A stretch of DNA of 64,000 nucleotides from Winogradskyella sediminis (GTDB lineage: Bacteria; Bacteroidota; Bacteroidia; Flavobacteriales; Flavobacteriaceae). This document shows, piece after piece, positions 1-64,000 of this stretch (positions within the stretch are counted from its first letter, which is position 1; the number at the start of each line of letters is the position of its first letter). The notes below the pieces were generated by a model that was not told the DNA's origin, did not search any database, and saw only the letters and a list, made by a program, of their open reading frames with translations. The position numbers were made by a program, and so were the translations under genes. The stretch spans positions 62,001 through 126,000 of the forward strand of contig NZ_QUNH01000004.1 in assembly GCF_003387355.1 (NCBI RefSeq), in the 5' to 3' direction.

Positions 1-3000
1 GCTAATGGTAATGACATCGCCTTCCCTCAAAAAACGTGGTGCATTTGGCAGGACCATTAATTCTTTTTGCGTCACGGTTTCTAATCGGCTTATGGCACTT
101 TCTAAAGTTTTTGTGTGCGCCAAGAGTTGCAATTTCCATTTGGTCAACGCTTCTGGTGCTGTAAAATTGAAACTGACATTACCATCTTTATCGGTTTGTA
201 ATTGTGGAAGGAAGAAAGCGGTTTCGTTGAGGTTTGTTCGGATTTGGATGTTGTCTAAGTCTATTGATTCTTTTTTGGTTTTTACTCCAGTTACATTAAA
301 TCCACTTGATTCTGTTTTACTTTTAAAAGCTATAGCTTTATCAGAATCTGATTCCATATAATCAATACCAAAATCAGTTCGTTTAACAGAAACATTACCA
401 ACTGAATCTTCCATAAAGATTAGCTCTTCTTCAGGTGTATTTTTGTATTCTGCTAAAGTTGCTTCCGGTGCTCTTGATAGCATTCTTCTAACACGTGTAT
501 TTCCATAACCAAAATATAATCCAAACCAATTTAATTGGTCGTAATCTTGGTAAGGGTAAGATGCTATAGTATTAAATTGGTTAATAACCCTAAAGCTGGT
601 ATGCCCAAAACTTTGTCTGGAATTTTTATTGATATTTGCGTAGTAGTAAGGATTGTTAATAGGACTAAATTTCCAGCTATGTGCTCTAAACTCATCTAAA
701 GAGGCATCATACATACTAGCTAATAATTCCGCAGCAAATTTATCTCCTTTAGGTCCTTTTATCTTAAAACTCCAAGTTTCATCTTGTCCTGGTTGTAATT
801 TGTCTCGGAAGGTGGTTGTTTCAATTTCTAAATCGGTTTTAGGGTAAGGTACATTTACTGTAAAACTTTGAGATGTAAAGGCATTGAAAGCGGCAAATGA
901 TGTATGAATTGCAAAACCACCTAAATCGCTTTCTAAAACAGGAATCGATATGTTTTTTTTAGAATTGTTGAGTTCAACTAATTGCGTCATTATAATCTTA
1001 CCTCCTTTTTCAATTTCAACAGTAATTGTGATATTTTTTGCAGCAGAACCTAAAGTTAATTTTGCTATGGAATTAATGTCATAACTATCTTTATCTAATT
1101 GCGCTTTATATAACTGGTTATCAGCAATGGTTTTATCGGTATCACTAAAAAGTGATGTGAAAATCTGGTCGGTTACTGTTTGTCCAAACTTATCTTTGCT
1201 TTCTGCAACAATAATGTACTGGCCAGAATTCCATTTATTAAGCTTTTTAAGCGTTATGGTTTTGTCTTTTTCAGTATCGAATTCGGTGCTAAAAACTTCG
1301 TCGCCTTTTGTCCAATTGGTCAATTCATCTTCATTGTCATACGGGTCGTTCGGGAATAATTTAACAAATTCGTCTTTAGAAAGTGTTTGGTAATCTGGCG
1401 CTTGCCAAGGTCTAGGTCTTAAAACACGATTGGGAGCGTTGAGTTTATAGATTTTTAATTTTCCTTTAGCAGGTGCAAATTGCCCATTAAGGTTTAACGA
1501 AGCTAAACTGAGTTCTATCTCTTTTTGTGTTTTGTCTATGTTTTGAGGAGCATCAATATGAAGTGTCAGGGCATGATAACCTACATATACATTGGTTGAT
1601 GTTGAACGTGTTTCTCCATTAATATCCGTAACATCTGCAGTAATTTCATAATTAAAAACGGGTAGGTTGTCCTTTGATACACTATCGTCTGGAAGGGCTT
1701 TAAACGCAATCTCAAATTCCCCTTTAGCATTGGTTTTGGTCTCTCCAAAAGTGATTTCTTGAGCTTCTGCATTAAAATAGGGGCGTCTCCAATAATACCA
1801 ACTTGGGAAACGTACATATCGTTTTACACGGTACACCACTTTGGCATCTGTAATGTTACTGCCAGCAAAAGCGATTGCCGTTCCGTTTACGATGATGCTG
1901 TCATTTACTTTATACGTTTCAGTAATAGGTTGAAACTCTGGCTTAAATTTTGGTCGCTTGTATTCTTCAACCGAAAAATTGGTGTAACCATAAGTTTCAG
2001 AAAACATATCAATACTGAAATTACCAGTTAAACCATCGTTTGGTAAAATAAACTCACCGTGTACAGAACCATATTCATTGGTTTTTAATAAGTGTTCACT
2101 AACGACTTCTCCGTTAACGTTTTTCAATCTTATTTTGGCCGCTTTATGAGCAGAAACTTCTGTTTTGCCGTTTTTAGATTTGGTCGCTATACCTTTAAAA
2201 TATACCGTTTGTCCAGGTCTGTATATACTGCGATCCGTAAATAAAAAGTTTTTGTATTGGGTGTCTTTATTTTGGTTTTGTTTGTACGTTCTATTAATGT
2301 AGTAGTCTCCAAAATATGCCGTGTCATTTTTTGTCGTTACGACTATTTGTACCGCGTTATAATAATTTTTGTCCTTTTTAAAGTTGAACTTTCCGAAGCG
2401 ATCCGTTGTGAAAGATTTTGTAAAAGATTTGTTGTTATAATTGGTATAAGACAACTTGACTTTTACATTAGCCAAAGGCTTACCGTCATTTCTATTGATG
2501 ACTTGATATAACTGTTTGTCATTTTGAACGCTCTCAACTAAGGCTATATCTGTAACCTGAATATCAGCTGTAGCAAAAACGTTATGTTCAGAATTGGTAT
2601 TTGCCTTAACAATGTATAAGCCATTGGTTAAATTAGGTAATACAATTTCTGTGCTGTGATTCTGGTAATCGCCTTCTGTTTTTAATGCTCTTGAAAAAGA
2701 TTGAGCTAGATTTAGTTTTTTGAAAAATGCTTCTTTTACTTCCGCTCTATAAGTGTTATTAAAAGTTTCTAATTGATGCTTAGAAACCTTATAAATTTCA
2801 AAATCTAGTTGGTCCAAGTTTTTATAAGTCACTAATATTCTTGAAGGAGAATGAATACCTATAAATTCTTCAGTTAGAATTTGTAAACTAGGCTTATGAA
2901 TTTGCTTAATTAAAACCTCGCTTTTTTGTGCGCCTGAGCTATTTGGAAATCGAGAAATTGCCGCATTACAAAGTGTTATCGCCTCTTTTAACTTCCAACG

Positions 3001-4011
3001 GTTTTTAGTGTTAATTGTGCTTTCTCTTAGTGTGTTATTGTATAAATCCCCTTGTTTCTTATAGACTTTGGCAATTTCATAATCATATAAAGTTGATAAA
3101 CTAGAAGTATTTAATTCTTTCGATTTTCGTTGTAGAGTCTTAATTAGAAGATCATCTTTACCTGAAAATGTACCATGTTGTGCTACAAAATTTAAGCGTT
3201 CAATATCCACATTTACAAAAGCTTTGGAAGCTTGGTCTTTATGATGAAATTTTAATAAATTTTGATAAATTTTTAAGGCATTACGTTGCAATGATAAGGT
3301 GTCCTTAGATGTTAAGTTTATCGAGGTGAAAATATCACTGTCGGCAATTAAATCAGGATTATCAATAGTAAATTTATACGACGGTTGTGTAATACTATTT
3401 TCATCTGTTTTATAAAATTCTAAAGCGTTATGACTAAGTAAATCAAATAAGGTAGGACGATAACTCTTAGAGTTTTCCGCTTCATGGAGAAGTATGGAGT
3501 AGTGGTTTAATGATTCTTGTTGAAGTACATCTGCATCCTGAAGCGAAAGCTGATAATACCAATGTATTTCATTAAATAATGTTTCTAAATCCCAGGTTCT
3601 AAAATCATCGCTGACTTTTTCAGTAGTTTTAGTTCTATCATAAAATTGATAACGATGTTGCTGAAAATATTGCCAATACATGGTTGCCAGCATATTCTCT
3701 AGTAGATGCTTATTTACAACGTCTGAAGCACTTTCAATTTCGGTTTTAAATCGATTTACAATGGTGAGTTGTGCATCTTCTTCAAGAATTAATAGATACT
3801 TGCTAATATGCAATAAGGCTTTAATGCGTTGAGGAGTATTATGAGCAGAAACGGCCTTCTTATATATGACTTCTGCCAATGCCGAAGCACTTTTTGTCAG
3901 GCCTTCGTTTTCTAGTTTAGAAATTTCCTTCCATTGCTTATCAAAATCATTTTGAGCCGAAGCGAATGAAGCAAAGCAGATGAGTACGAGAATAGAGATA
4001 TAGTTTTTCAT
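1..4011 (-). CDS. Alpha-2-macroglobulin family protein, MG2 type (3' end outside window)
   Basis: The frame is open from the ATG at 4011 to the left edge, giving 1337 visible residues and no stop, so the gene is cut by the window. The N-terminus (MKNYISILVLICFASFASAQ) is a secretion signal. An alpha-helical region of about 400 residues precedes the beta-sandwich domains; the hallmark MG2 segment YRPGQTVYFKG lies at residues 597-607. The last visible residues, PNAPRFLREGDVITIS, are typical of the start of the alpha-2-macroglobulin core. Family members trap proteases or act as periplasmic/surface defence proteins. The thioester region, if any, would lie beyond the window. It is divergent from the TPR gene at 4164. 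Family is sure; exact role is not. Confidence 0.88.
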   Translation of the reverse strand, partial: MKNYISILVLICFASFASAQNDFDKQWKEISKLENEGLTKSASALAEVIYKKAVSAHNTPQRIKALLHISKYLLILEEDAQLTIVNRFKTEIESASDVVNKHLLENMLATMYWQYFQQHRYQFYDRTKTTEKVSDDFRTWDLETLFNEIHWYYQLSLQDADVLQQESLNHYSILLHEAENSKSYRPTLFDLLSHNALEFYKTDENSITQPSYKFTIDNPDLIADSDIFTSINLTSKDTLSLQRNALKIYQNLLKFHHKDQASKAFVNVDIERLNFVAQHGTFSGKDDLLIKTLQRKSKELNTSSLSTLYDYEIAKVYKKQGDLYNNTLRESTINTKNRWKLKEAITLCNAAISRFPNSSGAQKSEVLIKQIHKPSLQILTEEFIGIHSPSRILVTYKNLDQLDFEIYKVSKHQLETFNNTYRAEVKEAFFKKLNLAQSFSRALKTEGDYQNHSTEIVLPNLTNGLYIVKANTNSEHNVFATADIQVTDIALVESVQNDKQLYQVINRNDGKPLANVKVKLSYTNYNNKSFTKSFTTDRFGKFNFKKDKNYYNAVQIVVTTKNDTAYFGDYYINRTYKQNQNKDTQYKNFLFTDRSIYRPGQTVYFKGIATKSKNGKTEVSAHKAAKIRLKNVNGEVVSEHLLKTNEYGSVHGEFILPNDGLTGNFSIDMFSETYGYTNFSVEEYKRPKFKPEFQPITETYKVNDSIIVNGTAIAFAGSNITDAKVVYRVKRYVRFPSWYYWRRPYFNAEAQEITFGETKTNAKGEFEIAFKALPDDSVSKDNLPVFNYEITADVTDINGETRSTSTNVYVGYHALTLHIDAPQNIDKTQKEIELSLASLNLNGQFAPAKGKLKIYKLNAPNRVLRPRPWQAPDYQTLSKDEFVKLFPNDPYDNEDELTNWTKGDEVFSTEFDTEKDKTITLKKLNKWNSGQYIIVAESKDKFGQTVTDQIFTSLFSDTDKTIADNQLYKAQLDKDSYDINSIAKLTLGSAAKNITITVEIEKGGKIIMTQLVELNNSKKNISIPVLESDLGGFAIHTSFAAFNAFTSQSFTVNVPYPKTDLEIETTTFRDKLQPGQDETWSFKIKGPKGDKFAAELLASMYDASLDEFRAHSWKFSPINNPYYYANINKNSRQSFGHTSFRVINQFNTIASYPYQDYDQLNWFGLYFGYGNTRVRRMLSRAPEATLAEYKNTPEEELIFMEDSVGNVSVKRTDFGIDYMESDSDKAIAFKSKTESSGFNVTGVKTKKESIDLDNIQIRTNLNETAFFLPQLQTDKDGNVSFNFTAPEALTKWKLQLLAHTKTLESAISRLETVTQKELMVLPNAPRFLREGDVITIS

Positions 4012-4032
4012 GTGAGTTTTATTTTCCTTCAA

Positions 4033-4051
4033 AATACATTCAAAATGTATT
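4033..4051. promoter_or_regulatory. Perfect 8+3+8 inverted repeat in alpha-2-macroglobulin leader
   Basis: AATACATT and AATGTATT pair perfectly across a CAA spacer, 22 bases upstream of the ATG at 4011. It lies just downstream of the candidate promoter at 4053-4060. It could be an operator or an mRNA hairpin; no partner is identified. Confidence 0.3.
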
Positions 4052-4052
4052 C

Positions 4053-4060
4053 CAAAAATA
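4053..4060 (-). promoter_or_regulatory. Candidate -7 box for the alpha-2-macroglobulin gene
   Basis: On the minus strand the bases read TATTTTTG, matching the flavobacterial -7 consensus TAnnTTTG, about 41 bases upstream of the ATG at 4011. I did not find a well-spaced TTG at -33, so this is tentative. Confidence 0.35.
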
Positions 4061-4163
4061 GTGCTAATGAGTAGTTGTCTCATTTAGATGAGTGAAGTTA
4101 ACAATTTGTTGAGTAAACTAAGCGTTAATAAATTGTATTTTCGCCAAAAGAGACTTTAGATCT

Positions 4164-5117
4164 ATGTATAAATATTTGTTTGCTTTTTTATTTTCTACCT
4201 ATAGTTTTTCTCAAACGCTTATTGAGGATGCTCAAACCTATATCGCTAAAAAGGAATATGTGAAAGCGCAAAATAAAATGATTTTATTTCTAGAGTCTAA
4301 TCCCAATGATCTTGAGGCTATTGAGCTTTTGGGTGATGCGTATGGCTTCCAGAAAAAATGGGATGATGCCATTGCGCAATATCAAATCTTAAAACAAAAA
4401 TGCCCCAAAAATGCTAATTACCATTACAAATATGGTGGAGCTTTAGGAATGAAAGCGTTGAGTATTAGTAAGATTAAAGCATTAACCATAATTGGAGATG
4501 TTAAAGAGGCATTCCATAAAGCCACACAGTTAGATCCTAATCATATTGACGCGCGTTGGGCGTTGGTAGAATTGTATGTGTCACTTCCAGGTATTGTAGG
4601 TGGAAGTTATTCTAAAGCCTTAAGATATGCCGAGCAGTTAGAAGAACTGTCTAAAGTAGACGGCTATTTAGCCAAAGGTTATGTTTACGAGTATGATGAC
4701 GAACCAGAACTGGCTGAAAAGTATTACCGATTGGCTATAAAAGTAGGGGGTTCTGTCACCTGTTATGAAAAATTAACCAATTTCTACGAAGGGCAAGAGC
4801 AACCCGAAAAAGCTATTGACAACTTGGAGGAAGCTAAGGATAAACACCAACGAAATGCCATGCATTATCAAATAGGAAAAGTGTGTGCCGATTATAATAT
4901 TCAGTTAGATAAAGGCGAAAAGATGCTAATGGTGTATCTTGAAAATCATTCAGCACAAGATGGCGTGCCAAAAGAATGGGCATATTATCGTTTGGCGCAA
5001 ATCTACAAGCACAAAAATGATAAAGCGAAAGCTTTAGTTTGGATTAATAAAGCCATTTCTGGTTTACCAGATATTGATGTGTTTCAAGAAGAAAAAGCAA
5101 CTATTTCTGCACTATAA
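4164..5117 (+). CDS. Secreted/periplasmic TPR-repeat protein
   Basis: 317 residues. A short signal peptide ends at YSFSQ, followed by tetratricopeptide-like helical pairs: residues about 18-90 (EYVKAQNKMILFLESNPND, then KKWDDAIAQYQILKQKCPKN), about 115-130 (HKATQLDPNHIDARWALVEL) and repeats to the C-terminus (AKALVWINKAISGLPD). The segment VSLPGIVGGSYSKAL recalls conserved TPR proteins of Bacteroidota and Gammaproteobacteria of unknown function. TPR scaffolds mediate protein-protein contacts; no enzymatic domain is visible. The gene stands alone, divergent from the alpha-2-macroglobulin gene. Specific function unknown. Confidence 0.8.
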   Translation: MYKYLFAFLFSTYSFSQTLIEDAQTYIAKKEYVKAQNKMILFLESNPNDLEAIELLGDAYGFQKKWDDAIAQYQILKQKCPKNANYHYKYGGALGMKALSISKIKALTIIGDVKEAFHKATQLDPNHIDARWALVELYVSLPGIVGGSYSKALRYAEQLEELSKVDGYLAKGYVYEYDDEPELAEKYYRLAIKVGGSVTCYEKLTNFYEGQEQPEKAIDNLEEAKDKHQRNAMHYQIGKVCADYNIQLDKGEKMLMVYLENHSAQDGVPKEWAYYRLAQIYKHKNDKAKALVWINKAISGLPDIDVFQEEKATISAL

Positions 5118-5148
5118 TTCTTAAGTATTAATTTATTATAGCAATCAC

Positions 5149-5175
5149 CTCCAAGATTAATGGAGATAATTTTTT
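5149..5175 (+). terminator. Weak intrinsic terminator after the TPR gene
   Basis: CTCCA (5149-5153) pairs with TGGAG (5161-5165) over a 7-base loop, followed by ATAATTTTTT. The stem is short, so termination is uncertain, but the place between the TPR gene and the next operon fits. Confidence 0.35.
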
Positions 5176-5194
5176 GTTAATTATTTTTAAATTA

Positions 5195-5207
5195 ATAGTA
5201 TTACTAT
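5195..5207. promoter_or_regulatory. Candidate TetR operator at the export-operon promoter
   Basis: ATAGTA-T-TACTAT is a perfect 13-base inverted repeat abutting a near-consensus -7 box (CATATTTG, 5208-5215) and lying 27 bases upstream of the TetR start at 5234. TetR-family repressors commonly bind such palindromes in their own promoters. Binding by the 5234-5914 product is inferred. Confidence 0.45.
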
Positions 5208-5233
5208 CATATTTGCAATTAAATTATATTTAT

Positions 5234-5914
5234 ATGAAGAGTTTGCTTTCAAATTTAAAAATTTCAGTGCCTGATAAAATCTACCTTAAGGACCCTGAAT
5301 CCTCTAAGTTAGGTAAACGAATAATTGAACATGGTATACTTCTAATAGATGAAATTGGTTTCGATAGCTTCACCTTTAAGAAATTAGGAGCTAAAATTGG
5401 ATCTAACGAGAGTTCGATTTATCGTTATTTTGAGAGTAAGCATAAATTGTTATTATACTTAACATCTTGGTATTGGGCTTGGATTGAATATCAAATGGTG
5501 TTTACAACTTTTAATGTTCCAGATGCAAAAGAGAAATTGTTTAAAGCCATTGATGTGGTCACAAAAACTATTACACAAGACGATACCTTTTCGCATATCA
5601 ATGAAATTGTGTTAAATAGAATTATCATAAATGAATATTCTAAATCGTATCTAACAAAGGAGGTTGATAGCGAAAACAAAGAGGGATATTTTGTTATCTA
5701 TAAGCGTATGATTAGGCGCCTAAGTGATATGATTTTAGAAATAAACCCCGAGTATAAATTCGCTTCTAGTTTGGCTAGTACTATTGTAGAAGGTGCACTA
5801 CATCAGCATTTTTTAAAAGTGCATTTTAAGTCTATTACAGATTGTAACGATGAAATTACTCCCTCTGATTTTTTTAAGGAATTAACAATTAATGCCATTA
5901 CCAAAGTAACTTGA
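5234..5914 (+). CDS. TetR/AcrR-family transcriptional regulator
   Basis: 226 residues from the ATG at 5234. An in-frame TTG at 5174 exists but lies upstream of the putative -7 box at 5208, so the ATG is preferred. The N-terminal helix-turn-helix spans about residues 46-70 (FTFKKLGAKIGSNESSIYRYF), with the usual TetR ending YFESKHKLL. The C-terminal ligand-binding half is divergent. The stop is one base before the ABC gene at 5916, so it is the first gene of a tetR-ABC-hlyD-tolC operon and probably controls it. A palindrome at 5195-5207 is a likely self-operator. Ligand unknown. Confidence 0.85.
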   Translation: MKSLLSNLKISVPDKIYLKDPESSKLGKRIIEHGILLIDEIGFDSFTFKKLGAKIGSNESSIYRYFESKHKLLLYLTSWYWAWIEYQMVFTTFNVPDAKEKLFKAIDVVTKTITQDDTFSHINEIVLNRIIINEYSKSYLTKEVDSENKEGYFVIYKRMIRRLSDMILEINPEYKFASSLASTIVEGALHQHFLKVHFKSITDCNDEITPSDFFKELTINAITKVT

Positions 5915-5915
5915 T

Positions 5916-7574
5916 ATGAAAAAGAAAGAAATCATGTCTCCATGGCAACGTTTTGTTGGTTTAATAAAACTTGAGAAACGCGATATTTTACAAGTTATTT
6001 ATTACGCTATTTTTTCAGGGCTTTTGGGATTAACCTTACCCTTGGGGATTCAAGCCATTATTAATTTATTACAAGGAGCACAAGTCAGTACCTCTTGGGG
6101 TGTTTTGGTGGTTTTGGTTACCATAGGTGTTGCCTTTGTAGGTGTTTTACAATTAATGCAAATGCGTATCGTAGAAACCATTCAGCAACGCATTTTTACA
6201 CGCGCGTCTTTTGAGTTTACGTATCGCTTTCCAAAAATTACGATGCGTGAATTACGTAATTACTATCCACCTGAATTAGCGAATCGTTTTTTTGATACAT
6301 TGAATATTCAAAAAGGATTAGCTAAGATATTGGTAGATATACCAGCAGCGATCATACAAATTGTTTTTGCCTTGGTGCTGTTGTCTTTTTACCATCCATT
6401 TTTTATTGCTTTTGGAATGCTATTGTTGATCTTAATTTATGTGGTATTTAAGTTTACAGCACAAACAGGAATGGATACGAGTTTAATTGAGTCTAAGCAC
6501 AAATACAGAGTGGCACATTGGATTCAGGAGGTTGCTCGAGCCATTGTGAGTTTTAAATTATCTGGACAAACAAATTTAGCTATAAATAAAAATGACGATT
6601 TAGTTAATGATTATTTAAAAGCTAGAGAGAGCCATTTTAGAATATTAGTAATTCAGTTTATTCAAATGATTGGTTTTAAAGTTATCGTAACAGCCGGACT
6701 ATTGTTAATTGGAGGATTGTTAGTCTTAAATCAAGAAATGAATATCGGTCAATTTGTGGCCGCTGAAATTATTATTTTATTAGTCATATCATCTGTAGAA
6801 AAACTAATTCTTAGACTAGAATCGTTTTATGATGTATTAACGTCTTTAGAAAAAATGGGACAAGTTGTCGATAAAGAACTTGAAAATCAAGAAGGGGATA
6901 AACCAAACTTTAATGATGATTTTAGTATTGAATTAGATAATGTGTCTTATGGAGTACCCAACCGAGAATTGCATATTCTAAGAAAGATTTCTTTAAAAAT
7001 AAACCCTAAGACCAAATTGTTGATTCGTGGAGAAAGTGGTTCGGGCAAATCGAGTTTACTACGTTTAATCGCAGGTGTTCTAGAACCTACTATAGGACGT
7101 GTTTTCGTAAACGACTATGTGTTAGATAATATTAATCTCAATCATTACAGGGCGCATTTAGGCATGTCTCTTGCTGATGAAACTCCTTTTGAAGGCACCA
7201 TAAGGGAAAATATAACCTTTGGGAATGATCAAATTTCAGAAGCGCAATTGCGTTGGGCTATAGAAAAAGTTGAACTTAATGAATTTGTAAAACAAAGTCC
7301 ACAAGGCTTAAGTACAGTTTTATATCCAGAAGGTAAGCAAACCTCATATACCATCTCCAAAAAGATTGTGTTGGCTAGAGCAATAGTTAATAAACCAAGA
7401 ATTTTAATATTAGAAGATCCATTAGAGTATTTTGAACCTAATGAGGTTAATCGTATCATCTCTTTTTTAACTGACAACAGCAGCCCTTGGGCATTGGTTG
7501 TAGTGAGTAAAACGAATAACTGGATACAAAACTGTACACAGGTCATAACTCTTAAAAATGGTGAAATAATTTAA
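5916..7574 (+). CDS. ABC half-transporter with degenerate ATPase domain
   Basis: 552 residues. An ABC exporter membrane domain (several hydrophobic segments, about residues 25-300) is followed by a nucleotide-binding domain; there is no N-terminal C39 peptidase domain. Walker A is intact (GESGSGKSS, about 372-380). The remaining motifs are abnormal: the Q-loop glutamine is replaced (GMSLADETPFEGTIREN), the LSGGQ signature reads SYTISKK (about 476-482), Walker B ends ILILEDP instead of ILILDE, and the H-loop histidine is absent (VVVSKTNNW). Neighbours are an HlyD-type adaptor and a TolC-type channel, so export across both membranes is likely. The ATPase may bind but barely hydrolyse ATP. Confidence 0.85.
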   Translation: MKKKEIMSPWQRFVGLIKLEKRDILQVIYYAIFSGLLGLTLPLGIQAIINLLQGAQVSTSWGVLVVLVTIGVAFVGVLQLMQMRIVETIQQRIFTRASFEFTYRFPKITMRELRNYYPPELANRFFDTLNIQKGLAKILVDIPAAIIQIVFALVLLSFYHPFFIAFGMLLLILIYVVFKFTAQTGMDTSLIESKHKYRVAHWIQEVARAIVSFKLSGQTNLAINKNDDLVNDYLKARESHFRILVIQFIQMIGFKVIVTAGLLLIGGLLVLNQEMNIGQFVAAEIIILLVISSVEKLILRLESFYDVLTSLEKMGQVVDKELENQEGDKPNFNDDFSIELDNVSYGVPNRELHILRKISLKINPKTKLLIRGESGSGKSSLLRLIAGVLEPTIGRVFVNDYVLDNINLNHYRAHLGMSLADETPFEGTIRENITFGNDQISEAQLRWAIEKVELNEFVKQSPQGLSTVLYPEGKQTSYTISKKIVLARAIVNKPRILILEDPLEYFEPNEVNRIISFLTDNSSPWALVVVSKTNNWIQNCTQVITLKNGEII

Positions 7575-7585
7575 AATAATTTACA

Positions 7586-8935
7586 ATGTTAAATATATCT
7601 CATAATCAGCTTAACAAATCAGTAGATTTAGAAAAGTATAAATCAGGACAACACATTTTTAACGTTAAATACTATAGTTATTTTAACCGTTTTTTAATCG
7701 TATTTGTTATTGTAGGTCTACTTATTTTGTTTTTACCGTGGACGCAGAACATTACAGGTAAAGGCAGTGTGACGACGTTAAGACCAGATCAAAGACCACA
7801 AACCATTCAGTCCCCAATTCCGGGTAGAATTGAAAAATGGTATGTTACGGAAGGTGATTTTATAGTCAAAGGCGATACCATCATGCAGATTTCAGAAATA
7901 AAAAGTGAATATTTTGATCCTAATTTGGTTGAGCGCACCGCGGAACAACGAAATTCTAAAGCCCAATCTGTAGGGTCTTATACTGAAAAAGTAAAAGCAT
8001 TAGATCGGCAAATTGCAGCTTTGTATAAAGAGCGTAGTTTAAAATTAGAACAAGCGAAAAACAAATTGCTGCAATCTAAATTAAAGGCTAAAAGCGATAG
8101 TATTGATTTTGAAGCTGCAAAAACGAATATTAAAATTGCACAATCTAAATACACAAGAACAGCCACTTTAAAAGATGAAGGTTTTAAAGCGACAAAAGAT
8201 GTTGAGGATGCTCGATTAAAGCTTCAAGAAACGGAAGCGAAATTAATTTCTCAAGAAAATAAATTATTAGCAAGTCGAAATGAAATCATAAATGTCCAAG
8301 TAGAATTATCAAGGATTTCAGCGATGTATACTGATAAAATTTCAAAAGCTGAAAGTGATAAATACACCGCACAATCGAGTCAGTTTGATACTGAAGCACA
8401 GGTCTCTAAATTAGATAATCAGTATTCTAATTATCAGATGCGAAATGATTTACGTTTTATTAAAGCTCCTTATGATGGTTATATCAATAAAGCCATACGA
8501 GGAGGTGTCGGACAAACGTTTAAAGAAGGTGAAGCTCTCGTGGGCATAATGCCTGCCAATGCAGATTTGGCAGTAGAAACGTATGTGGCTCCCATCGATT
8601 TGCCATTAATTAATATTGGAGAGAAAGTTCGCGTACAGTTTGATGGTTGGCCAGCAATTATTTTTAGTGGTTGGCCAGATATATCGTACGGGACTTATGG
8701 AGCTAAAATTATTGCTGTCGAGAGTTTTATAAGTGATAACGGCAAGTTTAGAGTGCTTTTAGCACCAGATGAAGATGCCCACGCTTGGCCAAAAGAAATT
8801 AGAGCAGGTTCTGGTGCCTACACCATGGCGTTATTAGATGATGTGCCGATTTGGTATGAATTATGGCGTCAACTCAACGGTTTTCCACCCAACTATTATA
8901 AGCCAGAGAATGCTTCAACCACAAAAAAGAAATAG
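7586..8935 (+). CDS. HlyD-family membrane fusion protein (periplasmic adaptor)
   Basis: 449 residues. A single N-terminal membrane anchor (about residues 32-50) is followed by a biotinyl/lipoyl-like half motif (QSPIPGRIEKWYVTEGDFIVKGD). A long Lys/Glu/Gln-rich alpha-helical hairpin covers about 125-275, then comes the second lipoyl half (FIKAPYDGYINKAIRGGVGQ) and a beta-barrel domain. This is the canonical architecture of adaptors that link an inner-membrane ABC exporter to an outer-membrane channel. It lies 11 bases after the ABC gene and 3 bases before the TolC gene. Cargo cannot be told from sequence. Confidence 0.9.
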   Translation: MLNISHNQLNKSVDLEKYKSGQHIFNVKYYSYFNRFLIVFVIVGLLILFLPWTQNITGKGSVTTLRPDQRPQTIQSPIPGRIEKWYVTEGDFIVKGDTIMQISEIKSEYFDPNLVERTAEQRNSKAQSVGSYTEKVKALDRQIAALYKERSLKLEQAKNKLLQSKLKAKSDSIDFEAAKTNIKIAQSKYTRTATLKDEGFKATKDVEDARLKLQETEAKLISQENKLLASRNEIINVQVELSRISAMYTDKISKAESDKYTAQSSQFDTEAQVSKLDNQYSNYQMRNDLRFIKAPYDGYINKAIRGGVGQTFKEGEALVGIMPANADLAVETYVAPIDLPLINIGEKVRVQFDGWPAIIFSGWPDISYGTYGAKIIAVESFISDNGKFRVLLAPDEDAHAWPKEIRAGSGAYTMALLDDVPIWYELWRQLNGFPPNYYKPENASTTKKK

Positions 8936-8938
8936 AGA

Positions 8939-10345
8939 ATGGAGTATCGTTTATTTATAATTCTGGCTGTTTGTTTTAGTGGCTTTGGGTTTTCGCAGTC
9001 TGAAGATTTTTCTAATGTCCTCCGCTTTGATGAATACTTAGGGTTTGTAAAGAAATTTCATCCTATTGTAAAGCAAGCGGAATTAGTCATTGACGAGAGT
9101 CAAGCAAAACTTATGAAGTCACGTGGTGCTTTTGATCCTAAGATTGAAGTTGATTACAGTCGAAAGCAATTTAAAAACACAGAATATTATAACAAGCTCA
9201 ACGGAACGTTTAAAATACCAACATGGTTTGGTGTTGAGGTAAAAGCAACATTTGATGATAACGAAGGCAGCTATTTAAATCCAGAATCCAATGTGCCAGA
9301 CGACGGACTGTATAGTGCTGGTGTTGCTATTCCTTTTGGTCAAGGCTTATGGATTAATAATAGAATGGCATCCTTAAAACAAGCAAAGCTATATAGAGAA
9401 CAAGCAAAAGCTGATCGGGATATTTATGTAAACAATATTTTATTTGAAGCTTCTTTGGTGTATTTCAATTGGTTGCAAGCCTATAATGAGTTAAAGTTAT
9501 ATGAACATATTTTAGGCAATGCAGAGTTGCGTTACAAAGGCGTCGCTAAAGGAGTTGAAGTCGGCGAGAATGCCCAAATTGATGCTACAGAAGCGCGCAT
9601 TGCAGTGAATAATAGAAAACTTGGTTTAGAACAAGCTAAAGTGAAATTATTAAAAACGGCTTTAGAGTTATCGAATTTTTTATGGTTAGAAAATAATGTA
9701 CCTGTGGAGTTGCAACCCAATATGATTCCGGATGTGAATACAGCACCAATAGTGGATGCTACTTTTAATATCAATCAATTACGGACTGCTGATATGCCAT
9801 TAGAAACACATCCTAAAATGATGTCTTTAACCTATAAACGAGAAGGTTTAGAAGTGGATACTAAATTGAAAGCGAATAAATTGCTACCAAAAATTAATGC
9901 GGAATATAATTTCTTAACCGAAGCACCCGATGTTGCAAGAACCTTTAATACTGCAGAATACAAAGGGGGATTAAATGTGAGTTTTCCGTTATTTTTAAGA
10001 AAAGAACGCGGTGATTTAAAATTGGCAAAATTAAAACAGCAAGATGTGGAGTTTGAGATTGATGCCACACGTGTCAATCTTCAAAATAAAATTTCAGCCT
10101 TAAAACAAGAATTAGAATCCTACAGCATTCAAACTGCAATTACTGTAGATATGGTTTCAGATTATCAGCTTATGTTGCAAGCTGAGGAACGTAAATTTCA
10201 ACTTGGAGAAAGCTCGTTATTTCTTGTCAATTCAAGAGAGTCTAAACTTATTGATGGTCAGTTAAAAGCTATAGAAATTCAGAATAAATTCTTCAAGACA
10301 AAAGCAAAGCTTTTTAATAGTTTGGCTGTAAATCCTGAATTATAA
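8939..10345 (+). CDS. TolC-family outer membrane efflux protein
   Basis: 468 residues with a signal peptide ending near GFGFSQ. Two long alpha-helical repeats with the OEP pattern are visible (KLYEHILGNAELRYKGVAKG in the first half, LMLQAEERKFQLGESSLFLV in the second). TolC-type proteins trimerise into an outer-membrane barrel with a periplasmic tunnel. The gene completes the tetR-ABC-hlyD-tolC operon, so the product is the outlet of that exporter. Confidence 0.9.
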   Translation: MEYRLFIILAVCFSGFGFSQSEDFSNVLRFDEYLGFVKKFHPIVKQAELVIDESQAKLMKSRGAFDPKIEVDYSRKQFKNTEYYNKLNGTFKIPTWFGVEVKATFDDNEGSYLNPESNVPDDGLYSAGVAIPFGQGLWINNRMASLKQAKLYREQAKADRDIYVNNILFEASLVYFNWLQAYNELKLYEHILGNAELRYKGVAKGVEVGENAQIDATEARIAVNNRKLGLEQAKVKLLKTALELSNFLWLENNVPVELQPNMIPDVNTAPIVDATFNINQLRTADMPLETHPKMMSLTYKREGLEVDTKLKANKLLPKINAEYNFLTEAPDVARTFNTAEYKGGLNVSFPLFLRKERGDLKLAKLKQQDVEFEIDATRVNLQNKISALKQELESYSIQTAITVDMVSDYQLMLQAEERKFQLGESSLFLVNSRESKLIDGQLKAIEIQNKFFKTKAKLFNSLAVNPEL

Positions 10346-10375
10346 GTAGTATTTTTACGGTATACAAATTATACA

Positions 10376-11731
10376 ATGAACGTACATTTTATAGCAATTG
10401 GTGGTGCAGCAATGCACAATTTAGCCTTGGCACTTCACAATAAAGGATATAAGGTCACAGGTAGTGATGATACTATTTTTGAACCTTCAAAATCGAGACT
10501 CGATGCTAAAGGGTTGTTGCCTGAGGCTTTTGGTTGGTATCCTGAAAAGATTACTTCAGATTTAGACGCTATCGTTTTAGGAATGCATGCCAAAGCTGAT
10601 AATCCGGAATTGCTTAAAGCCCAAGAACTCGGTTTAAAAATCTACAGTTATCCTGAATTTTTATACGAACAAGCCAAAAACAAAACCCGTGTGGTTATTG
10701 GAGGAAGTCATGGAAAGACTACGATTACCTCTATGATTTTACATGTAATGCATTACCATGATCGTGATGTGGATTATATGGTTGGCGCACAATTAGAAGG
10801 TTTTGATGTGATGGTAAAACTCACCGATGAGAATGATTTTATGGTGTTAGAAGGTGATGAATATTTGAGTTCACCGATTGACTTACGACCAAAATTTCAT
10901 TTGTATAAACCAAATATCGCCTTGTTAAGTGGCATTGCTTGGGATCATATTAATGTGTTTCCTACCTATGAAAATTATGTAGAACAGTTTAGCATTTTCG
11001 TTGATTCTATAGTTAGAGGAGGAAGTATTAATTATAACGAAGAAGATCCGGAAGTTAAACGTGTAGTGGAAGCTTCAGAAAATCAAATCAGAAAAATAGC
11101 TTATCAAACACCTGAATATACGGTTGAAGATGGTGAAACCTTATTAGAAACTCCAGAAGGACCAATGCCTATTGAAGTCTTTGGAGCTCACAACTTAAAT
11201 AACTTAGCTGGTGCCAAATGGATTTGCCAACATATGGGCATTGATGAAGATGATTTCTACGAAGCTATTTCAACCTTTAAAGGCGCGAGCAAACGCTTAG
11301 AGAAAATTGCTGAATCTAAGTCAAGCGTCGCTTATAAAGATTTTGCACACTCTCCAAGTAAAGTAGAAGCCACAACCAAAGCGGTAAAAGAACAATACAG
11401 CGATCGTACTTTAGTGGCGTGTTTAGAGTTACACACCTATAGTAGCCTCAATGCCGAATTCTTAAAAGAATATAAAGGGGCTTTAGATGCTGCAGATGTT
11501 GCTGTGGTATTTTATTCTCCACATGCTGTAGAAATTAAGAAACTAGAGGAAGTTACAAAAGACCAAATTGCTAATGCTTTTGAGCGCGATGATTTAATTA
11601 TTTATACGAATCCAGAAGCATTTAAAGATTTTTTATTTGAACAAAATTTTGATAATAAATCGTTGTTATTAATGAGTTCTGGGAATTATGGAGGTTTGGA
11701 TTTTGATGAGGTGAAGAATTTGATTAAATAG
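10376..11731 (+). CDS. mpl: Mpl-like UDP-N-acetylmuramate:murein peptide ligase
   Basis: 451 residues of the Mur ligase fold. The N-terminal Rossmann segment is HFIAIGGAAMHNLALAL, the ATP-binding P-loop is GGSHGKTTITS (about 109-119), and the central domain contains EGDEYLSS. The C-terminal domain contains KDFAHSPSKV, the Mpl/MurC-like signature. Mpl attaches the recycled tripeptide L-Ala-D-Glu-meso-DAP to UDP-MurNAc in the cytoplasm. A MurC assignment is possible, but the missing glycine-rich MurC N-terminus (GIGGIGMSG) and the overall pattern fit Mpl better. It starts 30 bases after tolC and may be co-transcribed. Confidence 0.8.
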   Translation: MNVHFIAIGGAAMHNLALALHNKGYKVTGSDDTIFEPSKSRLDAKGLLPEAFGWYPEKITSDLDAIVLGMHAKADNPELLKAQELGLKIYSYPEFLYEQAKNKTRVVIGGSHGKTTITSMILHVMHYHDRDVDYMVGAQLEGFDVMVKLTDENDFMVLEGDEYLSSPIDLRPKFHLYKPNIALLSGIAWDHINVFPTYENYVEQFSIFVDSIVRGGSINYNEEDPEVKRVVEASENQIRKIAYQTPEYTVEDGETLLETPEGPMPIEVFGAHNLNNLAGAKWICQHMGIDEDDFYEAISTFKGASKRLEKIAESKSSVAYKDFAHSPSKVEATTKAVKEQYSDRTLVACLELHTYSSLNAEFLKEYKGALDAADVAVVFYSPHAVEIKKLEEVTKDQIANAFERDDLIIYTNPEAFKDFLFEQNFDNKSLLLMSSGNYGGLDFDEVKNLIK

Positions 11732-11839
11732 ATTCGTCATTCTTATCCTGTAACAAAATATCATAATCATTTAGTTATTAAATCGTAGGACGTAACAATT
11801 ATTCTTTTTATAAGACTGATATGTTAGAACTTATCACTT

Positions 11840-13240
11840 ATGAAATTCAATCGTATTTTCTATGATGCACATGTAAACTTCAAATCAATTTCTATGAAGA
11901 GAATTGTTTTGTCGGTTATTATTGGATTATTATCTGCGATTATACTCTACGGTTTTTATGATGTTTTGCGAGAAACGGATAGGATGTTATTTCTTGATTT
12001 TGAGAATAGACCCGTTATAATTCCTGAATCTGAAAGACAACTACATAATTTATTCTTCGCTGCAATTTCGATGGTAATAGGAAATTCTATTGGAATTAGC
12101 TATTTGTTTTCTAGGTCTCAAAAAGCATTTTCAAGAAGAAACAATAAGCGGAATAGAATTCTTAATGATCAAGCATTTTTAGGGGCAACTTTTCTTCATT
12201 GGTTTACAAAAATTTGGTTTTTGTTTTGCGTTTTTACTTCTCAGTTTATGGGGACGAAATTTATCGATACATTTTTATGGCCTTCAATCTTATTGGTCAT
12301 AGTACTTTATTTGGATACATGGAAAACACTACTAACCGTTATAAAAAATAACCGTTGGAAAATTCAAAGTGTTCATTTGATAGTTTTTGTAGTGCTAACT
12401 TTTATGCTTAGTCGTATTAATTTTGTAGATTATAAGTCATTGGATGCGTCCATGATAGCTTCAAACCCAACAATGGATGTGCCGTCTAGTGCATACCTAA
12501 ATGATAACTATCGTAGAAATCATTATGATAATTTAGTCATTAAAATGGATTTTGATTCGAAGCATCGGGTCAGCTTATTTAACGAAGAAAATGAACAAAT
12601 TGAATGGTCTGAATTATACGAATTAATATTAGATTTTAATGAGGACCTATATTATTCTAGTCGAACGCTAGTACGATTACGCGCAAATAGAAATATACCT
12701 GTTAAGTATATTAAAGAATTTGAACTTCAACTTTTAGAAATGAATCAATGGAGATTGGTTTATGAAGTTGCCAATAATGATGAATTGACAGCAAGCTATT
12801 ATAATAATGAATTAGACAAACGTATTTCTCCTTCCTTACAAGATGCTTTTCCAAGAACAGGAAAACCACCTAGAATTCCAGGTTGGGATTTTTATAAAGA
12901 TCAGAAGTTTCAAGATACATTAAGCGTTTATATTTCAGAAGGGATTAAAATAGATAATCGTGAGGTTCCACTACATATGCTCCCTGAAAAGCTCAAAAGT
13001 CATATTAATGAATCATATATTATTGAATACATTTATGGAGTTAATGTAACCTATCAAGATTATATTAATGTATTATCAGCCCATAAAACAGCAGCTTGGG
13101 AATTGAGAGCAACTGAAAATTTTGATAAGATAGATTCAGTAATTCGTAGAAATATATTCAGTCGTGATAAGAAACTTTATGAAGAAAGAGATAGAATTAC
13201 AAAGAAGTATCCGTTCCGCATTACGGAACGTTTTGAATGA
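11840..13240 (+). CDS. Membrane protein with ExbD-like periplasmic segments, function unknown
   Basis: 466 residues. About four hydrophobic segments occupy the first 200 residues. The remaining 270 are soluble and probably periplasmic. Two stretches resemble the ExbD/TolR periplasmic fold: about 235-315 (LVIKMDF...TLVRLRANRNIPVKYIKEFE...WRLVYEVAN) and about 390-430 (YIIEYIYGVNVTYQDYINVL). ExbD proteins couple the proton-motive force to TonB, but here there is no ExbB or TonB neighbour and the membrane part is unlike ExbD. The domain call is by eye. A perfect hairpin terminator follows. Confidence 0.6.
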   Translation: MKFNRIFYDAHVNFKSISMKRIVLSVIIGLLSAIILYGFYDVLRETDRMLFLDFENRPVIIPESERQLHNLFFAAISMVIGNSIGISYLFSRSQKAFSRRNNKRNRILNDQAFLGATFLHWFTKIWFLFCVFTSQFMGTKFIDTFLWPSILLVIVLYLDTWKTLLTVIKNNRWKIQSVHLIVFVVLTFMLSRINFVDYKSLDASMIASNPTMDVPSSAYLNDNYRRNHYDNLVIKMDFDSKHRVSLFNEENEQIEWSELYELILDFNEDLYYSSRTLVRLRANRNIPVKYIKEFELQLLEMNQWRLVYEVANNDELTASYYNNELDKRISPSLQDAFPRTGKPPRIPGWDFYKDQKFQDTLSVYISEGIKIDNREVPLHMLPEKLKSHINESYIIEYIYGVNVTYQDYINVLSAHKTAAWELRATENFDKIDSVIRRNIFSRDKKLYEERDRITKKYPFRITERFE

Positions 13241-13278
13241 GTGCTTGTAATTACAAAGCTTAAGATTTTAAAGCAACT

Positions 13279-13303
13279 AAGGAGCTTTATTGAAGCTCCT
13301 TTG
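13279..13303. terminator. Bidirectional hairpin between convergent genes
   Basis: AAGGAGCTT (13279-13287) pairs perfectly with AAGCTCCTT (13293-13301) over a 5-base loop. It sits between the 3' ends of the ExbD-like gene (+) and the haloacid dehalogenase gene (-). The flanking bases are only moderately T-rich. Confidence 0.6.
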
Positions 13304-13339
13304 TCATTTAGTAAAACATTTTCTTTTTCAATTCATGCT

Positions 13340-14137
13340 TTATTTATAAGTCACCAAAATATCAGCCACCTTTTGTAAATCTGATTCTATAATTTCTGTT
13401 TTTGGTGCTAATGGAAATAACTGTTGACCAGGTCTACTGATAAAGGCAGCTCTCCATCCTGCCCACATAGCACCAGCCACATCCCAACCATGTGCAGCGA
13501 TGAGCATACAGTCTTCGGGTTTTATATTCAATTTACGTGCAGCCCAAGCATAAGTATCAGTAGAAGGTTTAAATTTTCCGATATCTTCAACACTCAAACG
13601 TTCGTCAAAAAACTCGGTTAATCCAGCACTTTCGAATTGTTTTTTAACTCCTTCGTTTGATGAATTTGTAAAAGACACCAATTTATAACCATCTGCTTTT
13701 AATTGTGTTAAGGCTAGTTTTACGTCTGGATGTGCTGGTAACCCTCTTAACGAATTCACAATGACGTTTCGTGCTTCTTTTTCAGAAATTGAAATATTAT
13801 TATTAGCGGCTACCATTTGTAATGCTGCAGCTCCTATATGTCCAAAATGCTCGTATTGTCCACTTGCTGTCGTTACTAAAGAATATTGAAGCATGGTTGT
13901 AAACCAAAGCGCTAATAAATCTTCTCTGCCGTTTAATGCCTCACCAACTTGTTTTTTCATTTGGGTGAGGTCTAATAGGGTTTCGTTAACATCAAAAAAT
14001 AATACTTTAGGTCGTGTTTGATTTGTCATCATATTTATGTTTTTTTGAGGGTTTCCTAGAACTAAATTTGGCATCAACATTCCTGTTGCTCCCATAATTC
14101 CTAAGTTTTTAATAAAATGCCTTCTGTTGTTTTTCAT
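13340..14137 (-). CDS. Haloacid dehalogenase type II (L-2-haloacid dehalogenase-like) with Tat-type leader
   Basis: 265 residues. The first about 28 residues form a twin-arginine-like signal (NNRRHFIKNLG plus a hydrophobic stretch), unusual for this normally cytoplasmic family. The HAD core follows: nucleophile Asp49 in VLFFDVNETLLDL, motif II FTNSSN (156-161), lysine in GKFKPSTDTYAWA (about K190, Y196), and AAHGWDVAGA with Asp219. This layout is that of L-2-haloacid dehalogenases, which hydrolyse C-halogen bonds through an aspartyl ester. In this enzyme the usual S-x-N of the last motif is A-x-G/H-like, so activity may differ. It lies at the distal end of the TetR-controlled cluster. Confidence 0.85.
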   Translation of the reverse strand: MKNNRRHFIKNLGIMGATGMLMPNLVLGNPQKNINMMTNQTRPKVLFFDVNETLLDLTQMKKQVGEALNGREDLLALWFTTMLQYSLVTTASGQYEHFGHIGAAALQMVAANNNISISEKEARNVIVNSLRGLPAHPDVKLALTQLKADGYKLVSFTNSSNEGVKKQFESAGLTEFFDERLSVEDIGKFKPSTDTYAWAARKLNIKPEDCMLIAAHGWDVAGAMWAGWRAAFISRPGQQLFPLAPKTEIIESDLQKVADILVTYK

Positions 14138-14200
14138 TAGTCGCTTTAGAGAGGTGAATAAATGAGCTTAATCGTATTAATTAGATATTTATAGAGTGCT

Positions 14201-14845
14201 TTATTCCGCAATTAATTCAGAAAGTACTTGTTTAAAAGTGTCTATAGGTTGTGCTCCTGTAACGGCACTTTCTCTATTAAATACTATAGTAGGAACAGAG
14301 TTCACTCCCAGATGTTTCCAGTAATCCTGTTGGCTTCTAACGGCTTTACGTACCTCTTCATCATTTAAGGTCTGTAAGGCTTCCTCTGCATTTAAGCCCA
14401 CTGCTAAAAGAGCTTCTTTTAAGATTGTTTTTTTTGAAACGTCTTTACGGTCACTAAAATAAGCTTTTGTAAGCTCCATTTTTAGTTCCGTTTGCTTGTT
14501 AAACGCTTTTGCATAGTTTAGTAAAACATGAGCATCAAAGGTGTTAACAATGCGCATGTCATCAAAATAATCGAATTTAAATCCTAATTCTTCACCAGCA
14601 TCAACCATGTGTTGTTGTGATGCTCTTTGTTGCTCAAGTGTAGAACCGTATTTTTCTGAGATATGTTCAATGATATTTTGCCCTTCTGTGGGCATATTTG
14701 GATTCAACTCAAAGGGGTGCCACTCTATAACGATTTGGTCTGCTACGCCTAAGTCTGAAATTGCTTTTTCCAAACGTTTGTATCCTATGGTACACCAAGG
14801 GCAGACCACATCTGAAACGATATCTATTTTTAATTTATTAGTCAT
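14201..14845 (-). CDS. DsbA-family oxidoreductase, FrnE type
   Basis: 214 residues from the ATG at 14845; an upstream in-frame non-ATG start at 14893 would add 16 residues before the conserved strand and is less likely. The thioredoxin-like fold starts with LKIDIVSDVVCPWCTIGYKRL and has the CPWC redox pair at residues 15-18. A helical insert (HPFELNPNMPTEGQ, FDAHVLLNYAKAF) and the cis-Pro loop SVPTIVFN are typical of FrnE/2-hydroxychromene-2-carboxylate isomerase-like DsbA proteins. There is no signal peptide, so it is cytoplasmic. It probably serves thiol redox or detoxification chemistry within the TetR-linked cluster. Confidence 0.85.
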   Translation of the reverse strand: MTNKLKIDIVSDVVCPWCTIGYKRLEKAISDLGVADQIVIEWHPFELNPNMPTEGQNIIEHISEKYGSTLEQQRASQQHMVDAGEELGFKFDYFDDMRIVNTFDAHVLLNYAKAFNKQTELKMELTKAYFSDRKDVSKKTILKEALLAVGLNAEEALQTLNDEEVRKAVRSQQDYWKHLGVNSVPTIVFNRESAVTGAQPIDTFKQVLSELIAE

Positions 14846-14894
14846 AACTTTATTTTTTAATTGAATTTTAATGATTTCTATAACACTAATCAAT

Positions 14895-15566
14895 TTATTT
14901 ACTAATGAGATTAGTGTTTAGAAAGTTATTTTCTTTTTGTTGATCTTCTGTGATTTTATCTTTTGACACAAGATTTAAAACCATAGAATTTACGATTCTA
15001 CTTGTGCTTAAATCCTCCTTTATAATTAAAGCTTTATGAAAAACACCTAAAGTCTCGATATCCAATTTTGGACTGCTATTATTAATTATAATTATAGAAT
15101 AATTATCGTTATTAGCTAACTTTATTTTTGAAATGAAAGGCAACAATACACCCTCATTATCTTTAAAAACAGGTGAAAAATTATTAAAATAATCTTCAGG
15201 TGTTTCAAAGGCTTCATTAGCGTAAGAATAATAATCCGCTATATGCAGTTCACTTTTAATATTACTAGGTTCATAACCTAGAATTAGTATAGATTGCTCC
15301 GAAGCATTATCAACATGAAAAGGTGTGCTTACCTGCTGATCAAATCGAACTAGCCAATGATAACTTAACTTTTTGTTGAATTTTGAAACACTAAGTTTTG
15401 ATAATTCCTTTTTCAGGTTTATCATAATTGACCTGAATTGGTAAGGGGTTATGTTCTTTTTTTTAAAAACTAGGTTTACAAAGCCATGCGCTTGCGTACT
15501 GGTTCTAAAAACTTCTTTAAAACTTTTATTTGCTATTTGTTTTATGGGTTCCCCTTCAATCTTCAT
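14895..15566 (-). CDS. Uncharacterised protein with HxD...H pattern (possible 2OG-Fe(II) oxygenase fold)
   Basis: 223 residues, no signal peptide. I do not recognise a named family. The middle contains WLVRFDQQVSTPFHVDNASE, giving an H-x-D pair. About 90 residues later comes IINNSSPKLDIETLGVFHKA with a second His, and then an Arg in STSRIVNSMVL. The order HxD...H...R with a preceding Asn-Ser is what cupin-like 2-oxoglutarate/Fe(II) oxygenases show; this is inference by eye. It sits 48 bases upstream of frnE's start in the same direction and 18 bases after the EthD-like gene. Confidence 0.6.
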   Translation of the reverse strand: MKIEGEPIKQIANKSFKEVFRTSTQAHGFVNLVFKKKNITPYQFRSIMINLKKELSKLSVSKFNKKLSYHWLVRFDQQVSTPFHVDNASEQSILILGYEPSNIKSELHIADYYSYANEAFETPEDYFNNFSPVFKDNEGVLLPFISKIKLANNDNYSIIIINNSSPKLDIETLGVFHKALIIKEDLSTSRIVNSMVLNLVSKDKITEDQQKENNFLNTNLISK

Positions 15567-15584
15567 TAAACACCTTTATCGTTT

Positions 15585-15911
15585 CTAGTTTTTTGTTTTA
15601 AAAATAATCAAGTCACTTATTTGTAGTTCCGCCTGCACATTACTATAGTTTTTTACATCAGCAGCAAAGGCTGCTGCATGAGGGCCAAAAGCCTCTTGGA
15701 AAGACGCTACATCGTCAAAGAGTAAATGTGCAATAGCGACATAAGGTGCAGATTCGTCAGGAACCCTACTTGCAATTCCTAAATCTAATTCTAAACCTTT
15801 TAGGGCACTACCAACGAGTTTTGTTACCATTGGTAAATGCTTATTCTGATAATAATGTGTATCAAACTGAACATCTTTGCCGTTCGGATACATTACAGAT
15901 ACTTTAATCAC
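15585..15911 (-). CDS. EthD-family protein
   Basis: 108 residues, matching the EthD dimeric alpha/beta-barrel family. It starts with VSVMYPNGKDVQFDTHYYQNKHLP, with the family's Tyr-x-x-x-His-x-P, and continues VAIAHLLFDDVASFQEAFGPHA. EthD proteins accompany ethyl-tert-butyl ether degradation and other aromatic or xenobiotic pathways, often with unclear catalytic role. It lies in the TetR-linked cluster, separated from the AhpD-like gene by a perfect hairpin at 15932-15963, so its expression may differ from that gene. Confidence 0.85.
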   Translation of the reverse strand: MIKVSVMYPNGKDVQFDTHYYQNKHLPMVTKLVGSALKGLELDLGIASRVPDESAPYVAIAHLLFDDVASFQEAFGPHAAAFAADVKNYSNVQAELQISDLIIFKTKN

Positions 15912-15931
15912 AATTCTAAATTTTTAAAGTT

Positions 15932-15963
15932 AATAAACCTTCCGAAAAGACGGAAGGTTTATT
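15932..15963 (-). terminator. Perfect 13-bp hairpin between ahpD-like and ethD-like genes
   Basis: AATAAACCTTCCG (15932-15944) pairs perfectly with CGGAAGGTTTATT (15951-15963) over AAAAGA. On the minus strand it follows the AhpD-like stop and ends in TTTATT, so it could terminate or attenuate transcription into the EthD-like gene. Confidence 0.6.
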
Positions 15964-15995
15964 GCTATCAATCAATATGTGGCTTTTTATAGGGA

Positions 15996-16559
15996 TTATT
16001 TTACCACATTCTCTTTAGACCATTCAAATTTTTGGAATGGAGCATCTACTGGTGTGTTTGCAATATGGTTAACATAGTTACTTATTGTTTTCTGAGATAA
16101 ACCTAAGATGATTTCTAAGACCTGTGCTTCACCATAACCGGCAGCATAAAATGCATCAAGATCGTCTTGTGTAACATAACCACGATTTCTAACAATAGTT
16201 AATGTCATAGTACGTAAAGCTTCTAATTTTGAGCTTTCTAACGGTGTTTCGTTACGCAAGGCTTCCGTAATGGCATCATCAACTTTCATCATTTTAGCGA
16301 TGCCTGTATGTGCAGGTACACAATAATGACAAGCGTGCTCTACATTAATGGTTTGCCATACTACTGTTAATTCTTCTTCGTTAAATGACGAGTCTACGAA
16401 TAATTGGTGTAAAGTTTGGTACGCTTCTAATATTTTTGGTGAACTCGCTAAAACGCCATGTAATCCAGGAATCATACCAAAAGATTTTTGAGAGTTTTCT
16501 AAAAGTGATTTGCTACCTTCTGGCGCAGATTCAATGTCGTGAATTTTTAAAGTTGTCAT
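15996..16559 (-). CDS. Carboxymuconolactone decarboxylase / AhpD-family protein
   Basis: 187 residues, no signal peptide. The alkylhydroperoxidase signature is present as NVEHACHYCVPAHTG with Cys77, Cys80 and His84, the CxxC-x3-H site of AhpD-type enzymes that reduce peroxidase partners. LSQKTISNYVNHIANTPVD at the C-terminus is typical of the 180-residue CMD-like group. It is the gene nearest the TetR gene, and the gap between them holds the perfect operator at 16599-16614, so it is the probable direct target of repression. Confidence 0.88.
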   Translation of the reverse strand: MTTLKIHDIESAPEGSKSLLENSQKSFGMIPGLHGVLASSPKILEAYQTLHQLFVDSSFNEEELTVVWQTINVEHACHYCVPAHTGIAKMMKVDDAITEALRNETPLESSKLEALRTMTLTIVRNRGYVTQDDLDAFYAAGYGEAQVLEIILGLSQKTISNYVNHIANTPVDAPFQKFEWSKENVVK

Positions 16560-16598
16560 AATTTTCTTTTTTATTTAATGTGTTTCTGTTAATTAATT

Positions 16599-16614
16599 CT
16601 AAACGTTCGTTTAG
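16599..16614. promoter_or_regulatory. TetR-type operator upstream of the AhpD-like gene
   Basis: CTAAACGTTCGTTTAG is a perfect inverted repeat (7 bp arms, TT centre) 40 bases upstream of the AhpD-like start. A second 16-base copy with one arm mismatch lies at 17222-17237 in front of the TetR gene. Two matching palindromes at regulator and target are strong circumstantial evidence for binding by the 16636-17199 product. Confidence 0.75.
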
Positions 16615-16635
16615 TTATTGTGTAAAAAAATAGGG

Positions 16636-17199
16636 TTATAAATTTTTGAAGGTCATTTCAATATAATCCTCAATTTCCTCTTTAGTATTCACTCTTGCTG
16701 CAGCTGCTAAACCATGTTTTGCTAAGAGTAAATAATTGGCTTGTTTTGTAATGGTCGCTTCGTCTTTTAAAGGATCTAGGCGTAATTTGTCTATAATTAT
16801 ACTTTTTAAGTTTTCCATAAAGGAAGTCATTTGCTCTTTTATAAGTTGGTCTTCGTTTTCAGAGAACTCATAGTAGGTATTGGTTACAAAACACCCTTTT
16901 TGATTTCCTGTTTTAAAATTAGAACTTATGGAATCATAGAAGAATTGTTTTATGTCTTCAACACCTTTTGTTCCATTTTTTAATTTTACAAGTACATCGT
17001 TAACTCTCGATTTATATCGCTTTAAACTTTCGAGAAATAGCCCGTGTTTATTACCGAAACTAGAATAAATAGAAAACTTATTAATGCCCATTTCTTTTTC
17101 AAGCATTTGCATAGATGTCGCTTCATAGCCATTCTTCCAAAAAAGATTCATCGCTTTTTCGACCACCAAGTCTTCGTTATATTGTTTCTTTCTAGCCAT
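16636..17199 (-). CDS. TetR-family transcriptional repressor of the detoxification-like cluster
   Basis: 187 residues. The N-terminal helix-turn-helix reads ATSMQMLEKEMGINKFSIYSSFGNK (about residues 26-50), typical of TetR/AcrR. The C-terminal domain contains KGCFVTNTYYEFSENEDQ, recalling the TetR_C subgroup with a GCF/L motif near the ligand pocket (as in YxaF/LmrA- or AcuR/NemR-like regulators). It is transcribed just before the AhpD-like gene in the same direction. The -7 box at 17217-17224 overlaps a palindrome, so it likely represses itself and the downstream genes until an electrophile or other ligand is bound. The ligand is not inferable. Confidence 0.9.
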   Translation of the reverse strand: MARKKQYNEDLVVEKAMNLFWKNGYEATSMQMLEKEMGINKFSIYSSFGNKHGLFLESLKRYKSRVNDVLVKLKNGTKGVEDIKQFFYDSISSNFKTGNQKGCFVTNTYYEFSENEDQLIKEQMTSFMENLKSIIIDKLRLDPLKDEATITKQANYLLLAKHGLAAAARVNTKEEIEDYIEMTFKNL

Positions 17200-17216
17200 T
17201 ATTTCTAATTACATTA

Positions 17217-17224
17217 CAAAACTA
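17217..17224 (-). promoter_or_regulatory. -7 box of the TetR gene
   Basis: The minus strand reads TAGTTTTG, an exact TAnnTTTG match 18 bases upstream of the start at 17199. It overlaps the operator at 17222-17237, the expected arrangement for repression. Confidence 0.55.
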
Positions 17225-17237
17225 AACAATCGGTTAG
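17222..17237. promoter_or_regulatory. Second TetR-type operator, at the regulator's own promoter
   Basis: CTAAACAATCGGTTAG has the same length and outer arms as the perfect palindrome at 16599-16614, with one mismatched arm position. It overlaps the -7 box at 17217-17224. Confidence 0.65.
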
Positions 17238-17343
17238 AAATGTAAAAATATTTAACGTTAATTTGGGTTTTGAATGTTAACTTTCGTTGTTTCAACCTCA
17301 TACCAAGGTCTAATAAAATGTCGCTGATTATTGAAAATGTGAA

Positions 17344-17646
17344 TTATTCATTTTCAATTTTCTCTATCATCTCTCTGAATAAATTAAGTAAAAAGGTTAG
17401 TTTGCTAGCATCACCAGCGGCTCTAAATCTTCTATTCTGAATTTTTACTCCATACCAATCTTGTTTCCCATTTTCATTGAGAATCCATTTAATTTCTAAA
17501 TTCGCAATAGACGTATTGGAAATATCAATTTCTACATCCCAGCCCAAAGGATCATCTAAAGTGGTAATTTGAATGGCATCGCCTTTTTCCCATTCACCAT
17601 CGGCATTGTCTTGAAGCCAATTCTGTATCCATTCTAAAATTTCCAT
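17344..17646 (-). CDS. Immunity protein 53 (Imm53)-like protein
   Basis: 100 residues, cytoplasmic. The pattern LEWIQNWLQDNADGEWEKGD, then TLDDPLGWDVEIDI, and the C-terminal LLNLFREMIEKIE matches my recollection of the Imm53 family: tryptophan-rich immunity proteins found next to polymorphic toxins. No toxin gene is adjacent. It stands alone between the TetR cluster and a repeat-filled gap, so it may be an orphan immunity gene. The family call is from memory of the consensus and needs a profile search. Confidence 0.65.
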   Translation of the reverse strand: MEILEWIQNWLQDNADGEWEKGDAIQITTLDDPLGWDVEIDISNTSIANLEIKWILNENGKQDWYGVKIQNRRFRAAGDASKLTFLLNLFREMIEKIENE

Positions 17647-17683
17647 TGTTTTATAAGGTATTGAAGTTGATTATTTGTTATTA

Positions 17684-17694
17684 CGTCAGTTCGA
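17684..17694. repeat. Remnant end of the palindromic repeat family
   Basis: CGTCAGTTCGA, the outer tip of the 124-bp palindromic element, occurs alone 9 bases before the full copy at 17704. It may be a leftover of an earlier copy. Confidence 0.5.
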
Positions 17695-17703
17695 TAATAC
17701 GTG

Positions 17704-17827
17704 CGTCAGTTCGAGTGATTTTTCCTTTTCTAAAAATTGTATCGAGAACCTATAGTAAACCTAATGGTTCTCGATACATTTATTTATTCGTCGTTGCACT
17801 TTGAATAACTAAACACTCGAACTGACG
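17704..17827. repeat. Palindromic repeat element, copy 1 (124 bp)
   Basis: Outer arms CGTCAGTTCGAGTG (17704-17717) and CACTCGAACTGACG (17814-17827) are perfect inverted repeats. Inside lie two more hairpins: TGTATCGAGAACC/GGTTCTCGATACA (17738-17750 with 17766-17778) and TTATTC/GAATAA (17784-17789 with 17803-17808). The element can therefore fold as a three-way junction on either strand. Copies 1 and 2 and the palindrome at 18011-18090 fill the 486-base gap 17647-18132, which has no gene. Confidence 0.9.
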
Positions 17828-17870
17828 ATTGTGGAGTGTTTAGCCATTTGTATTTTTTATTTACAACTTC

Positions 17871-17994
17871 CGTCAGTTCGAGTGATTTTTCCTTTTTGAA
17901 AAATTGTATCGAGAACCTATAGTAAACCCAATGGTTCTCGATACATTTATTTATTCGTCGTTCTACTTTGAATAACTAAACACTCGAACTGACG
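17871..17994. repeat. Palindromic repeat element, copy 2 (124 bp)
   Basis: Same length and structure as copy 1 and nearly identical in sequence, in the same orientation, 43 bases further on. The outer arms are perfect 14-mers. Only a few bases in the loops differ from copy 1, suggesting recent duplication or gene conversion. Confidence 0.9.
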
Positions 17995-18010
17995 CGCTAA
18001 GAACAGAATA

Positions 18011-18090
18011 TCCTGCAAGGTTTCTTTTTAACCTTGTAGGTATAGTGTGTTAGCTTTACAGACCTACAAGGTATTCAAAACCTTGCAGGA
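18011..18090. repeat. Nested palindrome of a second family
   Basis: TCCTGCAAGGTTT (18011-18023) pairs with AAACCTTGCAGGA (18078-18090), and ACCTTGTAGGT (18031-18041) with ACCTACAAGGT (18062-18072). This gives a two-tier hairpin distinct in sequence from the 124-bp elements. Only one copy is in this window. It may also stop transcription downstream of the PLP enzyme gene. Confidence 0.75.
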
Positions 18091-18132
18091 CAAGGCTGTT
18101 TTAGTAAATAATAATTAATGATTAGGAATCTG

Positions 18133-19977
18133 TTAAATCTCAGAAACAAATTTCAAAAACACTGCTTTATGCTTTTCCAAATCCATATCTGGTGATAAAG
18201 ACACACGTGCAATATAATCTTTGTCACCTTCTTTTGTGGTGCCTTGCGTTGAGGTCGCCGGAATCGTCCAATAACAGCCTTTTAACTGGCCGTAACTCAC
18301 GCAGTATTTGCTTTCGTTAGGAATTTCGGTAATCATTAAATGGATTAATCTATGATTCAAAGCACGTTTATACGTTTCTTTTTCTTCAGGTGTATTTCCT
18401 TTTGTAGGAAGATCTAATGAAAATACCGAAGGTGTAAAGCCTTGTGCTGCCAATTCTTCGGACACAAAATTGATTTTCGCTTCTGGTAAAGTATCGTGAA
18501 TAAAATTCACAAACTCACGCGTGTTTTTATAAGCCTCTGCAATACGCTGATTCATAGATGGTAATTGCTTGGCCAAAATCTCATATTGAAGCGCAGTCGC
18601 TTCGTTATCGCAAAGCGTCAAATGCAATGCTATTTTGCTCATTAAAGCATCTACTTTTGCATTTCCTACAATATAACCAGCCGTGCATTTTCCACCACTA
18701 GGGAATTTAGAACCACTAGCATAAGAAATGGTACGCATGGTAGATAATATTTCACCTTCTCCTAAAAAGTGCACATTAGGACAAAAGGTTTGATCTAATA
18801 TAAACACAGGATCAATCGCGATGTCTCCAGAAGCGGTTCTACGTTCTTCGCTCAACGCTTCTTTTAATTTTTGTAAATCCGGAACTTCAACACGTGGATT
18901 GGTTGGGATTTCTGCAATGATATAAGGAATCGCGTCCTCGTGTGCAATTTTGTCTAAAACGGTGTGGATACTTTGCACCATATCATTATCACCATCTACT
19001 GGTAAATCTACCACTTCCACATTATCTAAACAGGCAGCCACACGTCTGGCTTGGTCATTGGTGCCTCCATAACAATTTGGTGGTACCACAAATTTAATCG
19101 CTTTACCTTTATGGTGTTCTAAAGCATAGTCCACTAAGCCCATCATAATAGCATACTGCACCGACAATCCGCTAGAACCGACTAACGGCTGAGACGTTGT
19201 GCCGTTAATTTCCTTAATGGAGTTTAAAACACTTGCTTTATTGGCTTCAAAATGATGGTCTAAATTAGTAATTGCAGTATGTGCTGTTAAGGCTTTTAAA
19301 GCGACTAAACAATTTGATGGAGTCATCGCAATCGTTTCACGACGTCTCACATGCTGAATATCTGAAATATAATGATCGTTGTGACTGCCATTCACGATGA
19401 GTACACTTCCAAGGTGTGCGTGAAGATTGATATAAAAATCAATATTCACATTGTCCTCAAGATGTGAAATGTCCTCTTGCTGCGAGATAAAAACAGTACT
19501 GCCGTTAAACTCTAAAATAGCATCTGCACTATCTACCTTTATGACATCGAAATGATAACCATAAACCTGCTTGATGATTTCAGCATCGAAAAATTCTGGA
19601 AGTTCGCCTGTATATACAATTTGGGTCTTTTTGTTTTCTAATAAATTTGTTCTTAAAATAGCCAACACAGGTACCGTTTGTGACGAAAAACTAATCACGT
19701 TGTCTGCTTTAATGTCGTTTAAATTCGCAATTCCCCATTCTAGAATACAAGATAACGGATGCCCTAAACGAATATAATCGTAAGCGGTTGGTAATTCGCT
19801 TAATGCTGAAGGATCTGAATTATTGTTTTTATATAGGTTTTCAAACGCATCTAAAAACTGTGTTTTAGCTAACTTTTCGTTGTAAATATCTAAACGATGC
19901 GTGGTTAGGTTTAACCAGTCTGTTGGCATATCCTTTAGAACGTCTTTTATGTAATTTAGGGTTTTATTGTCTTGCAT
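18133..19977 (-). CDS. PLP-dependent enzyme of the Cys/Met metabolism type
   Basis: 614 residues from the ATG at 19977; a TTG at 19986 is in frame but close to the -7 box. The C-terminal two-thirds has the fold-type I PLP pattern of cystathionine gamma-synthase/beta-lyase enzymes: GSSGLSVQYAIMMGLVDYAL, PPNCYGGTNDQARR, IAEIPTNPRVEVPDL, FILDQTFCPN. The Schiff-base lysine lies in SYASGSKFPSGGK (about K424). An N-terminal extension of about 200 residues makes it longer than the 380-400 residues usual for the family. Transsulfuration or a related elimination/replacement reaction is likely; the substrate is unknown. Confidence 0.8.
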   Translation of the reverse strand: MQDNKTLNYIKDVLKDMPTDWLNLTTHRLDIYNEKLAKTQFLDAFENLYKNNNSDPSALSELPTAYDYIRLGHPLSCILEWGIANLNDIKADNVISFSSQTVPVLAILRTNLLENKKTQIVYTGELPEFFDAEIIKQVYGYHFDVIKVDSADAILEFNGSTVFISQQEDISHLEDNVNIDFYINLHAHLGSVLIVNGSHNDHYISDIQHVRRRETIAMTPSNCLVALKALTAHTAITNLDHHFEANKASVLNSIKEINGTTSQPLVGSSGLSVQYAIMMGLVDYALEHHKGKAIKFVVPPNCYGGTNDQARRVAACLDNVEVVDLPVDGDNDMVQSIHTVLDKIAHEDAIPYIIAEIPTNPRVEVPDLQKLKEALSEERRTASGDIAIDPVFILDQTFCPNVHFLGEGEILSTMRTISYASGSKFPSGGKCTAGYIVGNAKVDALMSKIALHLTLCDNEATALQYEILAKQLPSMNQRIAEAYKNTREFVNFIHDTLPEAKINFVSEELAAQGFTPSVFSLDLPTKGNTPEEKETYKRALNHRLIHLMITEIPNESKYCVSYGQLKGCYWTIPATSTQGTTKEGDKDYIARVSLSPDMDLEKHKAVFLKFVSEI

Positions 19978-19997
19978 AATTCTCAATTTTCAATATG

Positions 19998-20005
19998 CAA
20001 AAATA
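19998..20005 (-). promoter_or_regulatory. -7 box of the PLP enzyme gene
   Basis: The minus strand reads TATTTTTG, an exact TAnnTTTG match 20 bases upstream of the ATG at 19977. Confidence 0.45.
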
Positions 20006-20124
20006 TGGATTAATTGGATGGATGAAGAAGGTTTAACATGACGTTTTGATAATGGGTTTTAAAAGCTGTTTTTTCTGAGTTTCAGAGATTATAAATTCCG
20101 TTTTTAGCTAGTTAAAGTCGTTTC

Positions 20125-20574
20125 TTATTTAGTTTTTTCAGCTTTAAAAACTACATCTTTTTTAACTAATTCATTGACGTTTAATGTGGGAAGTAAAAAC
20201 TTATTAAATGGTGTGTTTTCTGTTTTGCTATGTAAAACTCCTCTAGTTGTTCCAATAGTTAACATTACTAAATGACTAATAAAACCTTTTGGTACTATTA
20301 ATTCAGTTTTTGATTCATTATAGAAACTGTTCCAAGCTTCGATGTTAATATTGAAATGACAGCCAACCGCAATGAGTAAAAAGGGTGACTTTTCTTGAAT
20401 TAAACTTGTTGAAAAAACAACTGAAATAATATTGTTATCAAAATTAATCCCAAACTTTAATCCAGCTTTTAATTCTACAATTTCACTTTCTTTATAAGAG
20501 GATTCAATAATAGCAAACTGTTCAGTTGTAATTTTTTTTAATGCAAAGCCAACTTTATTTTTTTCTTCTGCCAT
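20125..20574 (-). CDS. SecB-like chaperone of a putative toxin-antitoxin-chaperone module
   Basis: 149 residues, close to the 155 of Escherichia coli SecB, no signal peptide. The layout follows SecB: an N-terminal strand (VGFALKKITTEQFAI), central strands (VELKAGLKFGINFD, ISVVFSTSLI, FLLIAVGCHFNI), then LIVPKGFISHLVMLTIGTTR with a following LLPTLNV. This parallels the SecB C-terminal helix and the P-x-x-x-L-x-P-V-N-F segment. Its start overlaps the antitoxin stop by one base (TAATG), indicating translational coupling. In known TAC systems such a SecB-like protein folds and protects the antitoxin. The SecB call is by eye. Confidence 0.7.
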   Translation of the reverse strand: MAEEKNKVGFALKKITTEQFAIIESSYKESEIVELKAGLKFGINFDNNIISVVFSTSLIQEKSPFLLIAVGCHFNINIEAWNSFYNESKTELIVPKGFISHLVMLTIGTTRGVLHSKTENTPFNKFLLPTLNVNELVKKDVVFKAEKTK

Positions 20575-21050
20575 TATGCAACTAATTTTAGATAATAATC
20601 TGGTTCATTCTCATAAGAATATGCGCCGAACAATTCTTCATAATTTGAAAGACTTGATTCTACGTTTACTGATTCATCAGATTTATTGTATTGTTTATAT
20701 TCCTCAACTTGAACATGAACCGTTGTTTGAAATTCGGGAACCTCAATTAAATTAATATTTAAAATTTGTTGAATTTTAGTGATAGTTTCTAATTGTAAGT
20801 TTTCTGTTCCTTTCAAAACTTTGTTAACGTACTGTGGTGAACAACCTAATGCTTGTGCCAACTCTTTTTGAGTTTTTGGAAAAGTATTAGAAGTTTTATT
20901 TGTTTTAATTGCAGACATTACCTTTACAGCTATTGCAAAAGAAATATCAAGCCAAGCTTTATTCTCTTTTCTGTACTTTGCTCTTTCAGCCCAAGTATTG
21001 TCTTGTTTTGAAGATTCTAGAAGTCTGTTTTTTATGTTTTTAATACTCAT
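20574..21050 (-). CDS. XRE-family antitoxin (HigA-like) with C-terminal extension
   Basis: 158 residues. The helix-turn-helix lies at about 63-105 (TQKELAQALGCSPQYVNKVLKGTENLQLETITKIQQIL), a Cro/C1-type domain. The last about 50 residues are low in predicted structure and aromatic-rich (EELFGAYSYENEPDYYLKLVA), resembling the chaperone-addiction tails of TAC antitoxins. It lies 24 bases after the putative toxin and is translationally coupled to the SecB-like gene. It probably neutralises the toxin and represses the operon. Confidence 0.8.
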   Translation of the reverse strand: MSIKNIKNRLLESSKQDNTWAERAKYRKENKAWLDISFAIAVKVMSAIKTNKTSNTFPKTQKELAQALGCSPQYVNKVLKGTENLQLETITKIQQILNINLIEVPEFQTTVHVQVEEYKQYNKSDESVNVESSLSNYEELFGAYSYENEPDYYLKLVA

Positions 21051-21074
21051 TAGTATTTGTTTGGTTGATTTAAT

Positions 21075-21626
21075 TCATTTCAATTCAACGAAATCTAAAT
21101 TTTCGTCTTCTCCATTTTGTAGATAATTGCGAGTGAATTCTAACTTTTCTAATTCTAATAGTAAATGGGGTTTTTCATTCATTGTTGCTGTAAGTTTTAT
21201 TGCTCCACCACAAATAACAAATAAGTTAGCTTCAATTCTTATGGCATATATACGTAGCCAACTTCGTCTTTTTAACCCTTTAGCTTTGTCTTTTTCAAAG
21301 TTTTCTTCAATAATCCCTTTTGATAAGGGTTCAAATAATGTAGATAATGTTTCAAGTCTTTCAGTTTTTCCGGTTTCAGCTATATAAAGTAATTCTTCTT
21401 CAAAAAGACTAGCATCTTCTCGGGTTTTAATAATTGCTTCTTCAATAGTTATGCCCTTCCAAAATTCATTGTCTAAGTCTTCTTTGTTTTTTTCGAAAAA
21501 CTCTCTTAAGTAGACAGGATCGTTCCATAATTCAAAACATTTAGCAAATTCATTTAAGTTTTCAGTTTCATATTGAACCGAAAATAAACTTTCTTTTACT
21601 ATTACAAATGTATTAATTATTTTCAT
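21075..21626 (-). CDS. Putative toxin of the toxin-antitoxin-chaperone module
   Basis: 183 residues, cytoplasmic. I recognise a recurring Bacteroidota protein type found before XRE regulators, but no named family. The N-terminal half is acidic and helical (FAKCFELWNDPVYLREFFEKN). The C-terminal half has a conserved-looking core, SWLRIYAIRIEANLFVICGG followed by AIKLTATM, ending in LLELEKLEFTRNYL, which could be a HigB/RelE-like beta-sheet. Toxin activity is inferred only from position: first gene of a toxin-antitoxin-chaperone order. A nucleotidyl- or RNA-targeting role is untested. Confidence 0.6.
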   Translation of the reverse strand: MKIINTFVIVKESLFSVQYETENLNEFAKCFELWNDPVYLREFFEKNKEDLDNEFWKGITIEEAIIKTREDASLFEEELLYIAETGKTERLETLSTLFEPLSKGIIEENFEKDKAKGLKRRSWLRIYAIRIEANLFVICGGAIKLTATMNEKPHLLLELEKLEFTRNYLQNGEDENLDFVELK

Positions 21627-21655
21627 TAAATCAACCTGTGAGTTTATTTTTTTGA

Positions 21656-21663
21656 CAAATTTA
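21656..21663 (-). promoter_or_regulatory. Candidate -7 box of the TAC operon
   Basis: The minus strand reads TAAATTTG, an exact TAnnTTTG match, 30 bases upstream of the putative toxin start at 21626. No good -33 TTG was found. Confidence 0.4.
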
Positions 21664-21906
21664 ACACGATTTCCTTATTATAAGCTAATTGTTTATTTAA
21701 AAAGTGTAACAAGATATTAACAATTTTATATTTTTACTACTCAATTTGTAATTGAAATTCAGCTTATTACTGATGTTAATGGTTATAGATGTTATGTGTT
21801 TTTCAATTCATTTTCGGATATAAATGCTTTATGACTATTAAAATCTACAAAATCAAAAGTAGAAAATCTATCGATAATAGGATAAAATTCTAAACCAATC
21901 AAAACC

Positions 21907-22350
21907 CTATTCCCCAGAACCAAAAACCGTCTGCCAAACCAAAACAAACTTACTCCTAATCTTATTTGAATTCGATACCACAAAAGCAAAACCCATAGTG
22001 GTCACTAAAGCAATAAACGCAAGTGCGCCAAGTGCACCTCCATAGCCATCAAAGACATGGCTTTTCGTAATGTAAATCCCAGTAAATAGTGCTCCTGCTA
22101 TGGCAAGCAAGGTGTAACTTTTCAAGGTTTTAGCAGAGACCATCCCAATAAAAGAGGTGCCAACAAATACAATAGGGAGGTGTTCGGTTAAATAGCCATT
22201 GAGTACGTTAGGAAAGGCATAAAAAAACAGACCAACTATTAGCGATAGTAACGCAGAGGCTTTTACAGCGCCAAAGCGTAAGTGCTCGCTAACAAAGTGG
22301 GTGATTGTGGCGCCTAAGATTCCGGTGATGATGAGGATGAATGTATTCAT
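21907..22350 (-). CDS. Membrane protein, second of a paired set
   Basis: 147 residues, almost entirely hydrophobic with about four or five membrane segments. The central motif VGTSFIGMVSAKT and the later GYGGALGALAFIAL have counterparts in the preceding gene's product, so the two proteins share ancestry. Its start overlaps the stop of that gene by four bases (ATGA), implying coupled translation and probably a heteromeric complex. I do not recognise the family; a transporter is plausible. The C-terminus (VLVWQTVFGSGE) is polar. The 280 bases to the TAC module hold no gene I can support. Confidence 0.7.
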   Translation of the reverse strand: MNTFILIITGILGATITHFVSEHLRFGAVKASALLSLIVGLFFYAFPNVLNGYLTEHLPIVFVGTSFIGMVSAKTLKSYTLLAIAGALFTGIYITKSHVFDGYGGALGALAFIALVTTMGFAFVVSNSNKIRSKFVLVWQTVFGSGE

Positions 22351-22907
22351 ACTAATAACGCATACATTAAAGTTGCTGTGATGACACCTGCAAATGCCAT
22401 GGTGCCTAATTTTCCGCCAACACCAAGAAATAAGTTTTTAGACATCATAAAAAACAGACCTGCAAGCGTGCCTGCAGCAAGCGCAAAACCAAGGGAAGGA
22501 CTGGTTTCTGCACTAGACATACCAACAAAAGCGCCACAATAAATGCTTGCTGGTAGTTGTTGTAAGTAGTTCGATTTTTTATTTAAAGATGGTAAAAATG
22601 ACGCTACTGTCCCAACAATGCCCATAGCTAAAATGGGGCCTAAACCACCAGGAACATTTAAGAGGTAACACAATACGGCTCCGATTGGCACCCAAATGAC
22701 GACGGATATTTTTTCGTAGGCGTAATCTTCGTGGTGTAAATCTAAGTAGCGATAGCCAAAAACGATGGTAAGTATAATAACAAGTGCGGCTATAATTATG
22801 GCTGCGTTGGTTTCGTAATGCGCGTTTACAATCATGGTTAAAAAGGTAACCTGTGTAAATAAAACAGTAGCGACCATTAAAAATCGAATGGCTTTATGTT
22901 TTCTCAT
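22347..22907 (-). CDS. Membrane protein, first of a paired set
   Basis: 186 residues with about six hydrophobic segments. The motif YCGAFVGMSSAETS and the later GVGGKLGTMAFAGV echo VGTSFIGMVSAKT and GYGGALGALAFIAL in the overlapping downstream gene. Two small, mutually similar, translationally coupled membrane proteins usually form one carrier or channel. The family is unknown to me. The 246 bases upstream, shared with the divergent MFS gene, hold no clear promoter for this strand. Confidence 0.7.
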   Translation of the reverse strand: MRKHKAIRFLMVATVLFTQVTFLTMIVNAHYETNAAIIIAALVIILTIVFGYRYLDLHHEDYAYEKISVVIWVPIGAVLCYLLNVPGGLGPILAMGIVGTVASFLPSLNKKSNYLQQLPASIYCGAFVGMSSAETSPSLGFALAAGTLAGLFFMMSKNLFLGVGGKLGTMAFAGVITATLMYALLV

Positions 22908-23134
22908 TAAGAAATTTTAGAGGTTTTACCTTTGGCTGGGTGTAATCACTCAGTCTTAGATTTTACAAAGGTCTAAGAAAATTTTTAAGCGACAAATTGT
23001 AGCGTGGAAATTTAGAACAGCTTATCCATTTATATCCAGATGATCATCATCTAAACCTTAGTCTCAAATTAAAACTGAACCGATTTCCATTTTTGCACAG
23101 TTTTTTAGAAAACGCGTTATAACATTTTGAGAGA

Positions 23135-23142
23135 TAAGTTTG
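23135..23142 (+). promoter_or_regulatory. -7 box of the MFS transporter gene
   Basis: TAAGTTTG matches TAnnTTTG exactly, 11 bases before the ATG at 23154. Its position argues against the in-frame upstream start at 23127 and implies a very short leader. Confidence 0.5.
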
Positions 23143-23153
23143 AATTTTGCAGT

Positions 23154-24305
23154 ATGAAAAAGATATCAAACTTCGGGATTTTTACATTGCTATTGGTGAG
23201 CAGTTTAACCATCATGGTTGGGACCGTTATCGCTCCGTCATTATCAAGCATCGTTGCACATAACGATTTAGGTTTTTCACCCAGTTGGTTAATTACGCTG
23301 CCTTCCTTAGGTGTTGTGCTTTTTGCTCCTTTAATTGGCCGCTTGTTACATAAACTCGGAACACTCAAGTTACTAAGTTTAGGTCTTGTGCCTTATGCCG
23401 TTTTGGGTGTAGTTGGAGCTTTTATATCCAATGATGTACTCTTAATTTTAGACCGCATTTTATTAGGAGCCGCAACGGTTGCTATTCAGGTGTCGGTGAC
23501 GGCTTATATTGCGGAATTTTTTGTTGGTGAAGACCGTATGAAAATGATTGCCTATCAAGGTATGTCCATAGAACTTGGTGGTGTTGTCTTTTTGGCTATT
23601 GGTGGTGTTTTGGGTGAATTGCATTGGCAATTTCCATTTTACATCTATTTAGTCGGGTTATTCTGTTTGTTGTTAGTGGCAAAAACCTTACCCAAACCAG
23701 AAAAAAAGGAGACGACGGAAGCGCAGGTAACTTCTGAAAATGATAAAAGCAAAACCAAGGTAAGACTCATTTTTATAGCATCGCTATTTGCCATGATGTT
23801 GTTTTTTGTAGGATTTGTAACCTTGCCATTATACTTACCAGAAACCTTTGGTTTTAGTGAATCGCAAACCGGATATTTAATGGCGTTTATATCTTTAATT
23901 GCTATTATAACGGCGAGTCAGATGCCAAAAATGGTGAAACTTTTGGGTGATGGCAAAACCGTTGCTCTCGGGTTTCTATTTTTTATGTTGGGTTATCTAG
24001 TTCTGGCAAGTACAGCGAGTTTACCGTTCTTGGTGCTCACAGCGATATTTATAGGCATTGGTTTTGGATTTACCATTCCGTTGTTAAACCACATGATGCT
24101 TGAAGCAAGTACTCTGCTAAACCAAGGAAAAAATTTAGGCTTGTTTTCAATGGCTGTTTTTGGTGGTCAGTTTTTATCTACGTTTATTGAGTTTATTTCT
24201 AAAAACCATATAGCTGTTTATGCGATTGCGTCAGGTTTAGCCTTAGTGATTGGAGCTGTACTTTATATTCGATTTCAAAAGTTGACTAAGAATGAACTTG
24301 ACTAA
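23154..24305 (+). CDS. Major facilitator superfamily drug/metabolite exporter
   Basis: 383 residues from the ATG at 23154. About twelve membrane segments are visible. The MFS loop 2-3 signature appears as APLIGRLLHKLGTLKLLSLG, and the DHA1-like mid-segment as LDRILLGAATVAIQVSVTAYIAEFF. A polar central loop (about 185-205, PEKKETTEAQVTSENDKSKT) separates the two six-helix halves. Such proteins use the proton gradient to export drugs or metabolites from the cytoplasm. An AraC-type regulator follows 35 bases downstream in the same direction, probably its regulator. Confidence 0.88.
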   Translation: MKKISNFGIFTLLLVSSLTIMVGTVIAPSLSSIVAHNDLGFSPSWLITLPSLGVVLFAPLIGRLLHKLGTLKLLSLGLVPYAVLGVVGAFISNDVLLILDRILLGAATVAIQVSVTAYIAEFFVGEDRMKMIAYQGMSIELGGVVFLAIGGVLGELHWQFPFYIYLVGLFCLLLVAKTLPKPEKKETTEAQVTSENDKSKTKVRLIFIASLFAMMLFFVGFVTLPLYLPETFGFSESQTGYLMAFISLIAIITASQMPKMVKLLGDGKTVALGFLFFMLGYLVLASTASLPFLVLTAIFIGIGFGFTIPLLNHMMLEASTLLNQGKNLGLFSMAVFGGQFLSTFIEFISKNHIAVYAIASGLALVIGAVLYIRFQKLTKNELD

Positions 24306-24340
24306 ATTCTTCTTACTTTTGAGGGAGACCTTAAAAGACG

Positions 24341-25102
24341 ATGCACAAAACAGATTGGAAACATAAATTTCAAATCAGTAATAATTTTGAAACTATAGAA
24401 GGGATACTCTCTGGTAATTCCATGGGCATTTGCTTTGAACATAAGCATGATGCTAGTTTATGTATTCATTTTAAACCTTTGAATGAAACGTTTAAAGTCG
24501 ATATCCATAAGCTTGAAAACGCGACTTTGTTAAATTTTGAACGCGATCTTATTGATGAAGACGATATTGAGTATGCGTTGGATATTATGACGCTGTTTAA
24601 TAAATATCCACAATGGGTTGTAACAAACACGTCGGAAATTGAGCAATTAAAAAAAGTCATTCATTTACTTGAAGACGAGTACCAAAGTGATGCAGCATCG
24701 TACATTATGCTCAAAACGTTACTGAAGGTTTTGATGTTGCATCTTATCCGTTATCAAAACGATGGATTTTTAGAACAAGATTTAAATCAGAAGCGTGTTT
24801 TTCAGTTTTTAGAATTAATGGAAACACATTTTTTAAACGAAACCCATAGTAGCTTTTATGCAGAAACTATAGGTGTGAGTTCGAAACGTTTGAATCAAAT
24901 TTTAAAAGAAAAACTCAATTTAACAGCGAAGCAGATTATTCAACAACGCCAGATTACCGAAGCCAAAAGACGACTTGTTAGAAGCGAGATATCGCCAAAA
25001 GAATTGGCTTTTGAGCTTGGTTTTGATTCCCAAAGTAGCTTTTCACGGTTTTTTAAAAAGAATGTCGGAGTGAGTCCTTCAACATTTAAGAAATATCACT
25101 AA
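24341..25102 (+). CDS. AraC-family transcriptional regulator
   Basis: 253 residues. The C-terminal 100 residues carry the two AraC helix-turn-helix motifs: FYAETIGVSSKRLNQILKEK, then PKELAFELGFDSQSSFSRFF, ending KKNVGVSPSTFKKY. The N-terminal half is a ligand-sensing domain (GNSMGICFEHKHDASLCIHF), probably cupin-like. It follows the MFS exporter gene by 35 bases and likely senses the exported compound or a related signal. Inducer unknown. Confidence 0.9.
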   Translation: MHKTDWKHKFQISNNFETIEGILSGNSMGICFEHKHDASLCIHFKPLNETFKVDIHKLENATLLNFERDLIDEDDIEYALDIMTLFNKYPQWVVTNTSEIEQLKKVIHLLEDEYQSDAASYIMLKTLLKVLMLHLIRYQNDGFLEQDLNQKRVFQFLELMETHFLNETHSSFYAETIGVSSKRLNQILKEKLNLTAKQIIQQRQITEAKRRLVRSEISPKELAFELGFDSQSSFSRFFKKNVGVSPSTFKKYH

Positions 25103-25147
25103 TAATTGGTGTTTAGTACTGCTCGATTCGTGCTAAGGGTCTAAATA

Positions 25148-27328
25148 TTATAATACTAACAAACCAGAATCTCTCAAAATATCAATAGGTTTCGAATGCC
25201 AAAACACTTCAAAATCTTCAAATTGAGTTTCAAAACTAGTTTTTAATTGCTTAAACGATTGTGGCTTGTGTTGCGGTGTGATATCTTCTAAAATATCTAA
25301 AAGCCAAAGGCCTTTCTCTTTTTCTAAGGTAATTTGATAGCTATCTGTTGTATCGTGAAAGGTGAATTCTAAGAAATCTTTAGTCGTACCTTTTTTCGTT
25401 TTTGAGAATTCAGCCACTAAAGGCATGCTGCCTAACCAAACAATTTTAGCGGTCGGTTTAATGTTGAAAACAGGTTCTTGTGCTAAGGAATTATAGATGA
25501 AATCTGGGGCAATTTCGGTGTTAGGAATATCAAAGTCAAACCAATCTTGTAAAGGACTATCAAAGCCAATACCATGCATAAAATTGAACAGTGATTTCTT
25601 TAATCCGTAACTAAATTGTGAATGGTCAATACCAGTTGAATCTGTAAAATCGACATCATTATTGGCAAAACTTATGTTTTTATAATTAGGTGTAATGCCA
25701 TAATCACTAGGATTTAATCCCACAGGACTGTGTGCTGTTAAAGCAAATTGATGCCAAAAACCAGATTGTAATACACCAACTTCAAACAACTGACGTACCA
25801 TTTCTAAACTATCTACCGTTTCTTGAACCGTTTGCGTTGGGTAACCATACATTAGGTACGAATGCACCATAATGTTGGCTTCGGTAAAATTGCGAGTCAC
25901 TTGCGCGACTTGCTCAACGGTGACACCTTTGTCTATCAATTTTAACAAACGATCTGAAGCGACTTCCAATCCACCCGAAACGGCAATACAACCAGAGGCC
26001 TTTAATAAAATACAAAGATCTTGCGTAAAGTTTTTCTCGAATCTAATGTTGGTCCACCAGGTAACGCTGAGGTTTCGTTTTAAGATTTCGAGCGCTAAAG
26101 CTTTCATCAACGATGGAGGAGCGGCTTCATCGACATAGTGAAATCCAGTTTCGCCAGTTTGCGCAATGAGTGTTTCCATGCGATCCACTAAAAGCGATGC
26201 CGCAACAGGTTCGTAAATTTTTATATAGTCTAAGGATATATCGCAAAAGGTGCATTTTCCCCAATAACAACCGTGTGCCATGGTGAGTTTGTTCCATCTG
26301 CCATCGCTCCATAAACTGTGCATTGGGTTGGCGATTTCTATAACAGAAATATATTGGTCTAATAATAAATCTGAATAATCAGGAGTGCCAACATCGGCTT
26401 GTTTGTAATCTGGAGAGCTGCTGTTGTTTTTATAAACGATGGTACCGTTTTCTAAAACAAAGGTGCGTTTGAATGTGGTGTCGTTTTTAAGAACCGCATT
26501 GTATAATAATTCAATAGGTAATTCGCCATCATCTAAAGTGATAAAATCGAAAAATTCAAAAACCCTGACATCTGTAACAGACCGTAATTCGGTATTTGGA
26601 AATCCGCCTCCCATCGCAATTTTTATCTCAGGATAATTCGCCTTAATAAATTGTGCACAACGAAAAGCACTATATAAATTTCCAGGAAACGGTACCGAAA
26701 AGCAAATGAGTTTGGGTTGGGTATTTTTAATCCGAGTCTCTAATATTTCTAATGTGATTTGGTCGATGTATGTTTCATGATCTTGCAACTGCGCATAAAG
26801 TTCGTCAAAGGCGTTGGCACTTTGTCCTAAACGTTCGGCATAACGACTGAATCCAAAATCGGGATCAATACATTCGACGATGAAATCGGATAAATCCTCA
26901 ATGTAAAGTGTGGCCAAATGTTTGGCTTTGTCTTGCATTCCCATGGCACCAAAGGCAAAATCCATATCGTCTAGCTGTGCAAAACGCGAGGCCTGCGGTA
27001 AAAAGTTAGTGGTGCAAATTTGTCGGGCAAAGGTTTGATTTTTGCCTTGAAGAAATAAGATAATATCGTCTAAAGACTTTAGATAATGATCTTTTAAAGC
27101 ATAAATGCGTTCGCAATTTTCAGTTTGAATACGATCATTTTCAAAAGCTAATTGAAATATTTCTTCAAAGGTTTCTTTTTTAAACAACTCTAAAATCACT
27201 TCAATACCCAAATCCATTTGAAACGCTTCAATACCTTTGGTATTCAGGAAGCCTTTAAGATAGGCCGTTCCAGGATACGGAGTATTGAGTTGGGTAAATG
27301 GAGGTGTTATGAGTAAGAGGTCTTTCAC
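25148..27328 (-). CDS. B12-binding radical SAM protein
   Basis: 726 residues. The N-terminus (LLLITPPFTQLNTPYPGTAYL) and FSVPFPGNLYSAFRCAQFI look like a cobalamin-binding Rossmann domain. The radical SAM centre is GCYWGKCTFCD (about residue 355), a C-x4-C-x2-C spacing rather than the common C-x3-C-x2-C. GGLEVASDRLLKLIDKGVT and MYGYPTQTVQETVDSL are standard barrel motifs for SAM and glycyl binding. A further C-terminal domain of about 170 residues is unassigned. Members catalyse radical methylations or rearrangements; the substrate is not predictable here. The gene is monocistronic. Confidence 0.88.
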   Translation of the reverse strand: MKDLLLITPPFTQLNTPYPGTAYLKGFLNTKGIEAFQMDLGIEVILELFKKETFEEIFQLAFENDRIQTENCERIYALKDHYLKSLDDIILFLQGKNQTFARQICTTNFLPQASRFAQLDDMDFAFGAMGMQDKAKHLATLYIEDLSDFIVECIDPDFGFSRYAERLGQSANAFDELYAQLQDHETYIDQITLEILETRIKNTQPKLICFSVPFPGNLYSAFRCAQFIKANYPEIKIAMGGGFPNTELRSVTDVRVFEFFDFITLDDGELPIELLYNAVLKNDTTFKRTFVLENGTIVYKNNSSSPDYKQADVGTPDYSDLLLDQYISVIEIANPMHSLWSDGRWNKLTMAHGCYWGKCTFCDISLDYIKIYEPVAASLLVDRMETLIAQTGETGFHYVDEAAPPSLMKALALEILKRNLSVTWWTNIRFEKNFTQDLCILLKASGCIAVSGGLEVASDRLLKLIDKGVTVEQVAQVTRNFTEANIMVHSYLMYGYPTQTVQETVDSLEMVRQLFEVGVLQSGFWHQFALTAHSPVGLNPSDYGITPNYKNISFANNDVDFTDSTGIDHSQFSYGLKKSLFNFMHGIGFDSPLQDWFDFDIPNTEIAPDFIYNSLAQEPVFNIKPTAKIVWLGSMPLVAEFSKTKKGTTKDFLEFTFHDTTDSYQITLEKEKGLWLLDILEDITPQHKPQSFKQLKTSFETQFEDFEVFWHSKPIDILRDSGLLVL

Positions 27329-27353
27329 TGGTTGAAATTGAAATTGATGATTG

Positions 27354-27361
27354 CAAATATA
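27354..27361 (-). promoter_or_regulatory. -7 box of the radical SAM gene
   Basis: The minus strand reads TATATTTG, an exact TAnnTTTG match 25 bases upstream of the ATG at 27328. Confidence 0.5.
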
Positions 27362-27405
27362 GAAGTTATATCGTTGTGTATTCTGAATTTTAATGGGAGT
27401 AATAT

Positions 27406-27528
27406 CGTCAGTTCGAGTGATTCCGTTTTTTCGGAATCGTATCGAGAACCTTAGTAGTATATAACCTGTTCTCGCTACATTTATTTATTCTTCGTTCTAC
27501 TTCGAATAACTAAACACTCGAACTGACG
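27406..27528. repeat. Palindromic repeat element, copy 3 (123 bp)
   Basis: Outer arms CGTCAGTTCGAGTG and CACTCGAACTGACG are intact. The inner stem is slightly diverged (GTATCGAGAACC against CTGTTCTCGCTACA), and the TTATTC/GAATAA stem is kept. In sequence it is intermediate between copies 1-2 and 4-5. With copy 4 it fills most of the 402-base gap 27329-27730, which holds no other feature except the promoter at 27354. Confidence 0.85.
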
Positions 27529-27571
27529 TAGGTGGTTCGTTTGAGTGGTTTGGATTTCAATTATATCCTTC

Positions 27572-27696
27572 CGTCAGTTCGAGTGATTTTTGAGGCACGA
27601 TAAAATTGTATCGAGAACTTTTTTGTAAACGAATTGTTCTCGATACATTTATTCGTTTTTCGTTGCACTACAAACGAATAAACACTCGAACTGACG
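27572..27696. repeat. Palindromic repeat element, copy 4 (125 bp), upstream of the GIY-YIG gene
   Basis: Outer 14-bp arms are perfect. Inner hairpin A is TGTATCGAGAAC/GTTCTCGATACA (27607-27618 with 27636-27647). Hairpin B is longer than in copies 1-2: TTTATTCGTTT/AAACGAATAAA (27648-27658 with 27672-27682). The element ends 34 bases before the GIY-YIG start codon. Confidence 0.9.
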
Positions 27697-27730
27697 CTGT
27701 AGGTTTATTTTAGATTTTATAACTTTAACT

Positions 27731-28051
27731 ATGAAAATATCATATGTCTATATTTTAATGTGCTCAGATCATACGTACTACACTGGTATTACAAGTAATT
27801 TAAATAAGCGATTATTTGAACATAAATCAGGAGCACATATAGATAGTTATACGTACAAAAGACGACCGGTGGAATTAAAATTCTACGCCGAATTTACCGA
27901 TATTAATCTCGCTATAGAAACTGAGAAACAAATAAAGAAGTGGTCGAGAGCAAAGAAGGAAGCTTTGATTAATGATGAATATGAGAAGTTGCCTAATTTG
28001 GCAAAAAGAATTTTAAATAAAGTTCAGTCGTCAGTTCGAGTGATTTTTTAG
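27731..28051 (+). CDS. GIY-YIG family nuclease bracketed by palindromic repeats
   Basis: 106 residues, a minimal single-domain GIY-YIG protein of the UPF0213/YhbQ type. The signature strands are YVYILMCSDHTYYTGIT, followed by NLNKRLFEHKSG with the catalytic Arg region, then FTDINLAIETEKQIKKW with the metal-binding Glu. Palindromic copies 4 and 5 lie 34 bases upstream and across the 3' end. The last eight codons (QSSVRVIF and the stop) are read from the outer arm of copy 5, so the gene and repeat are physically fused. The enzyme probably cuts structured DNA or RNA; a link to the repeats is a hypothesis. Confidence 0.88.
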   Translation: MKISYVYILMCSDHTYYTGITSNLNKRLFEHKSGAHIDSYTYKRRPVELKFYAEFTDINLAIETEKQIKKWSRAKKEALINDEYEKLPNLAKRILNKVQSSVRVIF

Positions 28052-28153
28052 GTACGATAAAATTGTATCAAGAACTTTTATGTAAACGAATTGTTCTCGA
28101 TACATTTATTCGTTTTTCGTTGCACTTCAAACGAATAAACACTCGAACTCACG
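28029..28153. repeat. Palindromic repeat element, copy 5 (125 bp), overlapping the GIY-YIG 3' end
   Basis: Left arm CGTCAGTTCGAGTG is intact; the right arm has one change (CACTCGAACTCACG). The interior matches copy 4 closely, including TTTATTCGTTT and AAACGAATAAA. It is in the same orientation as copy 4. The first 23 bases are coding for the GIY-YIG C-terminus. Confidence 0.9.
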
Positions 28154-28176
28154 ATTGTGTAAAGCGAGATAAATAG

Positions 28177-29121
28177 TTACCCATTCCTCAAAATCTCAGC
28201 AACCGCTTGTTGATACGCTCTTGGATTACTCGCCTTTTTAATTTTCTTAAAGGTCTTCCGTGGATCTGAAAACGACAGGGAAAAGTATTCCCAAAAGCCT
28301 TGCATTTTCATTTTTATCGGAGTTGGACCAGATAGGGCTTCATCGTATTGATGATAAATAGTATCATGGAATTCTCTAAAAATGTCCCATCGGTTTTCCG
28401 GATAGTCTGTCGTGTTGTTTTTAATCATACTTGGTAAAAACGGATCAGCGATTAAGCCTCTGCCAATCATAAAATGATCGATACTTGGAAAACGCACTTG
28501 CATTTCTTTCAGCTTTGTAACGGAAGTAATATCACCGTTGTAATACAATTTGTGTTTGGTGCTTTCGATACACTTTTCAAAAGCTTCGAGATTCACACCG
28601 CCTTTATAAAGCTGTTTGCCAATGCGTGCGTGAATGGCTATATTTTTAAGCGGATAAGCATCTAAAATAGGGAAGGTATGTAAAATTTCTTCAGGGTTTT
28701 CATAACCCATGCGCATTTTCATAGATACCACAATGTCCGTTTCTTTATGCACACGCTCTAAAATATGATTGATTTTTTCCGGATCGCAAATGAGTCCAGA
28801 ACCCATCCCACGATTCGTCACCATGGGATAGGGACAACCTAAATTCCAGTTCAACTCTTTATAGCCTAATTCTTGAATATAATCGACCACGAATAAAAAC
28901 TCATCAGCGCTATTGGTCATGATTTGTGGAATGACTTCGAGTTCAGAATTGTTTTCGAACTGTAAATCTATCTTATAAGAGTTCTTAATGATTAATTTTT
29001 TATTAAATCGAATGTAAGGAGCATAAAACGTATCGATACCACCAAAGTACTGATTAAAAGCATTCCGGAACCGGAAATCGGTAAACCCTTGTAATGGAGA
29101 AGAAAGCAGTGTAAGGGGCAT
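28177..29121 (-). CDS. dus: tRNA-dihydrouridine synthase
   Basis: 314 residues, FMN-dependent TIM barrel. The N-terminus LSSPLQGFTDFRFR and the catalytic segment NWNLGCPYPMVTNRGMGSGL with Cys96 are diagnostic for Dus. IHARIGKQLYKGGVNLEAF and YYNGDITSVTKL, then MIGRGLIADPFL, are the substrate and FMN phosphate loops. It reduces uridines in the tRNA D-loop. Which of the DusA, B or C specificities applies is not settled by sequence reading; the GCP loop is of the DusC-like bacterial type. It stands alone. Confidence 0.92.
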   Translation of the reverse strand: MPLTLLSSPLQGFTDFRFRNAFNQYFGGIDTFYAPYIRFNKKLIIKNSYKIDLQFENNSELEVIPQIMTNSADEFLFVVDYIQELGYKELNWNLGCPYPMVTNRGMGSGLICDPEKINHILERVHKETDIVVSMKMRMGYENPEEILHTFPILDAYPLKNIAIHARIGKQLYKGGVNLEAFEKCIESTKHKLYYNGDITSVTKLKEMQVRFPSIDHFMIGRGLIADPFLPSMIKNNTTDYPENRWDIFREFHDTIYHQYDEALSGPTPIKMKMQGFWEYFSLSFSDPRKTFKKIKKASNPRAYQQAVAEILRNG

Positions 29122-29206
29122 TCTGTTGTTTCGTTTTTAGATGATTTTTTACAACCGCTAAATAACGAAAAACTAATTTGTTATTCTGACAAATCTCAGT
29201 GTTTTG

Positions 29207-30094
29207 TTATTTTAAATGTTGGTTAAAAAAAGCAATAGTACGTTCCCAAGATAACGTTGCTGCAGCTTTATCATATCGTGGTGTAGTATTATTGTGAAAA
29301 CCATGATTCACTTCAGGATAGATGTATGCTGTATATTCAATGTTGTTCGCTTTCAGAATTTTTTCAAACGCTGGCCAACCTGCATTCACTCTTGTGTCTA
29401 ATTCGCCATATTGGAGTAGAAGTGGAGCCTTAATTTTAGCAGCATCTTCAGTTTCTGGTTGTCTGCCATAGTAAGGTACTGCGGCTCCTAAATTTGGTAA
29501 ACGCACAGCCATCATATTAGAAATCCAGCCTCCAAAACAAAACCCTACAACTCCGACATTTCCATCGCAATTCTCGTGATTTTTAAGGTGATGATAAGCG
29601 GCAATAAAATCTTCAAGCATTTCTTGTTGGTTGCGCTCTTTTTGCATCGTTCTACCGTCGTCGTCATTACCTGGATAACCTCCAAGTGGACTTAAGGCGT
29701 CTGGTGCTAATGAAATAAAACCTTCTTTTGCCGTACGTCTTCCTACATCTTCAATGTAGGGATTTAAACCTCTGTTTTCATGCACCACAATAACTCCCGG
29801 TAATTTGGTTTTATTGTCTTTTGGTTGTGATAATAACCCTTTTATAGTACCACCTCCTTTTGGAGATTCATAGGTGATAAATTCAGAATCAAGTGTAGGG
29901 TCGTCCGGTTTTACCATTAAATTAGAAATATAGTCAGGAGACATAAAACTCATTAAAGAAGATAGTGTAATCCCTCCAACAGCATAGACTCCAAGTTTTT
30001 CGACAAACTGTCTTCTGTTAAGTTTGTTGTGCGCATAGTCATCATATAAATCGAAAACTTCTTGTGTAATATCTTCTTTTTTTAAGTCTTTCAT
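29207..30094 (-). CDS. Dienelactone hydrolase family protein with N-terminal Tat-like segment
   Basis: 295 residues. An N-terminal segment (NKLNRRQFVEKLG plus a hydrophobic run to about residue 52) resembles a twin-arginine signal preceded by 26 extra residues. The alpha/beta-hydrolase core has nucleophile Cys186 in GVVGFCFGGW, Asp233 in YGELDTRV and His264 in EVNHGFH, the Cys-Asp-His triad of dienelactone hydrolases. It probably hydrolyses a lactone or ester outside the cytoplasm. It is the last of three co-directional genes with a lipocalin-like secreted protein and PaiB. Confidence 0.88.
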   Translation of the reverse strand: MKDLKKEDITQEVFDLYDDYAHNKLNRRQFVEKLGVYAVGGITLSSLMSFMSPDYISNLMVKPDDPTLDSEFITYESPKGGGTIKGLLSQPKDNKTKLPGVIVVHENRGLNPYIEDVGRRTAKEGFISLAPDALSPLGGYPGNDDDGRTMQKERNQQEMLEDFIAAYHHLKNHENCDGNVGVVGFCFGGWISNMMAVRLPNLGAAVPYYGRQPETEDAAKIKAPLLLQYGELDTRVNAGWPAFEKILKANNIEYTAYIYPEVNHGFHNNTTPRYDKAAATLSWERTIAFFNQHLK

Positions 30095-30145
30095 GGTTCT
30101 GAGATTTAATTAAACTAGGCATTGGCATTTAAGCGCGCTAAATTG

Positions 30146-30550
30146 TTATTGTACTCGTTTTAATACCATGGTGTCTTCACCAAAAGTAGTCGGTCTGGCG
30201 GCATCAAAAGCCATATTAAAGTTTAGGGTGTTTTTATCCGTAAATTCAGCAATACCAAGAATTTTTTTAGATTCTCCACTTTCAATTTTTGTCAGTGTAA
30301 AATCGACTTCAATCGGAGTAGTATTGTAGTTAATGGTATAGGTCATTTTTCCTTTTTTGCCTTTCATGTAAAATTCTTTACCTCCAATGACTTGGCCATC
30401 AATTTCAAATGCTGCGTGGCCTTCATTATCAAAAATTAAATAGCCAATTTGATTTTGGTCTTCGCCAACCCATTTGCCTACAATGGTTTCTTTCTGGCTT
30501 GTTGTATGTAATATTAAAGGAATAATAAAAAATGTAAATAGATACTTCAT
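30146..30550 (-). CDS. Secreted small beta-rich protein, function unknown
   Basis: 134 residues with a signal peptide (MKYLFTFFIIPLILHTTSQ). The mature part alternates short strands (VGKWVGEDQ, YLIFDNEGHAAFEIDG, KMTYTINYNTTPIEVDFTL), recalling small lipocalin-like domains that start with a G-x-W motif. No catalytic residues are evident. It lies 11 bases after paiB and 51 before the dienelactone hydrolase gene, so it is probably part of that operon. Confidence 0.7.
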   Translation of the reverse strand: MKYLFTFFIIPLILHTTSQKETIVGKWVGEDQNQIGYLIFDNEGHAAFEIDGQVIGGKEFYMKGKKGKMTYTINYNTTPIEVDFTLTKIESGESKKILGIAEFTDKNTLNFNMAFDAARPTTFGEDTMVLKRVQ

Positions 30551-30561
30551 GGTCTTTGGGT

Positions 30562-31152
30562 TTAAAATACTTTGTTTAAAAATTGTTCAATACTTTCTTG
30601 GCTTGATTGCTTTAATGCTTTACGTGCGGCAGCCGTATCCTTTGGTTTTTTGTCTTGAGACAGTTTAAATTTACCTTCCCAATGGGTAATGGTAATTTCA
30701 AACATTACAATATAATCAAGATTTTTATCTAAACGCGGATTATTGGCATTTAATGTATAGCGATGTTCTGGAGCCTCTAAAAAATCTGTCATGCTAATTA
30801 AGGATTGTTTCAGCGCCATTTTATCCAAATTGAGCTTTACTTTTCCTTTGAGATGTACCTTAATGTAGTTCCAGGTTGGTAATTGTGTGGTTGTATAAAT
30901 GCTAGGCGAAATATAGCAGTCAGGTCCACTAAAAATAACCGAAATCTCGTGGTTGTCTTTTAACAATTCAGTTTGTGGGTTATTAATATCGATATGACCT
31001 ATAAGTTTACCGTTTTCAAAAATTAACGGTAAATGAGTAATGAAAGGCTGATTGTAATGTACAGAAATTACCGTAGCTAACGGATATGTTTTTATCACTT
31101 CGATAAGGTGATCTCTGTTATTATCTTGATGATGTTCTGGAGGATAATTCAT
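30562..31152 (-). CDS. PaiB-like FMN-binding negative transcriptional regulator
   Basis: 196 residues, typical length for PaiB (about 200). Diagnostic segments are FITHLPLIFENG, HIDINNPQ, PTWNYIKVHLKG and, near the C-terminus, EGKFKLSQDKKP. PaiB proteins have a split-barrel flavin-binding fold; the Bacillus subtilis founder was reported to affect degradative enzyme genes and sporulation, and others act in pyridoxamine-oxidase-like chemistry. It is first of a three-gene operon ending with a dienelactone hydrolase. Confidence 0.88.
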   Translation of the reverse strand: MNYPPEHHQDNNRDHLIEVIKTYPLATVISVHYNQPFITHLPLIFENGKLIGHIDINNPQTELLKDNHEISVIFSGPDCYISPSIYTTTQLPTWNYIKVHLKGKVKLNLDKMALKQSLISMTDFLEAPEHRYTLNANNPRLDKNLDYIVMFEITITHWEGKFKLSQDKKPKDTAAARKALKQSSQESIEQFLNKVF

Positions 31153-31245
31153 GTTTTATCTGCCTAAATAAGGTTTAAGATATCATTTTTTTAATTTATA
31201 CTAAATTAATGACTTTCGAAATTTACAATTTTTTATCTTTAGTGC

Positions 31246-31947
31246 ATGTCAGGGAAACCAACTTCATTTTCAATTAAAAATTGGTCGCAAGACGATCAGC
31301 CTCGAGAAAAACTAAGAGATAAGGGCAAAATGGTACTTAGTGATGCGGAATTAATAGCCATTTTAATTGGATCAGGCAATAGGGATGAAAGTGCGGTAGC
31401 CTTGTGTAAACGCATTTTTGCCACTGTAGATAACAATTTAAATGCGTTAGGTAAAATGTCTATAGCGCAATTAATGGAGTTTAAAGGTATTGGTGAAGCT
31501 AAAGCAATTTCTATTGTTGCTGCTTTAGAGTTAGGACGCCGTCGTCGCTTAGAGGATGCCTTACAGATGGATGAAATTTCATCGAGCCGCTCCGTTTTTA
31601 ATGTGATGCAACCAATTATTGGCGAGTTGCCACACGAAGAATTTTGGATACTCTATCTTAATAATTCTAATAAGGTGATTCGGAAAAACCAATTGAGCAA
31701 AGGTGGCATTACTGGAACTTTAGTAGATGTTAGATTGGTGCTTAAAACAGCACTCGAAGTTGGAGCAATAGCTTTAATCTTATGCCATAACCATCCTTCG
31801 GGAACATTAAAACCCAGTCAAGCAGATAAAGACATTACTTACAAATTAAAAAATGCAGCTAAAAGCTTAGACATTTCGGTTTTAGATCATCTTATTATAA
31901 CAGAAAATGCATATTATAGTTTTGCGGATGAGAATCTTATGGGTTAA
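31246..31947 (+). CDS. radC: RadC-family DNA repair-associated protein (JAMM fold)
   Basis: 233 residues. An N-terminal helix-hairpin-helix region (AQLMEFKGIGEAKAISIVAA) precedes the MPN/JAMM metalloprotease-like domain with LCHNHPSGTLKPSQAD (about 178-193), i.e. HxHPSG and a downstream Asp for zinc. Despite the name, a DNA repair role is weakly supported in other bacteria; a role around replication or competence is possible. It is divergent from paiB. Confidence 0.93.
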   Translation: MSGKPTSFSIKNWSQDDQPREKLRDKGKMVLSDAELIAILIGSGNRDESAVALCKRIFATVDNNLNALGKMSIAQLMEFKGIGEAKAISIVAALELGRRRRLEDALQMDEISSSRSVFNVMQPIIGELPHEEFWILYLNNSNKVIRKNQLSKGGITGTLVDVRLVLKTALEVGAIALILCHNHPSGTLKPSQADKDITYKLKNAAKSLDISVLDHLIITENAYYSFADENLMG

Positions 31948-32025
31948 ATTATAAATATCACAGCTTATAAGGTAAAAGGAACCCATAGAATTTGTTACTT
32001 TTAGCTTTTGCAAATTGCACTACCT

Positions 32026-33321
32026 ATGCTTTTAGTCTATACACATAAAATAACACCACGCGTTACGTATACGTTTAAGCACATCTGCAAACGTATATTG
32101 GGTATAGAGGTGCGTTTTACTTCTAAGGTAGAAGACTTTATAGCACACGATAGTCTTAAAATGTCGTATACAAAGCAACCATTAAGTAGTGAGTTGTTCA
32201 TTAGAAGTAACGATTTACTATTTGAAACAGGGTTATCGGATATAGATATCAATGTGCAAACATGGGAGAATACAAAGGGATTTTTTCCTACAGGAGAACG
32301 AAGTGATTTGCCTTTCGATATTTTTGCAGCAGCATTTTATTTACTTAGTAGATATGAAGAGTATCTGCCACATGTTAAGGATGATTATGGTCGGTTTTTA
32401 GCTTCAGAAAGCTTAGCATTTATAAATAAATTTTTGCAGCAACCTGTTGTAGATATTTGGGCTTATAAACTTAAAGCTGTTTTAAGTGAACGCTTTCCAA
32501 ATTATGAGTTTCCAGAAAGATCGTACGGCGTTCAGCCAGTTATAGATGTGCCCATGGCTTATTACTTTAAAAATAAAGGCTTTTTGAGAACTATAGGTGG
32601 CACCTTAAATGATCTTAGACGTTTACGCTTAAAACAATTGTATTTTCGTTATTTGGTACTTTTTGGTTTTAAACGCGATCCTTACGATACGTTTAAGTGG
32701 ATTATAAGGAGGCAAAAACAACACAACTTTAAATTTACCGTACTATTTTTAATCGGAGATTATTCAACATATGATAAAAATATAAATACCAATAAAAAGG
32801 ATTTTATTTCTCTAATTAAATCTGTGGCCGATTATTGCGATGTCGGTTTAAAGGCGTCTTACTTTTCGCTAACAGATATTTCTATTTTAAAAAAGGAAAA
32901 ACTTAAAATGGAATCTATAACGCATACCGACTTAAAAGCGGTACGTCACTCGTTTTCGAAATTGAATTTACCAACCTCGTATCGAAATTTGGTGGAATTA
33001 GAAATTCATCAAGATTATACCATGGGCTATATAAATACGTTGGGTTTTAGAGCTGGTACATGTACGCCTTTTCAGTTTTATGATTTGGATTATGAGGTGC
33101 AAACTCCTTTGCAAATTAATCCTTATCACTGTCTCGATTTTGGGTTGTTAAAATATAATTCGTTACTTGATAAGACAGAGCATTTACAAAAAATAATTAA
33201 TGAAGTGAAAGCTGTTAATGGGACGTTTACAACTGTATTTCATAATTATAGTTTTAGTGATTTAGACCGTTGGAAAGGTTATAGATCACTATTTAATTTA
33301 ATTTTAGAATCTGCAGAATGA
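32026..33321 (+). CDS. Polysaccharide deacetylase-like protein of Bacteroidota type
   Basis: 431 residues from the ATG at 32026; the in-frame TTG at 32008 is less likely. The N-terminal half (MLLVYTHKITPRV, FPTGERSDLPFDIFAAAFYLLSR) is a domain common in Bacteroidota cell-wall or polysaccharide proteins. The C-terminal half is a NodB-like barrel: LYFRYLVLFG, then ETHTDL-like region, VRHSFSKLNLPTSYRNL with a candidate metal His, and DYTMGYINTLGFRAGTCTPF. The first catalytic Asp pair usual as T-I-D-I-D reads VIDVP, so the active site may be altered. It overlaps the next gene by ATGA. Confidence 0.75.
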   Translation: MLLVYTHKITPRVTYTFKHICKRILGIEVRFTSKVEDFIAHDSLKMSYTKQPLSSELFIRSNDLLFETGLSDIDINVQTWENTKGFFPTGERSDLPFDIFAAAFYLLSRYEEYLPHVKDDYGRFLASESLAFINKFLQQPVVDIWAYKLKAVLSERFPNYEFPERSYGVQPVIDVPMAYYFKNKGFLRTIGGTLNDLRRLRLKQLYFRYLVLFGFKRDPYDTFKWIIRRQKQHNFKFTVLFLIGDYSTYDKNINTNKKDFISLIKSVADYCDVGLKASYFSLTDISILKKEKLKMESITHTDLKAVRHSFSKLNLPTSYRNLVELEIHQDYTMGYINTLGFRAGTCTPFQFYDLDYEVQTPLQINPYHCLDFGLLKYNSLLDKTEHLQKIINEVKAVNGTFTTVFHNYSFSDLDRWKGYRSLFNLILESAE

Positions 33322-34004
33322 CAAAGGCTATAAAGCATATTTTTTTTGACTTGGATCATACACTTTGGGATTTTGATAAAAATTCTGGATTAACTTTTGA
33401 AAAGATATTTAAAACAAATAATATTGATATCGATTTAAATGACTTTTTACAAGTTTATGAACCTATTAATTTCGAATACTGGAAACTTTATAGAGAAGAG
33501 AAAGTAACCAAATCGGCATTGCGTTACGGAAGATTAAAAAAATCCTTCGAAGGAATAGGTGTTAGTGTAGAAGATGATCTTATAAACCTTTTATCTAACG
33601 CTTATATTGATGAGTTAACCTCATTTAACCATGTGTTTGAAGGGACGTATGAAATCTTAGGTTATTTAAAAGAAAGATATCAATTGCATATCATTACCAA
33701 TGGATTTGAAGAAGCACAAGAGAAAAAATTAGTAAGTTCTAAGATTAAAAAGTATTTTAATACCATAACAAATTCTGAAATGGTAGGAGTAAAGAAACCC
33801 AATCCTAAAATATTTAACTTTGCCTTGGAGTTAGCTAAAGCAAATGCCAATGAGAGTATAATGATTGGTGATAATATTGAGGCTGATATCGAAGGAGCTC
33901 ATAATATTGGTATGGATACTATTCATTTCGATTATAAAAATTGCCATACAAATCATCGTTTTAAACGCATTACGAATTTAAAAATGATTATTAATCACCT
34001 TTAA
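33318..34004 (+). CDS. YjjG-like HAD-family nucleotidase
   Basis: 228 residues. HAD motif I is IFFDLDHTLWDFDKNS, motif II is IITNGFEEAQ, the lysine of motif III is in VGVKKPNPKIF, and motif IV is IMIGDNIEADIEGA. The W-D-F-D-x-N signature after motif I is characteristic of the YjjG group of pyrimidine nucleoside 5'-phosphatases, which remove non-canonical nucleotides. Its start overlaps the previous stop by four bases, and a secreted protein gene follows 10 bases later. Confidence 0.88.
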   Translation: MTKAIKHIFFDLDHTLWDFDKNSGLTFEKIFKTNNIDIDLNDFLQVYEPINFEYWKLYREEKVTKSALRYGRLKKSFEGIGVSVEDDLINLLSNAYIDELTSFNHVFEGTYEILGYLKERYQLHIITNGFEEAQEKKLVSSKIKKYFNTITNSEMVGVKKPNPKIFNFALELAKANANESIMIGDNIEADIEGAHNIGMDTIHFDYKNCHTNHRFKRITNLKMIINHL

Positions 34005-34014
34005 AAATAAAATC

Positions 34015-34800
34015 ATGTTTAAGAAAATAATTTTCACCACTTTAATTGTCCTTTATGCTTTATACGGCAATGCACAAAAAAGCTTAAATGATTATAAATA
34101 TATTATAATACCAAATGCATTTGAGTTTTCTAAAAGCGATGACCAATACCAATTGAATTCATTAACAAAATTTCTTTTTAATAAATATGGCTATAAAGCT
34201 TATTCTATTGATGAACTTTCGGAAGATTTAAAAAAGGACCGTTGTTTAGCGCTTACAGCTGATGTATCTAATGATGAAGGTGGTATGTTTAAAACCAAGT
34301 TAGAAATCATTTTGAAAGATTGTTATAACGAAGAAATTATGAGATCCAAAATAGGAGAATCTCGTATAAAGGAATTTAAAAAAGCGTACCACGAAGCCTT
34401 AAGAGATGCTTTTGAAACATTCCAAAATTTAGACTACAAGTATGAAGGCAAGGGTGTTGCAAATAATATGTCCAAGCCAGAACCTCAAATAGACGAAAAA
34501 CCAATGCAGTCAGCAAAGGTAGTTTCTCAAACTACTCCTAAAAAAGAAGAGATAACAAAGGAGGTTGAAGCACCTCGTAATTTAGGCGCAGAGATTTATT
34601 ATGCACAATCTATTCTCAATGGTTATCAGCTTGTAAATTCAGAACCAAGAATTGTAATGATTTTATTGAAGTCTTCAGCAAAAGAAGTCTTTATTGTCAA
34701 GGATAAAGATGCCATTGTTTTTAAGAAAGATGGACAATGGATTTATTCTGAAAACGATGAGAAAACTACCACAGAAAAGGTGTTAAATATTAAATTTTAA
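34015..34800 (+). CDS. Secreted protein of unknown function
   Basis: 261 residues with a signal peptide (FKKIIFTTLIVLYALYGNAQ). The mature N-terminal 130 residues (NDYKYIIIPNAFEFSKSDDQ, LFNKYGYKAYSIDEL, DRCLALTADVSND) form an alpha/beta domain I do not recognise. A charged linker (about 150-190, Lys/Glu/Pro-rich) leads to a C-terminal segment AEIYYAQSILNGYQLVNSE. It is third in an operon with the deacetylase-like and YjjG-like genes. Envelope location is likely. Confidence 0.7.
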   Translation: MFKKIIFTTLIVLYALYGNAQKSLNDYKYIIIPNAFEFSKSDDQYQLNSLTKFLFNKYGYKAYSIDELSEDLKKDRCLALTADVSNDEGGMFKTKLEIILKDCYNEEIMRSKIGESRIKEFKKAYHEALRDAFETFQNLDYKYEGKGVANNMSKPEPQIDEKPMQSAKVVSQTTPKKEEITKEVEAPRNLGAEIYYAQSILNGYQLVNSEPRIVMILLKSSAKEVFIVKDKDAIVFKKDGQWIYSENDEKTTTEKVLNIKF

Positions 34801-34820
34801 ACTATACCAACAACTGATAA

Positions 34821-36098
34821 TTAATATCCATATTTATCTTTCCAAAGCATTTTAAGATGGTTGCGTTGGGCTTGCTCTCTGGCATTGTTCCCGGGATTAT
34901 ACAATTTAGTGTTGGCTATTTCTTTAGGTAGAAATTCTTGTGCGGCAAAATTATTTTCGTAGTTGTGAGAGTATTTATAATTATCTCCATATCCTAATTC
35001 TTTCATCAGTTTAGTCGGAGCGTTTCTCATAGCAATAGGAACTGATAAATCTCCAGTTTCTCTAACTAATTGTTGCGCTTTACCAATAGCTTCGTAAGCT
35101 GCATTACTTTTAGGAGAACTAGCTAAATAGGTGGCACATTGACTTAAGATTATTCGAGATTCAGGGTTTCCAATGACTGATACCGCCTGAAATGTGTTGT
35201 TTGCAATAACCAAAGCTGTTGGGTTGGCGTTACCAATATCTTCACTGGCTAAAATTAATAAGCGCCTTGCTATAAATTTTACATCTTCACCACCTTCAAT
35301 CATTCGGGCTAAATAATACACAGCAGCATTTGGATCACTACCTCGAATCGATTTTATAAAAGCAGAAATAATGTCATAGTGTTGCTCTCCCGTTTTATCA
35401 TAACGAGCGGCTTGATTTTGCACTTGTTTAGTAACTAAATCATTAGTAATTACAATAGCATCACTTTCAAAAGAAGCGACTAACAATTCAAAAATATTAA
35501 GTAGTTTTCTAGCGTCACCTCCAGATAAACGCAATAAGGCTTCCGTTTCTTTTAATTCGATATTTAATTTTGAAAGTAAGGTATCTTCTTTAATAGCACG
35601 TTCTAATAAAGCTTCTAAATCTGTTTTGCTAAAGGCGTTTAATGTATAGACTTGACATCTTGATAATAATGCAGAAATAACCTCAAAACTCGGATTTTCT
35701 GTGGTTGCTCCAATTAATGTTACCCATCCTTTTTCAACAGCTTCTAATAAGGAATCTTGTTGCGATTTACTAAATCTGTGGATTTCGTCAATAAACAAAA
35801 TCGGATTTTTTGCAGTAAACAAACCTCCACTTTTCTTAGCTTTATCTATGACTTCTCTAATATCTTTAACCCCAGAATTAATAGCACTAAGTTTAAAGAA
35901 AGGACGCTCAGATTCGTTGGCGATAATATGAGATAATGTTGTTTTTCCTATACCAGGTGGTCCCCAAAAAATCATAGAAGGAATAACTCCACTTTTAATT
36001 TGTTGATACAACATACCATCCTTACCAACTAAATGTTGTTGGCTTAAATAGTCGTCTAATGTGTGAGGTCGTAAACGTTCTGCTAATGGAGTATTCAT
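34821..36098 (-). CDS. rarA: Replication-associated recombination protein A (AAA+ ATPase)
   Basis: 425 residues. Walker A is WGPPGIGKTTLSHIIA (about 45-60), Walker B FIDEIHRFSKSQQD (about 99-112), sensor 1 TLIGATTENPSFEV, and the arginine finger is in LLSRCQVYTL. The C-terminal tetramerisation domain contains KSIRGSDPNAAVYYLARMIEGGED, a RarA hallmark. RarA/MgsA acts at stalled replication forks with the clamp loader and RecA. It converges on the secreted protein gene with 20 bases between. Confidence 0.95.
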   Translation of the reverse strand: MNTPLAERLRPHTLDDYLSQQHLVGKDGMLYQQIKSGVIPSMIFWGPPGIGKTTLSHIIANESERPFFKLSAINSGVKDIREVIDKAKKSGGLFTAKNPILFIDEIHRFSKSQQDSLLEAVEKGWVTLIGATTENPSFEVISALLSRCQVYTLNAFSKTDLEALLERAIKEDTLLSKLNIELKETEALLRLSGGDARKLLNIFELLVASFESDAIVITNDLVTKQVQNQAARYDKTGEQHYDIISAFIKSIRGSDPNAAVYYLARMIEGGEDVKFIARRLLILASEDIGNANPTALVIANNTFQAVSVIGNPESRIILSQCATYLASSPKSNAAYEAIGKAQQLVRETGDLSVPIAMRNAPTKLMKELGYGDNYKYSHNYENNFAAQEFLPKEIANTKLYNPGNNAREQAQRNHLKMLWKDKYGY

Positions 36099-36102
36099 GC
36101 TT

Positions 36103-36110
36103 CAAAATTA
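36103..36110 (-). promoter_or_regulatory. -7 box of rarA, giving a near-leaderless transcript
   Basis: The minus strand reads TAATTTTG, an exact TAnnTTTG match, only 4 bases before the rarA ATG at 36098. If used, transcription would start at or next to the start codon. Confidence 0.4.
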
Positions 36111-36238
36111 CAAAATGCTTTTGTGATGGATTAACGAAATCAATGAAAATCATATTAAAATTACATTGAATATGATTTTGTGTTTCTGCCATTATTTCAT
36201 ACAATTCAATTTTGGTTACAAATTTGAAAGACTTTCTC

Positions 36239-36246
36239 TAAATTTG
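36239..36246 (+). promoter_or_regulatory. -7 box of the rhomboid gene, giving a near-leaderless transcript
   Basis: TAAATTTG matches TAnnTTTG exactly and is 3 bases upstream of the ATG at 36250. A TTG at 36212-36214 is 24 bases before it, slightly longer than the usual spacing. Confidence 0.45.
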
Positions 36247-36249
36247 AAT

Positions 36250-37011
36250 ATGAGTACACCACAACACTTTAAATACTCTAACAATATCATCATCTATCCA
36301 TTGCTGATATTGTTCGCTAATTGGTTGGTGTTTTGGTATCAAGTACGGATTGATAGTGGTATAAGAGCTTATGGCATTAGGCCACAGAAATTAGAAGGAC
36401 TTATAGGAGTCGTAACGAGTCCGTTTCTGCACGGAGACATACATCATATTTATAATAACTCTATTCCTCTTTTTGTTCTCACTGTGGCATTATTTTATTT
36501 CTATAATAAAATAGCATGGAAAGTTATTGGATTTGGTATTTTACTTTCTGGATTTATGACGTGGTTTATTGCGAGTTCAGGAAATCATATTGGTGCAAGT
36601 GGGTTAGTATATGTCTTAGTTAGCTTTATGTTTTTTAAAGGTATTTTTGCAAAACATTATAGACTTATAGCTTTGTCATTAGTAGTTATTTTTCTGTATG
36701 GAAGTATGATTTGGTACGTTTTTCCCATAAAAAGTGGTATGTCTTGGGAAGGTCATCTCAGTGGTTTAATTACAGGATTGGTATTTGCTTTAATATTTAG
36801 AAAACAAGTTGCTAAACCTGAACGTTACACATGGGAAGAGCCCGATTACAACGAAGAAGAAGATCCGTTTATGAAGCATTTTGATGAAAACGGAAATTTT
36901 ATTGAGTTTGAACCAGAGGTCGAAACTGAAAATGAAACTGAAAGCGAAATTGAATCTAAATTAAATAGAGCTCCAAGTATCAATTATATTTACAAGAAAA
37001 AGGAAGACTGA
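36250..37011 (+). CDS. Rhomboid-family intramembrane serine protease
   Basis: 253 residues from the ATG at 36250; an upstream in-frame ATG at 36166 precedes the promoter box and is rejected. About six membrane segments. The conserved HxxxN appears as HGDIHHIYNNS, the nucleophile motif as NHIGASGLVYVL (G-A-S-G), and the catalytic histidine as WEGHLSGLITG. Rhomboids cleave membrane-anchored substrates within the lipid bilayer. The C-terminal 60 residues are acidic and cytoplasmic or extracytoplasmic (FEPEVETENETESEIESK). Substrate unknown. Confidence 0.92.
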   Translation: MSTPQHFKYSNNIIIYPLLILFANWLVFWYQVRIDSGIRAYGIRPQKLEGLIGVVTSPFLHGDIHHIYNNSIPLFVLTVALFYFYNKIAWKVIGFGILLSGFMTWFIASSGNHIGASGLVYVLVSFMFFKGIFAKHYRLIALSLVVIFLYGSMIWYVFPIKSGMSWEGHLSGLITGLVFALIFRKQVAKPERYTWEEPDYNEEEDPFMKHFDENGNFIEFEPEVETENETESEIESKLNRAPSINYIYKKKED

Positions 37012-37094
37012 ATTTTAGAGGCTCAAAATCACCTCATGTAACTCGAGTTAATAAATAATTTAAGTAATTTCAATGTTACAATTTTCGATAAAAA

Positions 37095-37829
37095 TTAACT
37101 ACGTTGCCTAACCGCTTCATATAAGAATGCTCCACAAGCTACTGAAACATTTAAAGATTCTATTTCACCTAGTATCGGAAGTTTGGCTTGGTTGTCTACT
37201 ATTTTTAATACGGAAGGATTGATACCTCTACCCTCAGATCCCATAATTATGGCACATGGTTCTTTAAACGAAACATCGTAAACATAGTCTTTTGCCTTTT
37301 CAGTGGCAGCAATTACTTTAATTCCTGAAGACTGCATATGAAAAACGGCATCTTTTATATGGTCAACTTTACAAATGGGTATTTTAAAAATAGCACCAGC
37401 ACTTGTTTTTATAGTATCTCCATTAATAGGAGCACCACCTTTTTTCTGAATAATTATACCATTCACACCAGTACATTCTGCTGTTCTAACAATAGCTCCA
37501 AAATTTCTAACATCGCTTAATTGATCTAATAAAAGGAACAAAGGAGTTTTATCAGATTCAATAACTCGCATCACTAAGTCGTCGATATCATGGAATTCAA
37601 TTGGAGATATTTGAGCAACAGCACCTTGGTGATTTCCACGCGTTAATCGATTTAATTTTTCAACCGGAACGTATGATGAATTAATGCCTCCAGCTCGTAT
37701 GGCCTGTTCTAACTCTTGAAACAATTCACCATGTAAGCCTTTTTGCATAAAAACTTTATCAATTGTTTCTCCAGATTTTATGGCTTCAATAATGGCTCTA
37801 GTTCCAAAAATGGTGGTTTCGTTTTTCAT
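37095..37829 (-). CDS. rlmB: 23S rRNA (guanosine-2'-O-)-methyltransferase RlmB-type
   Basis: 244 residues. An N-terminal substrate-binding domain (FGTRAIIEAIKSGETIDKVF) precedes the SPOUT domain with the three knot motifs: LLDQLSDVRNFGAIVRTAEC, CAIIMGSEGRGINPSVL and LPILGEIESLNVSVACG. It 2'-O-methylates a guanosine in the 23S rRNA peptidyl transferase region (G2251 in E. coli). TrmH-family relatives that act on tRNA are possible, but the N-terminal domain fits RlmB. It lies upstream of the SusD terminator region, facing away. Confidence 0.92.
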   Translation of the reverse strand: MKNETTIFGTRAIIEAIKSGETIDKVFMQKGLHGELFQELEQAIRAGGINSSYVPVEKLNRLTRGNHQGAVAQISPIEFHDIDDLVMRVIESDKTPLFLLLDQLSDVRNFGAIVRTAECTGVNGIIIQKKGGAPINGDTIKTSAGAIFKIPICKVDHIKDAVFHMQSSGIKVIAATEKAKDYVYDVSFKEPCAIIMGSEGRGINPSVLKIVDNQAKLPILGEIESLNVSVACGAFLYEAVRQRS

Positions 37830-37883
37830 GGGGTAAAGTTATGTAAAGAAATTTATAATTAATTAATGCTATGCATTTTTAAA

Positions 37884-37921
37884 TTAAAAAATCTCCAACA
37901 GCATATTACTGATGGAGATTT
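37884..37921 (-). terminator. Intrinsic terminator of the susCD operon
   Basis: On the minus strand AAATCTCCA (37921-37913) pairs with TGGAGATTT (37897-37889) over a 15-base loop, directly followed by TTTTTAATTT. It lies 35 bases past the SusD stop. Confidence 0.8.
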
Positions 37922-37955
37922 CATGATATTAATTAAAATCCATTAATCTTGTTTA

Positions 37956-39599
37956 TTAATTTTGATCACCTGATGTTAAATTTGGGTTAGCATCAATTTC
38001 AGCTTGAGGGATTTTCCAAATCCAAGCATCATTTACTGAAGGCTTTGCCTGAATGAACCCGTCTTGATATAGGGTTTCAGAAGCACCAGAACCTCCATTA
38101 GCTCCGTGATCTATACCTTCGTCCCAACGAATTTTATCTGAATACGTAAAGCCTTCTCCATATAATTCTACACCACGTTGAAACTTAATCTGTTCCATTA
38201 AACTCGCTTGAGTAGTGAAAACTGAAGCGTCAAACTCTGAATCTCTTGCTCCACCTAAAGTTTGTAATGCTGTTTGTGCTGCAGGAATGTTTGGAATCAT
38301 TGCATAAGCTTCTGCCTCTATTAAGTACATTTCCGAAGAACGCATATAAATAATATCATCAGGATCTGTTGTTCCTGGATTAGCATTTCGTAATTTAACA
38401 TGCATATAAGGGTGTAAATTAAAGCTAGAAGATAAACCATATTGAGAGCGAATAGCATCTCTTCTATCATTAAATACATCTTCGTCTGTATAATTAGGGT
38501 CATTACCAAATCCTCCTTCACCATTAGCAGCAGAAGTATTAGTGTTAGGAGCATCTGCTAAGAATAAGTCTTTTCTGTAATCTGTGTCTGGAATTTGATT
38601 ATACAATCTTTTGTCAATTAATTTAGGATTGTTTCTAACCTGGCTACCATTAAAGGTATTACTAGCTAAATAAAAGTATGATCGGAAATAGGTCGTTTCG
38701 GTACCTATATTATTACTTCCCCAAATGACTTCAGATAAGTTGTTTGTGTTAAATCCAGATTTATAATCATCTTCTCCCATTAATGGGTAATCTTGTCGAG
38801 CGGCTGCTGCTGCACTAGCTGCTGTACTCCAATCACCACTAGCTAATGCTATACGTGCTTTAATCCCGTAGGCTACGTCTATATTGAGTTGTGATTTATA
38901 TTTTGCATCTCCCGTTTGTCTTGGTGTTGCATTTTCAAAATATGAAATAGCAGTATTGATATCAGATCTACATTGGTCATAAATCTCTTGTACTGTAGAT
39001 CTTGCTTCACTTTCAAAAGGTGCTTCAGAAGCAAATAATAAAGGTACTCCAGGGTCTGTAGATGGGTTCCCAATTAAATAGCCTTTTGCATAATGCGTCA
39101 CTAAATCATGGTAAGCAAATGCTCTGTAAGTATAAGCTTGTCCTAAAATTTCTCTCAATCTGTCATCTTCTGGAATACTTCCGTCTGTCGCTTTATTAAT
39201 AATAGCATTGGTGCTCGCAATAACGTGGTAGCGCTGATACCATAATTGTTCTGTGGTAAGTGAGGTTTGTTGCGTATGAGACGTCCATCTTGCTTCATCT
39301 TGCCATCCTAAATTGTTGGCAGATGCAGAGTGGATTAATCCACCTCCTAAATTGTCTCCTAAAGGTACCCAGTAATGGTTACCAGATCTGTAGCTGTCAC
39401 CTCCAGATATTAATGTTTGTGGTTGCGCGTATTGTAAACGATGCAGTCCATTAAGTATTAACGCCATATTGTCGGCGGTAGCTAAGGCGTCATTAGAAGA
39501 TATGGCATCTGTTGGTGATGTTTCCAAGAAATCTTCCTCACACGAGGCTACAGTTAGGGCAATACCCACTAGTAGTGTTATTTTTATTTTTCTTAACAT
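37956..39599 (-). CDS. SusD/RagB-family nutrient-binding lipoprotein
   Basis: 547 residues. A lipoprotein signal ends TVASC with lipidated Cys20, followed by EED, resembling the acidic surface-export signal of Bacteroidota lipoproteins. The SusD fold shows DFLETSPTDAISSNDAL, the TPR-like helices LGQAYTYRAFAYHDLVTHYAKG and, near the end, the usual SusD C-terminus with MRSSEMYLIEAEAYAMI and QRGVELYGEGFTYSDKIRW. SusD caps the SusC barrel and captures ligand at the surface. The SusC gene is 25 bases upstream. No glycosidase is near, so the ligand is unknown (glycan, peptide or other). Confidence 0.95.
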   Translation of the reverse strand: MLRKIKITLLVGIALTVASCEEDFLETSPTDAISSNDALATADNMALILNGLHRLQYAQPQTLISGGDSYRSGNHYWVPLGDNLGGGLIHSASANNLGWQDEARWTSHTQQTSLTTEQLWYQRYHVIASTNAIINKATDGSIPEDDRLREILGQAYTYRAFAYHDLVTHYAKGYLIGNPSTDPGVPLLFASEAPFESEARSTVQEIYDQCRSDINTAISYFENATPRQTGDAKYKSQLNIDVAYGIKARIALASGDWSTAASAAAAARQDYPLMGEDDYKSGFNTNNLSEVIWGSNNIGTETTYFRSYFYLASNTFNGSQVRNNPKLIDKRLYNQIPDTDYRKDLFLADAPNTNTSAANGEGGFGNDPNYTDEDVFNDRRDAIRSQYGLSSSFNLHPYMHVKLRNANPGTTDPDDIIYMRSSEMYLIEAEAYAMIPNIPAAQTALQTLGGARDSEFDASVFTTQASLMEQIKFQRGVELYGEGFTYSDKIRWDEGIDHGANGGSGASETLYQDGFIQAKPSVNDAWIWKIPQAEIDANPNLTSGDQN

Positions 39600-39624
39600 G
39601 ATATATATATTTAAATTAGTTTAA

Positions 39625-42600
39625 TTAAAATGAAACATTTAATCCTAGAGAGAAAATCCTGCTAGGACTATAGTCATTTCCTGAACCTGTACCTGATAAA
39701 TTGTATTGAGGATCTAAACCTGTTCTTTTACTTTTAAGATATAAGTTTTCACCCGATACGTATAATCTTAAGTTATCCATTTTAAGGGCTTCGGTAAGTT
39801 TGTTATCAAAAGTATATCCAAGGTTAACATTTTTTAAAGACCAAAACGATGCGTCTGTTAAGAATCTTGTTGATTGAGTTTGTACTAAATCGCTATTTCC
39901 ATTTTGTAATCTTGGCACGTCAGTTATATCGCCTGGCTCTCTCCATGCGTTTAAGATATCTGGGTGAAAAGAACGACCGTAAGTACCACTATGCATCATT
40001 GCAGAATAGCCATTATCTAATACCTTACCGCCAATACCATATGTAATTAAGAAGTCTAAAGAAAATCCTTTATAACTTAAACTGTTGGATATAGAACCTA
40101 AAAAGTCTGGTATTGAACTATCTCCAGTATATGCTCTTTCTGTTTCCTGCCAGTCGTTAGTCGTTTCTTGAACTCCATTGGCATCAAATACAGGAACACT
40201 GTTACCATCATCATCTAACTCAAACATGTAAAATAATTGATCTCCATTGTCAGGGTCTACACCAGCTGTATGGAGTAAGTAAAAGTCATAACGCGAACGT
40301 CCTGTTTCCCAGCGTTTTGAGCCATTTATAAATGGGTCAGGAAGTGCAGTTATTTCGTTTTTAAATGTTGAACCTTGTAGCGTTAAATCCCATCTGAAAT
40401 CCTCTTTATTCACAAGATGTGCTGTTAATCCAATTTCAAAACCTGAATTATACATATCACCTACATTTGTTGGGAATTCATTTAACCCATTACTTAATGC
40501 TATTGGTAAATCATATAATAGGTCTGTAGAGTTCTTCTTATAATATTCAAAAGAACCGTCAATAAAATTATTGAATAGTGTAAATTCTAATGCTACGTCA
40601 TAACTCGATGATGTTTCCCATTGTAAATCTGCATTACCAATCTCTTGCCATACCAATGCAGGATCAGCAGCATTGGATGTTAACCCATATCTAGGTTGAG
40701 ATAAGAAAAAGTCTAATAAGTTATCATTTCCTACTTCACCGTAAGATGCTCTAATTTTTAATTTATCGATAAAACTCACATTATCCATAAATTTTTCTTG
40801 ATCTATTCGCCATGAAGCGCCTACAGAATAAAAAGTACCCCATCTTGACTGTTTGTCGAATACAGAAGACGCATCTCTTCTAACGGAAGCACTTAAATAA
40901 TACTTATCATCGTAGTTGTAATTAGCTCTTAAAAAGTAACCTTCTAGAGTTTTGTTTGTTGTTGCTCCTCCTAAGCTTACAGGTTCAGAGAAATTATCAA
41001 ATTCATAAATGCCTTCGACAACTTGTGTTATAGCTGTAGCATTATTACTGGTGTATGTTCTATCAAAACTCTCATGTCCTGCCGTAATATCAACATTGTG
41101 TACGCTACCAAAAGAATTAGAATACGTTAAAATTTGATTGAAATTTTCAACCTCTCTTCTAAATCTTACTTCTGCATATCTGCCGGTTGGCTGCGCATCT
41201 CCAATGATGTTATTTTCGTAACTTTTATTTATACCTTCATTAATATCTCTACCGTAGTTTACTTTAAAGTTTAAACCTTCTAGTATTTTTGCATCTGCAT
41301 AATATCTAAAACCATATGTGTTATTTTGATTGTTTTCGTCATTTAAAACAAGTTCTTGTAATGCATGACGATCTTGATTAGTTGGTCTAGATCCAATGTT
41401 GTATTCTGGATATCCAGATCCATTATCATAAACAGGGTTACCAGAGACATCTCTGACTAAGTTTCCGTCTAAATCATTTACGTATACAGGGTAGATAGAT
41501 CCAATATTTTTAGCAAAACTAAAGGGATTTGCTATGCTTCCTTCACCTCCGTTAGCAGGACCGTTAGACTCTGATATAGTAACATTAGCACTACCGCCCA
41601 TTGTTAACCAATCATTAACATTAAAATCTGCATTTAGTCTAGTTGTTAGGCGATTATAGTCTGATGTTACGACGTAGCCATCTTCATCTAAGTAAGACGT
41701 AGAGAAAAATATTTTGTGATTATCTCCTCCACCTGCTACATTAACATTGTAGTTAGTTCTTACTCCCGTTCTGCGTAAAACATCATACCAGTCTAAAGAT
41801 TTGTAAATAACCTGAGCATCCGGATTTAATTTTCCGTCAATTCCAACAATTTGATCGTTAGAAACATTGAAGGGGTTATAACCTAATTGGTTATAAATAT
41901 TTTCTGAGGCAAATACAGGATCTCCACCTGCAGCACTTGAGTTTTTTAGTGCCTCCCACATGGTTTCGTAGTACTGGCCAGGACCTATATAATCATATTC
42001 AGGTATAGCATTTGTTACGTAACCAGTTTGCACTGATACATTCGTTTTAATTCTTCCTTTTGTTCCACTTTTTGTGGTTATTAGTACAACACCATTAGCA
42101 GCTCGAGACCCATATAAGGATGTTGATGCAGCATCTTTAAGAATTGTAAAAGATTCAATGTCTTCTTGATTAATAGTGCTCAATGCTCCTTCAAACTGTA
42201 TACCGTCAACTATATATAGAGGGCTTGAAGATCCATTTAACGTTCCAACTCCACGTATTACGATATTAGGAGAAGAACCTGGTTGTCCAGAAGGTGACGT
42301 AAATTGAACACCTGTTGCTCTACCTTCAATAGCAGCAATAGGAGAGGTAACACTTCTTAATGCTAAATCTTTCTCTCCAATGACACTTGCAGATCCTGTA
42401 AATGCTTCTCTACTCGAGGTTCCAAAGGCAACGACAACGACTTCATCTAACGTGGAAGAATCTTCTGATAATGTTACATTAATGATATTTGAGTCACCTA
42501 CTTTAACTTCTTCAGTTTTAAGACCTATATAACTAATAACGATAGTGTCGCCTACATTAGCTGCAATAGAGAATTTACCATCAAAGTCTGTTTGAGTTCC

Positions 42601-42753
42601 CGATGTTGTTCCTTTAATAACGATATTTACTCCGGGTAAGGGTAGTCCGCTCTCATCGGATACCACCCCTGAAATTGTTTTTTCTTGCGCAAATACTAAT
42701 TGAGCAAAAACCACTAATAAAAGTGTGAAAATTCCTGTGTAGTTTGTTTTCAT
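39625..42753 (-). CDS. SusC/RagA-family TonB-linked outer membrane transporter
   Basis: 1042 residues. The signal peptide ends LVFAQ. A carboxypeptidase-D-like domain (ISGVVSDESGLPLPGVNIVI, about 27-105) precedes the plug, with LDEVVVVAFGTSSREAFTGS and LKDAASTSLYGSRAANGVVL, hallmark SusC motifs. The remaining about 800 residues form a 22-strand barrel ending in LGLNVSF with the terminal Phe. It takes up ligand presented by the SusD partner using TonB and the proton-motive force. Substrate unclear. Confidence 0.96.
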   Translation of the reverse strand: MKTNYTGIFTLLLVVFAQLVFAQEKTISGVVSDESGLPLPGVNIVIKGTTSGTQTDFDGKFSIAANVGDTIVISYIGLKTEEVKVGDSNIINVTLSEDSSTLDEVVVVAFGTSSREAFTGSASVIGEKDLALRSVTSPIAAIEGRATGVQFTSPSGQPGSSPNIVIRGVGTLNGSSSPLYIVDGIQFEGALSTINQEDIESFTILKDAASTSLYGSRAANGVVLITTKSGTKGRIKTNVSVQTGYVTNAIPEYDYIGPGQYYETMWEALKNSSAAGGDPVFASENIYNQLGYNPFNVSNDQIVGIDGKLNPDAQVIYKSLDWYDVLRRTGVRTNYNVNVAGGGDNHKIFFSTSYLDEDGYVVTSDYNRLTTRLNADFNVNDWLTMGGSANVTISESNGPANGGEGSIANPFSFAKNIGSIYPVYVNDLDGNLVRDVSGNPVYDNGSGYPEYNIGSRPTNQDRHALQELVLNDENNQNNTYGFRYYADAKILEGLNFKVNYGRDINEGINKSYENNIIGDAQPTGRYAEVRFRREVENFNQILTYSNSFGSVHNVDITAGHESFDRTYTSNNATAITQVVEGIYEFDNFSEPVSLGGATTNKTLEGYFLRANYNYDDKYYLSASVRRDASSVFDKQSRWGTFYSVGASWRIDQEKFMDNVSFIDKLKIRASYGEVGNDNLLDFFLSQPRYGLTSNAADPALVWQEIGNADLQWETSSSYDVALEFTLFNNFIDGSFEYYKKNSTDLLYDLPIALSNGLNEFPTNVGDMYNSGFEIGLTAHLVNKEDFRWDLTLQGSTFKNEITALPDPFINGSKRWETGRSRYDFYLLHTAGVDPDNGDQLFYMFELDDDGNSVPVFDANGVQETTNDWQETERAYTGDSSIPDFLGSISNSLSYKGFSLDFLITYGIGGKVLDNGYSAMMHSGTYGRSFHPDILNAWREPGDITDVPRLQNGNSDLVQTQSTRFLTDASFWSLKNVNLGYTFDNKLTEALKMDNLRLYVSGENLYLKSKRTGLDPQYNLSGTGSGNDYSPSRIFSLGLNVSF

Positions 42754-42778
42754 ATTGTTATAGATTAAATGTGATTGT

Positions 42779-42792
42779 TATCAAATTTGATA
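42779..42792. promoter_or_regulatory. 14-bp palindrome upstream of susC
   Basis: TATCAAATTTGATA is a perfect palindrome 26 bases upstream of the susC start at 42753, in an otherwise AT-rich gap. It may be an operator; it could also arise by chance in such sequence. Confidence 0.3.
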
Positions 42793-42929
42793 AAATTTTG
42801 TTAAAAAACCTATTATTATTCAATATATGTTTATAAATTAAGATGTCGATATAATGTGGAAGCCTGTCCAATTCAAGGCCTACGTGATTATTTTTTGTAC
42901 TGCTAAAATAGGTGATGTAAGTTTTTCTC

Positions 42930-44618
42930 TTAAAAGGTAGCTGTCAAACTTAAATGCACTTTAGAATCCGATAATTTAAATTGTCGGTTTTCTGTTTTTC
43001 CGCTAGAATAATTTAAACGAAATAGCCCTGCATTGGTAAGTAAACCTAGGCCAAATCCAAAACCAAAAAGTTTCTCCTTGCTTTCTGTAAGTTTATTTTC
43101 AAAATAGGCAGCATCTAGTACTGAGTGTATATATAGTGCAGAGCCTAAACGGTAACGGTATTCCGTGCTTAATACGCCGTATAGATTTGCAACTAAGCTG
43201 TTTTCTTCGAATCCTCTGATAGAGTTAATACCGCCAAATCGAAACATTTCATTATCTAAATAATTATCGGAAACGAGCGTAGCACCGTTTAGTCTTGCGT
43301 AAATGCTATTTCTTAAATTAAGATTAAATACCTTATATGTATCTATGGTAAATATGCTTTGCTTTTGGGAGGCAATATCATCGGTTCTGTTTCCAAACCC
43401 TGAAGAAAAGTCGAACCAAAAATTCACAGGAAATAATGGGTCGTAAAATTGAGGTTTTGTATAGTTGTAATGAACCGTGTAATAATTGGATTTGTAATCG
43501 TTAAGGATGTCTGTATCATTTTCGAGCAAATTGGTAGATGTGGTTGTGTTAATTCCGATACCTACTTTGTGCTTCGCGTTTACCAAATAATTTAGTTTCG
43601 CATATTGTTTGGCTGTTAAAAATGTAGAATCTTTTCTAAAAATATTAAGTCCAACTTGCAATCCAATTGGAGAGTTAAATAGATAAGGTAAATCTGCATC
43701 GACATTAAATGTTTGCTGATCTATTTCATCACTTTTGTAAAAAAGGTTCAGCGTTTCACCGTAGTTTAAATTGTTAATTAGCCTTAGGTCTATATACCCG
43801 TCAAACTCAAGTTTATTGGTGTTTTCATTGGAGCCAAAGCCTAGGAAGCCGTCAAAATTATTGGTTTTAGTTTTTTCTACATATATATATAGTGTTGTAG
43901 AGTCTTGGGTAAATAATACTTCTGGTTCTTTAATTTTAGAGGCAAAACGCAATTCACTTAATAAATCTATTTTGTCTCTTATAGCATTTAGGTTGAAAGA
44001 TTTTTCTGTTTTCAACTTCATATAATGTTTTATATAAGACTTCGGGAATTTTTCGTAACCTTTAATTATTATTTTATCTAATTGCCTTTTTTTATTAGAA
44101 ATAATTTCTAAATCGGCCTCAATTAAATCAGAGTTTAATTTAGATACATTTATAAGTTGTAAGGACGAAAATGGGTCACCTTCAGAAGCCATTCTAGTAT
44201 TTAAGTTTTTTAAATACGGTTCTACTTCAGCGATGTCTAAGTCAAAAAATCTATGAGTTGAATTATAAGAAATGTCATTTAATAATTCGGTGTTAAAAGT
44301 TGCATCATAATAAATTCTTATTCTAGGTACTCTTTTTCCAATAAAAAAATGAGCTTCAAAGAGAGAATCATTTTTTCTTATCACTTTACGAATCGTATTA
44401 TCAATATAGCCGAGTTTACTTAAAGTTTTTGAAAGTACTTTAATTTCCGTTTGTATCCCTTTGTAGTTATTAAATGTGTCTTTGTAACCTATTGAGTCGA
44501 TAAGTGTGGTTGAGAGGTTGTTTTCACCAGAAATCTTTAGATGAATAGATTGCGCCATGCTCTCACTTACGAGTATCAAAAGAAATGTAGTAAAAATAAT
44601 ACGGCAGTAAAACGACAT
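42930..44618 (-). CDS. Omp85-family outer membrane protein (TamA/FhaC/BamA-like)
   Basis: 562 residues with a signal peptide (IIFTTFLLILVSESMAQ). Residues about 25-230 look like two POTRA-type domains (DLEIISNKKRQLDKIIIKGY, KSYIKHYMKLKTEKSFNLN). The C-terminal half is a 16-strand-type barrel with the conserved surface-lock motif RFGGINSIRGFEENS (about residue 470), typical of Omp85 proteins. It ends VHLSLTATF with a terminal Phe. BamA is usually longer and lies elsewhere in Flavobacteriaceae, so this is more likely a TamA-like translocation factor or a single-purpose assembly factor. It is divergent from rpsL. Confidence 0.85.
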   Translation of the reverse strand: MSFYCRIIFTTFLLILVSESMAQSIHLKISGENNLSTTLIDSIGYKDTFNNYKGIQTEIKVLSKTLSKLGYIDNTIRKVIRKNDSLFEAHFFIGKRVPRIRIYYDATFNTELLNDISYNSTHRFFDLDIAEVEPYLKNLNTRMASEGDPFSSLQLINVSKLNSDLIEADLEIISNKKRQLDKIIIKGYEKFPKSYIKHYMKLKTEKSFNLNAIRDKIDLLSELRFASKIKEPEVLFTQDSTTLYIYVEKTKTNNFDGFLGFGSNENTNKLEFDGYIDLRLINNLNYGETLNLFYKSDEIDQQTFNVDADLPYLFNSPIGLQVGLNIFRKDSTFLTAKQYAKLNYLVNAKHKVGIGINTTTSTNLLENDTDILNDYKSNYYTVHYNYTKPQFYDPLFPVNFWFDFSSGFGNRTDDIASQKQSIFTIDTYKVFNLNLRNSIYARLNGATLVSDNYLDNEMFRFGGINSIRGFEENSLVANLYGVLSTEYRYRLGSALYIHSVLDAAYFENKLTESKEKLFGFGFGLGLLTNAGLFRLNYSSGKTENRQFKLSDSKVHLSLTATF

Positions 44619-44721
44619 GAATACGATATAAAACTAGTCTTATAGTAACGTAAAAATAAGCGATATTATATAGTGAAGGAATTAAAGTTTGTAAATCTTT
44701 TAAAAATTAATTCTCAAGTAT

Positions 44722-44751
44722 TTGAATAATAGATATTAATTAGTACATTTG
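44722..44751 (+). promoter_or_regulatory. Promoter of the rpsL-led ribosomal operon
   Basis: TTG at 44722-44724 and TACATTTG at 44744-44751 are separated by 19 bases, an exact fit to the flavobacterial TTG-N19-TAnnTTTG promoter. The start point would be near 44756 at the base of a short leader hairpin. Confidence 0.8.
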
Positions 44752-44755
44752 CACC

Positions 44756-44769
44756 CCTCAAAAGTGAGG
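44756..44769 (+). promoter_or_regulatory. 5' leader hairpin of the rpsL operon
   Basis: CCTCA (44756-44760) pairs with TGAGG (44765-44769) over AAAG, at or next to the predicted transcript 5' end, 26 bases before the rpsL ATG. It may stabilise the mRNA or be a control site. Confidence 0.4.
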
Positions 44770-44795
44770 ATTAATAAAATTTTATATAGAAATAT

Positions 44796-45170
44796 ATGCC
44801 AACAATTTCACAATTAGTACGAAAAGGAAGAGCCAAAATAACCAAGAAGAGTAAATCGGCTGCTTTAGATTCGTGTCCTCAAAGACGTGGTGTATGTACT
44901 CGTGTTTATACAACGACACCTAAGAAACCTAACTCAGCAATGCGTAAGGTGGCAAGGGTTCGTTTAACAAACGGAAACGAAGTAAATGCATACATTGGTG
45001 GAGAAGGTCACAATTTACAAGAGCACTCGATAGTATTGGTTAGAGGTGGAAGGGTAAAAGATTTACCAGGAGTTAGATATCACATCGTTCGTGGTGCTTT
45101 AGATACAGCAGGTGTATCAGGAAGAACACAGCGTAGATCTAAGTATGGTGCAAAACGCCCTAAGAAGTAA
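44796..45170 (+). CDS. rpsL: 30S ribosomal protein S12
   Basis: 124 residues. The decoding-centre loop [19 protein letters not shown] is intact with Lys43 and Lys44 (the streptomycin-sensitive lysine is unmodified in sequence), and the second loop [10 protein letters not shown] is present. The C-terminus is the usual Lys/Arg-rich tail. It is the first gene after the strong promoter at 44722-44751, followed by rpsG and fusA as in the classical str operon. Confidence 0.98.
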
Positions 45171-45192
45171 TTAAAAACTTTAAGAAGAAGAC

Positions 45193-45669
45193 ATGAGAAA
45201 AAGAGCAGCAAAAAAGAGACCGCTTTTACCAGATCCAAAATTCAATGATCAGTTAGTAACACGTTTTGTTAACATGATGATGTGGGACGGTAAGAAGTCT
45301 GTAGCTTTTAAAGTATTCTATGATGCAATTGATATTGTTGAACAGAAAAAGAATGATGACGAAAAAACAGCTTTAGAGATTTGGAAAGAAGCTTTATCAA
45401 ATGTGATGCCTCACGTAGAAGTGCGTAGTCGTCGTGTTGGTGGTGCTACATTCCAGATTCCAATGCAGATTCGTCCAGATCGTAAGGTTTCTACTGCGAT
45501 GAAATGGTTAATTAGCTTTTCGCGTAAAAGAAACGAAAAATCTATGGCGCAACGTTTGGCCGCAGAAGTATTAGCTGCAGCTAAAGAAGAAGGGGCAGCT
45601 GTTAAGAAAAGAACAGATACTCATAAGATGGCAGAAGCAAATAAAGCATTCTCACACTTTAGATTTTAA
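45193..45669 (+). CDS. rpsG: 30S ribosomal protein S7
   Basis: 158 residues. S7 signatures are [20 protein letters not shown] near the N-terminus and [20 protein letters not shown] in the middle, followed by [19 protein letters not shown]. It organises the 3' domain of 16S rRNA and contacts the E-site tRNA. It lies 22 bases after rpsL with an AAGAAGAAG purine run before the ATG, and three bases before fusA. Confidence 0.98.
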
Positions 45670-45672
45670 GAA

Positions 45673-47799
45673 ATGGCAAGAGATTTAAAACTTACAAGAA
45701 ATATAGGAATTGCAGCTCATATTGATGCTGGTAAAACAACAACAACAGAGCGTATTCTTTTTTATACGGGTGTTTCACACAAAATTGGAGAAGTGCATGA
45801 TGGTGCTTCTACAATGGACTGGATGGAGCAAGAAGCGGAAAGAGGTATTACAATTACTTCTGCAGCTACAACTTGTGACTGGACGTTCCCTAAAGAAAAT
45901 GGTCAGCCAACAGCAGATGCTCAGGATTACCATTTTAACATTATTGATACTCCTGGTCACGTGGATTTTACGGTAGAAGTTAACCGTTCATTACGTGTAT
46001 TAGATGGTTTAGTATTCTTATTTAGTGCAGTTGATGGTGTTGAGCCACAATCTGAAACTAACTGGAGACTAGCGGATAATTATAAAGTTCCAAGAATTGG
46101 ATTCGTTAATAAAATGGACCGTCAAGGATCTGACTTTTTAGGAGTTTGTCAGCAGGTTAAAGATATGTTGAAGTCTAACGCAGTGCCAATTGTATTAAAC
46201 ATTGGTGATGAGATGGACTTTAAAGGTATTGTAGATTTAGTTAAAAATAGAGCTATCGTATGGCATGATGATAACTATGGTTCTACTTTCGACGTTGTTG
46301 ATATTCCTGAAGATATGAAAGATGAAGTACGTAAATACCGTGCTTTATTAATCGAAGAAGTTGCAAGTTACGATGAGAACTTATTAGAGAAGTTCATGGA
46401 AGATGAAGATTCTATTACAGAAGAAGAAGTGCACGCTGCACTTAGAGCTGCTGTAATGGATATGGCTATTATACCAATGGTATGTGGTTCTTCATTTAAG
46501 AATAAAGGTGTTCAGTTCTTATTAGATGCTGTATGTCGTTATTTACCATCACCTTTAGATAGAGATAGTGTAATTGGTACTAATCCAGATACAGATGCAG
46601 AAGAAAGACGTAAGCCTTCAGTAGATGAGCCGTTTTCAGCTTTAGCGTTTAAGATTGCTACAGATCCTTTCGTAGGGCGTTTAGCATTCTTTAGAGCGTA
46701 TTCTGGTCGTTTAGATGCTGGTTCTTATATCTTAAATAACCGTTCAGGTAAGAAAGAGCGTATCTCTCGTATCTATCAAATGCACTCTAACAAACAAAAT
46801 GCTATCGATTTTATTGAAGCAGGAGATATTGGAGCTGCAGTAGGATTTAAAGATATTAAGACTGGTGATACCATGTCTGATGAAAAACATCCTATCGTTT
46901 TAGAATCTATGGATTTCCCTGATCCGGTAATTGGTATCGCGGTTGAGCCTAAAACTAAAGCAGATGTTGATAAAATGGGGATGGCTTTAGCTAAATTAGC
47001 TGAAGAAGATCCTACATTTACAGCGAGAACTGATGAGTCATCAGGACAAACAATTATATCAGGTATGGGTGAGCTTCACTTAGATATTATTGTAGATCGT
47101 TTAAAAAGAGAATTTAAAGTTGAGGTTAACCAAGGTCAACCACAAGTAGAATATAAAGAAGCTATCACAAGAGCTGCTGATCATAGAGAAGTTTATAAGA
47201 AACAATCTGGTGGTCGTGGTAAGTTTGCTGATATTGTATTTACAGTAGAGCCAGCAGAAGAAGGAAAAGTAGGTTTAGAGTTCGTATCTGAAATAAAAGG
47301 TGGTAACGTTCCTAAAGAATTTATACCTTCTATTGAAAAAGGATTTAAAATGGCTATGGTCAATGGTCCTTTAGCAGGTTACGAAGTAGATGCTATGAAA
47401 GTTACACTTAAGGATGGATCTTACCACGATGTGGATTCGGATCAACTATCTTTTGAGTTGGCTGCAAAATTAGGATTTAAAAATGCTGCAAAAGCTGCAA
47501 AAGCTGTAATAATGGAGCCAATCATGAAGCTTGAGGTAATTACACCTGAAGAAAACATGGGTGATATTGTTGGAGATTTAAATAGAAGAAGAGGTCAAGT
47601 AAGTGACATGGGAGATAGAGCTGGTGCAAAAACTGTAAAAGCTACTGTTCCATTATCTGAAATGTTTGGATATGTTACAACATTAAGAACATTATCTTCA
47701 GGTAGAGCAACATCAACAATGGAATTTTCTCACTATGCTGAAACACCTTCAAATATATCTGAAGAAGTAATCAAAGCAGCTAAAGGAGTTGAATCGTAA
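45673..47799 (+). CDS. fusA: Elongation factor G
   Basis: 708 residues. GTPase motifs are [17 protein letters not shown] (G1), [11 protein letters not shown] (G3) and VNKMDRQG (G4). Domain II and the domain IV segment [15 protein letters not shown] are present, and the domain IV-V end is [19 protein letters not shown]. It catalyses ribosomal translocation with GTP. It is followed 11 bases later by rpsJ; the usual neighbouring tuf gene is absent, as is common in this phylum. Confidence 0.98.
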
Positions 47800-47810
47800 A
47801 TCTTAAGAAA

Positions 47811-48116
47811 ATGAGTCAAAAAATCAGAATAAAATTAAAATCTTACGATCACAACTTGGTGGATAAGTCTGCTGATAAGATTGTAAAAACAGTAAAAAGT
47901 ACAGGTGCAGTTGTAACAGGGCCAATTCCTTTACCAACACACAAAAAGATTTTCACTGTATTGCGTTCACCACACGTAAATAAGAAGTCTAGAGAACAAT
48001 TTCAATTAAGCTCTTATAAGCGTTTATTAGATATTTACTCTTCATCTTCTAAAACAATTGATGCTTTAATGAAGCTTGAATTACCAAGTGGAGTAGAAGT
48101 TGAGATCAAGGTGTAA
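47811..48116 (+). CDS. rpsJ: 30S ribosomal protein S10
   Basis: 101 residues. [40 protein letters not shown] and [14 protein letters not shown] are standard S10 segments. It is the first gene of the S10 group but is separated from rplC by a 125-base gap with a strong hairpin, an unusual division point within this operon. Confidence 0.97.
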
Positions 48117-48169
48117 TTACACGCTAACATGTCCTAAGCTGCGAGCGAAGGAAAAACGGGAAAAAATAC

Positions 48170-48205
48170 AATTCAAGGCTGAAACGTATTTTTCAGCCTT
48201 GAATT
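48170..48205 (+). terminator. Strong hairpin between rpsJ and rplC
   Basis: AATTCAAGGCTGAAA (48170-48184) pairs perfectly with TTTCAGCCTTGAATT (48191-48205) over CGTATT. The 3' side continues TTGAATAAC, poor in T, so it may act as an attenuator or an mRNA processing/binding site rather than a full terminator. Confidence 0.6.
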
Positions 48206-48241
48206 TTGAATAACAAATAGTAATAATTAATATATATAAAT

Positions 48242-48859
48242 ATGTCTGGGTTAATTGGAAAGAAAATCGGTATGACCAGCATTTTCGATGAAAATGGAAA
48301 GAATATTCCATGTACAGTAATCGAAGCTGGACCATGTATCGTTACCCAAGTCAGAACTGAAGAAGTGGATGGTTATTCTGCCCTTCAATTAGGTTTCGAT
48401 GACGCGACAGAAAAAAGCGCTACTAAAGCAGACTTAGGTCATGCTAAAAAAGCGGGTACTTCTGTAAAACGCAAAGTTGTTGAATTCAAAGGTTTTGATT
48501 CGGAGTACAAGTTAGGTGATGCTATCACAGTAGAGCAATTTATTGAAGGAGAATTTGTAGATATCGCAGGGACTTCTAAAGGTAAAGGTTTTCAAGGTGT
48601 AGTAAAACGTCACGGATTTGGTGGTGTAGGTCAAGCGACACATGGTCAGCACAACCGTTTAAGAGCTCCAGGTTCTATTGGTGCAGCTTCTTATCCTGCG
48701 AGAGTATTCAAAGGAATGAAGATGGCCGGAAGAATGGGTGGTGAAACAGTAAAAGTTCAAAATTTAAGAGTTTACAAAGTGGTTCCAGAAAAGAACTTGC
48801 TAGTGGTAAAGGGATGTGTTCCTGGTCACAAGAATTCTTATGTAATCATTGAGAAGTAA
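48242..48859 (+). CDS. rplC: 50S ribosomal protein L3
   Basis: 205 residues. [19 protein letters not shown] at the N-terminus and the peptidyl transferase-proximal finger [20 protein letters not shown], then [20 protein letters not shown], identify L3. It is one of the first 50S assembly proteins. It starts after the hairpin at 48170-48205 and overlaps rplD by one base (TAATG), so the two are translationally coupled. Confidence 0.97.
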
Positions 48860-49488
48860 TGAAGGTAGCAGTTTTAGATATAAACGGAAAAGATACGGGT
48901 AGAAAAGCAGAGCTTTCTAAAGACGTATTCGCTATAGAGCCTAATGACCATGCTGTCTATTTAGATGTTAAGCAATACTTAGCAAATCAAAGACAAGGTA
49001 CACATAAGGCAAAAGAAAGAGGAGATATCTCTGGTAGTACACGTAAAATAAAGAAACAGAAAGGTACTGGTACTGCAAGAGCAGGTAGTATTAAGTCTGG
49101 TGTATTTAGAGGAGGTGGTCGTATGTTTGGTCCAAGACCAAGAAACTACGGTTTTAAATTAAATAAAAACGTAAAGCGATTAGCACGTAAGTCAGCCCTA
49201 AGTATTAAAGCAAATGATAAGTCAATTTTAGTGATGGAAGACTTCAATTTTGAAGCACCAAAAACTAAAAATTTCCTTAATGTTTTAAAGGCTTTAGAGG
49301 TTGAAAACAAAAAATCTCTTATTGTGTTGGGAGGTACAAATAATAATGTATATTTGTCATCACGCAATTTTAAAGGTTCTGAAGTGGTAACTGCTTCAGA
49401 ATTAAGTACTTATAAGATTATGAATGCTAATAAAGTTATTCTAATTGAAAGTGCATTAGAAGGAATTGAATCGAATTTAAGTAAGTAG
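48859..49488 (+). CDS. rplD: 50S ribosomal protein L4
   Basis: 209 residues. [20 protein letters not shown] and [19 protein letters not shown] are the exit-tunnel extension of L4; the C-terminal fold ends with [17 protein letters not shown]. In E. coli L4 also represses its own operon through a leader hairpin; the hairpin upstream of rplC could be a comparable site but this is not shown by sequence alone. Confidence 0.97.
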
Positions 49489-49493
49489 AACAG

Positions 49494-49784
49494 ATGAGTA
49501 TCTTAAAAAAACCGATAATCACAGAAAAAGCAACCATGCAAAGTGAGTTGTTAAATGCGTATGCATTTGAAGTGAGCACAAAGGCGAACAAGGTAGAAAT
49601 CAAAAAAGCGGTGGAAGCTGCTTATGGAGTTTCTGTTGAAAAGGTTCGTACAATAAATGTCCGTCCAGATCGCAAGACTAAGTTTACAAAGACTGGTGTG
49701 CAACATGGTAAAACAAATGCTGTTAAAAAGGCAATTGTACAACTGGCGGAAGGTGAAACAATAGATTTATACACTAACATGTAA
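49494..49784 (+). CDS. rplW: 50S ribosomal protein L23
   Basis: 96 residues. MSILKKPIITEKATMQSELL and VEIKKAVEAAYGVSVEKVRT followed by NVRPDRKTKFTKTG are L23 segments. It sits at the tunnel exit and docks trigger factor and SRP. It starts 5 bases after rplD. Confidence 0.96.
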   Translation: MSILKKPIITEKATMQSELLNAYAFEVSTKANKVEIKKAVEAAYGVSVEKVRTINVRPDRKTKFTKTGVQHGKTNAVKKAIVQLAEGETIDLYTNM

Positions 49785-49796
49785 TTTTAGACATTA

Positions 49797-50624
49797 ATGT
49801 CAGTAAGAAAATTAAAACCGATCACATCAGGTCAGCGATTTAGAGTAGTTAATGGATTTGACGCCATTACTACTGATAAGCCGGAGAAAAGCTTGCTTGC
49901 TCCGAAAAAGAGATCTGGTGGTAGAAACAGTCAAGGAAAAATGACCATACGCCAAGTGGGTGGAGGTCATAAGAAAAGGTATCGTATTATCGATTTCAAA
50001 CGTAACAAAGCGGGAGTTCCTGCAGAAGTTAAGACTATTGAGTACGATCCCAACAGAACAGCATTTATTGCTTTATTAAACTATCAAGATGGTGAGAAAC
50101 GTTATGTTATTGCTCAAAATGGTTTACAAGTAGGGCAAAATATAGTGTCTGGTGAAAAGGGTATCGCTCCAGAAATTGGAAACGCAATGCCTTTAAGTGA
50201 AATACCATTAGGAACAATTATTTCTTGTATAGAGTTACGTCCTGGTCAAGGTGCTGTTATGGCGCGTAGTGCAGGTGCTTTTGCTCAGTTAATGGCAAGA
50301 GGTGATAAATTTGCTACTGTGAAGTTGCCATCAGGTGAAACTAGAATGATTTTAGTAACATGTATGGCTACTATTGGTGCGATTTCTAATTCAGATCATC
50401 AATTGTTAGTATCTGGTAAAGCAGGTAGAAGTAGATGGTTAGGAAGACGTCCAAGAGTAAGACCGGTAGTGATGAACCCGGTAGATCACCCAATGGGTGG
50501 TGGTGAAGGTAAATCTTCAGGTGGTCATCCAAGAAATAGAAACGGTGTACCTGCTAAAGGTTACAGAACGCGTTCTAAGACAAAGGCGAGTAATAAGTAT
50601 ATTGTAGAACGTAGAAAGAAATAA
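49797..50624 (+). CDS. rplB: 50S ribosomal protein L2
   Basis: 275 residues. [20 protein letters not shown], the central [16 protein letters not shown], and the C-terminal [19 protein letters not shown] with the essential histidine near the peptidyl transferase centre identify L2. It lies 12 bases after rplW. Confidence 0.98.
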
Positions 50625-50634
50625 TTAAGATAGT

Positions 50635-50913
50635 ATGGCACGTTCATTAAAAAAAGGACCTTATATCCACTATAAATTAGATAAGAAAGTTGCAGAGAAT
50701 GTAGCTTCAAACAAAAAGACGGTGATCAAAACTTGGTCTAGAGCTTCAATGATTTCTCCAGATTTTGTTGGGCAAACTATAGCAGTTCACAATGGTCGTC
50801 AATTTGTTCCAGTATTTGTTACTGAAAATATGGTAGGTCATAAATTAGGAGAATTTTCACCAACAAGATCGTTTAGAGGTCATGCAGGTGCTAAGAATAA
50901 AGGTAAAAAATAA
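50635..50913 (+). CDS. rpsS: 30S ribosomal protein S19
   Basis: 92 residues. [17 protein letters not shown], the conserved [13 protein letters not shown] and [17 protein letters not shown] are S19 hallmarks. It binds the 16S 3' domain with S13. Confidence 0.97.
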
Positions 50914-50918
50914 GAATC

Positions 50919-51326
50919 ATGGGAAGTCGTAAAAAACAAATGGCGGAAGCTATTAAAGCCGAGAAAAAGCAGGTTGCTTTTGCAAAGCTAAATAACTGTC
51001 CTACATCTCCAAGAAAAATGCGGTTAGTAGCGGATTTAGTAAGAGGAGAAAAGGCTGAGAAAGCTCTTCAGATTCTTAGATTTAGTCAGAAAGAAGCGTC
51101 TCGTCGTTTAGAAAAACTTGTAATGTCTGCAATTGCAAACTGGCAAGCTAAAAATGAAGATGCTGATGTTGAAGAGGCTAAATTATTTATCAAAGAAATT
51201 AGAGTAGATGGTGGTTCTATGTTAAAGAGATTGCGTCCAGCACCTCAAGGTAGAGCACACAGAATTAGAAAAAGATCTAACCACGTAACTGTGGTTGTAG
51301 ATGCAATCAATAAAACACAAAGCTAA
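50919..51326 (+). CDS. rplV: 50S ribosomal protein L22
   Basis: 135 residues, with an N-terminal extension of about 18 residues ([18 protein letters not shown]) compared with the 110-residue E. coli protein. [20 protein letters not shown] and the hairpin segment [19 protein letters not shown] identify L22, which lines the exit tunnel. Confidence 0.96.
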
Positions 51327-51335
51327 GATAGAGAT

Positions 51336-52055
51336 ATGGGACAAAAGACAAATCCAATCGGAAATCGCTTAGGAATTATCAGAGGATGGGAATCTAACTG
51401 GTACGGAGGAAACGATTATGGTGATAAACTTGCCGAAGACGATAAGATTAGAAAGTATATTCATGCTCGTCTATCTAAAGCTAGTGTAAGTAGAGTAATT
51501 ATTGAGCGTACGCTTAAACTTGTAACCGTTACTATAACTACTGCTAGACCTGGTATTATTATCGGAAAAGGTGGACAAGAAGTAGATAAGTTAAAAGAAG
51601 AGCTTAAGAAAATTACTGGCAAAGAAGTTCAATTGAACATCTTTGAAATTAAGAGACCTGAACTCGATGCGTATTTAGTAGCAGCAAGTGTTGCTCGTCA
51701 AATTGAAAGCCGAATTTCATACAGACGTGCAATTAAGATGGCTATTGCAGCTGCCATGCGTATGAATGCAGAAGGAATTAAAATTCAGATTAGTGGTCGT
51801 TTAAACGGTGCTGAAATGGCACGTTCAGAACACTATAAAGAAGGACGTATTCCTTTGTCTACTTTTAGAGCAGATATTGATTATGCTTTAGTAGAAGCAC
51901 ATACTACTTATGGTAGATTGGGCATCAAAGTTTGGATAATGAAAGGCGAGGTATATGGAAAGAGAGAACTTTCTCCATTAGTCGGTTTATCTAAACAACA
52001 AAAAGGTAAAGGTGGACGTGGTGGAAACAAGAACCAATCTCGTCGTAGAAAGTAA
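51336..52055 (+). CDS. rpsC: 30S ribosomal protein S3
   Basis: 239 residues. The KH domain reads [20 protein letters not shown]. The N-terminal [20 protein letters not shown] and the C-terminal [20 protein letters not shown] are standard S3. It helps form the mRNA entry tunnel. The tail is Lys/Arg/Gly-rich. Confidence 0.97.
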
Positions 52056-52075
52056 TTTTTTAAAGAAAAGACAAA

Positions 52076-52495
52076 ATGTTACAGCCTAAAAGAACAAAAT
52101 TTCGTAAGCAGCAAAAAGGACGTATGAAGGGAAATGCGGGAAGAGGTCATTTGTTATCAAATGGAACTTTCGGTATTAAATCATTAGATGCGTCATTTAT
52201 CACTGCACGCCAAATAGAAGCAGCACGTATTGCCGCTACTCGTTATATGAAAAGAGAAGGATCGTTATGGATTAAAATATTTCCGGACAAGCCTATCACA
52301 AAGAAACCTCTTGAAGTACGTATGGGTAAAGGTAAAGGTTCTGTAGAATATTGGGCAGCAGTTGTAAAACCAGGACGTATGTTATTTGAAATAAGTGGAG
52401 TGCCATTAGAAACCGCTCAAGAAGCGCTTCGATTAGCAGCTCAAAAACTTCCTGTAAAAACTAAGTTTATCATAGCTAGAGATTACGAAGCTTAA
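52076..52495 (+). CDS. rplP: 50S ribosomal protein L16
   Basis: 139 residues. [40 protein letters not shown] and [20 protein letters not shown] identify L16, which contacts tRNA in the A site. It starts 20 bases after rpsC. Confidence 0.97.
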
Positions 52496-52507
52496 TAGAA
52501 AGATATT

Positions 52508-52699
52508 ATGAAGCAATCAGAAATTAAACAGCTTTCAACAGCTGAGTTACAAGAGAAACTTAGTGAATCTAAAAAGAGTTATACGGACCTGAAAATGGCT
52601 CATACTATTTCTCCTTTAGATAACCCAATCCAGTTACGAGTTGCACGTCGCGCAGTAGCTAGAATGGCAACAGAATTAACTAAAAGAGACGTACAATAA
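52508..52699 (+). CDS. rpmC: 50S ribosomal protein L29
   Basis: 63 residues. IKQLSTAELQEKLSESKKSY and NPIQLRVARRAVARMATEL form the two-helix L29 pattern with the R-x-x-R-R-x-I-A-R-like tail helix. The gene lies between rplP and rpsQ as usual. Confidence 0.94.
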   Translation: MKQSEIKQLSTAELQEKLSESKKSYTDLKMAHTISPLDNPIQLRVARRAVARMATELTKRDVQ

Positions 52700-52716
52700 T
52701 CGTATTCTGCTGAAAG

Positions 52717-52974
52717 ATGGAAAAAAGAAATTTAAGAAAAGAACGTATAGGGATCGTAACGAGTAACAAAATGGAGAAATCTATTGTTGTTTCTGAAGTT
52801 AAGAAGGTAAAACACCCTATGTATGGAAAATTCGTGTTAAAAACTAAGAAATATGTTGCGCACGATGAGACAAATGACTGCAACGAAGGAGATACAGTAA
52901 AGATCATGGAAACACGACCTTTAAGTAAATCTAAATGTTGGAGATTAGTAGAAATAATTGAAAGAGCGAAGTAA
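52717..52974 (+). CDS. rpsQ: 30S ribosomal protein S17
   Basis: 85 residues. [40 protein letters not shown] and [20 protein letters not shown] match S17. It is an early 16S 5'-domain binder. Three bases separate it from rplN. Confidence 0.96.
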
Positions 52975-52976
52975 TT

Positions 52977-53345
52977 ATGTTACAACAAGAATCAAGATTA
53001 AAAGTAGCTGATAACACTGGTGCAAAGGAAGTATTAACTATCCGTGTATTAGGTGGAACTAAAAGAAGGTATGCTTCTGTAGGTGATAAGATTGTGGTAT
53101 CTGTTAAAGATGCAACACCAAACGGGCAAATCAAAAAAGGTGCTGTATCTACAGCAGTTGTAGTTCGTACTGCTAAAGAAGTAAGACGTCCAGATGGTTC
53201 TTACATTAGATTTGACGATAATGCATGTGTACTTTTAAATCCTCAAGGGGAGATGAGAGGAACTCGTGTTTTTGGTCCTGTAGCAAGAGAACTTCGTGAT
53301 AAACAATTCATGAAAATAGTATCATTAGCACCAGAAGTGCTTTAA
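52977..53345 (+). CDS. rplN: 50S ribosomal protein L14
   Basis: 122 residues. [40 protein letters not shown] and the C-terminal [20 protein letters not shown] are textbook L14. It forms an intersubunit bridge. First gene of the classical spc group, here continuous with the S10 genes. Confidence 0.98.
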
Positions 53346-53357
53346 TTGATAAATAAA

Positions 53358-53669
53358 ATGACAAAGCTTAAAATAAAATCAGGAGATACAGTAAAAGTAA
53401 TTGCTGGTGATCACAAAGGGTCAGAAGGTAAAGTACTTAAAGTATTACTAGATAAGAACAAAGCCATCGTAGAAGGTGTAAACATGGTTAAGAAACATAC
53501 TAAACCAAGTGCACAAAATCCTCAAGGTGGTATTGTAGAGAAAGAAGCATCTATTCATATTTCTAACTTATCGTTGTTAACTTCAAAAGGAGATACAACA
53601 AGAGTTGGTTATAAAATGGATGGAGATAATAAAGTGAGATTTTCTAAAAAATCTAATGAAGTAATTTAA
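53358..53669 (+). CDS. rplX: 50S ribosomal protein L24
   Basis: 103 residues from the ATG at 53358; an in-frame TTG at 53346 abuts the L14 stop and is less likely. The KOW motif is [20 protein letters not shown], and [20 protein letters not shown] follows. L24 initiates 50S assembly. Confidence 0.96.
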
Positions 53670-53670
53670 T

Positions 53671-54222
53671 ATGGCTTACGTTGCAAGATTAAAAAAAGAG
53701 TATAAGGACAAAATTGTTGCTGCTCTTACGGAAGAATTTGGATATAAAAATGTAATGCAAGTACCTAAGCTTACTAAGATAGTAATATCTAAAGGTGTGG
53801 GTGCAGCTGTTGCGGATAAGAAATTAATCGATCACGCAGTAGATGAGCTTACTAAAATATCTGGACAGAAAGCTATACAAACAATGTCTAAGAAAGATGT
53901 CGCGTCTTTTAAGTTACGTAAAGGAATGCCAATTGGTGCCAAAGTAACATTAAGAGGTGAGCAAATGTATGAATTCTTAGATCGTTTGGTAACTTCAGCT
54001 TTACCACGAGTTAGAGATTTTAACGGTATTAAAGCTACTGGTTTTGATGGACGTGGAAACTACAACTTAGGTATTGTAGAACAAATCATTTTCCCAGAAA
54101 TAGACATTGATAAAGTGAATAAAATTTCTGGTATGGATATCACATTTGTGACTTCAGCTGAAACCGATAAGGAAGCGAAGTCGTTATTAACAGAACTAGG
54201 ATTACCTTTTAAAAAGAATTAA
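53671..54222 (+). CDS. rplE: 50S ribosomal protein L5
   Basis: 183 residues. [20 protein letters not shown], the phosphate-binding [20 protein letters not shown] and the C-terminal [20 protein letters not shown] identify L5. It binds 5S rRNA and P-site tRNA. One base lies between it and rplX. Confidence 0.98.
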
Positions 54223-54225
54223 ATT

Positions 54226-54495
54226 ATGGCTAAAGAATCAATGAAAGCCCGTGAGGTTAAGCGTTCTAAAACGGTTGCTAAATATGCAGAAAAACGTAAA
54301 GCTTTAAAAGAAGCTGGCGATTATGAAGCATTGCAAAAGTTACCAAAAAACGCATCACCTATACGTCAGCATAACCGTTGTAAACTTACGGGAAGACCAA
54401 AAGGTTACATGAGACAATTTGGTATTTCTCGTGTAATGTTTAGAGAAATGGCTAACCAAGGTTTAATTCCTGGTGTTAGAAAAGCAAGTTGGTAA
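54226..54495 (+). CDS. rpsN: 30S ribosomal protein S14
   Basis: 89 residues, the longer zinc-free form: no CxxC pairs are present. [20 protein letters not shown] at the N-terminus and [20 protein letters not shown], then [17 protein letters not shown], are S14 segments. A structured 62-base gap with a small hairpin follows before rpsH. Confidence 0.97.
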
Positions 54496-54506
54496 AATTA
54501 TAAATT

Positions 54507-54537
54507 GGTTTCAGGTTTGACAATAGTGTCGAAAACC
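54507..54537 (+). promoter_or_regulatory. Structured leader between rpsN and rpsH
   Basis: GGTTT (54507-54511) can pair with AAACC (54533-54537), enclosing GACA-ATAG-TGTC (54519-54530). A gap of this size is unusual within the block, and S8 is a known autoregulator in E. coli, so this is a candidate control site. Confidence 0.4.
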
Positions 54538-54557
54538 GCTACCGCAAATTAATACAT

Positions 54558-54956
54558 ATGAACACAGATCCAATAGCGGATTATTTAACGCGAGTTAGAA
54601 ACGCAGTTAAGGCAAATCACAGGGTGGTTGAGATACCTGCATCTAACTTAAAAAAAGAAATAACTAAGATATTATTCGACCAAGGATATATCTTAAGTTA
54701 TAAATTTGATGACTCAACAGTACAAGGAACAATTAAAATTGCCTTAAAGTACAGTAAAGAGACTAAAGAGTCAGTTATCAAAAAAATTCAAAGAATCAGT
54801 AAACCAGGTTTACGTAAGTATGCTTCATCTAAAGAAATGCCAAGAATCCTTAATGGATTAGGTATTGCAATTGTTTCTACGTCTCACGGAGTGATGACAG
54901 GAAAACAAGCGCAGAGAGAAAATGTAGGTGGTGAAGTATTATGTTACGTATACTAA
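54558..54956 (+). CDS. rpsH: 30S ribosomal protein S8
   Basis: 132 residues. NTDPIADYLTRVRNAVKANH, RISKPGLRKYASSKEMPRIL and GIAIVSTSHGVMTGKQAQRE match S8. It binds 16S helix 21. In E. coli it also represses the spc operon; here a structured gap lies directly upstream (54496-54557). Confidence 0.97.
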   Translation: MNTDPIADYLTRVRNAVKANHRVVEIPASNLKKEITKILFDQGYILSYKFDDSTVQGTIKIALKYSKETKESVIKKIQRISKPGLRKYASSKEMPRILNGLGIAIVSTSHGVMTGKQAQRENVGGEVLCYVY

Positions 54957-54968
54957 AAACAGGAAATT

Positions 54969-55511
54969 ATGTCAAGAATAGGTAAAAACCCAATAACAGT
55001 TCCTGAAGGTGTTACAGTTGAGATTAAAGACAACGTAATTACCGCTAAAGGTAAATTAGGTGAATTAACTCAAGAGTATTCAGATGTTACGATTAAATTA
55101 GAAGACGGTACTATTACATTAGAGCGTGCTTCTGATAAAAAAGATTTAAGAGCAAAACATGGTCTTTACAGAGCATTAATTGCTAATATGATAGAAGGTG
55201 TTTCTAAAGGTTGGACCAAAGAATTAGAATTAGTTGGTGTAGGTTATAGAGCGTCTAATCAAGGACAAAAATTAGATTTAGCCGTAGGATTTTCTCACAA
55301 TATTGTTTTGGATATTGCTCCAGAAGTAAAAGTTGAGACAGTTTCAGAAAAAGGTAAAAATCCAATAGTTAAATTAACGTCTTTTGACAAACAATTGGTA
55401 GGTCAAGTCGCTGCAAAAATCCGTGGCTTTAGAAAACCTGAACCTTACAAAGGAAAAGGTATCAAGTTTGTTGGTGAAGAAATTAGAAGAAAAGCAGGTA
55501 AATCAGCTTAA
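54969..55511 (+). CDS. rplF: 50S ribosomal protein L6
   Basis: 180 residues. MSRIGKNPITVPEGVTVEIK, the duplicated L6 domains (GWTKELELVGVGYRASNQGQ) and the C-terminal RGFRKPEPYKGKGIKFVGEE identify L6. It lies near the GTPase-associated centre. Confidence 0.98.
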   Translation: MSRIGKNPITVPEGVTVEIKDNVITAKGKLGELTQEYSDVTIKLEDGTITLERASDKKDLRAKHGLYRALIANMIEGVSKGWTKELELVGVGYRASNQGQKLDLAVGFSHNIVLDIAPEVKVETVSEKGKNPIVKLTSFDKQLVGQVAAKIRGFRKPEPYKGKGIKFVGEEIRRKAGKSA

Positions 55512-55521
55512 TAATTAAGTT

Positions 55522-55878
55522 ATGGCATTGACAAAGAACGAAAGAAGAATAAGAATAAAAAACAGAATCCGTAAGGTAGTATCTGGTACTGAAACAAGAC
55601 CAAGATTAGCTGTTTTTAGAAGTAATAAAGAAATTTATGCTCAGATCGTAGATGATGTAACTGGTAAAACTTTAGCTGCTGCATCTTCTAGAGATAAAGA
55701 TATTGCAAAGTCTGAAGGAAACAAAACAGAAATAGCTGCGTTAGTAGGTAAATCTGTAGCAGAAAAAGCAAAGAAAGCGGGTGTTGATACTATTTCTTTT
55801 GATAGAGGTGGTTATTTATATCATGGAAGAGTAAAATCATTAGCTGAAGGAGCTAGAGAAGCAGGACTTAAATTTTAA
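55522..55878 (+). CDS. rplR: 50S ribosomal protein L18
   Basis: 118 residues. [35 protein letters not shown] and [20 protein letters not shown] are L18 segments. It binds 5S rRNA with L5. Seven bases separate it from rpsE. Confidence 0.97.
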
Positions 55879-55884
55879 GACATT

Positions 55885-56409
55885 ATGTATCAAAAATATA
55901 AAAACGCAGAGCTTGTTAAACCAAGCGGATTAGAATTAAAAGATCGCTTAGTTGGCGTTCAGCGTGTAACTAAAGTAACAAAGGGTGGTAGAGCATTTGG
56001 TTTTTCTGCAATTGTTGTTGTAGGTGACGAAACAAATGTTGTAGGACAAGGTTTAGGTAAATCTAAAGACGTTGCTACTGCAATTGCAAAAGCAATCGAA
56101 GATGCTAAGAAAAACTTAGTAAGAATTCCTATCCTTAATGGTACTATTCCACACGAGCAAAAAGGAAAGTATGGTGGTGCTAGAGTAAACATCATTCCAG
56201 CTGCACCTGGTACAGGAGTTATTGCTGGTGGTGCGGTAAGAGTTGTTCTTGAGGCAGTAGGTGTACACGATGTATTATCTAAGTCACAAGGATCTTCTAA
56301 CCCTCACAACGTGGTAAAAGCAACATTTGATGCATTATTACAATTAAGAGATGCTAAATCTGTAGCTAAAGAACGTGGTATTTCACTTGAAAAAGTATTT
56401 AACGGATAA
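55885..56409 (+). CDS. rpsE: 30S ribosomal protein S5
   Basis: 174 residues. [40 protein letters not shown] and the C-terminal [20 protein letters not shown], then [20 protein letters not shown], identify S5. It takes part in decoding accuracy. Confidence 0.98.
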
Positions 56410-56420
56410 TCAAGGACAAG

Positions 56421-56600
56421 ATGGCAAAGATCAAAGTAACTAAAGTAAAAAGTGCAATCAATCGTACAAAAAGACAAAAGCAAACATTGGAGGCTTTAGG
56501 TCTTAACAAGATTGGTCAAGTAAAAGAGCACGAAGCTACATCAAGTATTCTTGGTATGGTTAAGAAAGTTGAACACTTAGTTTCTGTAGAGGAAGCTTAA
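56421..56600 (+). CDS. rpmD: 50S ribosomal protein L30
   Basis: 59 residues, starting MAKIKVTKVKSAINRTKRQ and containing TLEALGLNKIGQVKEHEATS. This is the ferredoxin-like fold of bacterial L30, with the conserved GLxKIxx segment. It fits exactly between rpsE (11 bases before) and rplO (15 bases after), the usual place of rpmD. Confidence 0.95.
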   Translation: MAKIKVTKVKSAINRTKRQKQTLEALGLNKIGQVKEHEATSSILGMVKKVEHLVSVEEA

Positions 56601-56615
56601 AAATATAACTTAACA

Positions 56616-57068
56616 ATGGATTTAAGTAATTTAAAACCTGCAGAAGGTTCAGTAAAAAGTCAGGGGAAACGTATTGGACGTGGACAAGGTTCTGGTAAAG
56701 GTGGAACCGCGACTCGTGGTCACAAAGGGGCAAAGTCACGTTCAGGTTATTCTAAGAAATTAGGATTTGAAGGTGGTCAAATGCCATTACAAAGACGTGT
56801 TCCTAAATTTGGATTTACAAATATTAACAGAGTAGATTACCAAGGAATTAACTTGGATACGATTCAGAAGTTGGTAGATGAAAAAGTAATCAATGATACC
56901 GTTGATTTTGAAACTTTATTATCTCTAGGATTAGTTGGTAAAAACGAACTAGTTAAAATCTTAGGAAGAGGAGAGTTGAAAGCAAAATTAACCGTAACTG
57001 CTCATAAATTTACTGCTACGGCAAAAGCTGCTATTGAAGCTGCTGGTGGTGAAGCTGTAACTTTATAA
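56616..57068 (+). CDS. rplO: 50S ribosomal protein L15
   Basis: 150 residues. The glycine-rich RNA-binding N-terminus (GKRIGRGQGSGKGGTATRGH, KGAKSRSGYSKKLGFEGGQM) and the C-terminal LTVTAHKFTATAKAAIEAAG are standard L15. It is followed by secY after nine bases. Confidence 0.97.
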   Translation: MDLSNLKPAEGSVKSQGKRIGRGQGSGKGGTATRGHKGAKSRSGYSKKLGFEGGQMPLQRRVPKFGFTNINRVDYQGINLDTIQKLVDEKVINDTVDFETLLSLGLVGKNELVKILGRGELKAKLTVTAHKFTATAKAAIEAAGGEAVTL

Positions 57069-57077
57069 GATTATAGG

Positions 57078-58439
57078 ATGAAAATAATAGAAACATTAAA
57101 AAACGTTTGGAAAATCACAGAGCTTAAGGATAGAATTATCTTAACCTTAGGTTTATTATTAGTGTATCGTTTTGGTGCTCAGGTTGTATTACCTGGTATT
57201 AATATAGACGCACTGGGTGGTTTACAAGCTGGTATGGATGGTGGTATACTAGGGTTGTTAAATGCATTTACAGGTGGAGCTTTTGCTAACGCCTCAGTAT
57301 TTGCATTAGGTATTATGCCTTACATTTCTGCTTCCATTGTTGTTCAATTAATGGGTATTGCGATTCCTTATTTACAGAAGCTTCAAAAAGAAGGGGCTAG
57401 TGGCCAGAAAAAAATTACTCAAATTACACGTTGGTTAACCATCGGTATTTGTTTAGTACAAGCTCCTGGTTATTTAGCTAGTATACCAGGATTATCTGGT
57501 TCTACATCAATGAGTGCCATGTTGGTACCCGGTTTTAGTGAAAATATGTTTTACTTTTCTTCAGTAATTATCTTAGTTACAGGTTGTGTATTTGCAATGT
57601 GGTTAGGAGAAAAAATTACAGATAAAGGTATTGGTAACGGTATTTCATTATTAATTATGGTAGGTATTATTGCTACATTGCCTCAGTCATTTATTCAAAA
57701 CGCAGCTTCTAGATTAGAAGGTAACGGAGGATTTATGATGATTTTAATTGAAATGGTAATCTGGCTATTAATTATTTTAGGATCTGTATTCTTAGTAATG
57801 GCGGTGAGAAAAATTGCAGTTCAGTACGCAAGAAGAACGGCTACTGGAGGATATGAAAAGAATGTCTTTGGTTCACGTCAGTTTTTACCATTAAAGCTTA
57901 ATGCTTCTGGTGTAATGCCAATTATCTTTGCGCAAGCAATTATGTTTGTTCCAAGTTTAATCGGTGGTTCTGCTTGGTTAAAAGATACAAGTACTGGAGT
58001 TTGGATGCAAACCAACTTCGCTGATATGTTTGGGTTTTGGTACAATTTAATTTTCGCTTTATTAATTATAGTGTTTACTTACTTTTATACAGCAATTACA
58101 GTACCAACAAACAAAATGGCAGATGATTTAAAACGTAGCGGTGGATTTATTCCAGGTATACGTCCAGGATCAGAAACCTCTGAGTATTTAGACAAAATCA
58201 TGTCACAGATAACCTTACCAGGTTCTATATTTCTAGCTTTAGTTGCTATTTTTCCAGCATTTGTTATGAAATTAATGAACGTGCAAGCAGGTTGGGCATT
58301 ATTCTTTGGTGGAACATCACTATTAATTATGGTAGGTGTGGCTATTGATACTATGCAACAGATTAATTCTTATTTATTAAATAAGCATTATGATGGCTTG
58401 ATGAAAACAGGTAAGAACAGAAAAGCTGTGGCGCAATAA
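57078..58439 (+). CDS. secY: Protein translocase subunit SecY
   Basis: 453 residues with ten membrane segments. The plug/TM2 region contains [40 protein letters not shown] is TM2, and the cytoplasmic ribosome-binding loops include [20 protein letters not shown]. SecY forms the Sec channel with SecE and SecG. The position after rplO is canonical; adk and map, which often follow, are absent here. Confidence 0.98.
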
Positions 58440-58447
58440 GAATAATT

Positions 58448-58663
58448 ATGGCAAAACAAGCAGCAATAGAACAAGATGGAACTATTATTGAAGCATTATC
58501 AAATGCTATGTTTCGTGTTGAATTAGAAAATGGTCATATAGTGACTGCACATATCTCTGGTAAGATGCGTATGCATTATATTAAATTGTTACCAGGTGAT
58601 AAAGTGAAATTAGAAATGAGTCCTTACGATTTAACGAAGGCTCGCATAACATATAGATACTAA
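58448..58663 (+). CDS. infA: Translation initiation factor IF-1
   Basis: 71 residues, OB-fold. [40 protein letters not shown] and [20 protein letters not shown] are typical of IF-1. It lies 8 bases after secY and 4 bases before rpmJ. Confidence 0.98.
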
Positions 58664-58667
58664 AACG

Positions 58668-58784
58668 ATGAAAGTTAGAGCATCAGTAAAGAAAAGAAGC
58701 GCAGACTGTAAGTTGGTGCGCAGAAAAGGTAGACTTTACGTCATTAACAAAAAGAATCCTAGATTCAAACAAAGACAAGGGTAA
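58668..58784 (+). CDS. rpmJ: 50S ribosomal protein L36
   Basis: 38 residues: [19 protein letters not shown], then [19 protein letters not shown]. Only one cysteine is present, so this is the zinc-free L36 form common in Bacteroidota rather than the CxxC...C-H form. It is the smallest gene in the block, between infA and rpsM (2 bases before). Confidence 0.96.
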
Positions 58785-58786
58785 TT

Positions 58787-59161
58787 ATGGCAAGAATTGC
58801 AGGTGTAGACATACCAAAACAGAAAAGAGGAGTTATCTCTTTAACTTATATCTACGGAGTAGGTAGAAGTAGAGCTAAAGAAATTTTAGCAGCCGCTAAA
58901 GTTGACGAAAACACAAAAGTTCAAGATTGGACTGACGATGAAATTGGAGCAATCCGTGAAACTGTTGGTACTTTTAAGATCGAAGGTGAATTACGTTCTG
59001 AAACACAAATGAACATTAAGCGATTAATGGATATTGGATGTTACAGAGGTATCCGTCATAGAGTTGGTCTCCCTTTAAGAGGACAACGTACTAAGAATAA
59101 CTCACGTACAAGAAAAGGAAGACGTAAAACAGTTGCTAACAAAAAGAAAGTAACTAAGTAA
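58787..59161 (+). CDS. rpsM: 30S ribosomal protein S13
   Basis: 124 residues. [40 protein letters not shown] and the C-terminal [20 protein letters not shown] identify S13, which contacts the P-site tRNA. It begins the alpha group. An unusual structured 100-base gap separates it from rpsK. Confidence 0.98.
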
Positions 59162-59163
59162 TC

Positions 59164-59234
59164 ATAGTCTTTAGTCTATTAGACGTTGGAAAGAATCTGT
59201 TTGAAATTTAACGGTTTAGGATTCTAGCGACTAT
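59164..59234 (+). promoter_or_regulatory. Branched RNA structure between rpsM and rpsK
   Basis: ATAGTC (59164-59169) can pair with GACTAT (59229-59234), enclosing a small GTCT/AGAC hairpin and AGAATC/GATTCT (59192-59197 with 59220-59225). Such a closed multi-branch fold in a ribosomal protein gap suggests a protein-binding control site, in the region where S4 acts in E. coli. No experimental link is implied. Confidence 0.4.
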
Positions 59235-59261
59235 AAACTAATACTAAAAGCTAAAAATAAA

Positions 59262-59645
59262 ATGGCAAAGGCAAGTACAAAAAAACGTAAGGTTATAGTA
59301 GATGCAATTGGAGAAGCACATATTACAGCTTCTTTTAATAACATTATTATCTCTTTAACAAATAAAAAAGGTGACGTAATTTCATGGTCATCAGCTGGTA
59401 AAATGGGCTTTAGAGGTTCTAAAAAGAATACTCCATATGCTGCTCAGTTAGCTGCAGAAGATGCTTCAGCAGTAGCGAAAGAAGCTGGTTTAAAGAAAGT
59501 GAAAGTATACGTTAAAGGACCTGGTAACGGTAGAGAATCTGCAATAAGATCTATACATAATGCAGGTATTGAAGTTTCGGAAATCATTGATGTAACTCCA
59601 TTACCACACAACGGTTGTCGTCCACCAAAAAGACGTAGAGTGTAA
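59262..59645 (+). CDS. rpsK: 30S ribosomal protein S11
   Basis: 127 residues. [40 protein letters not shown] and the C-terminal [18 protein letters not shown] are standard S11. Three consecutive hairpins follow it, the last a complete terminator at 59703-59750. Confidence 0.98.
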
Positions 59646-59684
59646 TCTGAATTGTTATTCAGAAATCTAATTTACTTAATTAGA
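59646..59684 (+). repeat. Two small hairpins after rpsK
   Basis: TCTGAAT/ATTCAGA (59646-59652 with 59657-59663) and TCTAATT/AATTAGA (59666-59672 with 59678-59684) are perfect 7-bp stems directly after the S11 stop. They may stabilise the upstream mRNA 3' end. Confidence 0.5.
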
Positions 59685-59702
59685 AAACATACTCAAATTT
59701 TT

Positions 59703-59750
59703 AAATAAACTAATATCACGCATTTATGTGCTGATATTAGTTTATTTTTT
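59703..59750 (+). terminator. Strong intrinsic terminator between rpsK and rpsD
   Basis: AAATAAACTAATATCA (59703-59718) pairs perfectly with TGATATTAGTTTATTT (59732-59747) over a 13-base loop, with a run of T to 59750. A 16-bp perfect stem plus T-tract is a classical Rho-independent terminator, here inside the ribosomal alpha operon and just before a promoter at 59752. Confidence 0.85.
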
Positions 59751-59751
59751 A

Positions 59752-59759
59752 TACATTTG
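59752..59759 (+). promoter_or_regulatory. -7 box for rpsD-rpoA-rplQ
   Basis: TACATTTG matches TAnnTTTG exactly, identical to the -7 box of the rpsL promoter, one base after the terminator T-run. The leader to rpsD is about 95 bases. A -33 TTG is not clear (CTG at the expected place). Confidence 0.6.
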
Positions 59760-59860
59760 CAAACTGAAAAATATTAACAAGTATTAATAAGAGATCAACG
59801 ATTTTTGAAGGATAAGATTAAGACCTTAATTCATTTATCACTCTTAAAAAACAATTTAAA

Positions 59861-60466
59861 ATGGCAAGATATACTGGTCCTAAAACTAAAATCGCCCGTA
59901 AATTCGGACAAGCTATTTTCGGAGACGATAAGGCTTTCGAAAAAAGAAATTACCCTCCAGGGCAACACGGTAACAACCGTCGTCGTGGTAAAAAATCTGA
60001 ATATTCTATTCAGTTAATGGAAAAGCAAAAAGCTAAATATACCTATGGTATTTTAGAAAAGCAATTCAGAAACATGTTTAAAAGAGCAACTTCTGCTAAA
60101 GGAATTACAGGTGAAGTATTACTTCAATTATGTGAGTCTCGTTTAGACAATGTTGTTTATAGAATGGGTATTTCTCCTTCAAGAAGTGGAGCAAGACAAT
60201 TAGTATCTCACAGACATATTACAGTAAATGGTGAAAAGGTAAACATTCCTTCTTATCAATTAAAAGCTGGTGATGTTGTTGGTGTTAGAGAAAAATCAAA
60301 ATCATTAGAGGCTATTCAAAATTCATTAGCAAACTCTAGTAATGTTTACGAATGGATTACTTGGAATACAGGTTCTATGGAAGGTACTTATGTTGCTGTT
60401 CCTGCAAGAATTCAAATTCCAGAACAAATCAACGAACAATTAATCGTTGAACTTTACTCTAAATAA
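59861..60466 (+). CDS. rpsD: 30S ribosomal protein S4
   Basis: 201 residues. [40 protein letters not shown], and the S4 domain [20 protein letters not shown], then [20 protein letters not shown]. It initiates 30S assembly and in E. coli represses the alpha operon. It is preceded by its own terminator and promoter, so it starts a new transcription unit here. Confidence 0.98.
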
Positions 60467-60496
60467 TAAACTAATCATATTGGTATTTGGCCAAAG

Positions 60497-60526
60497 GGTT
60501 TATAGTCTTCTTCATACTTATAAACC
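60497..60526 (+). promoter_or_regulatory. Hairpin between rpsD and rpoA
   Basis: GGTTTATA (60497-60504) pairs perfectly with TATAAACC (60519-60526) over a 14-base loop, in the 94-base gap before rpoA. No T-tract follows, so it is more likely a folding or processing site than a terminator. Confidence 0.4.
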
Positions 60527-60560
60527 GCGCAACTAAATAACAATTAAAACGAAGAACAAT

Positions 60561-61553
60561 ATGGCAATATTAAATTTTCAGAAACCGGATAAAGTAATCA
60601 TGATTGATTCTACCGACTTCGAAGGTAAATTTGAATTTAGACCTTTAGAACCAGGTTATGGATTAACTGTTGGTAACGCCTTAAGACGTGTGTTATTATC
60701 TTCTTTAGAAGGTTTTGCAATTACATCTGTAAGAATAGAAGGTGTAGATCACGAGTTTTCTACAATCGCTGGTGTAGTTGAAGATGTAACTGAAATGATT
60801 TTGAACTTAAAGCAAGTTAACTTTAAGCGTCAAATTGATGAAGTGGATAACGAAACGGTTACCATATCTATCTCAGGTCAGAATCAAATTACAGCTGGAG
60901 ATTTTCAGAAGTTTATTTCAGGTTTTCAAGTACTAAATACAGATTTAGTTATCTGTAACTTAGATCCTAAAGTAAACATCAATATGGAATTAACGATTGA
61001 AAAAGGAAGAGGTTATGTGCCTGCAGAAGAGAATAAAAAAGCATCTGCTGCAGTTGGAACTATCTTTACTGATTCAATTTTTACACCAATCCAGAATGTA
61101 AAGTATGCTATTGAGAACTTCCGTGTTGAGCAAAAAACGGATTACGAAAAATTAGTTTTCGAAATTAGAACTGATGGATCAATTAATCCTAAAGATGCTT
61201 TAACTGAAGCTGCTAAAATATTAATTCACCACTTCATGTTATTCTCTGATGAGCGTATTACATTAGAAGCTGATGAAATAGCACAGACTGAAACTTATGA
61301 TGAAGAGTCACTTCACATGAGACAACTATTGAAAACTAAATTAGTTGATATGGATCTTTCTGTACGTGCACTTAACTGTTTAAAAGCAGCAGAAGTAGAT
61401 ACTTTAGGAGACTTAGTATCGTTCAATAAAAATGATTTAATGAAATTCAGAAACTTCGGTAAGAAGTCTTTAACTGAGCTAGAAGAACTAGTAAATGTTA
61501 AAGGTTTAAATTTCGGAATGGATTTAAGTAAATATAAATTAGATAAAGACTAA
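60561..61553 (+). CDS. rpoA: RNA polymerase subunit alpha
   Basis: 330 residues. The N-terminal assembly domain includes [20 protein letters not shown] and [20 protein letters not shown]. The C-terminal domain contains [20 protein letters not shown] and [20 protein letters not shown], the two helix-hairpin-helix turns that bind promoter UP elements and activators. It nucleates RNA polymerase assembly. rplQ follows after 116 bases. Confidence 0.98.
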
Positions 61554-61560
61554 ATATTGT

Positions 61561-61590
61561 ATGCCATTCCTGTTTTTATGGGAATGGTAT
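61561..61590 (+). terminator. Hairpin between rpoA and rplQ
   Basis: ATGCCATTCC (61561-61570) pairs with GGAATGGTAT (61581-61590) over a 10-base loop, with one G-T pair, followed by TTATATTT. It resembles a weak terminator that may lower rplQ expression. A second short stem (TTGCT/AGCAA, 61623-61627 with 61647-61651) lies before rplQ. Confidence 0.5.
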
Positions 61591-61669
61591 TTATATTTAA
61601 AATAATTATTAATAATCATATTTTGCTCCTCAAAAAAGAGTTTGGTAGCAAGATGATAAAACAAGAGTC

Positions 61670-62149
61670 ATGAGACACGGAAAAAAATTCAACCACTTAG
61701 GTAGACAAACAGCACACAGAAAAGCAATGTTAGCTAATATGGCTTGTTCTTTAATAGAGCACAAACGTATTAACACAACAGTTGCTAAGGCGAAAGCTCT
61801 AAAGCAGTTTGTAGAGCCTATGATTACAAAATCTAAAACTGATACAACACATAACAGACGTATTGTAATGGCTAAGCTTAGACAAACGCATGTTGTTGCT
61901 GAATTGTTTAGAGATGTAGCACCAAAAATAGGTGATCGTCCTGGTGGATATACACGTATCATCAAATTAGGAAACCGATTAGGTGATAACGCTGATATGG
62001 CAATGATAGAATTAGTTGATTACAACGAAATCTACAATGCTGGTAAAGCACCTAAGAAAACAACACGTAGAAGTAGAAGAGGTGGAAGTAAAGCGGCTGC
62101 AACAGCACCTGCTGCTACTGAAACTAAGGCTTCAAACGAAGAAGAATAG
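61670..62149 (+). CDS. rplQ: 50S ribosomal protein L17
   Basis: 159 residues, longer than the 127 of E. coli because of a C-terminal Ala/Lys-rich tail ([20 protein letters not shown]). [20 protein letters not shown] at the N-terminus is diagnostic. It ends the ribosomal block; the terminator at 62267-62301 follows. Confidence 0.97.
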
Positions 62150-62154
62150 AATAA

Positions 62155-62259
62155 ATGCTAACGAAAGTTCTAGACGATTTTAAATTCAATGTAAATAAGA
62201 ATTTTGCACTAGCTTTCGCATTATACAAATCTCGATTATCGAGTGTTAATAAGCATTAA
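62155..62259 (+). CDS. Possible 34-residue small ORF after rplQ
   Basis: An ATG five bases after the rplQ stop opens 34 codons (MLTKVLDDFKFNVNKNF... ending SSVNKH) before TAA, directly ahead of the operon terminator. The stretch also contains a possible CGAAAG/CTTTCG stem, so it may simply be structured 3' UTR. No family is recognised. Confidence 0.25.
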   Translation: MLTKVLDDFKFNVNKNFALAFALYKSRLSSVNKH

Positions 62260-62266
62260 TAAATAT

Positions 62267-62301
62267 AAAGGATAGACTGTTTCAGTTTATCCTTTTTTTT
62301 T
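62267..62301 (+). terminator. Terminator of the ribosomal/rpoA block
   Basis: AAAGGATAGACTG (62267-62279) pairs with CAGTTTATCCTTT (62283-62295) over TTT with one G-T pair, running into eleven T. It ends the unit from rpsD to rplQ. Confidence 0.88.
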
Positions 62302-62332
62302 GGATTTTTGCAAATATATTGATTGATCATTT

Positions 62333-62430
62333 GGGCGTTACCCAATTAGTTTTTTAGAAAACTAATTCCGTCGCGCTTTCACTACTCGCTCTCTGCGAGG
62401 AGCTCAAACAAATCGTTCAATCACTAACGC
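62333..62430. repeat. Intergenic palindromic element before carA
   Basis: The ends are GGGCGTTA (62333) and TAACGC (to 62430), partly inverted. Inside lies a perfect hairpin AATTAGTTTT-TTAG-AAAACTAATT (62344-62367), then CTCGC...GCGAG (about 62386-62398). It resembles intergenic repeats with GGGCGTT/AACGC ends that I recall as widespread in Flavobacteriaceae. It occupies much of the 328-base gap 62150-62477, together with the small ORF and the terminator. Confidence 0.5.
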
Positions 62431-62477
62431 AGTGAAATCAACAATATAATAGTAGAGTTAAGTTACACACAACACAC

Positions 62478-63581
62478 ATGAAATATCAACAAAGAAAAAA
62501 AGCGCTTATCTTATTGGCAGACGGAACCATCTTTCATGGTAAGTCCATAGGAAAAGAAGGTTCTGCTTTTGGTGAAGTTTGTTTTAATACAGGTACCACT
62601 GGTTATCAAGAAATCTTTACAGATCCTTCTTATTATGGCCAATTAATGGTTACAACTAACGCACATATTGGTAATTACGGAACAAAAGAAGAAGAAGTAG
62701 AATCCAATGATGTAAAAATCGCAGGACTAATCTGTAAAAATTTTAGCTTTAATTATTCGAGACCAGCAGCGGATGCGTCGTTAGAAGATTTCTTTGAAAA
62801 ACATAACACCTTGGCCATTGCAGATGTAGATACAAGAGCCTTAGTAAGCTACATTAGAGATAATGGAGCTATGAATGCTGTAATAACTACTGAAATCGAT
62901 AATCTAGAAGCGCTTAAAAAACAACTTGCCGAATTTCCGTCAATGAAAGGTTTAGAATTAGCTTCAAAAGTTTCCACAAAAGAACCTTATTTTGTAGGTG
63001 ATGAAAATGCAACTTATAAAATTGCTGCTTTAGATATTGGAATCAAGAAAAACATTCTAAGAAATTTGGCAAAGCGTGATGCTTACATCAAGGTATTTCC
63101 TTACAATGCAAAGTTTGAAGACTTAGAAGCATTTAATCCAGATGGGTATTTTTTATCTAACGGCCCAGGTGATCCAGAGCCGTTATCAGATGCTATCGAT
63201 TTAGCTAAAGATATCATCGCTAACAACAAACCATTATTCGGAATTTGTTTAGGTCATCAAATCATTGCTTTGGCCAATGGAATTTCAACTTACAAAATGC
63301 ATAACGGTCATAGAGGGATCAATCATCCTGTTAAAAATTTAGTGACTGGTAAAGGTGAAATTACATCTCAAAATCATGGTTTTGCTATTAACAGAGAAGA
63401 AACTGAAGCCAATGCTAATGTAGAAATTACACATGTGCATTTAAATGACCATACTGTGGCAGGTATAAAGATAAAAGACAAAAATTGTTTCTCTGTGCAG
63501 TACCATCCAGAAGCTAGTCCTGGACCAAATGATTCACTGTATTTATTTGATCAATTTATTGAGAATATAAAAAATAAATAA
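62478..63581 (+). CDS. carA: Carbamoyl-phosphate synthase small subunit
   Basis: 367 residues. The N-terminal domain has LADGTIFHGKSIGKEGSAFG, EVCFNTGTTGYQEIFTDPSY. The glutaminase has nucleophile Cys in LFGICLGHQIIALA, and His/Glu in FSVQYHPEASPGPND; SNGPGDPEPL is the oxyanion region. It releases ammonia from glutamine for carbamoyl phosphate in pyrimidine and arginine synthesis. A clean terminator follows; carB is not adjacent. Confidence 0.98.
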   Translation: MKYQQRKKALILLADGTIFHGKSIGKEGSAFGEVCFNTGTTGYQEIFTDPSYYGQLMVTTNAHIGNYGTKEEEVESNDVKIAGLICKNFSFNYSRPAADASLEDFFEKHNTLAIADVDTRALVSYIRDNGAMNAVITTEIDNLEALKKQLAEFPSMKGLELASKVSTKEPYFVGDENATYKIAALDIGIKKNILRNLAKRDAYIKVFPYNAKFEDLEAFNPDGYFLSNGPGDPEPLSDAIDLAKDIIANNKPLFGICLGHQIIALANGISTYKMHNGHRGINHPVKNLVTGKGEITSQNHGFAINREETEANANVEITHVHLNDHTVAGIKIKDKNCFSVQYHPEASPGPNDSLYLFDQFIENIKNK

Positions 63582-63585
63582 TACC

Positions 63586-63623
63586 AAAAACGCAATAAAA
63601 CACCCTTTTTATTGCGTTTTTTT
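63586..63623 (+). terminator. Intrinsic terminator of carA
   Basis: AAAAACGCAATAAAA (63586-63600) pairs perfectly with TTTTATTGCGTTTTT (63607-63621), continuing with T. It begins 4 bases after the carA stop. Confidence 0.9.
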
Positions 63624-63695
63624 AGTTACGAAATCATTATCGTAAGGATTAATCATAAATTTGATTTTTGTCAAGTTTTGCGCCATAGATTTTCG

Positions 63696-63703
63696 TAAAT
63701 TTG
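63696..63703 (+). promoter_or_regulatory. -7 box of eno
   Basis: TAAATTTG matches TAnnTTTG exactly, 66 bases upstream of the eno ATG. A TTG at 63678-63680 is 15 bases before it, shorter than the ideal 19. Confidence 0.55.
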
Positions 63704-63763
63704 GGTGACACTATGAGGTGCAGAGCCTTGTAGCCTTTTAAAATTATAGATAACTTAAATTAA

Positions 63764-64000
<237 letters not shown>

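Follow-up and report, generated by a model that had tools for sequence, protein, structure and literature searches.

A probable toxin-antitoxin-chaperone module with a SecB-fold chaperone in Winogradskyella sediminis

The window analysed here, a 64,000-nucleotide stretch of the genome of the flavobacterium W. sediminis, carries three co-directional genes on the minus strand, in the order T (toxin), A (antitoxin) and C (chaperone) (Table 1). A first-pass annotation made from the sequence alone had proposed this arrangement, namely a toxin candidate, an XRE-type antitoxin and a SecB-like protein, and the open reading frames bear it out, as do the HTH_3 match of A and the overlap of its stop codon with the start codon of C. 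Neither C nor T matches a Pfam or NCBIfam family at an E-value of 5, and a PHROGs search offered no route to SecB or HigB. The host genome has no match to the SecB family PF02556 at an E-value of 10.

Table 1. Features of the module; positions are those of the window.
Feature	Position	Strand	Basis or remark
T, toxin gene, 183 aa	21075..21626	minus	predicted RelE/HigB fold, AlphaFold model
A, XRE-type antitoxin, 158 aa	20574..21050	minus	PF01381 HTH_3, E 1.5e-8
C, chaperone with predicted SecB fold, 149 aa	20125..20574	minus	AlphaFold, Foldseek and Z scores
First ~20 residues of A, probable toxin-specificity segment	20991..21050	minus	exchange with T, covariation
C-terminal tail of A, residues 107-158, probable chaperone-addiction segment	20577..20732	minus	ends LVA (ssrA-like)
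Overlap of A stop and C start	20574..20576	minus	minus strand reads TAATG
Conserved T leader, TAAATTTG box and imperfect inverted repeat	21627..21665	minus	13 upstream regions aligned

The leader of T carries what we take to be the consensus box TAAATTTG, present ahead of the toxin gene in 7 of the 13 upstream regions aligned, and, before the ATG, an inverted repeat that is imperfect and in relatives reads AACCT..AGGTT. From their sequence and position the two are a possible promoter and operator. The same genome holds a second complete module (L002), with a C 55% identical to that of the window, followed by HTH/DUF6922 and AbiEii genes. A protein 99% identical to C is encoded on a W. pacifica contig.

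The AlphaFold model of C, built with 78 sequences, has a pLDDT of 92.7. The best Foldseek matches, both with probability 1.00, are E. coli SecB (PDB code 1qyn, E 2.1e-4) and the M. tuberculosis TAC chaperone in complex with its antitoxin peptide (5mtw, E 7.3e-4). Superposition with VIA-align gives a Z score of 10.1 and an RMSD of 3.2 Å over 128 residues for E. coli SecB (1ozb), and 8.4 and 3.3 Å over 123 residues for M. tuberculosis SecB-TA (5mtw). Two streptococcal proteins of unassigned function score close to SecB-TA (2o2a, Z 8.7; 2hng, Z 8.3); together with SecB entries they account for every row above Z 5.1, where the first unrelated protein appears, and apart from these two no other fold has a comparable score in the structure-search lists. 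The SecB-like call of the first-pass annotation had been drawn from one short segment and the overall strand order; the segment is weak evidence in itself, and the call survives on the predicted fold. Profile comparison, which had been proposed alongside structure prediction as a check, found no likeness: a profile search of PDB sequences detects no similarity of C to SecB, and hhalign of the C profile against the single E. coli SecB sequence returns a probability below 1%. C is therefore best described as a protein of predicted SecB fold that is not a member of PF02556 by profile (no Pfam match at E 5). As C and T match no Pfam or NCBIfam family at E 5, the claim of homology stands on the predicted folds.

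For T the model (64 sequences, pLDDT 90.6) has the BECR fold of the RelE/HigB superfamily. The Foldseek result is weak, with S. pneumoniae HigB (6af4) at E 0.089. VIA-align aligns T with the same structure at Z 9.5 (3.2 Å, 114 residues) and with the M. tuberculosis TAC toxin HigB1 (7awk) at Z 8.2 (3.8 Å, 112 residues); the three HigB structures score 9.5, 9.2 and 8.2, and RelE entries 5.9-6.1. A best Z of 7-8 is typical of models without a clear match and the value of 9.5 is only slightly higher, and the argument is therefore carried by how uniform the list is. Its first 26 rows have toxins in their titles, except for Cami1 (two rows) and 7etr, a complex whose title names no function; the next protein after the toxins is TrmO at Z 3.6, and the structure-search lists hold no other fold with a comparable score, although for C and T alike an absence from these lists is no proof. 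Curated HigB and RelE profiles in Pfam and NCBIfam give no match to T at E 5, nor does a profile search of PDB sequences detect similarity to HigB.

Among 64 toxins Arg125, Tyr127 and Lys144 are invariant, position 114 is lysine in 62, and Arg125 and Lys144 lie 19 residues apart in 60. In the M. tuberculosis TAC toxin Arg68, Arg77 and Lys95 are reported as possible counterparts of RelE Lys54, Arg61 and Arg81 (PMC9098466). Lys114, Arg125 and Lys144 of T follow the order of that trio with roughly similar spacing and may be its equivalents. T is probably a RelE/HigB-fold ribonuclease that cuts mRNA on the ribosome.

How widely is the arrangement kept? A scan of contigs with C found 134 relatives, the best 80 of which were kept as loci. 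In 70 of these 80 both the A and T families lie upstream of C, which makes a chance order untenable; A alone is present in four and neither gene in six, two of which start at a contig edge (L053 and L075) while the other four are from Chlorobium. Within the same 80 loci the A and C genes overlap at 59 of 74 junctions, 43 times by a single base (38 TAATG, 5 TGATG). T is broken or a remnant in L023, L056 and L096, where the frames of A and C are intact; L056 is counted among the 70 although its T is in pieces. The family alignments omit some of the 80 loci, being near-copies or having broken or edge-cut genes. T, A and C thus occur together across Bacteroidota and in one member each of Ignavibacteriota and Chlorobiota, and this co-occurrence, with the predicted SecB fold, upholds the first-pass reading of a TAC module.

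The module belongs to a large Bacteroidota family and its distribution is patchy. The C profile matches 6 of 60 genomes of the genus, two of them weakly; in the family C has a match in 32 of 397, 13 at E below 1e-40, leaving 365 without one; in the order a single-sequence search with C matches 13 of 395, some weak or doubtful (L014, L015). One relative is carried by a Persicobacter megaplasmid, among genes that have no annotation. A contig from a viral collection (L231:2599-5426) carries a relaxase-like gene, a T-like frame and a C relative, with scant room for A between them. A search of phage records for the module returned nothing convincing, the one match being weak (E 0.2). In the four Chlorobium loci (L076, L078, L085 and L088, about positions 4980-5450) the SecB-like gene lies near a murB-like gene, with neither T nor A; in an unrooted tree these proteins group with the TAC chaperones of L068 and L089 (support 95/81), and the gene is possibly a TAC chaperone turned to housekeeping, or the reverse. 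A distant three-gene group from the same bacterial order (L010-L013) includes an HTH protein and a SecB-like third protein with 17-22% identity to C.

The C-terminal tail of A was followed in a survey centred on the toxin. In all 23 modules with a separate C the tail has 49-79 residues, and in the seven with no C nearby it has 4, 11, 12, 15, 17, 35 and 42. At a 40-residue cut Fisher's test gives p 1.2e-5, an optimistic value as the sequences are related and the T profile was made from chaperone-linked toxins. Absence here means no C within a flank of about 1.5 kb, and is less certain for L216 and L221, near a contig edge. The survey keeps the near-identical loci L185-L187 and L194-L195, and omits overlapping or same-genome copies (L204, L205, L228, L229 and L230), an antitoxin-chaperone fusion (L226) and seven loci below the T threshold (L197-L203), all of which have a C match and antitoxin frames of 127-139 residues. 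That chaperone-less relatives have no long tail is what would be expected if the tail creates the need of A for a chaperone.

Individual loci add detail. In L188 the reading frame of the A body passes straight on into the final residues of C; the tail and the bulk of C are lost, so that this is a deletion derivative. L192 has an A of only 113 residues and no C. In L226 (920-2677) A and C form one frame of 291 residues, and the adjoining toxin gene is in two pieces. One genome has three tandem toxin copies (L223, L228 and L230, G1010:C1), the antitoxins seen being tail-less; no chaperone was found near them.

The first-pass annotation had also described the tail as aromatic. The tail itself is real, but its aromatic content is not out of the ordinary: Phe, Trp and Tyr make up 10.8% of the last 50 residues against 10.4% in random flavobacterial frames, and only beside the body of A does the tail look aromatic. 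With the composition average by this control, the aromatic-tail argument was dropped. The C-terminus of A does carry a motif. Alanine is the last residue in 41 of 67 antitoxins and [AVLI]A the last two in 32, with 35 ending otherwise; the same two-residue ending is seen in 1 of 111 random frames and 4 of 111 neighbours, and in none of the 64 toxins or 78 chaperones. The tmRNA tag of the host genome is GENNYALAA, and two antitoxins end NYALAA.

Other parts of A are tied to T. Modules L002 and L031 are nearly identical in C (97%), the tail (97%) and the body of A (90%), whereas their toxins share 40% identity. A DNA identity of 95% begins at codon 20 of A and continues past the end of C, and another segment, ending about 20 bases into T, is 91% identical between the two and 92% identical over 308 bases with L030. 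The toxin and the N-terminal ~20 residues of A thus diverge jointly between otherwise near-identical modules (L002:438-1498 compared with L030, L031 and L032). Since the two have been exchanged together, the N-terminus of A probably sets toxin specificity, and the comparison suggests that toxin and N-terminus can be swapped as one cassette that leaves the tail and the chaperone in place.

Covariation among 57 modules (five near-copies having been removed from 62) is in keeping with this division. By partial Mantel test, tail similarity tracks C once T is accounted for (0.314, a value reached in 0 of 999 permutations), but it does not track T once C is accounted for (-0.008, 562 of 999). For residues 1-24 of A the tie to T given C is 0.544 (0 of 999) and that to C given T is weak (0.118, 28 of 999); for residues 25-106 the values are 0.526 (0 of 999) with T and 0.239 (1 of 999) with C. 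Raw rank correlations with C are 0.28 for the tail and 0.36-0.39 for other parts of A, those with T 0.10-0.18 for the tail and 0.51-0.60 elsewhere. The tail stands out for its lack of a tie to T, not for a stronger tie to C. Coupling does not decay over DNA distance, as the tail correlates equally with the near and far halves of C (0.28 and 0.28) and the N-terminus of A with the far and near halves of T at 0.58 and 0.52. Taken with the survey and the deletion derivative, these associations, which speak of co-occurrence and not of binding, point indirectly to contact between tail and chaperone and make the tail a probable chaperone-addiction segment.

The surroundings of the module are rich in defence genes. 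It is flanked by a pair of small membrane-protein genes (21907-22907) and a gene for a 617-residue protein (18133-19986), and the gap between the 147-residue membrane-protein gene and the 617-residue gene (18133-22350) is a slot for variable cargo in Winogradskyella (L143-L155). The survey covers 14 loci with both flanks, the window and 13 others; one further locus (L156) has a single flank. Four slots are empty (171-226 bp), two contain this TAC and two a Fic gene, one of which (L143) matches SoFic with E 3.5e-122. Single slots hold a NACHT gene, with a Pfam match and no PADLOC match, an M78 peptidase with DUF4411, a reverse transcriptase that matches Drt8 with E 1.7e-133, and a cupin. The remaining two carry genes of no known function (L148, 170 residues; L150, 159 residues), which are candidates for new defence genes; with the cupin locus (L154) they make three genomes whose cargo has no recognisable defence function.

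An Imm53 immunity gene lies at 17344-17646 (E 4.6e-26), and 12 of the 13 sister loci have one close to the slot; it is separated from the 617-residue gene by five others in L147 and L148. In L143 (1633-6661) part of the membrane-gene pair at the edge of the slot occurs twice, and the copies stand about 3.5 kb apart.

Beyond the genus, type I restriction hsdS genes make up 15 of the 111 nearest neighbours of relatives against at most 1 of 111 controls, among the families listed; the control neighbours themselves include defence genes (a HaeIII-type enzyme, methylases). The neighbours, taken as the nearest frame of at least 120 residues on each side with frames above 900 residues skipped, come from 74 of the best 80 loci, the four Chlorobium loci, L057 and L075 being left out. 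In 11 of 21 loci inspected an hsdS-like frame ends 27-55 bp upstream of T.

By its architecture alone the module is almost certainly a TAC. The fuller reading, in which a chaperone-protected antitoxin is lost on infection, the toxin is released and the infection is aborted, we consider likely, though less so than the architecture, since it takes in the phage part and since the raw tie of the tail to C does not exceed that of other parts of A. It builds on computed features, namely the predicted folds, the conserved order, the association of tail and chaperone, the C-terminal motif and the defence context; from these we infer ribonuclease activity, a chaperone tetramer, turnover by ClpXP, a phage trigger and autoregulation. 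A would repress the operon through its HTH domain and neutralise T, with specificity in roughly the first 20 residues, while its C-terminal tail of about 50 residues would create the dependence on C. A tetramer of the SecB-like C may bind the tail and mask the ssrA-like LVA end, so keeping A safe from ClpXP. Once C is occupied, on the model of CmdTAC and HigBAC most likely by a structural protein of a phage, A would be degraded, and T, probably cleaving mRNA at the ribosome, would halt translation and abort the infection. A role in phage defence, taken by itself, is likely but favoured with somewhat less assurance; it draws on the wealth of defence genes in the slot and among the neighbours, and on the TACs tested in E. 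coli, which detect phage proteins by way of the chaperone (PMC9519451, PMC11618068, PMC11980606).

Might the three genes instead be a working TAC that serves stress response or the stabilisation of DNA, as a selfish addiction module? Several stresses are reported to induce the TAC of M. tuberculosis at the level of transcription (PMC5105189), and patchy presence in genus (6 of 60) and family (32 of 397), a relative on a megaplasmid and another beside a relaxase-like gene would all suit such a role. The same slot, however, carries the Drt8 and SoFic matches in other genomes of the genus, hsdS genes adjoin many relatives, and phage defence is reported for those TACs that have been tried in E. 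coli (PMC9519451, PMC11618068); we therefore judge this role rather unlikely, though the strongest of the alternatives. It is less probable still, and a distinctly poor bet, that the link between tail and chaperone is a by-product of linkage and shared ancestry and that the tail has no chaperone role. Such a by-product could arise since the tail adjoins C in the DNA and related sequences are not independent, and it would fit the modest partial coupling (0.314) and a raw coupling to C (0.28) below that of other parts of A (0.36-0.39). Coupling by linkage should fade with distance, but it is the same for both halves of C and hardly differs for the halves of T, and a missing chaperone goes with a short or absent tail, the deletion derivative L188 included.

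A toxin-antitoxin pair that merely sits beside an unrelated SecB-like export chaperone is disfavoured and has very little probability. The host genome does lack a PF02556 match, leaving room for such a factor, and the four Chlorobium relatives indicate that members of this family can do without a toxin pair. On the other side, T and A stand upstream of C in 70 of the best 80 loci, A and C mostly overlap, tail length follows the presence of C, and an A-C fusion exists; nor can C be a core factor of export when 365 of the family's 397 genomes have no match to it. We return then to the chaperone-addicted TAC as the preferred reading.

The variants of the family are a plain pair with a short tail or none, a pair with a long tail and a chaperone, and an antitoxin-chaperone fusion. 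They prompt the tentative idea, to which we give rather less than an even chance, that an ordinary toxin-antitoxin pair can acquire or shed chaperone addiction as a plug-in sensor of infection. Were it correct, tail and chaperone would diversify as the competing phage proteins change, and each module would sense particular phage structural proteins. The family, whose toxin and chaperone are unnamed by Pfam and NCBIfam, supplies natural tests in the joint loss of chaperone and tail, the exchange of toxin and N-terminus, and the fusion. It makes testable which part of the antitoxin serves toxin specificity and which chaperone dependence, and whether a phage protein competes with the tail.

In the literature searched the TACs studied come from mycobacteria and proteobacteria, while the module described here represents a Bacteroidota family, new but of a known kind. 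No account of the family was recognised among papers on TACs or SecB-like chaperones in Bacteroidota within that search, whose scope lay outside preprints and most subscription papers. Known TACs are generally built on HigBA, HicAB or MqsRA pairs, with tails that vary in length and sequence (PMC5105189); chaperone addiction is treated structurally in PMC6377645. TA-associated SecBs are reported outside proteobacteria (PMC4257090), and a large SecB tree includes nine from Bacteroidetes (PMC4361572). The PADLOC candidate PDC-M64 (B and C), a term not found in the literature searched, has models that match C (8.8e-12), A (2.2e-12) and T (8.1e-5); the matches are distant, come with no cut-off and are split, A and C scoring best with M64C and T with M64B only.

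HigBAC of M. tuberculosis (Rv1955-Rv1956-Rv1957) shares the order of toxin, HTH antitoxin with a C-terminal extension and SecB-fold chaperone, and resembles the module in the predicted folds of toxin (Z 8.2, 7awk) and chaperone (Z 8.4, 5mtw). It differs in that T and C have no detectable sequence similarity to it (Pfam, NCBIfam and PDB profile searches) and in that T, with 183 residues, has extra helices in the model compared with the 120 residues of 7awk. CmdTAC of E. coli ECOR22 follows the same three-gene logic with a SecB-like C. The LAA end of CmdA is reported to be a ClpXP recognition sequence (PMC11618068), and many antitoxins of the present family end LVA or LAA; the toxin CmdT, however, is an mRNA ADP-ribosyltransferase, unlike T with its predicted RelE/HigB fold. 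E. coli HigBAC and MqsRAC also combine toxin, antitoxin and SecB-like chaperone, a likeness of description. The lambda major tail protein is reported to activate HigBAC (PMC11980606), and MqsRAC to defend against phage (PMC9519451); by analogy with these phage-defence TACs, the W. sediminis module may act in the same way.
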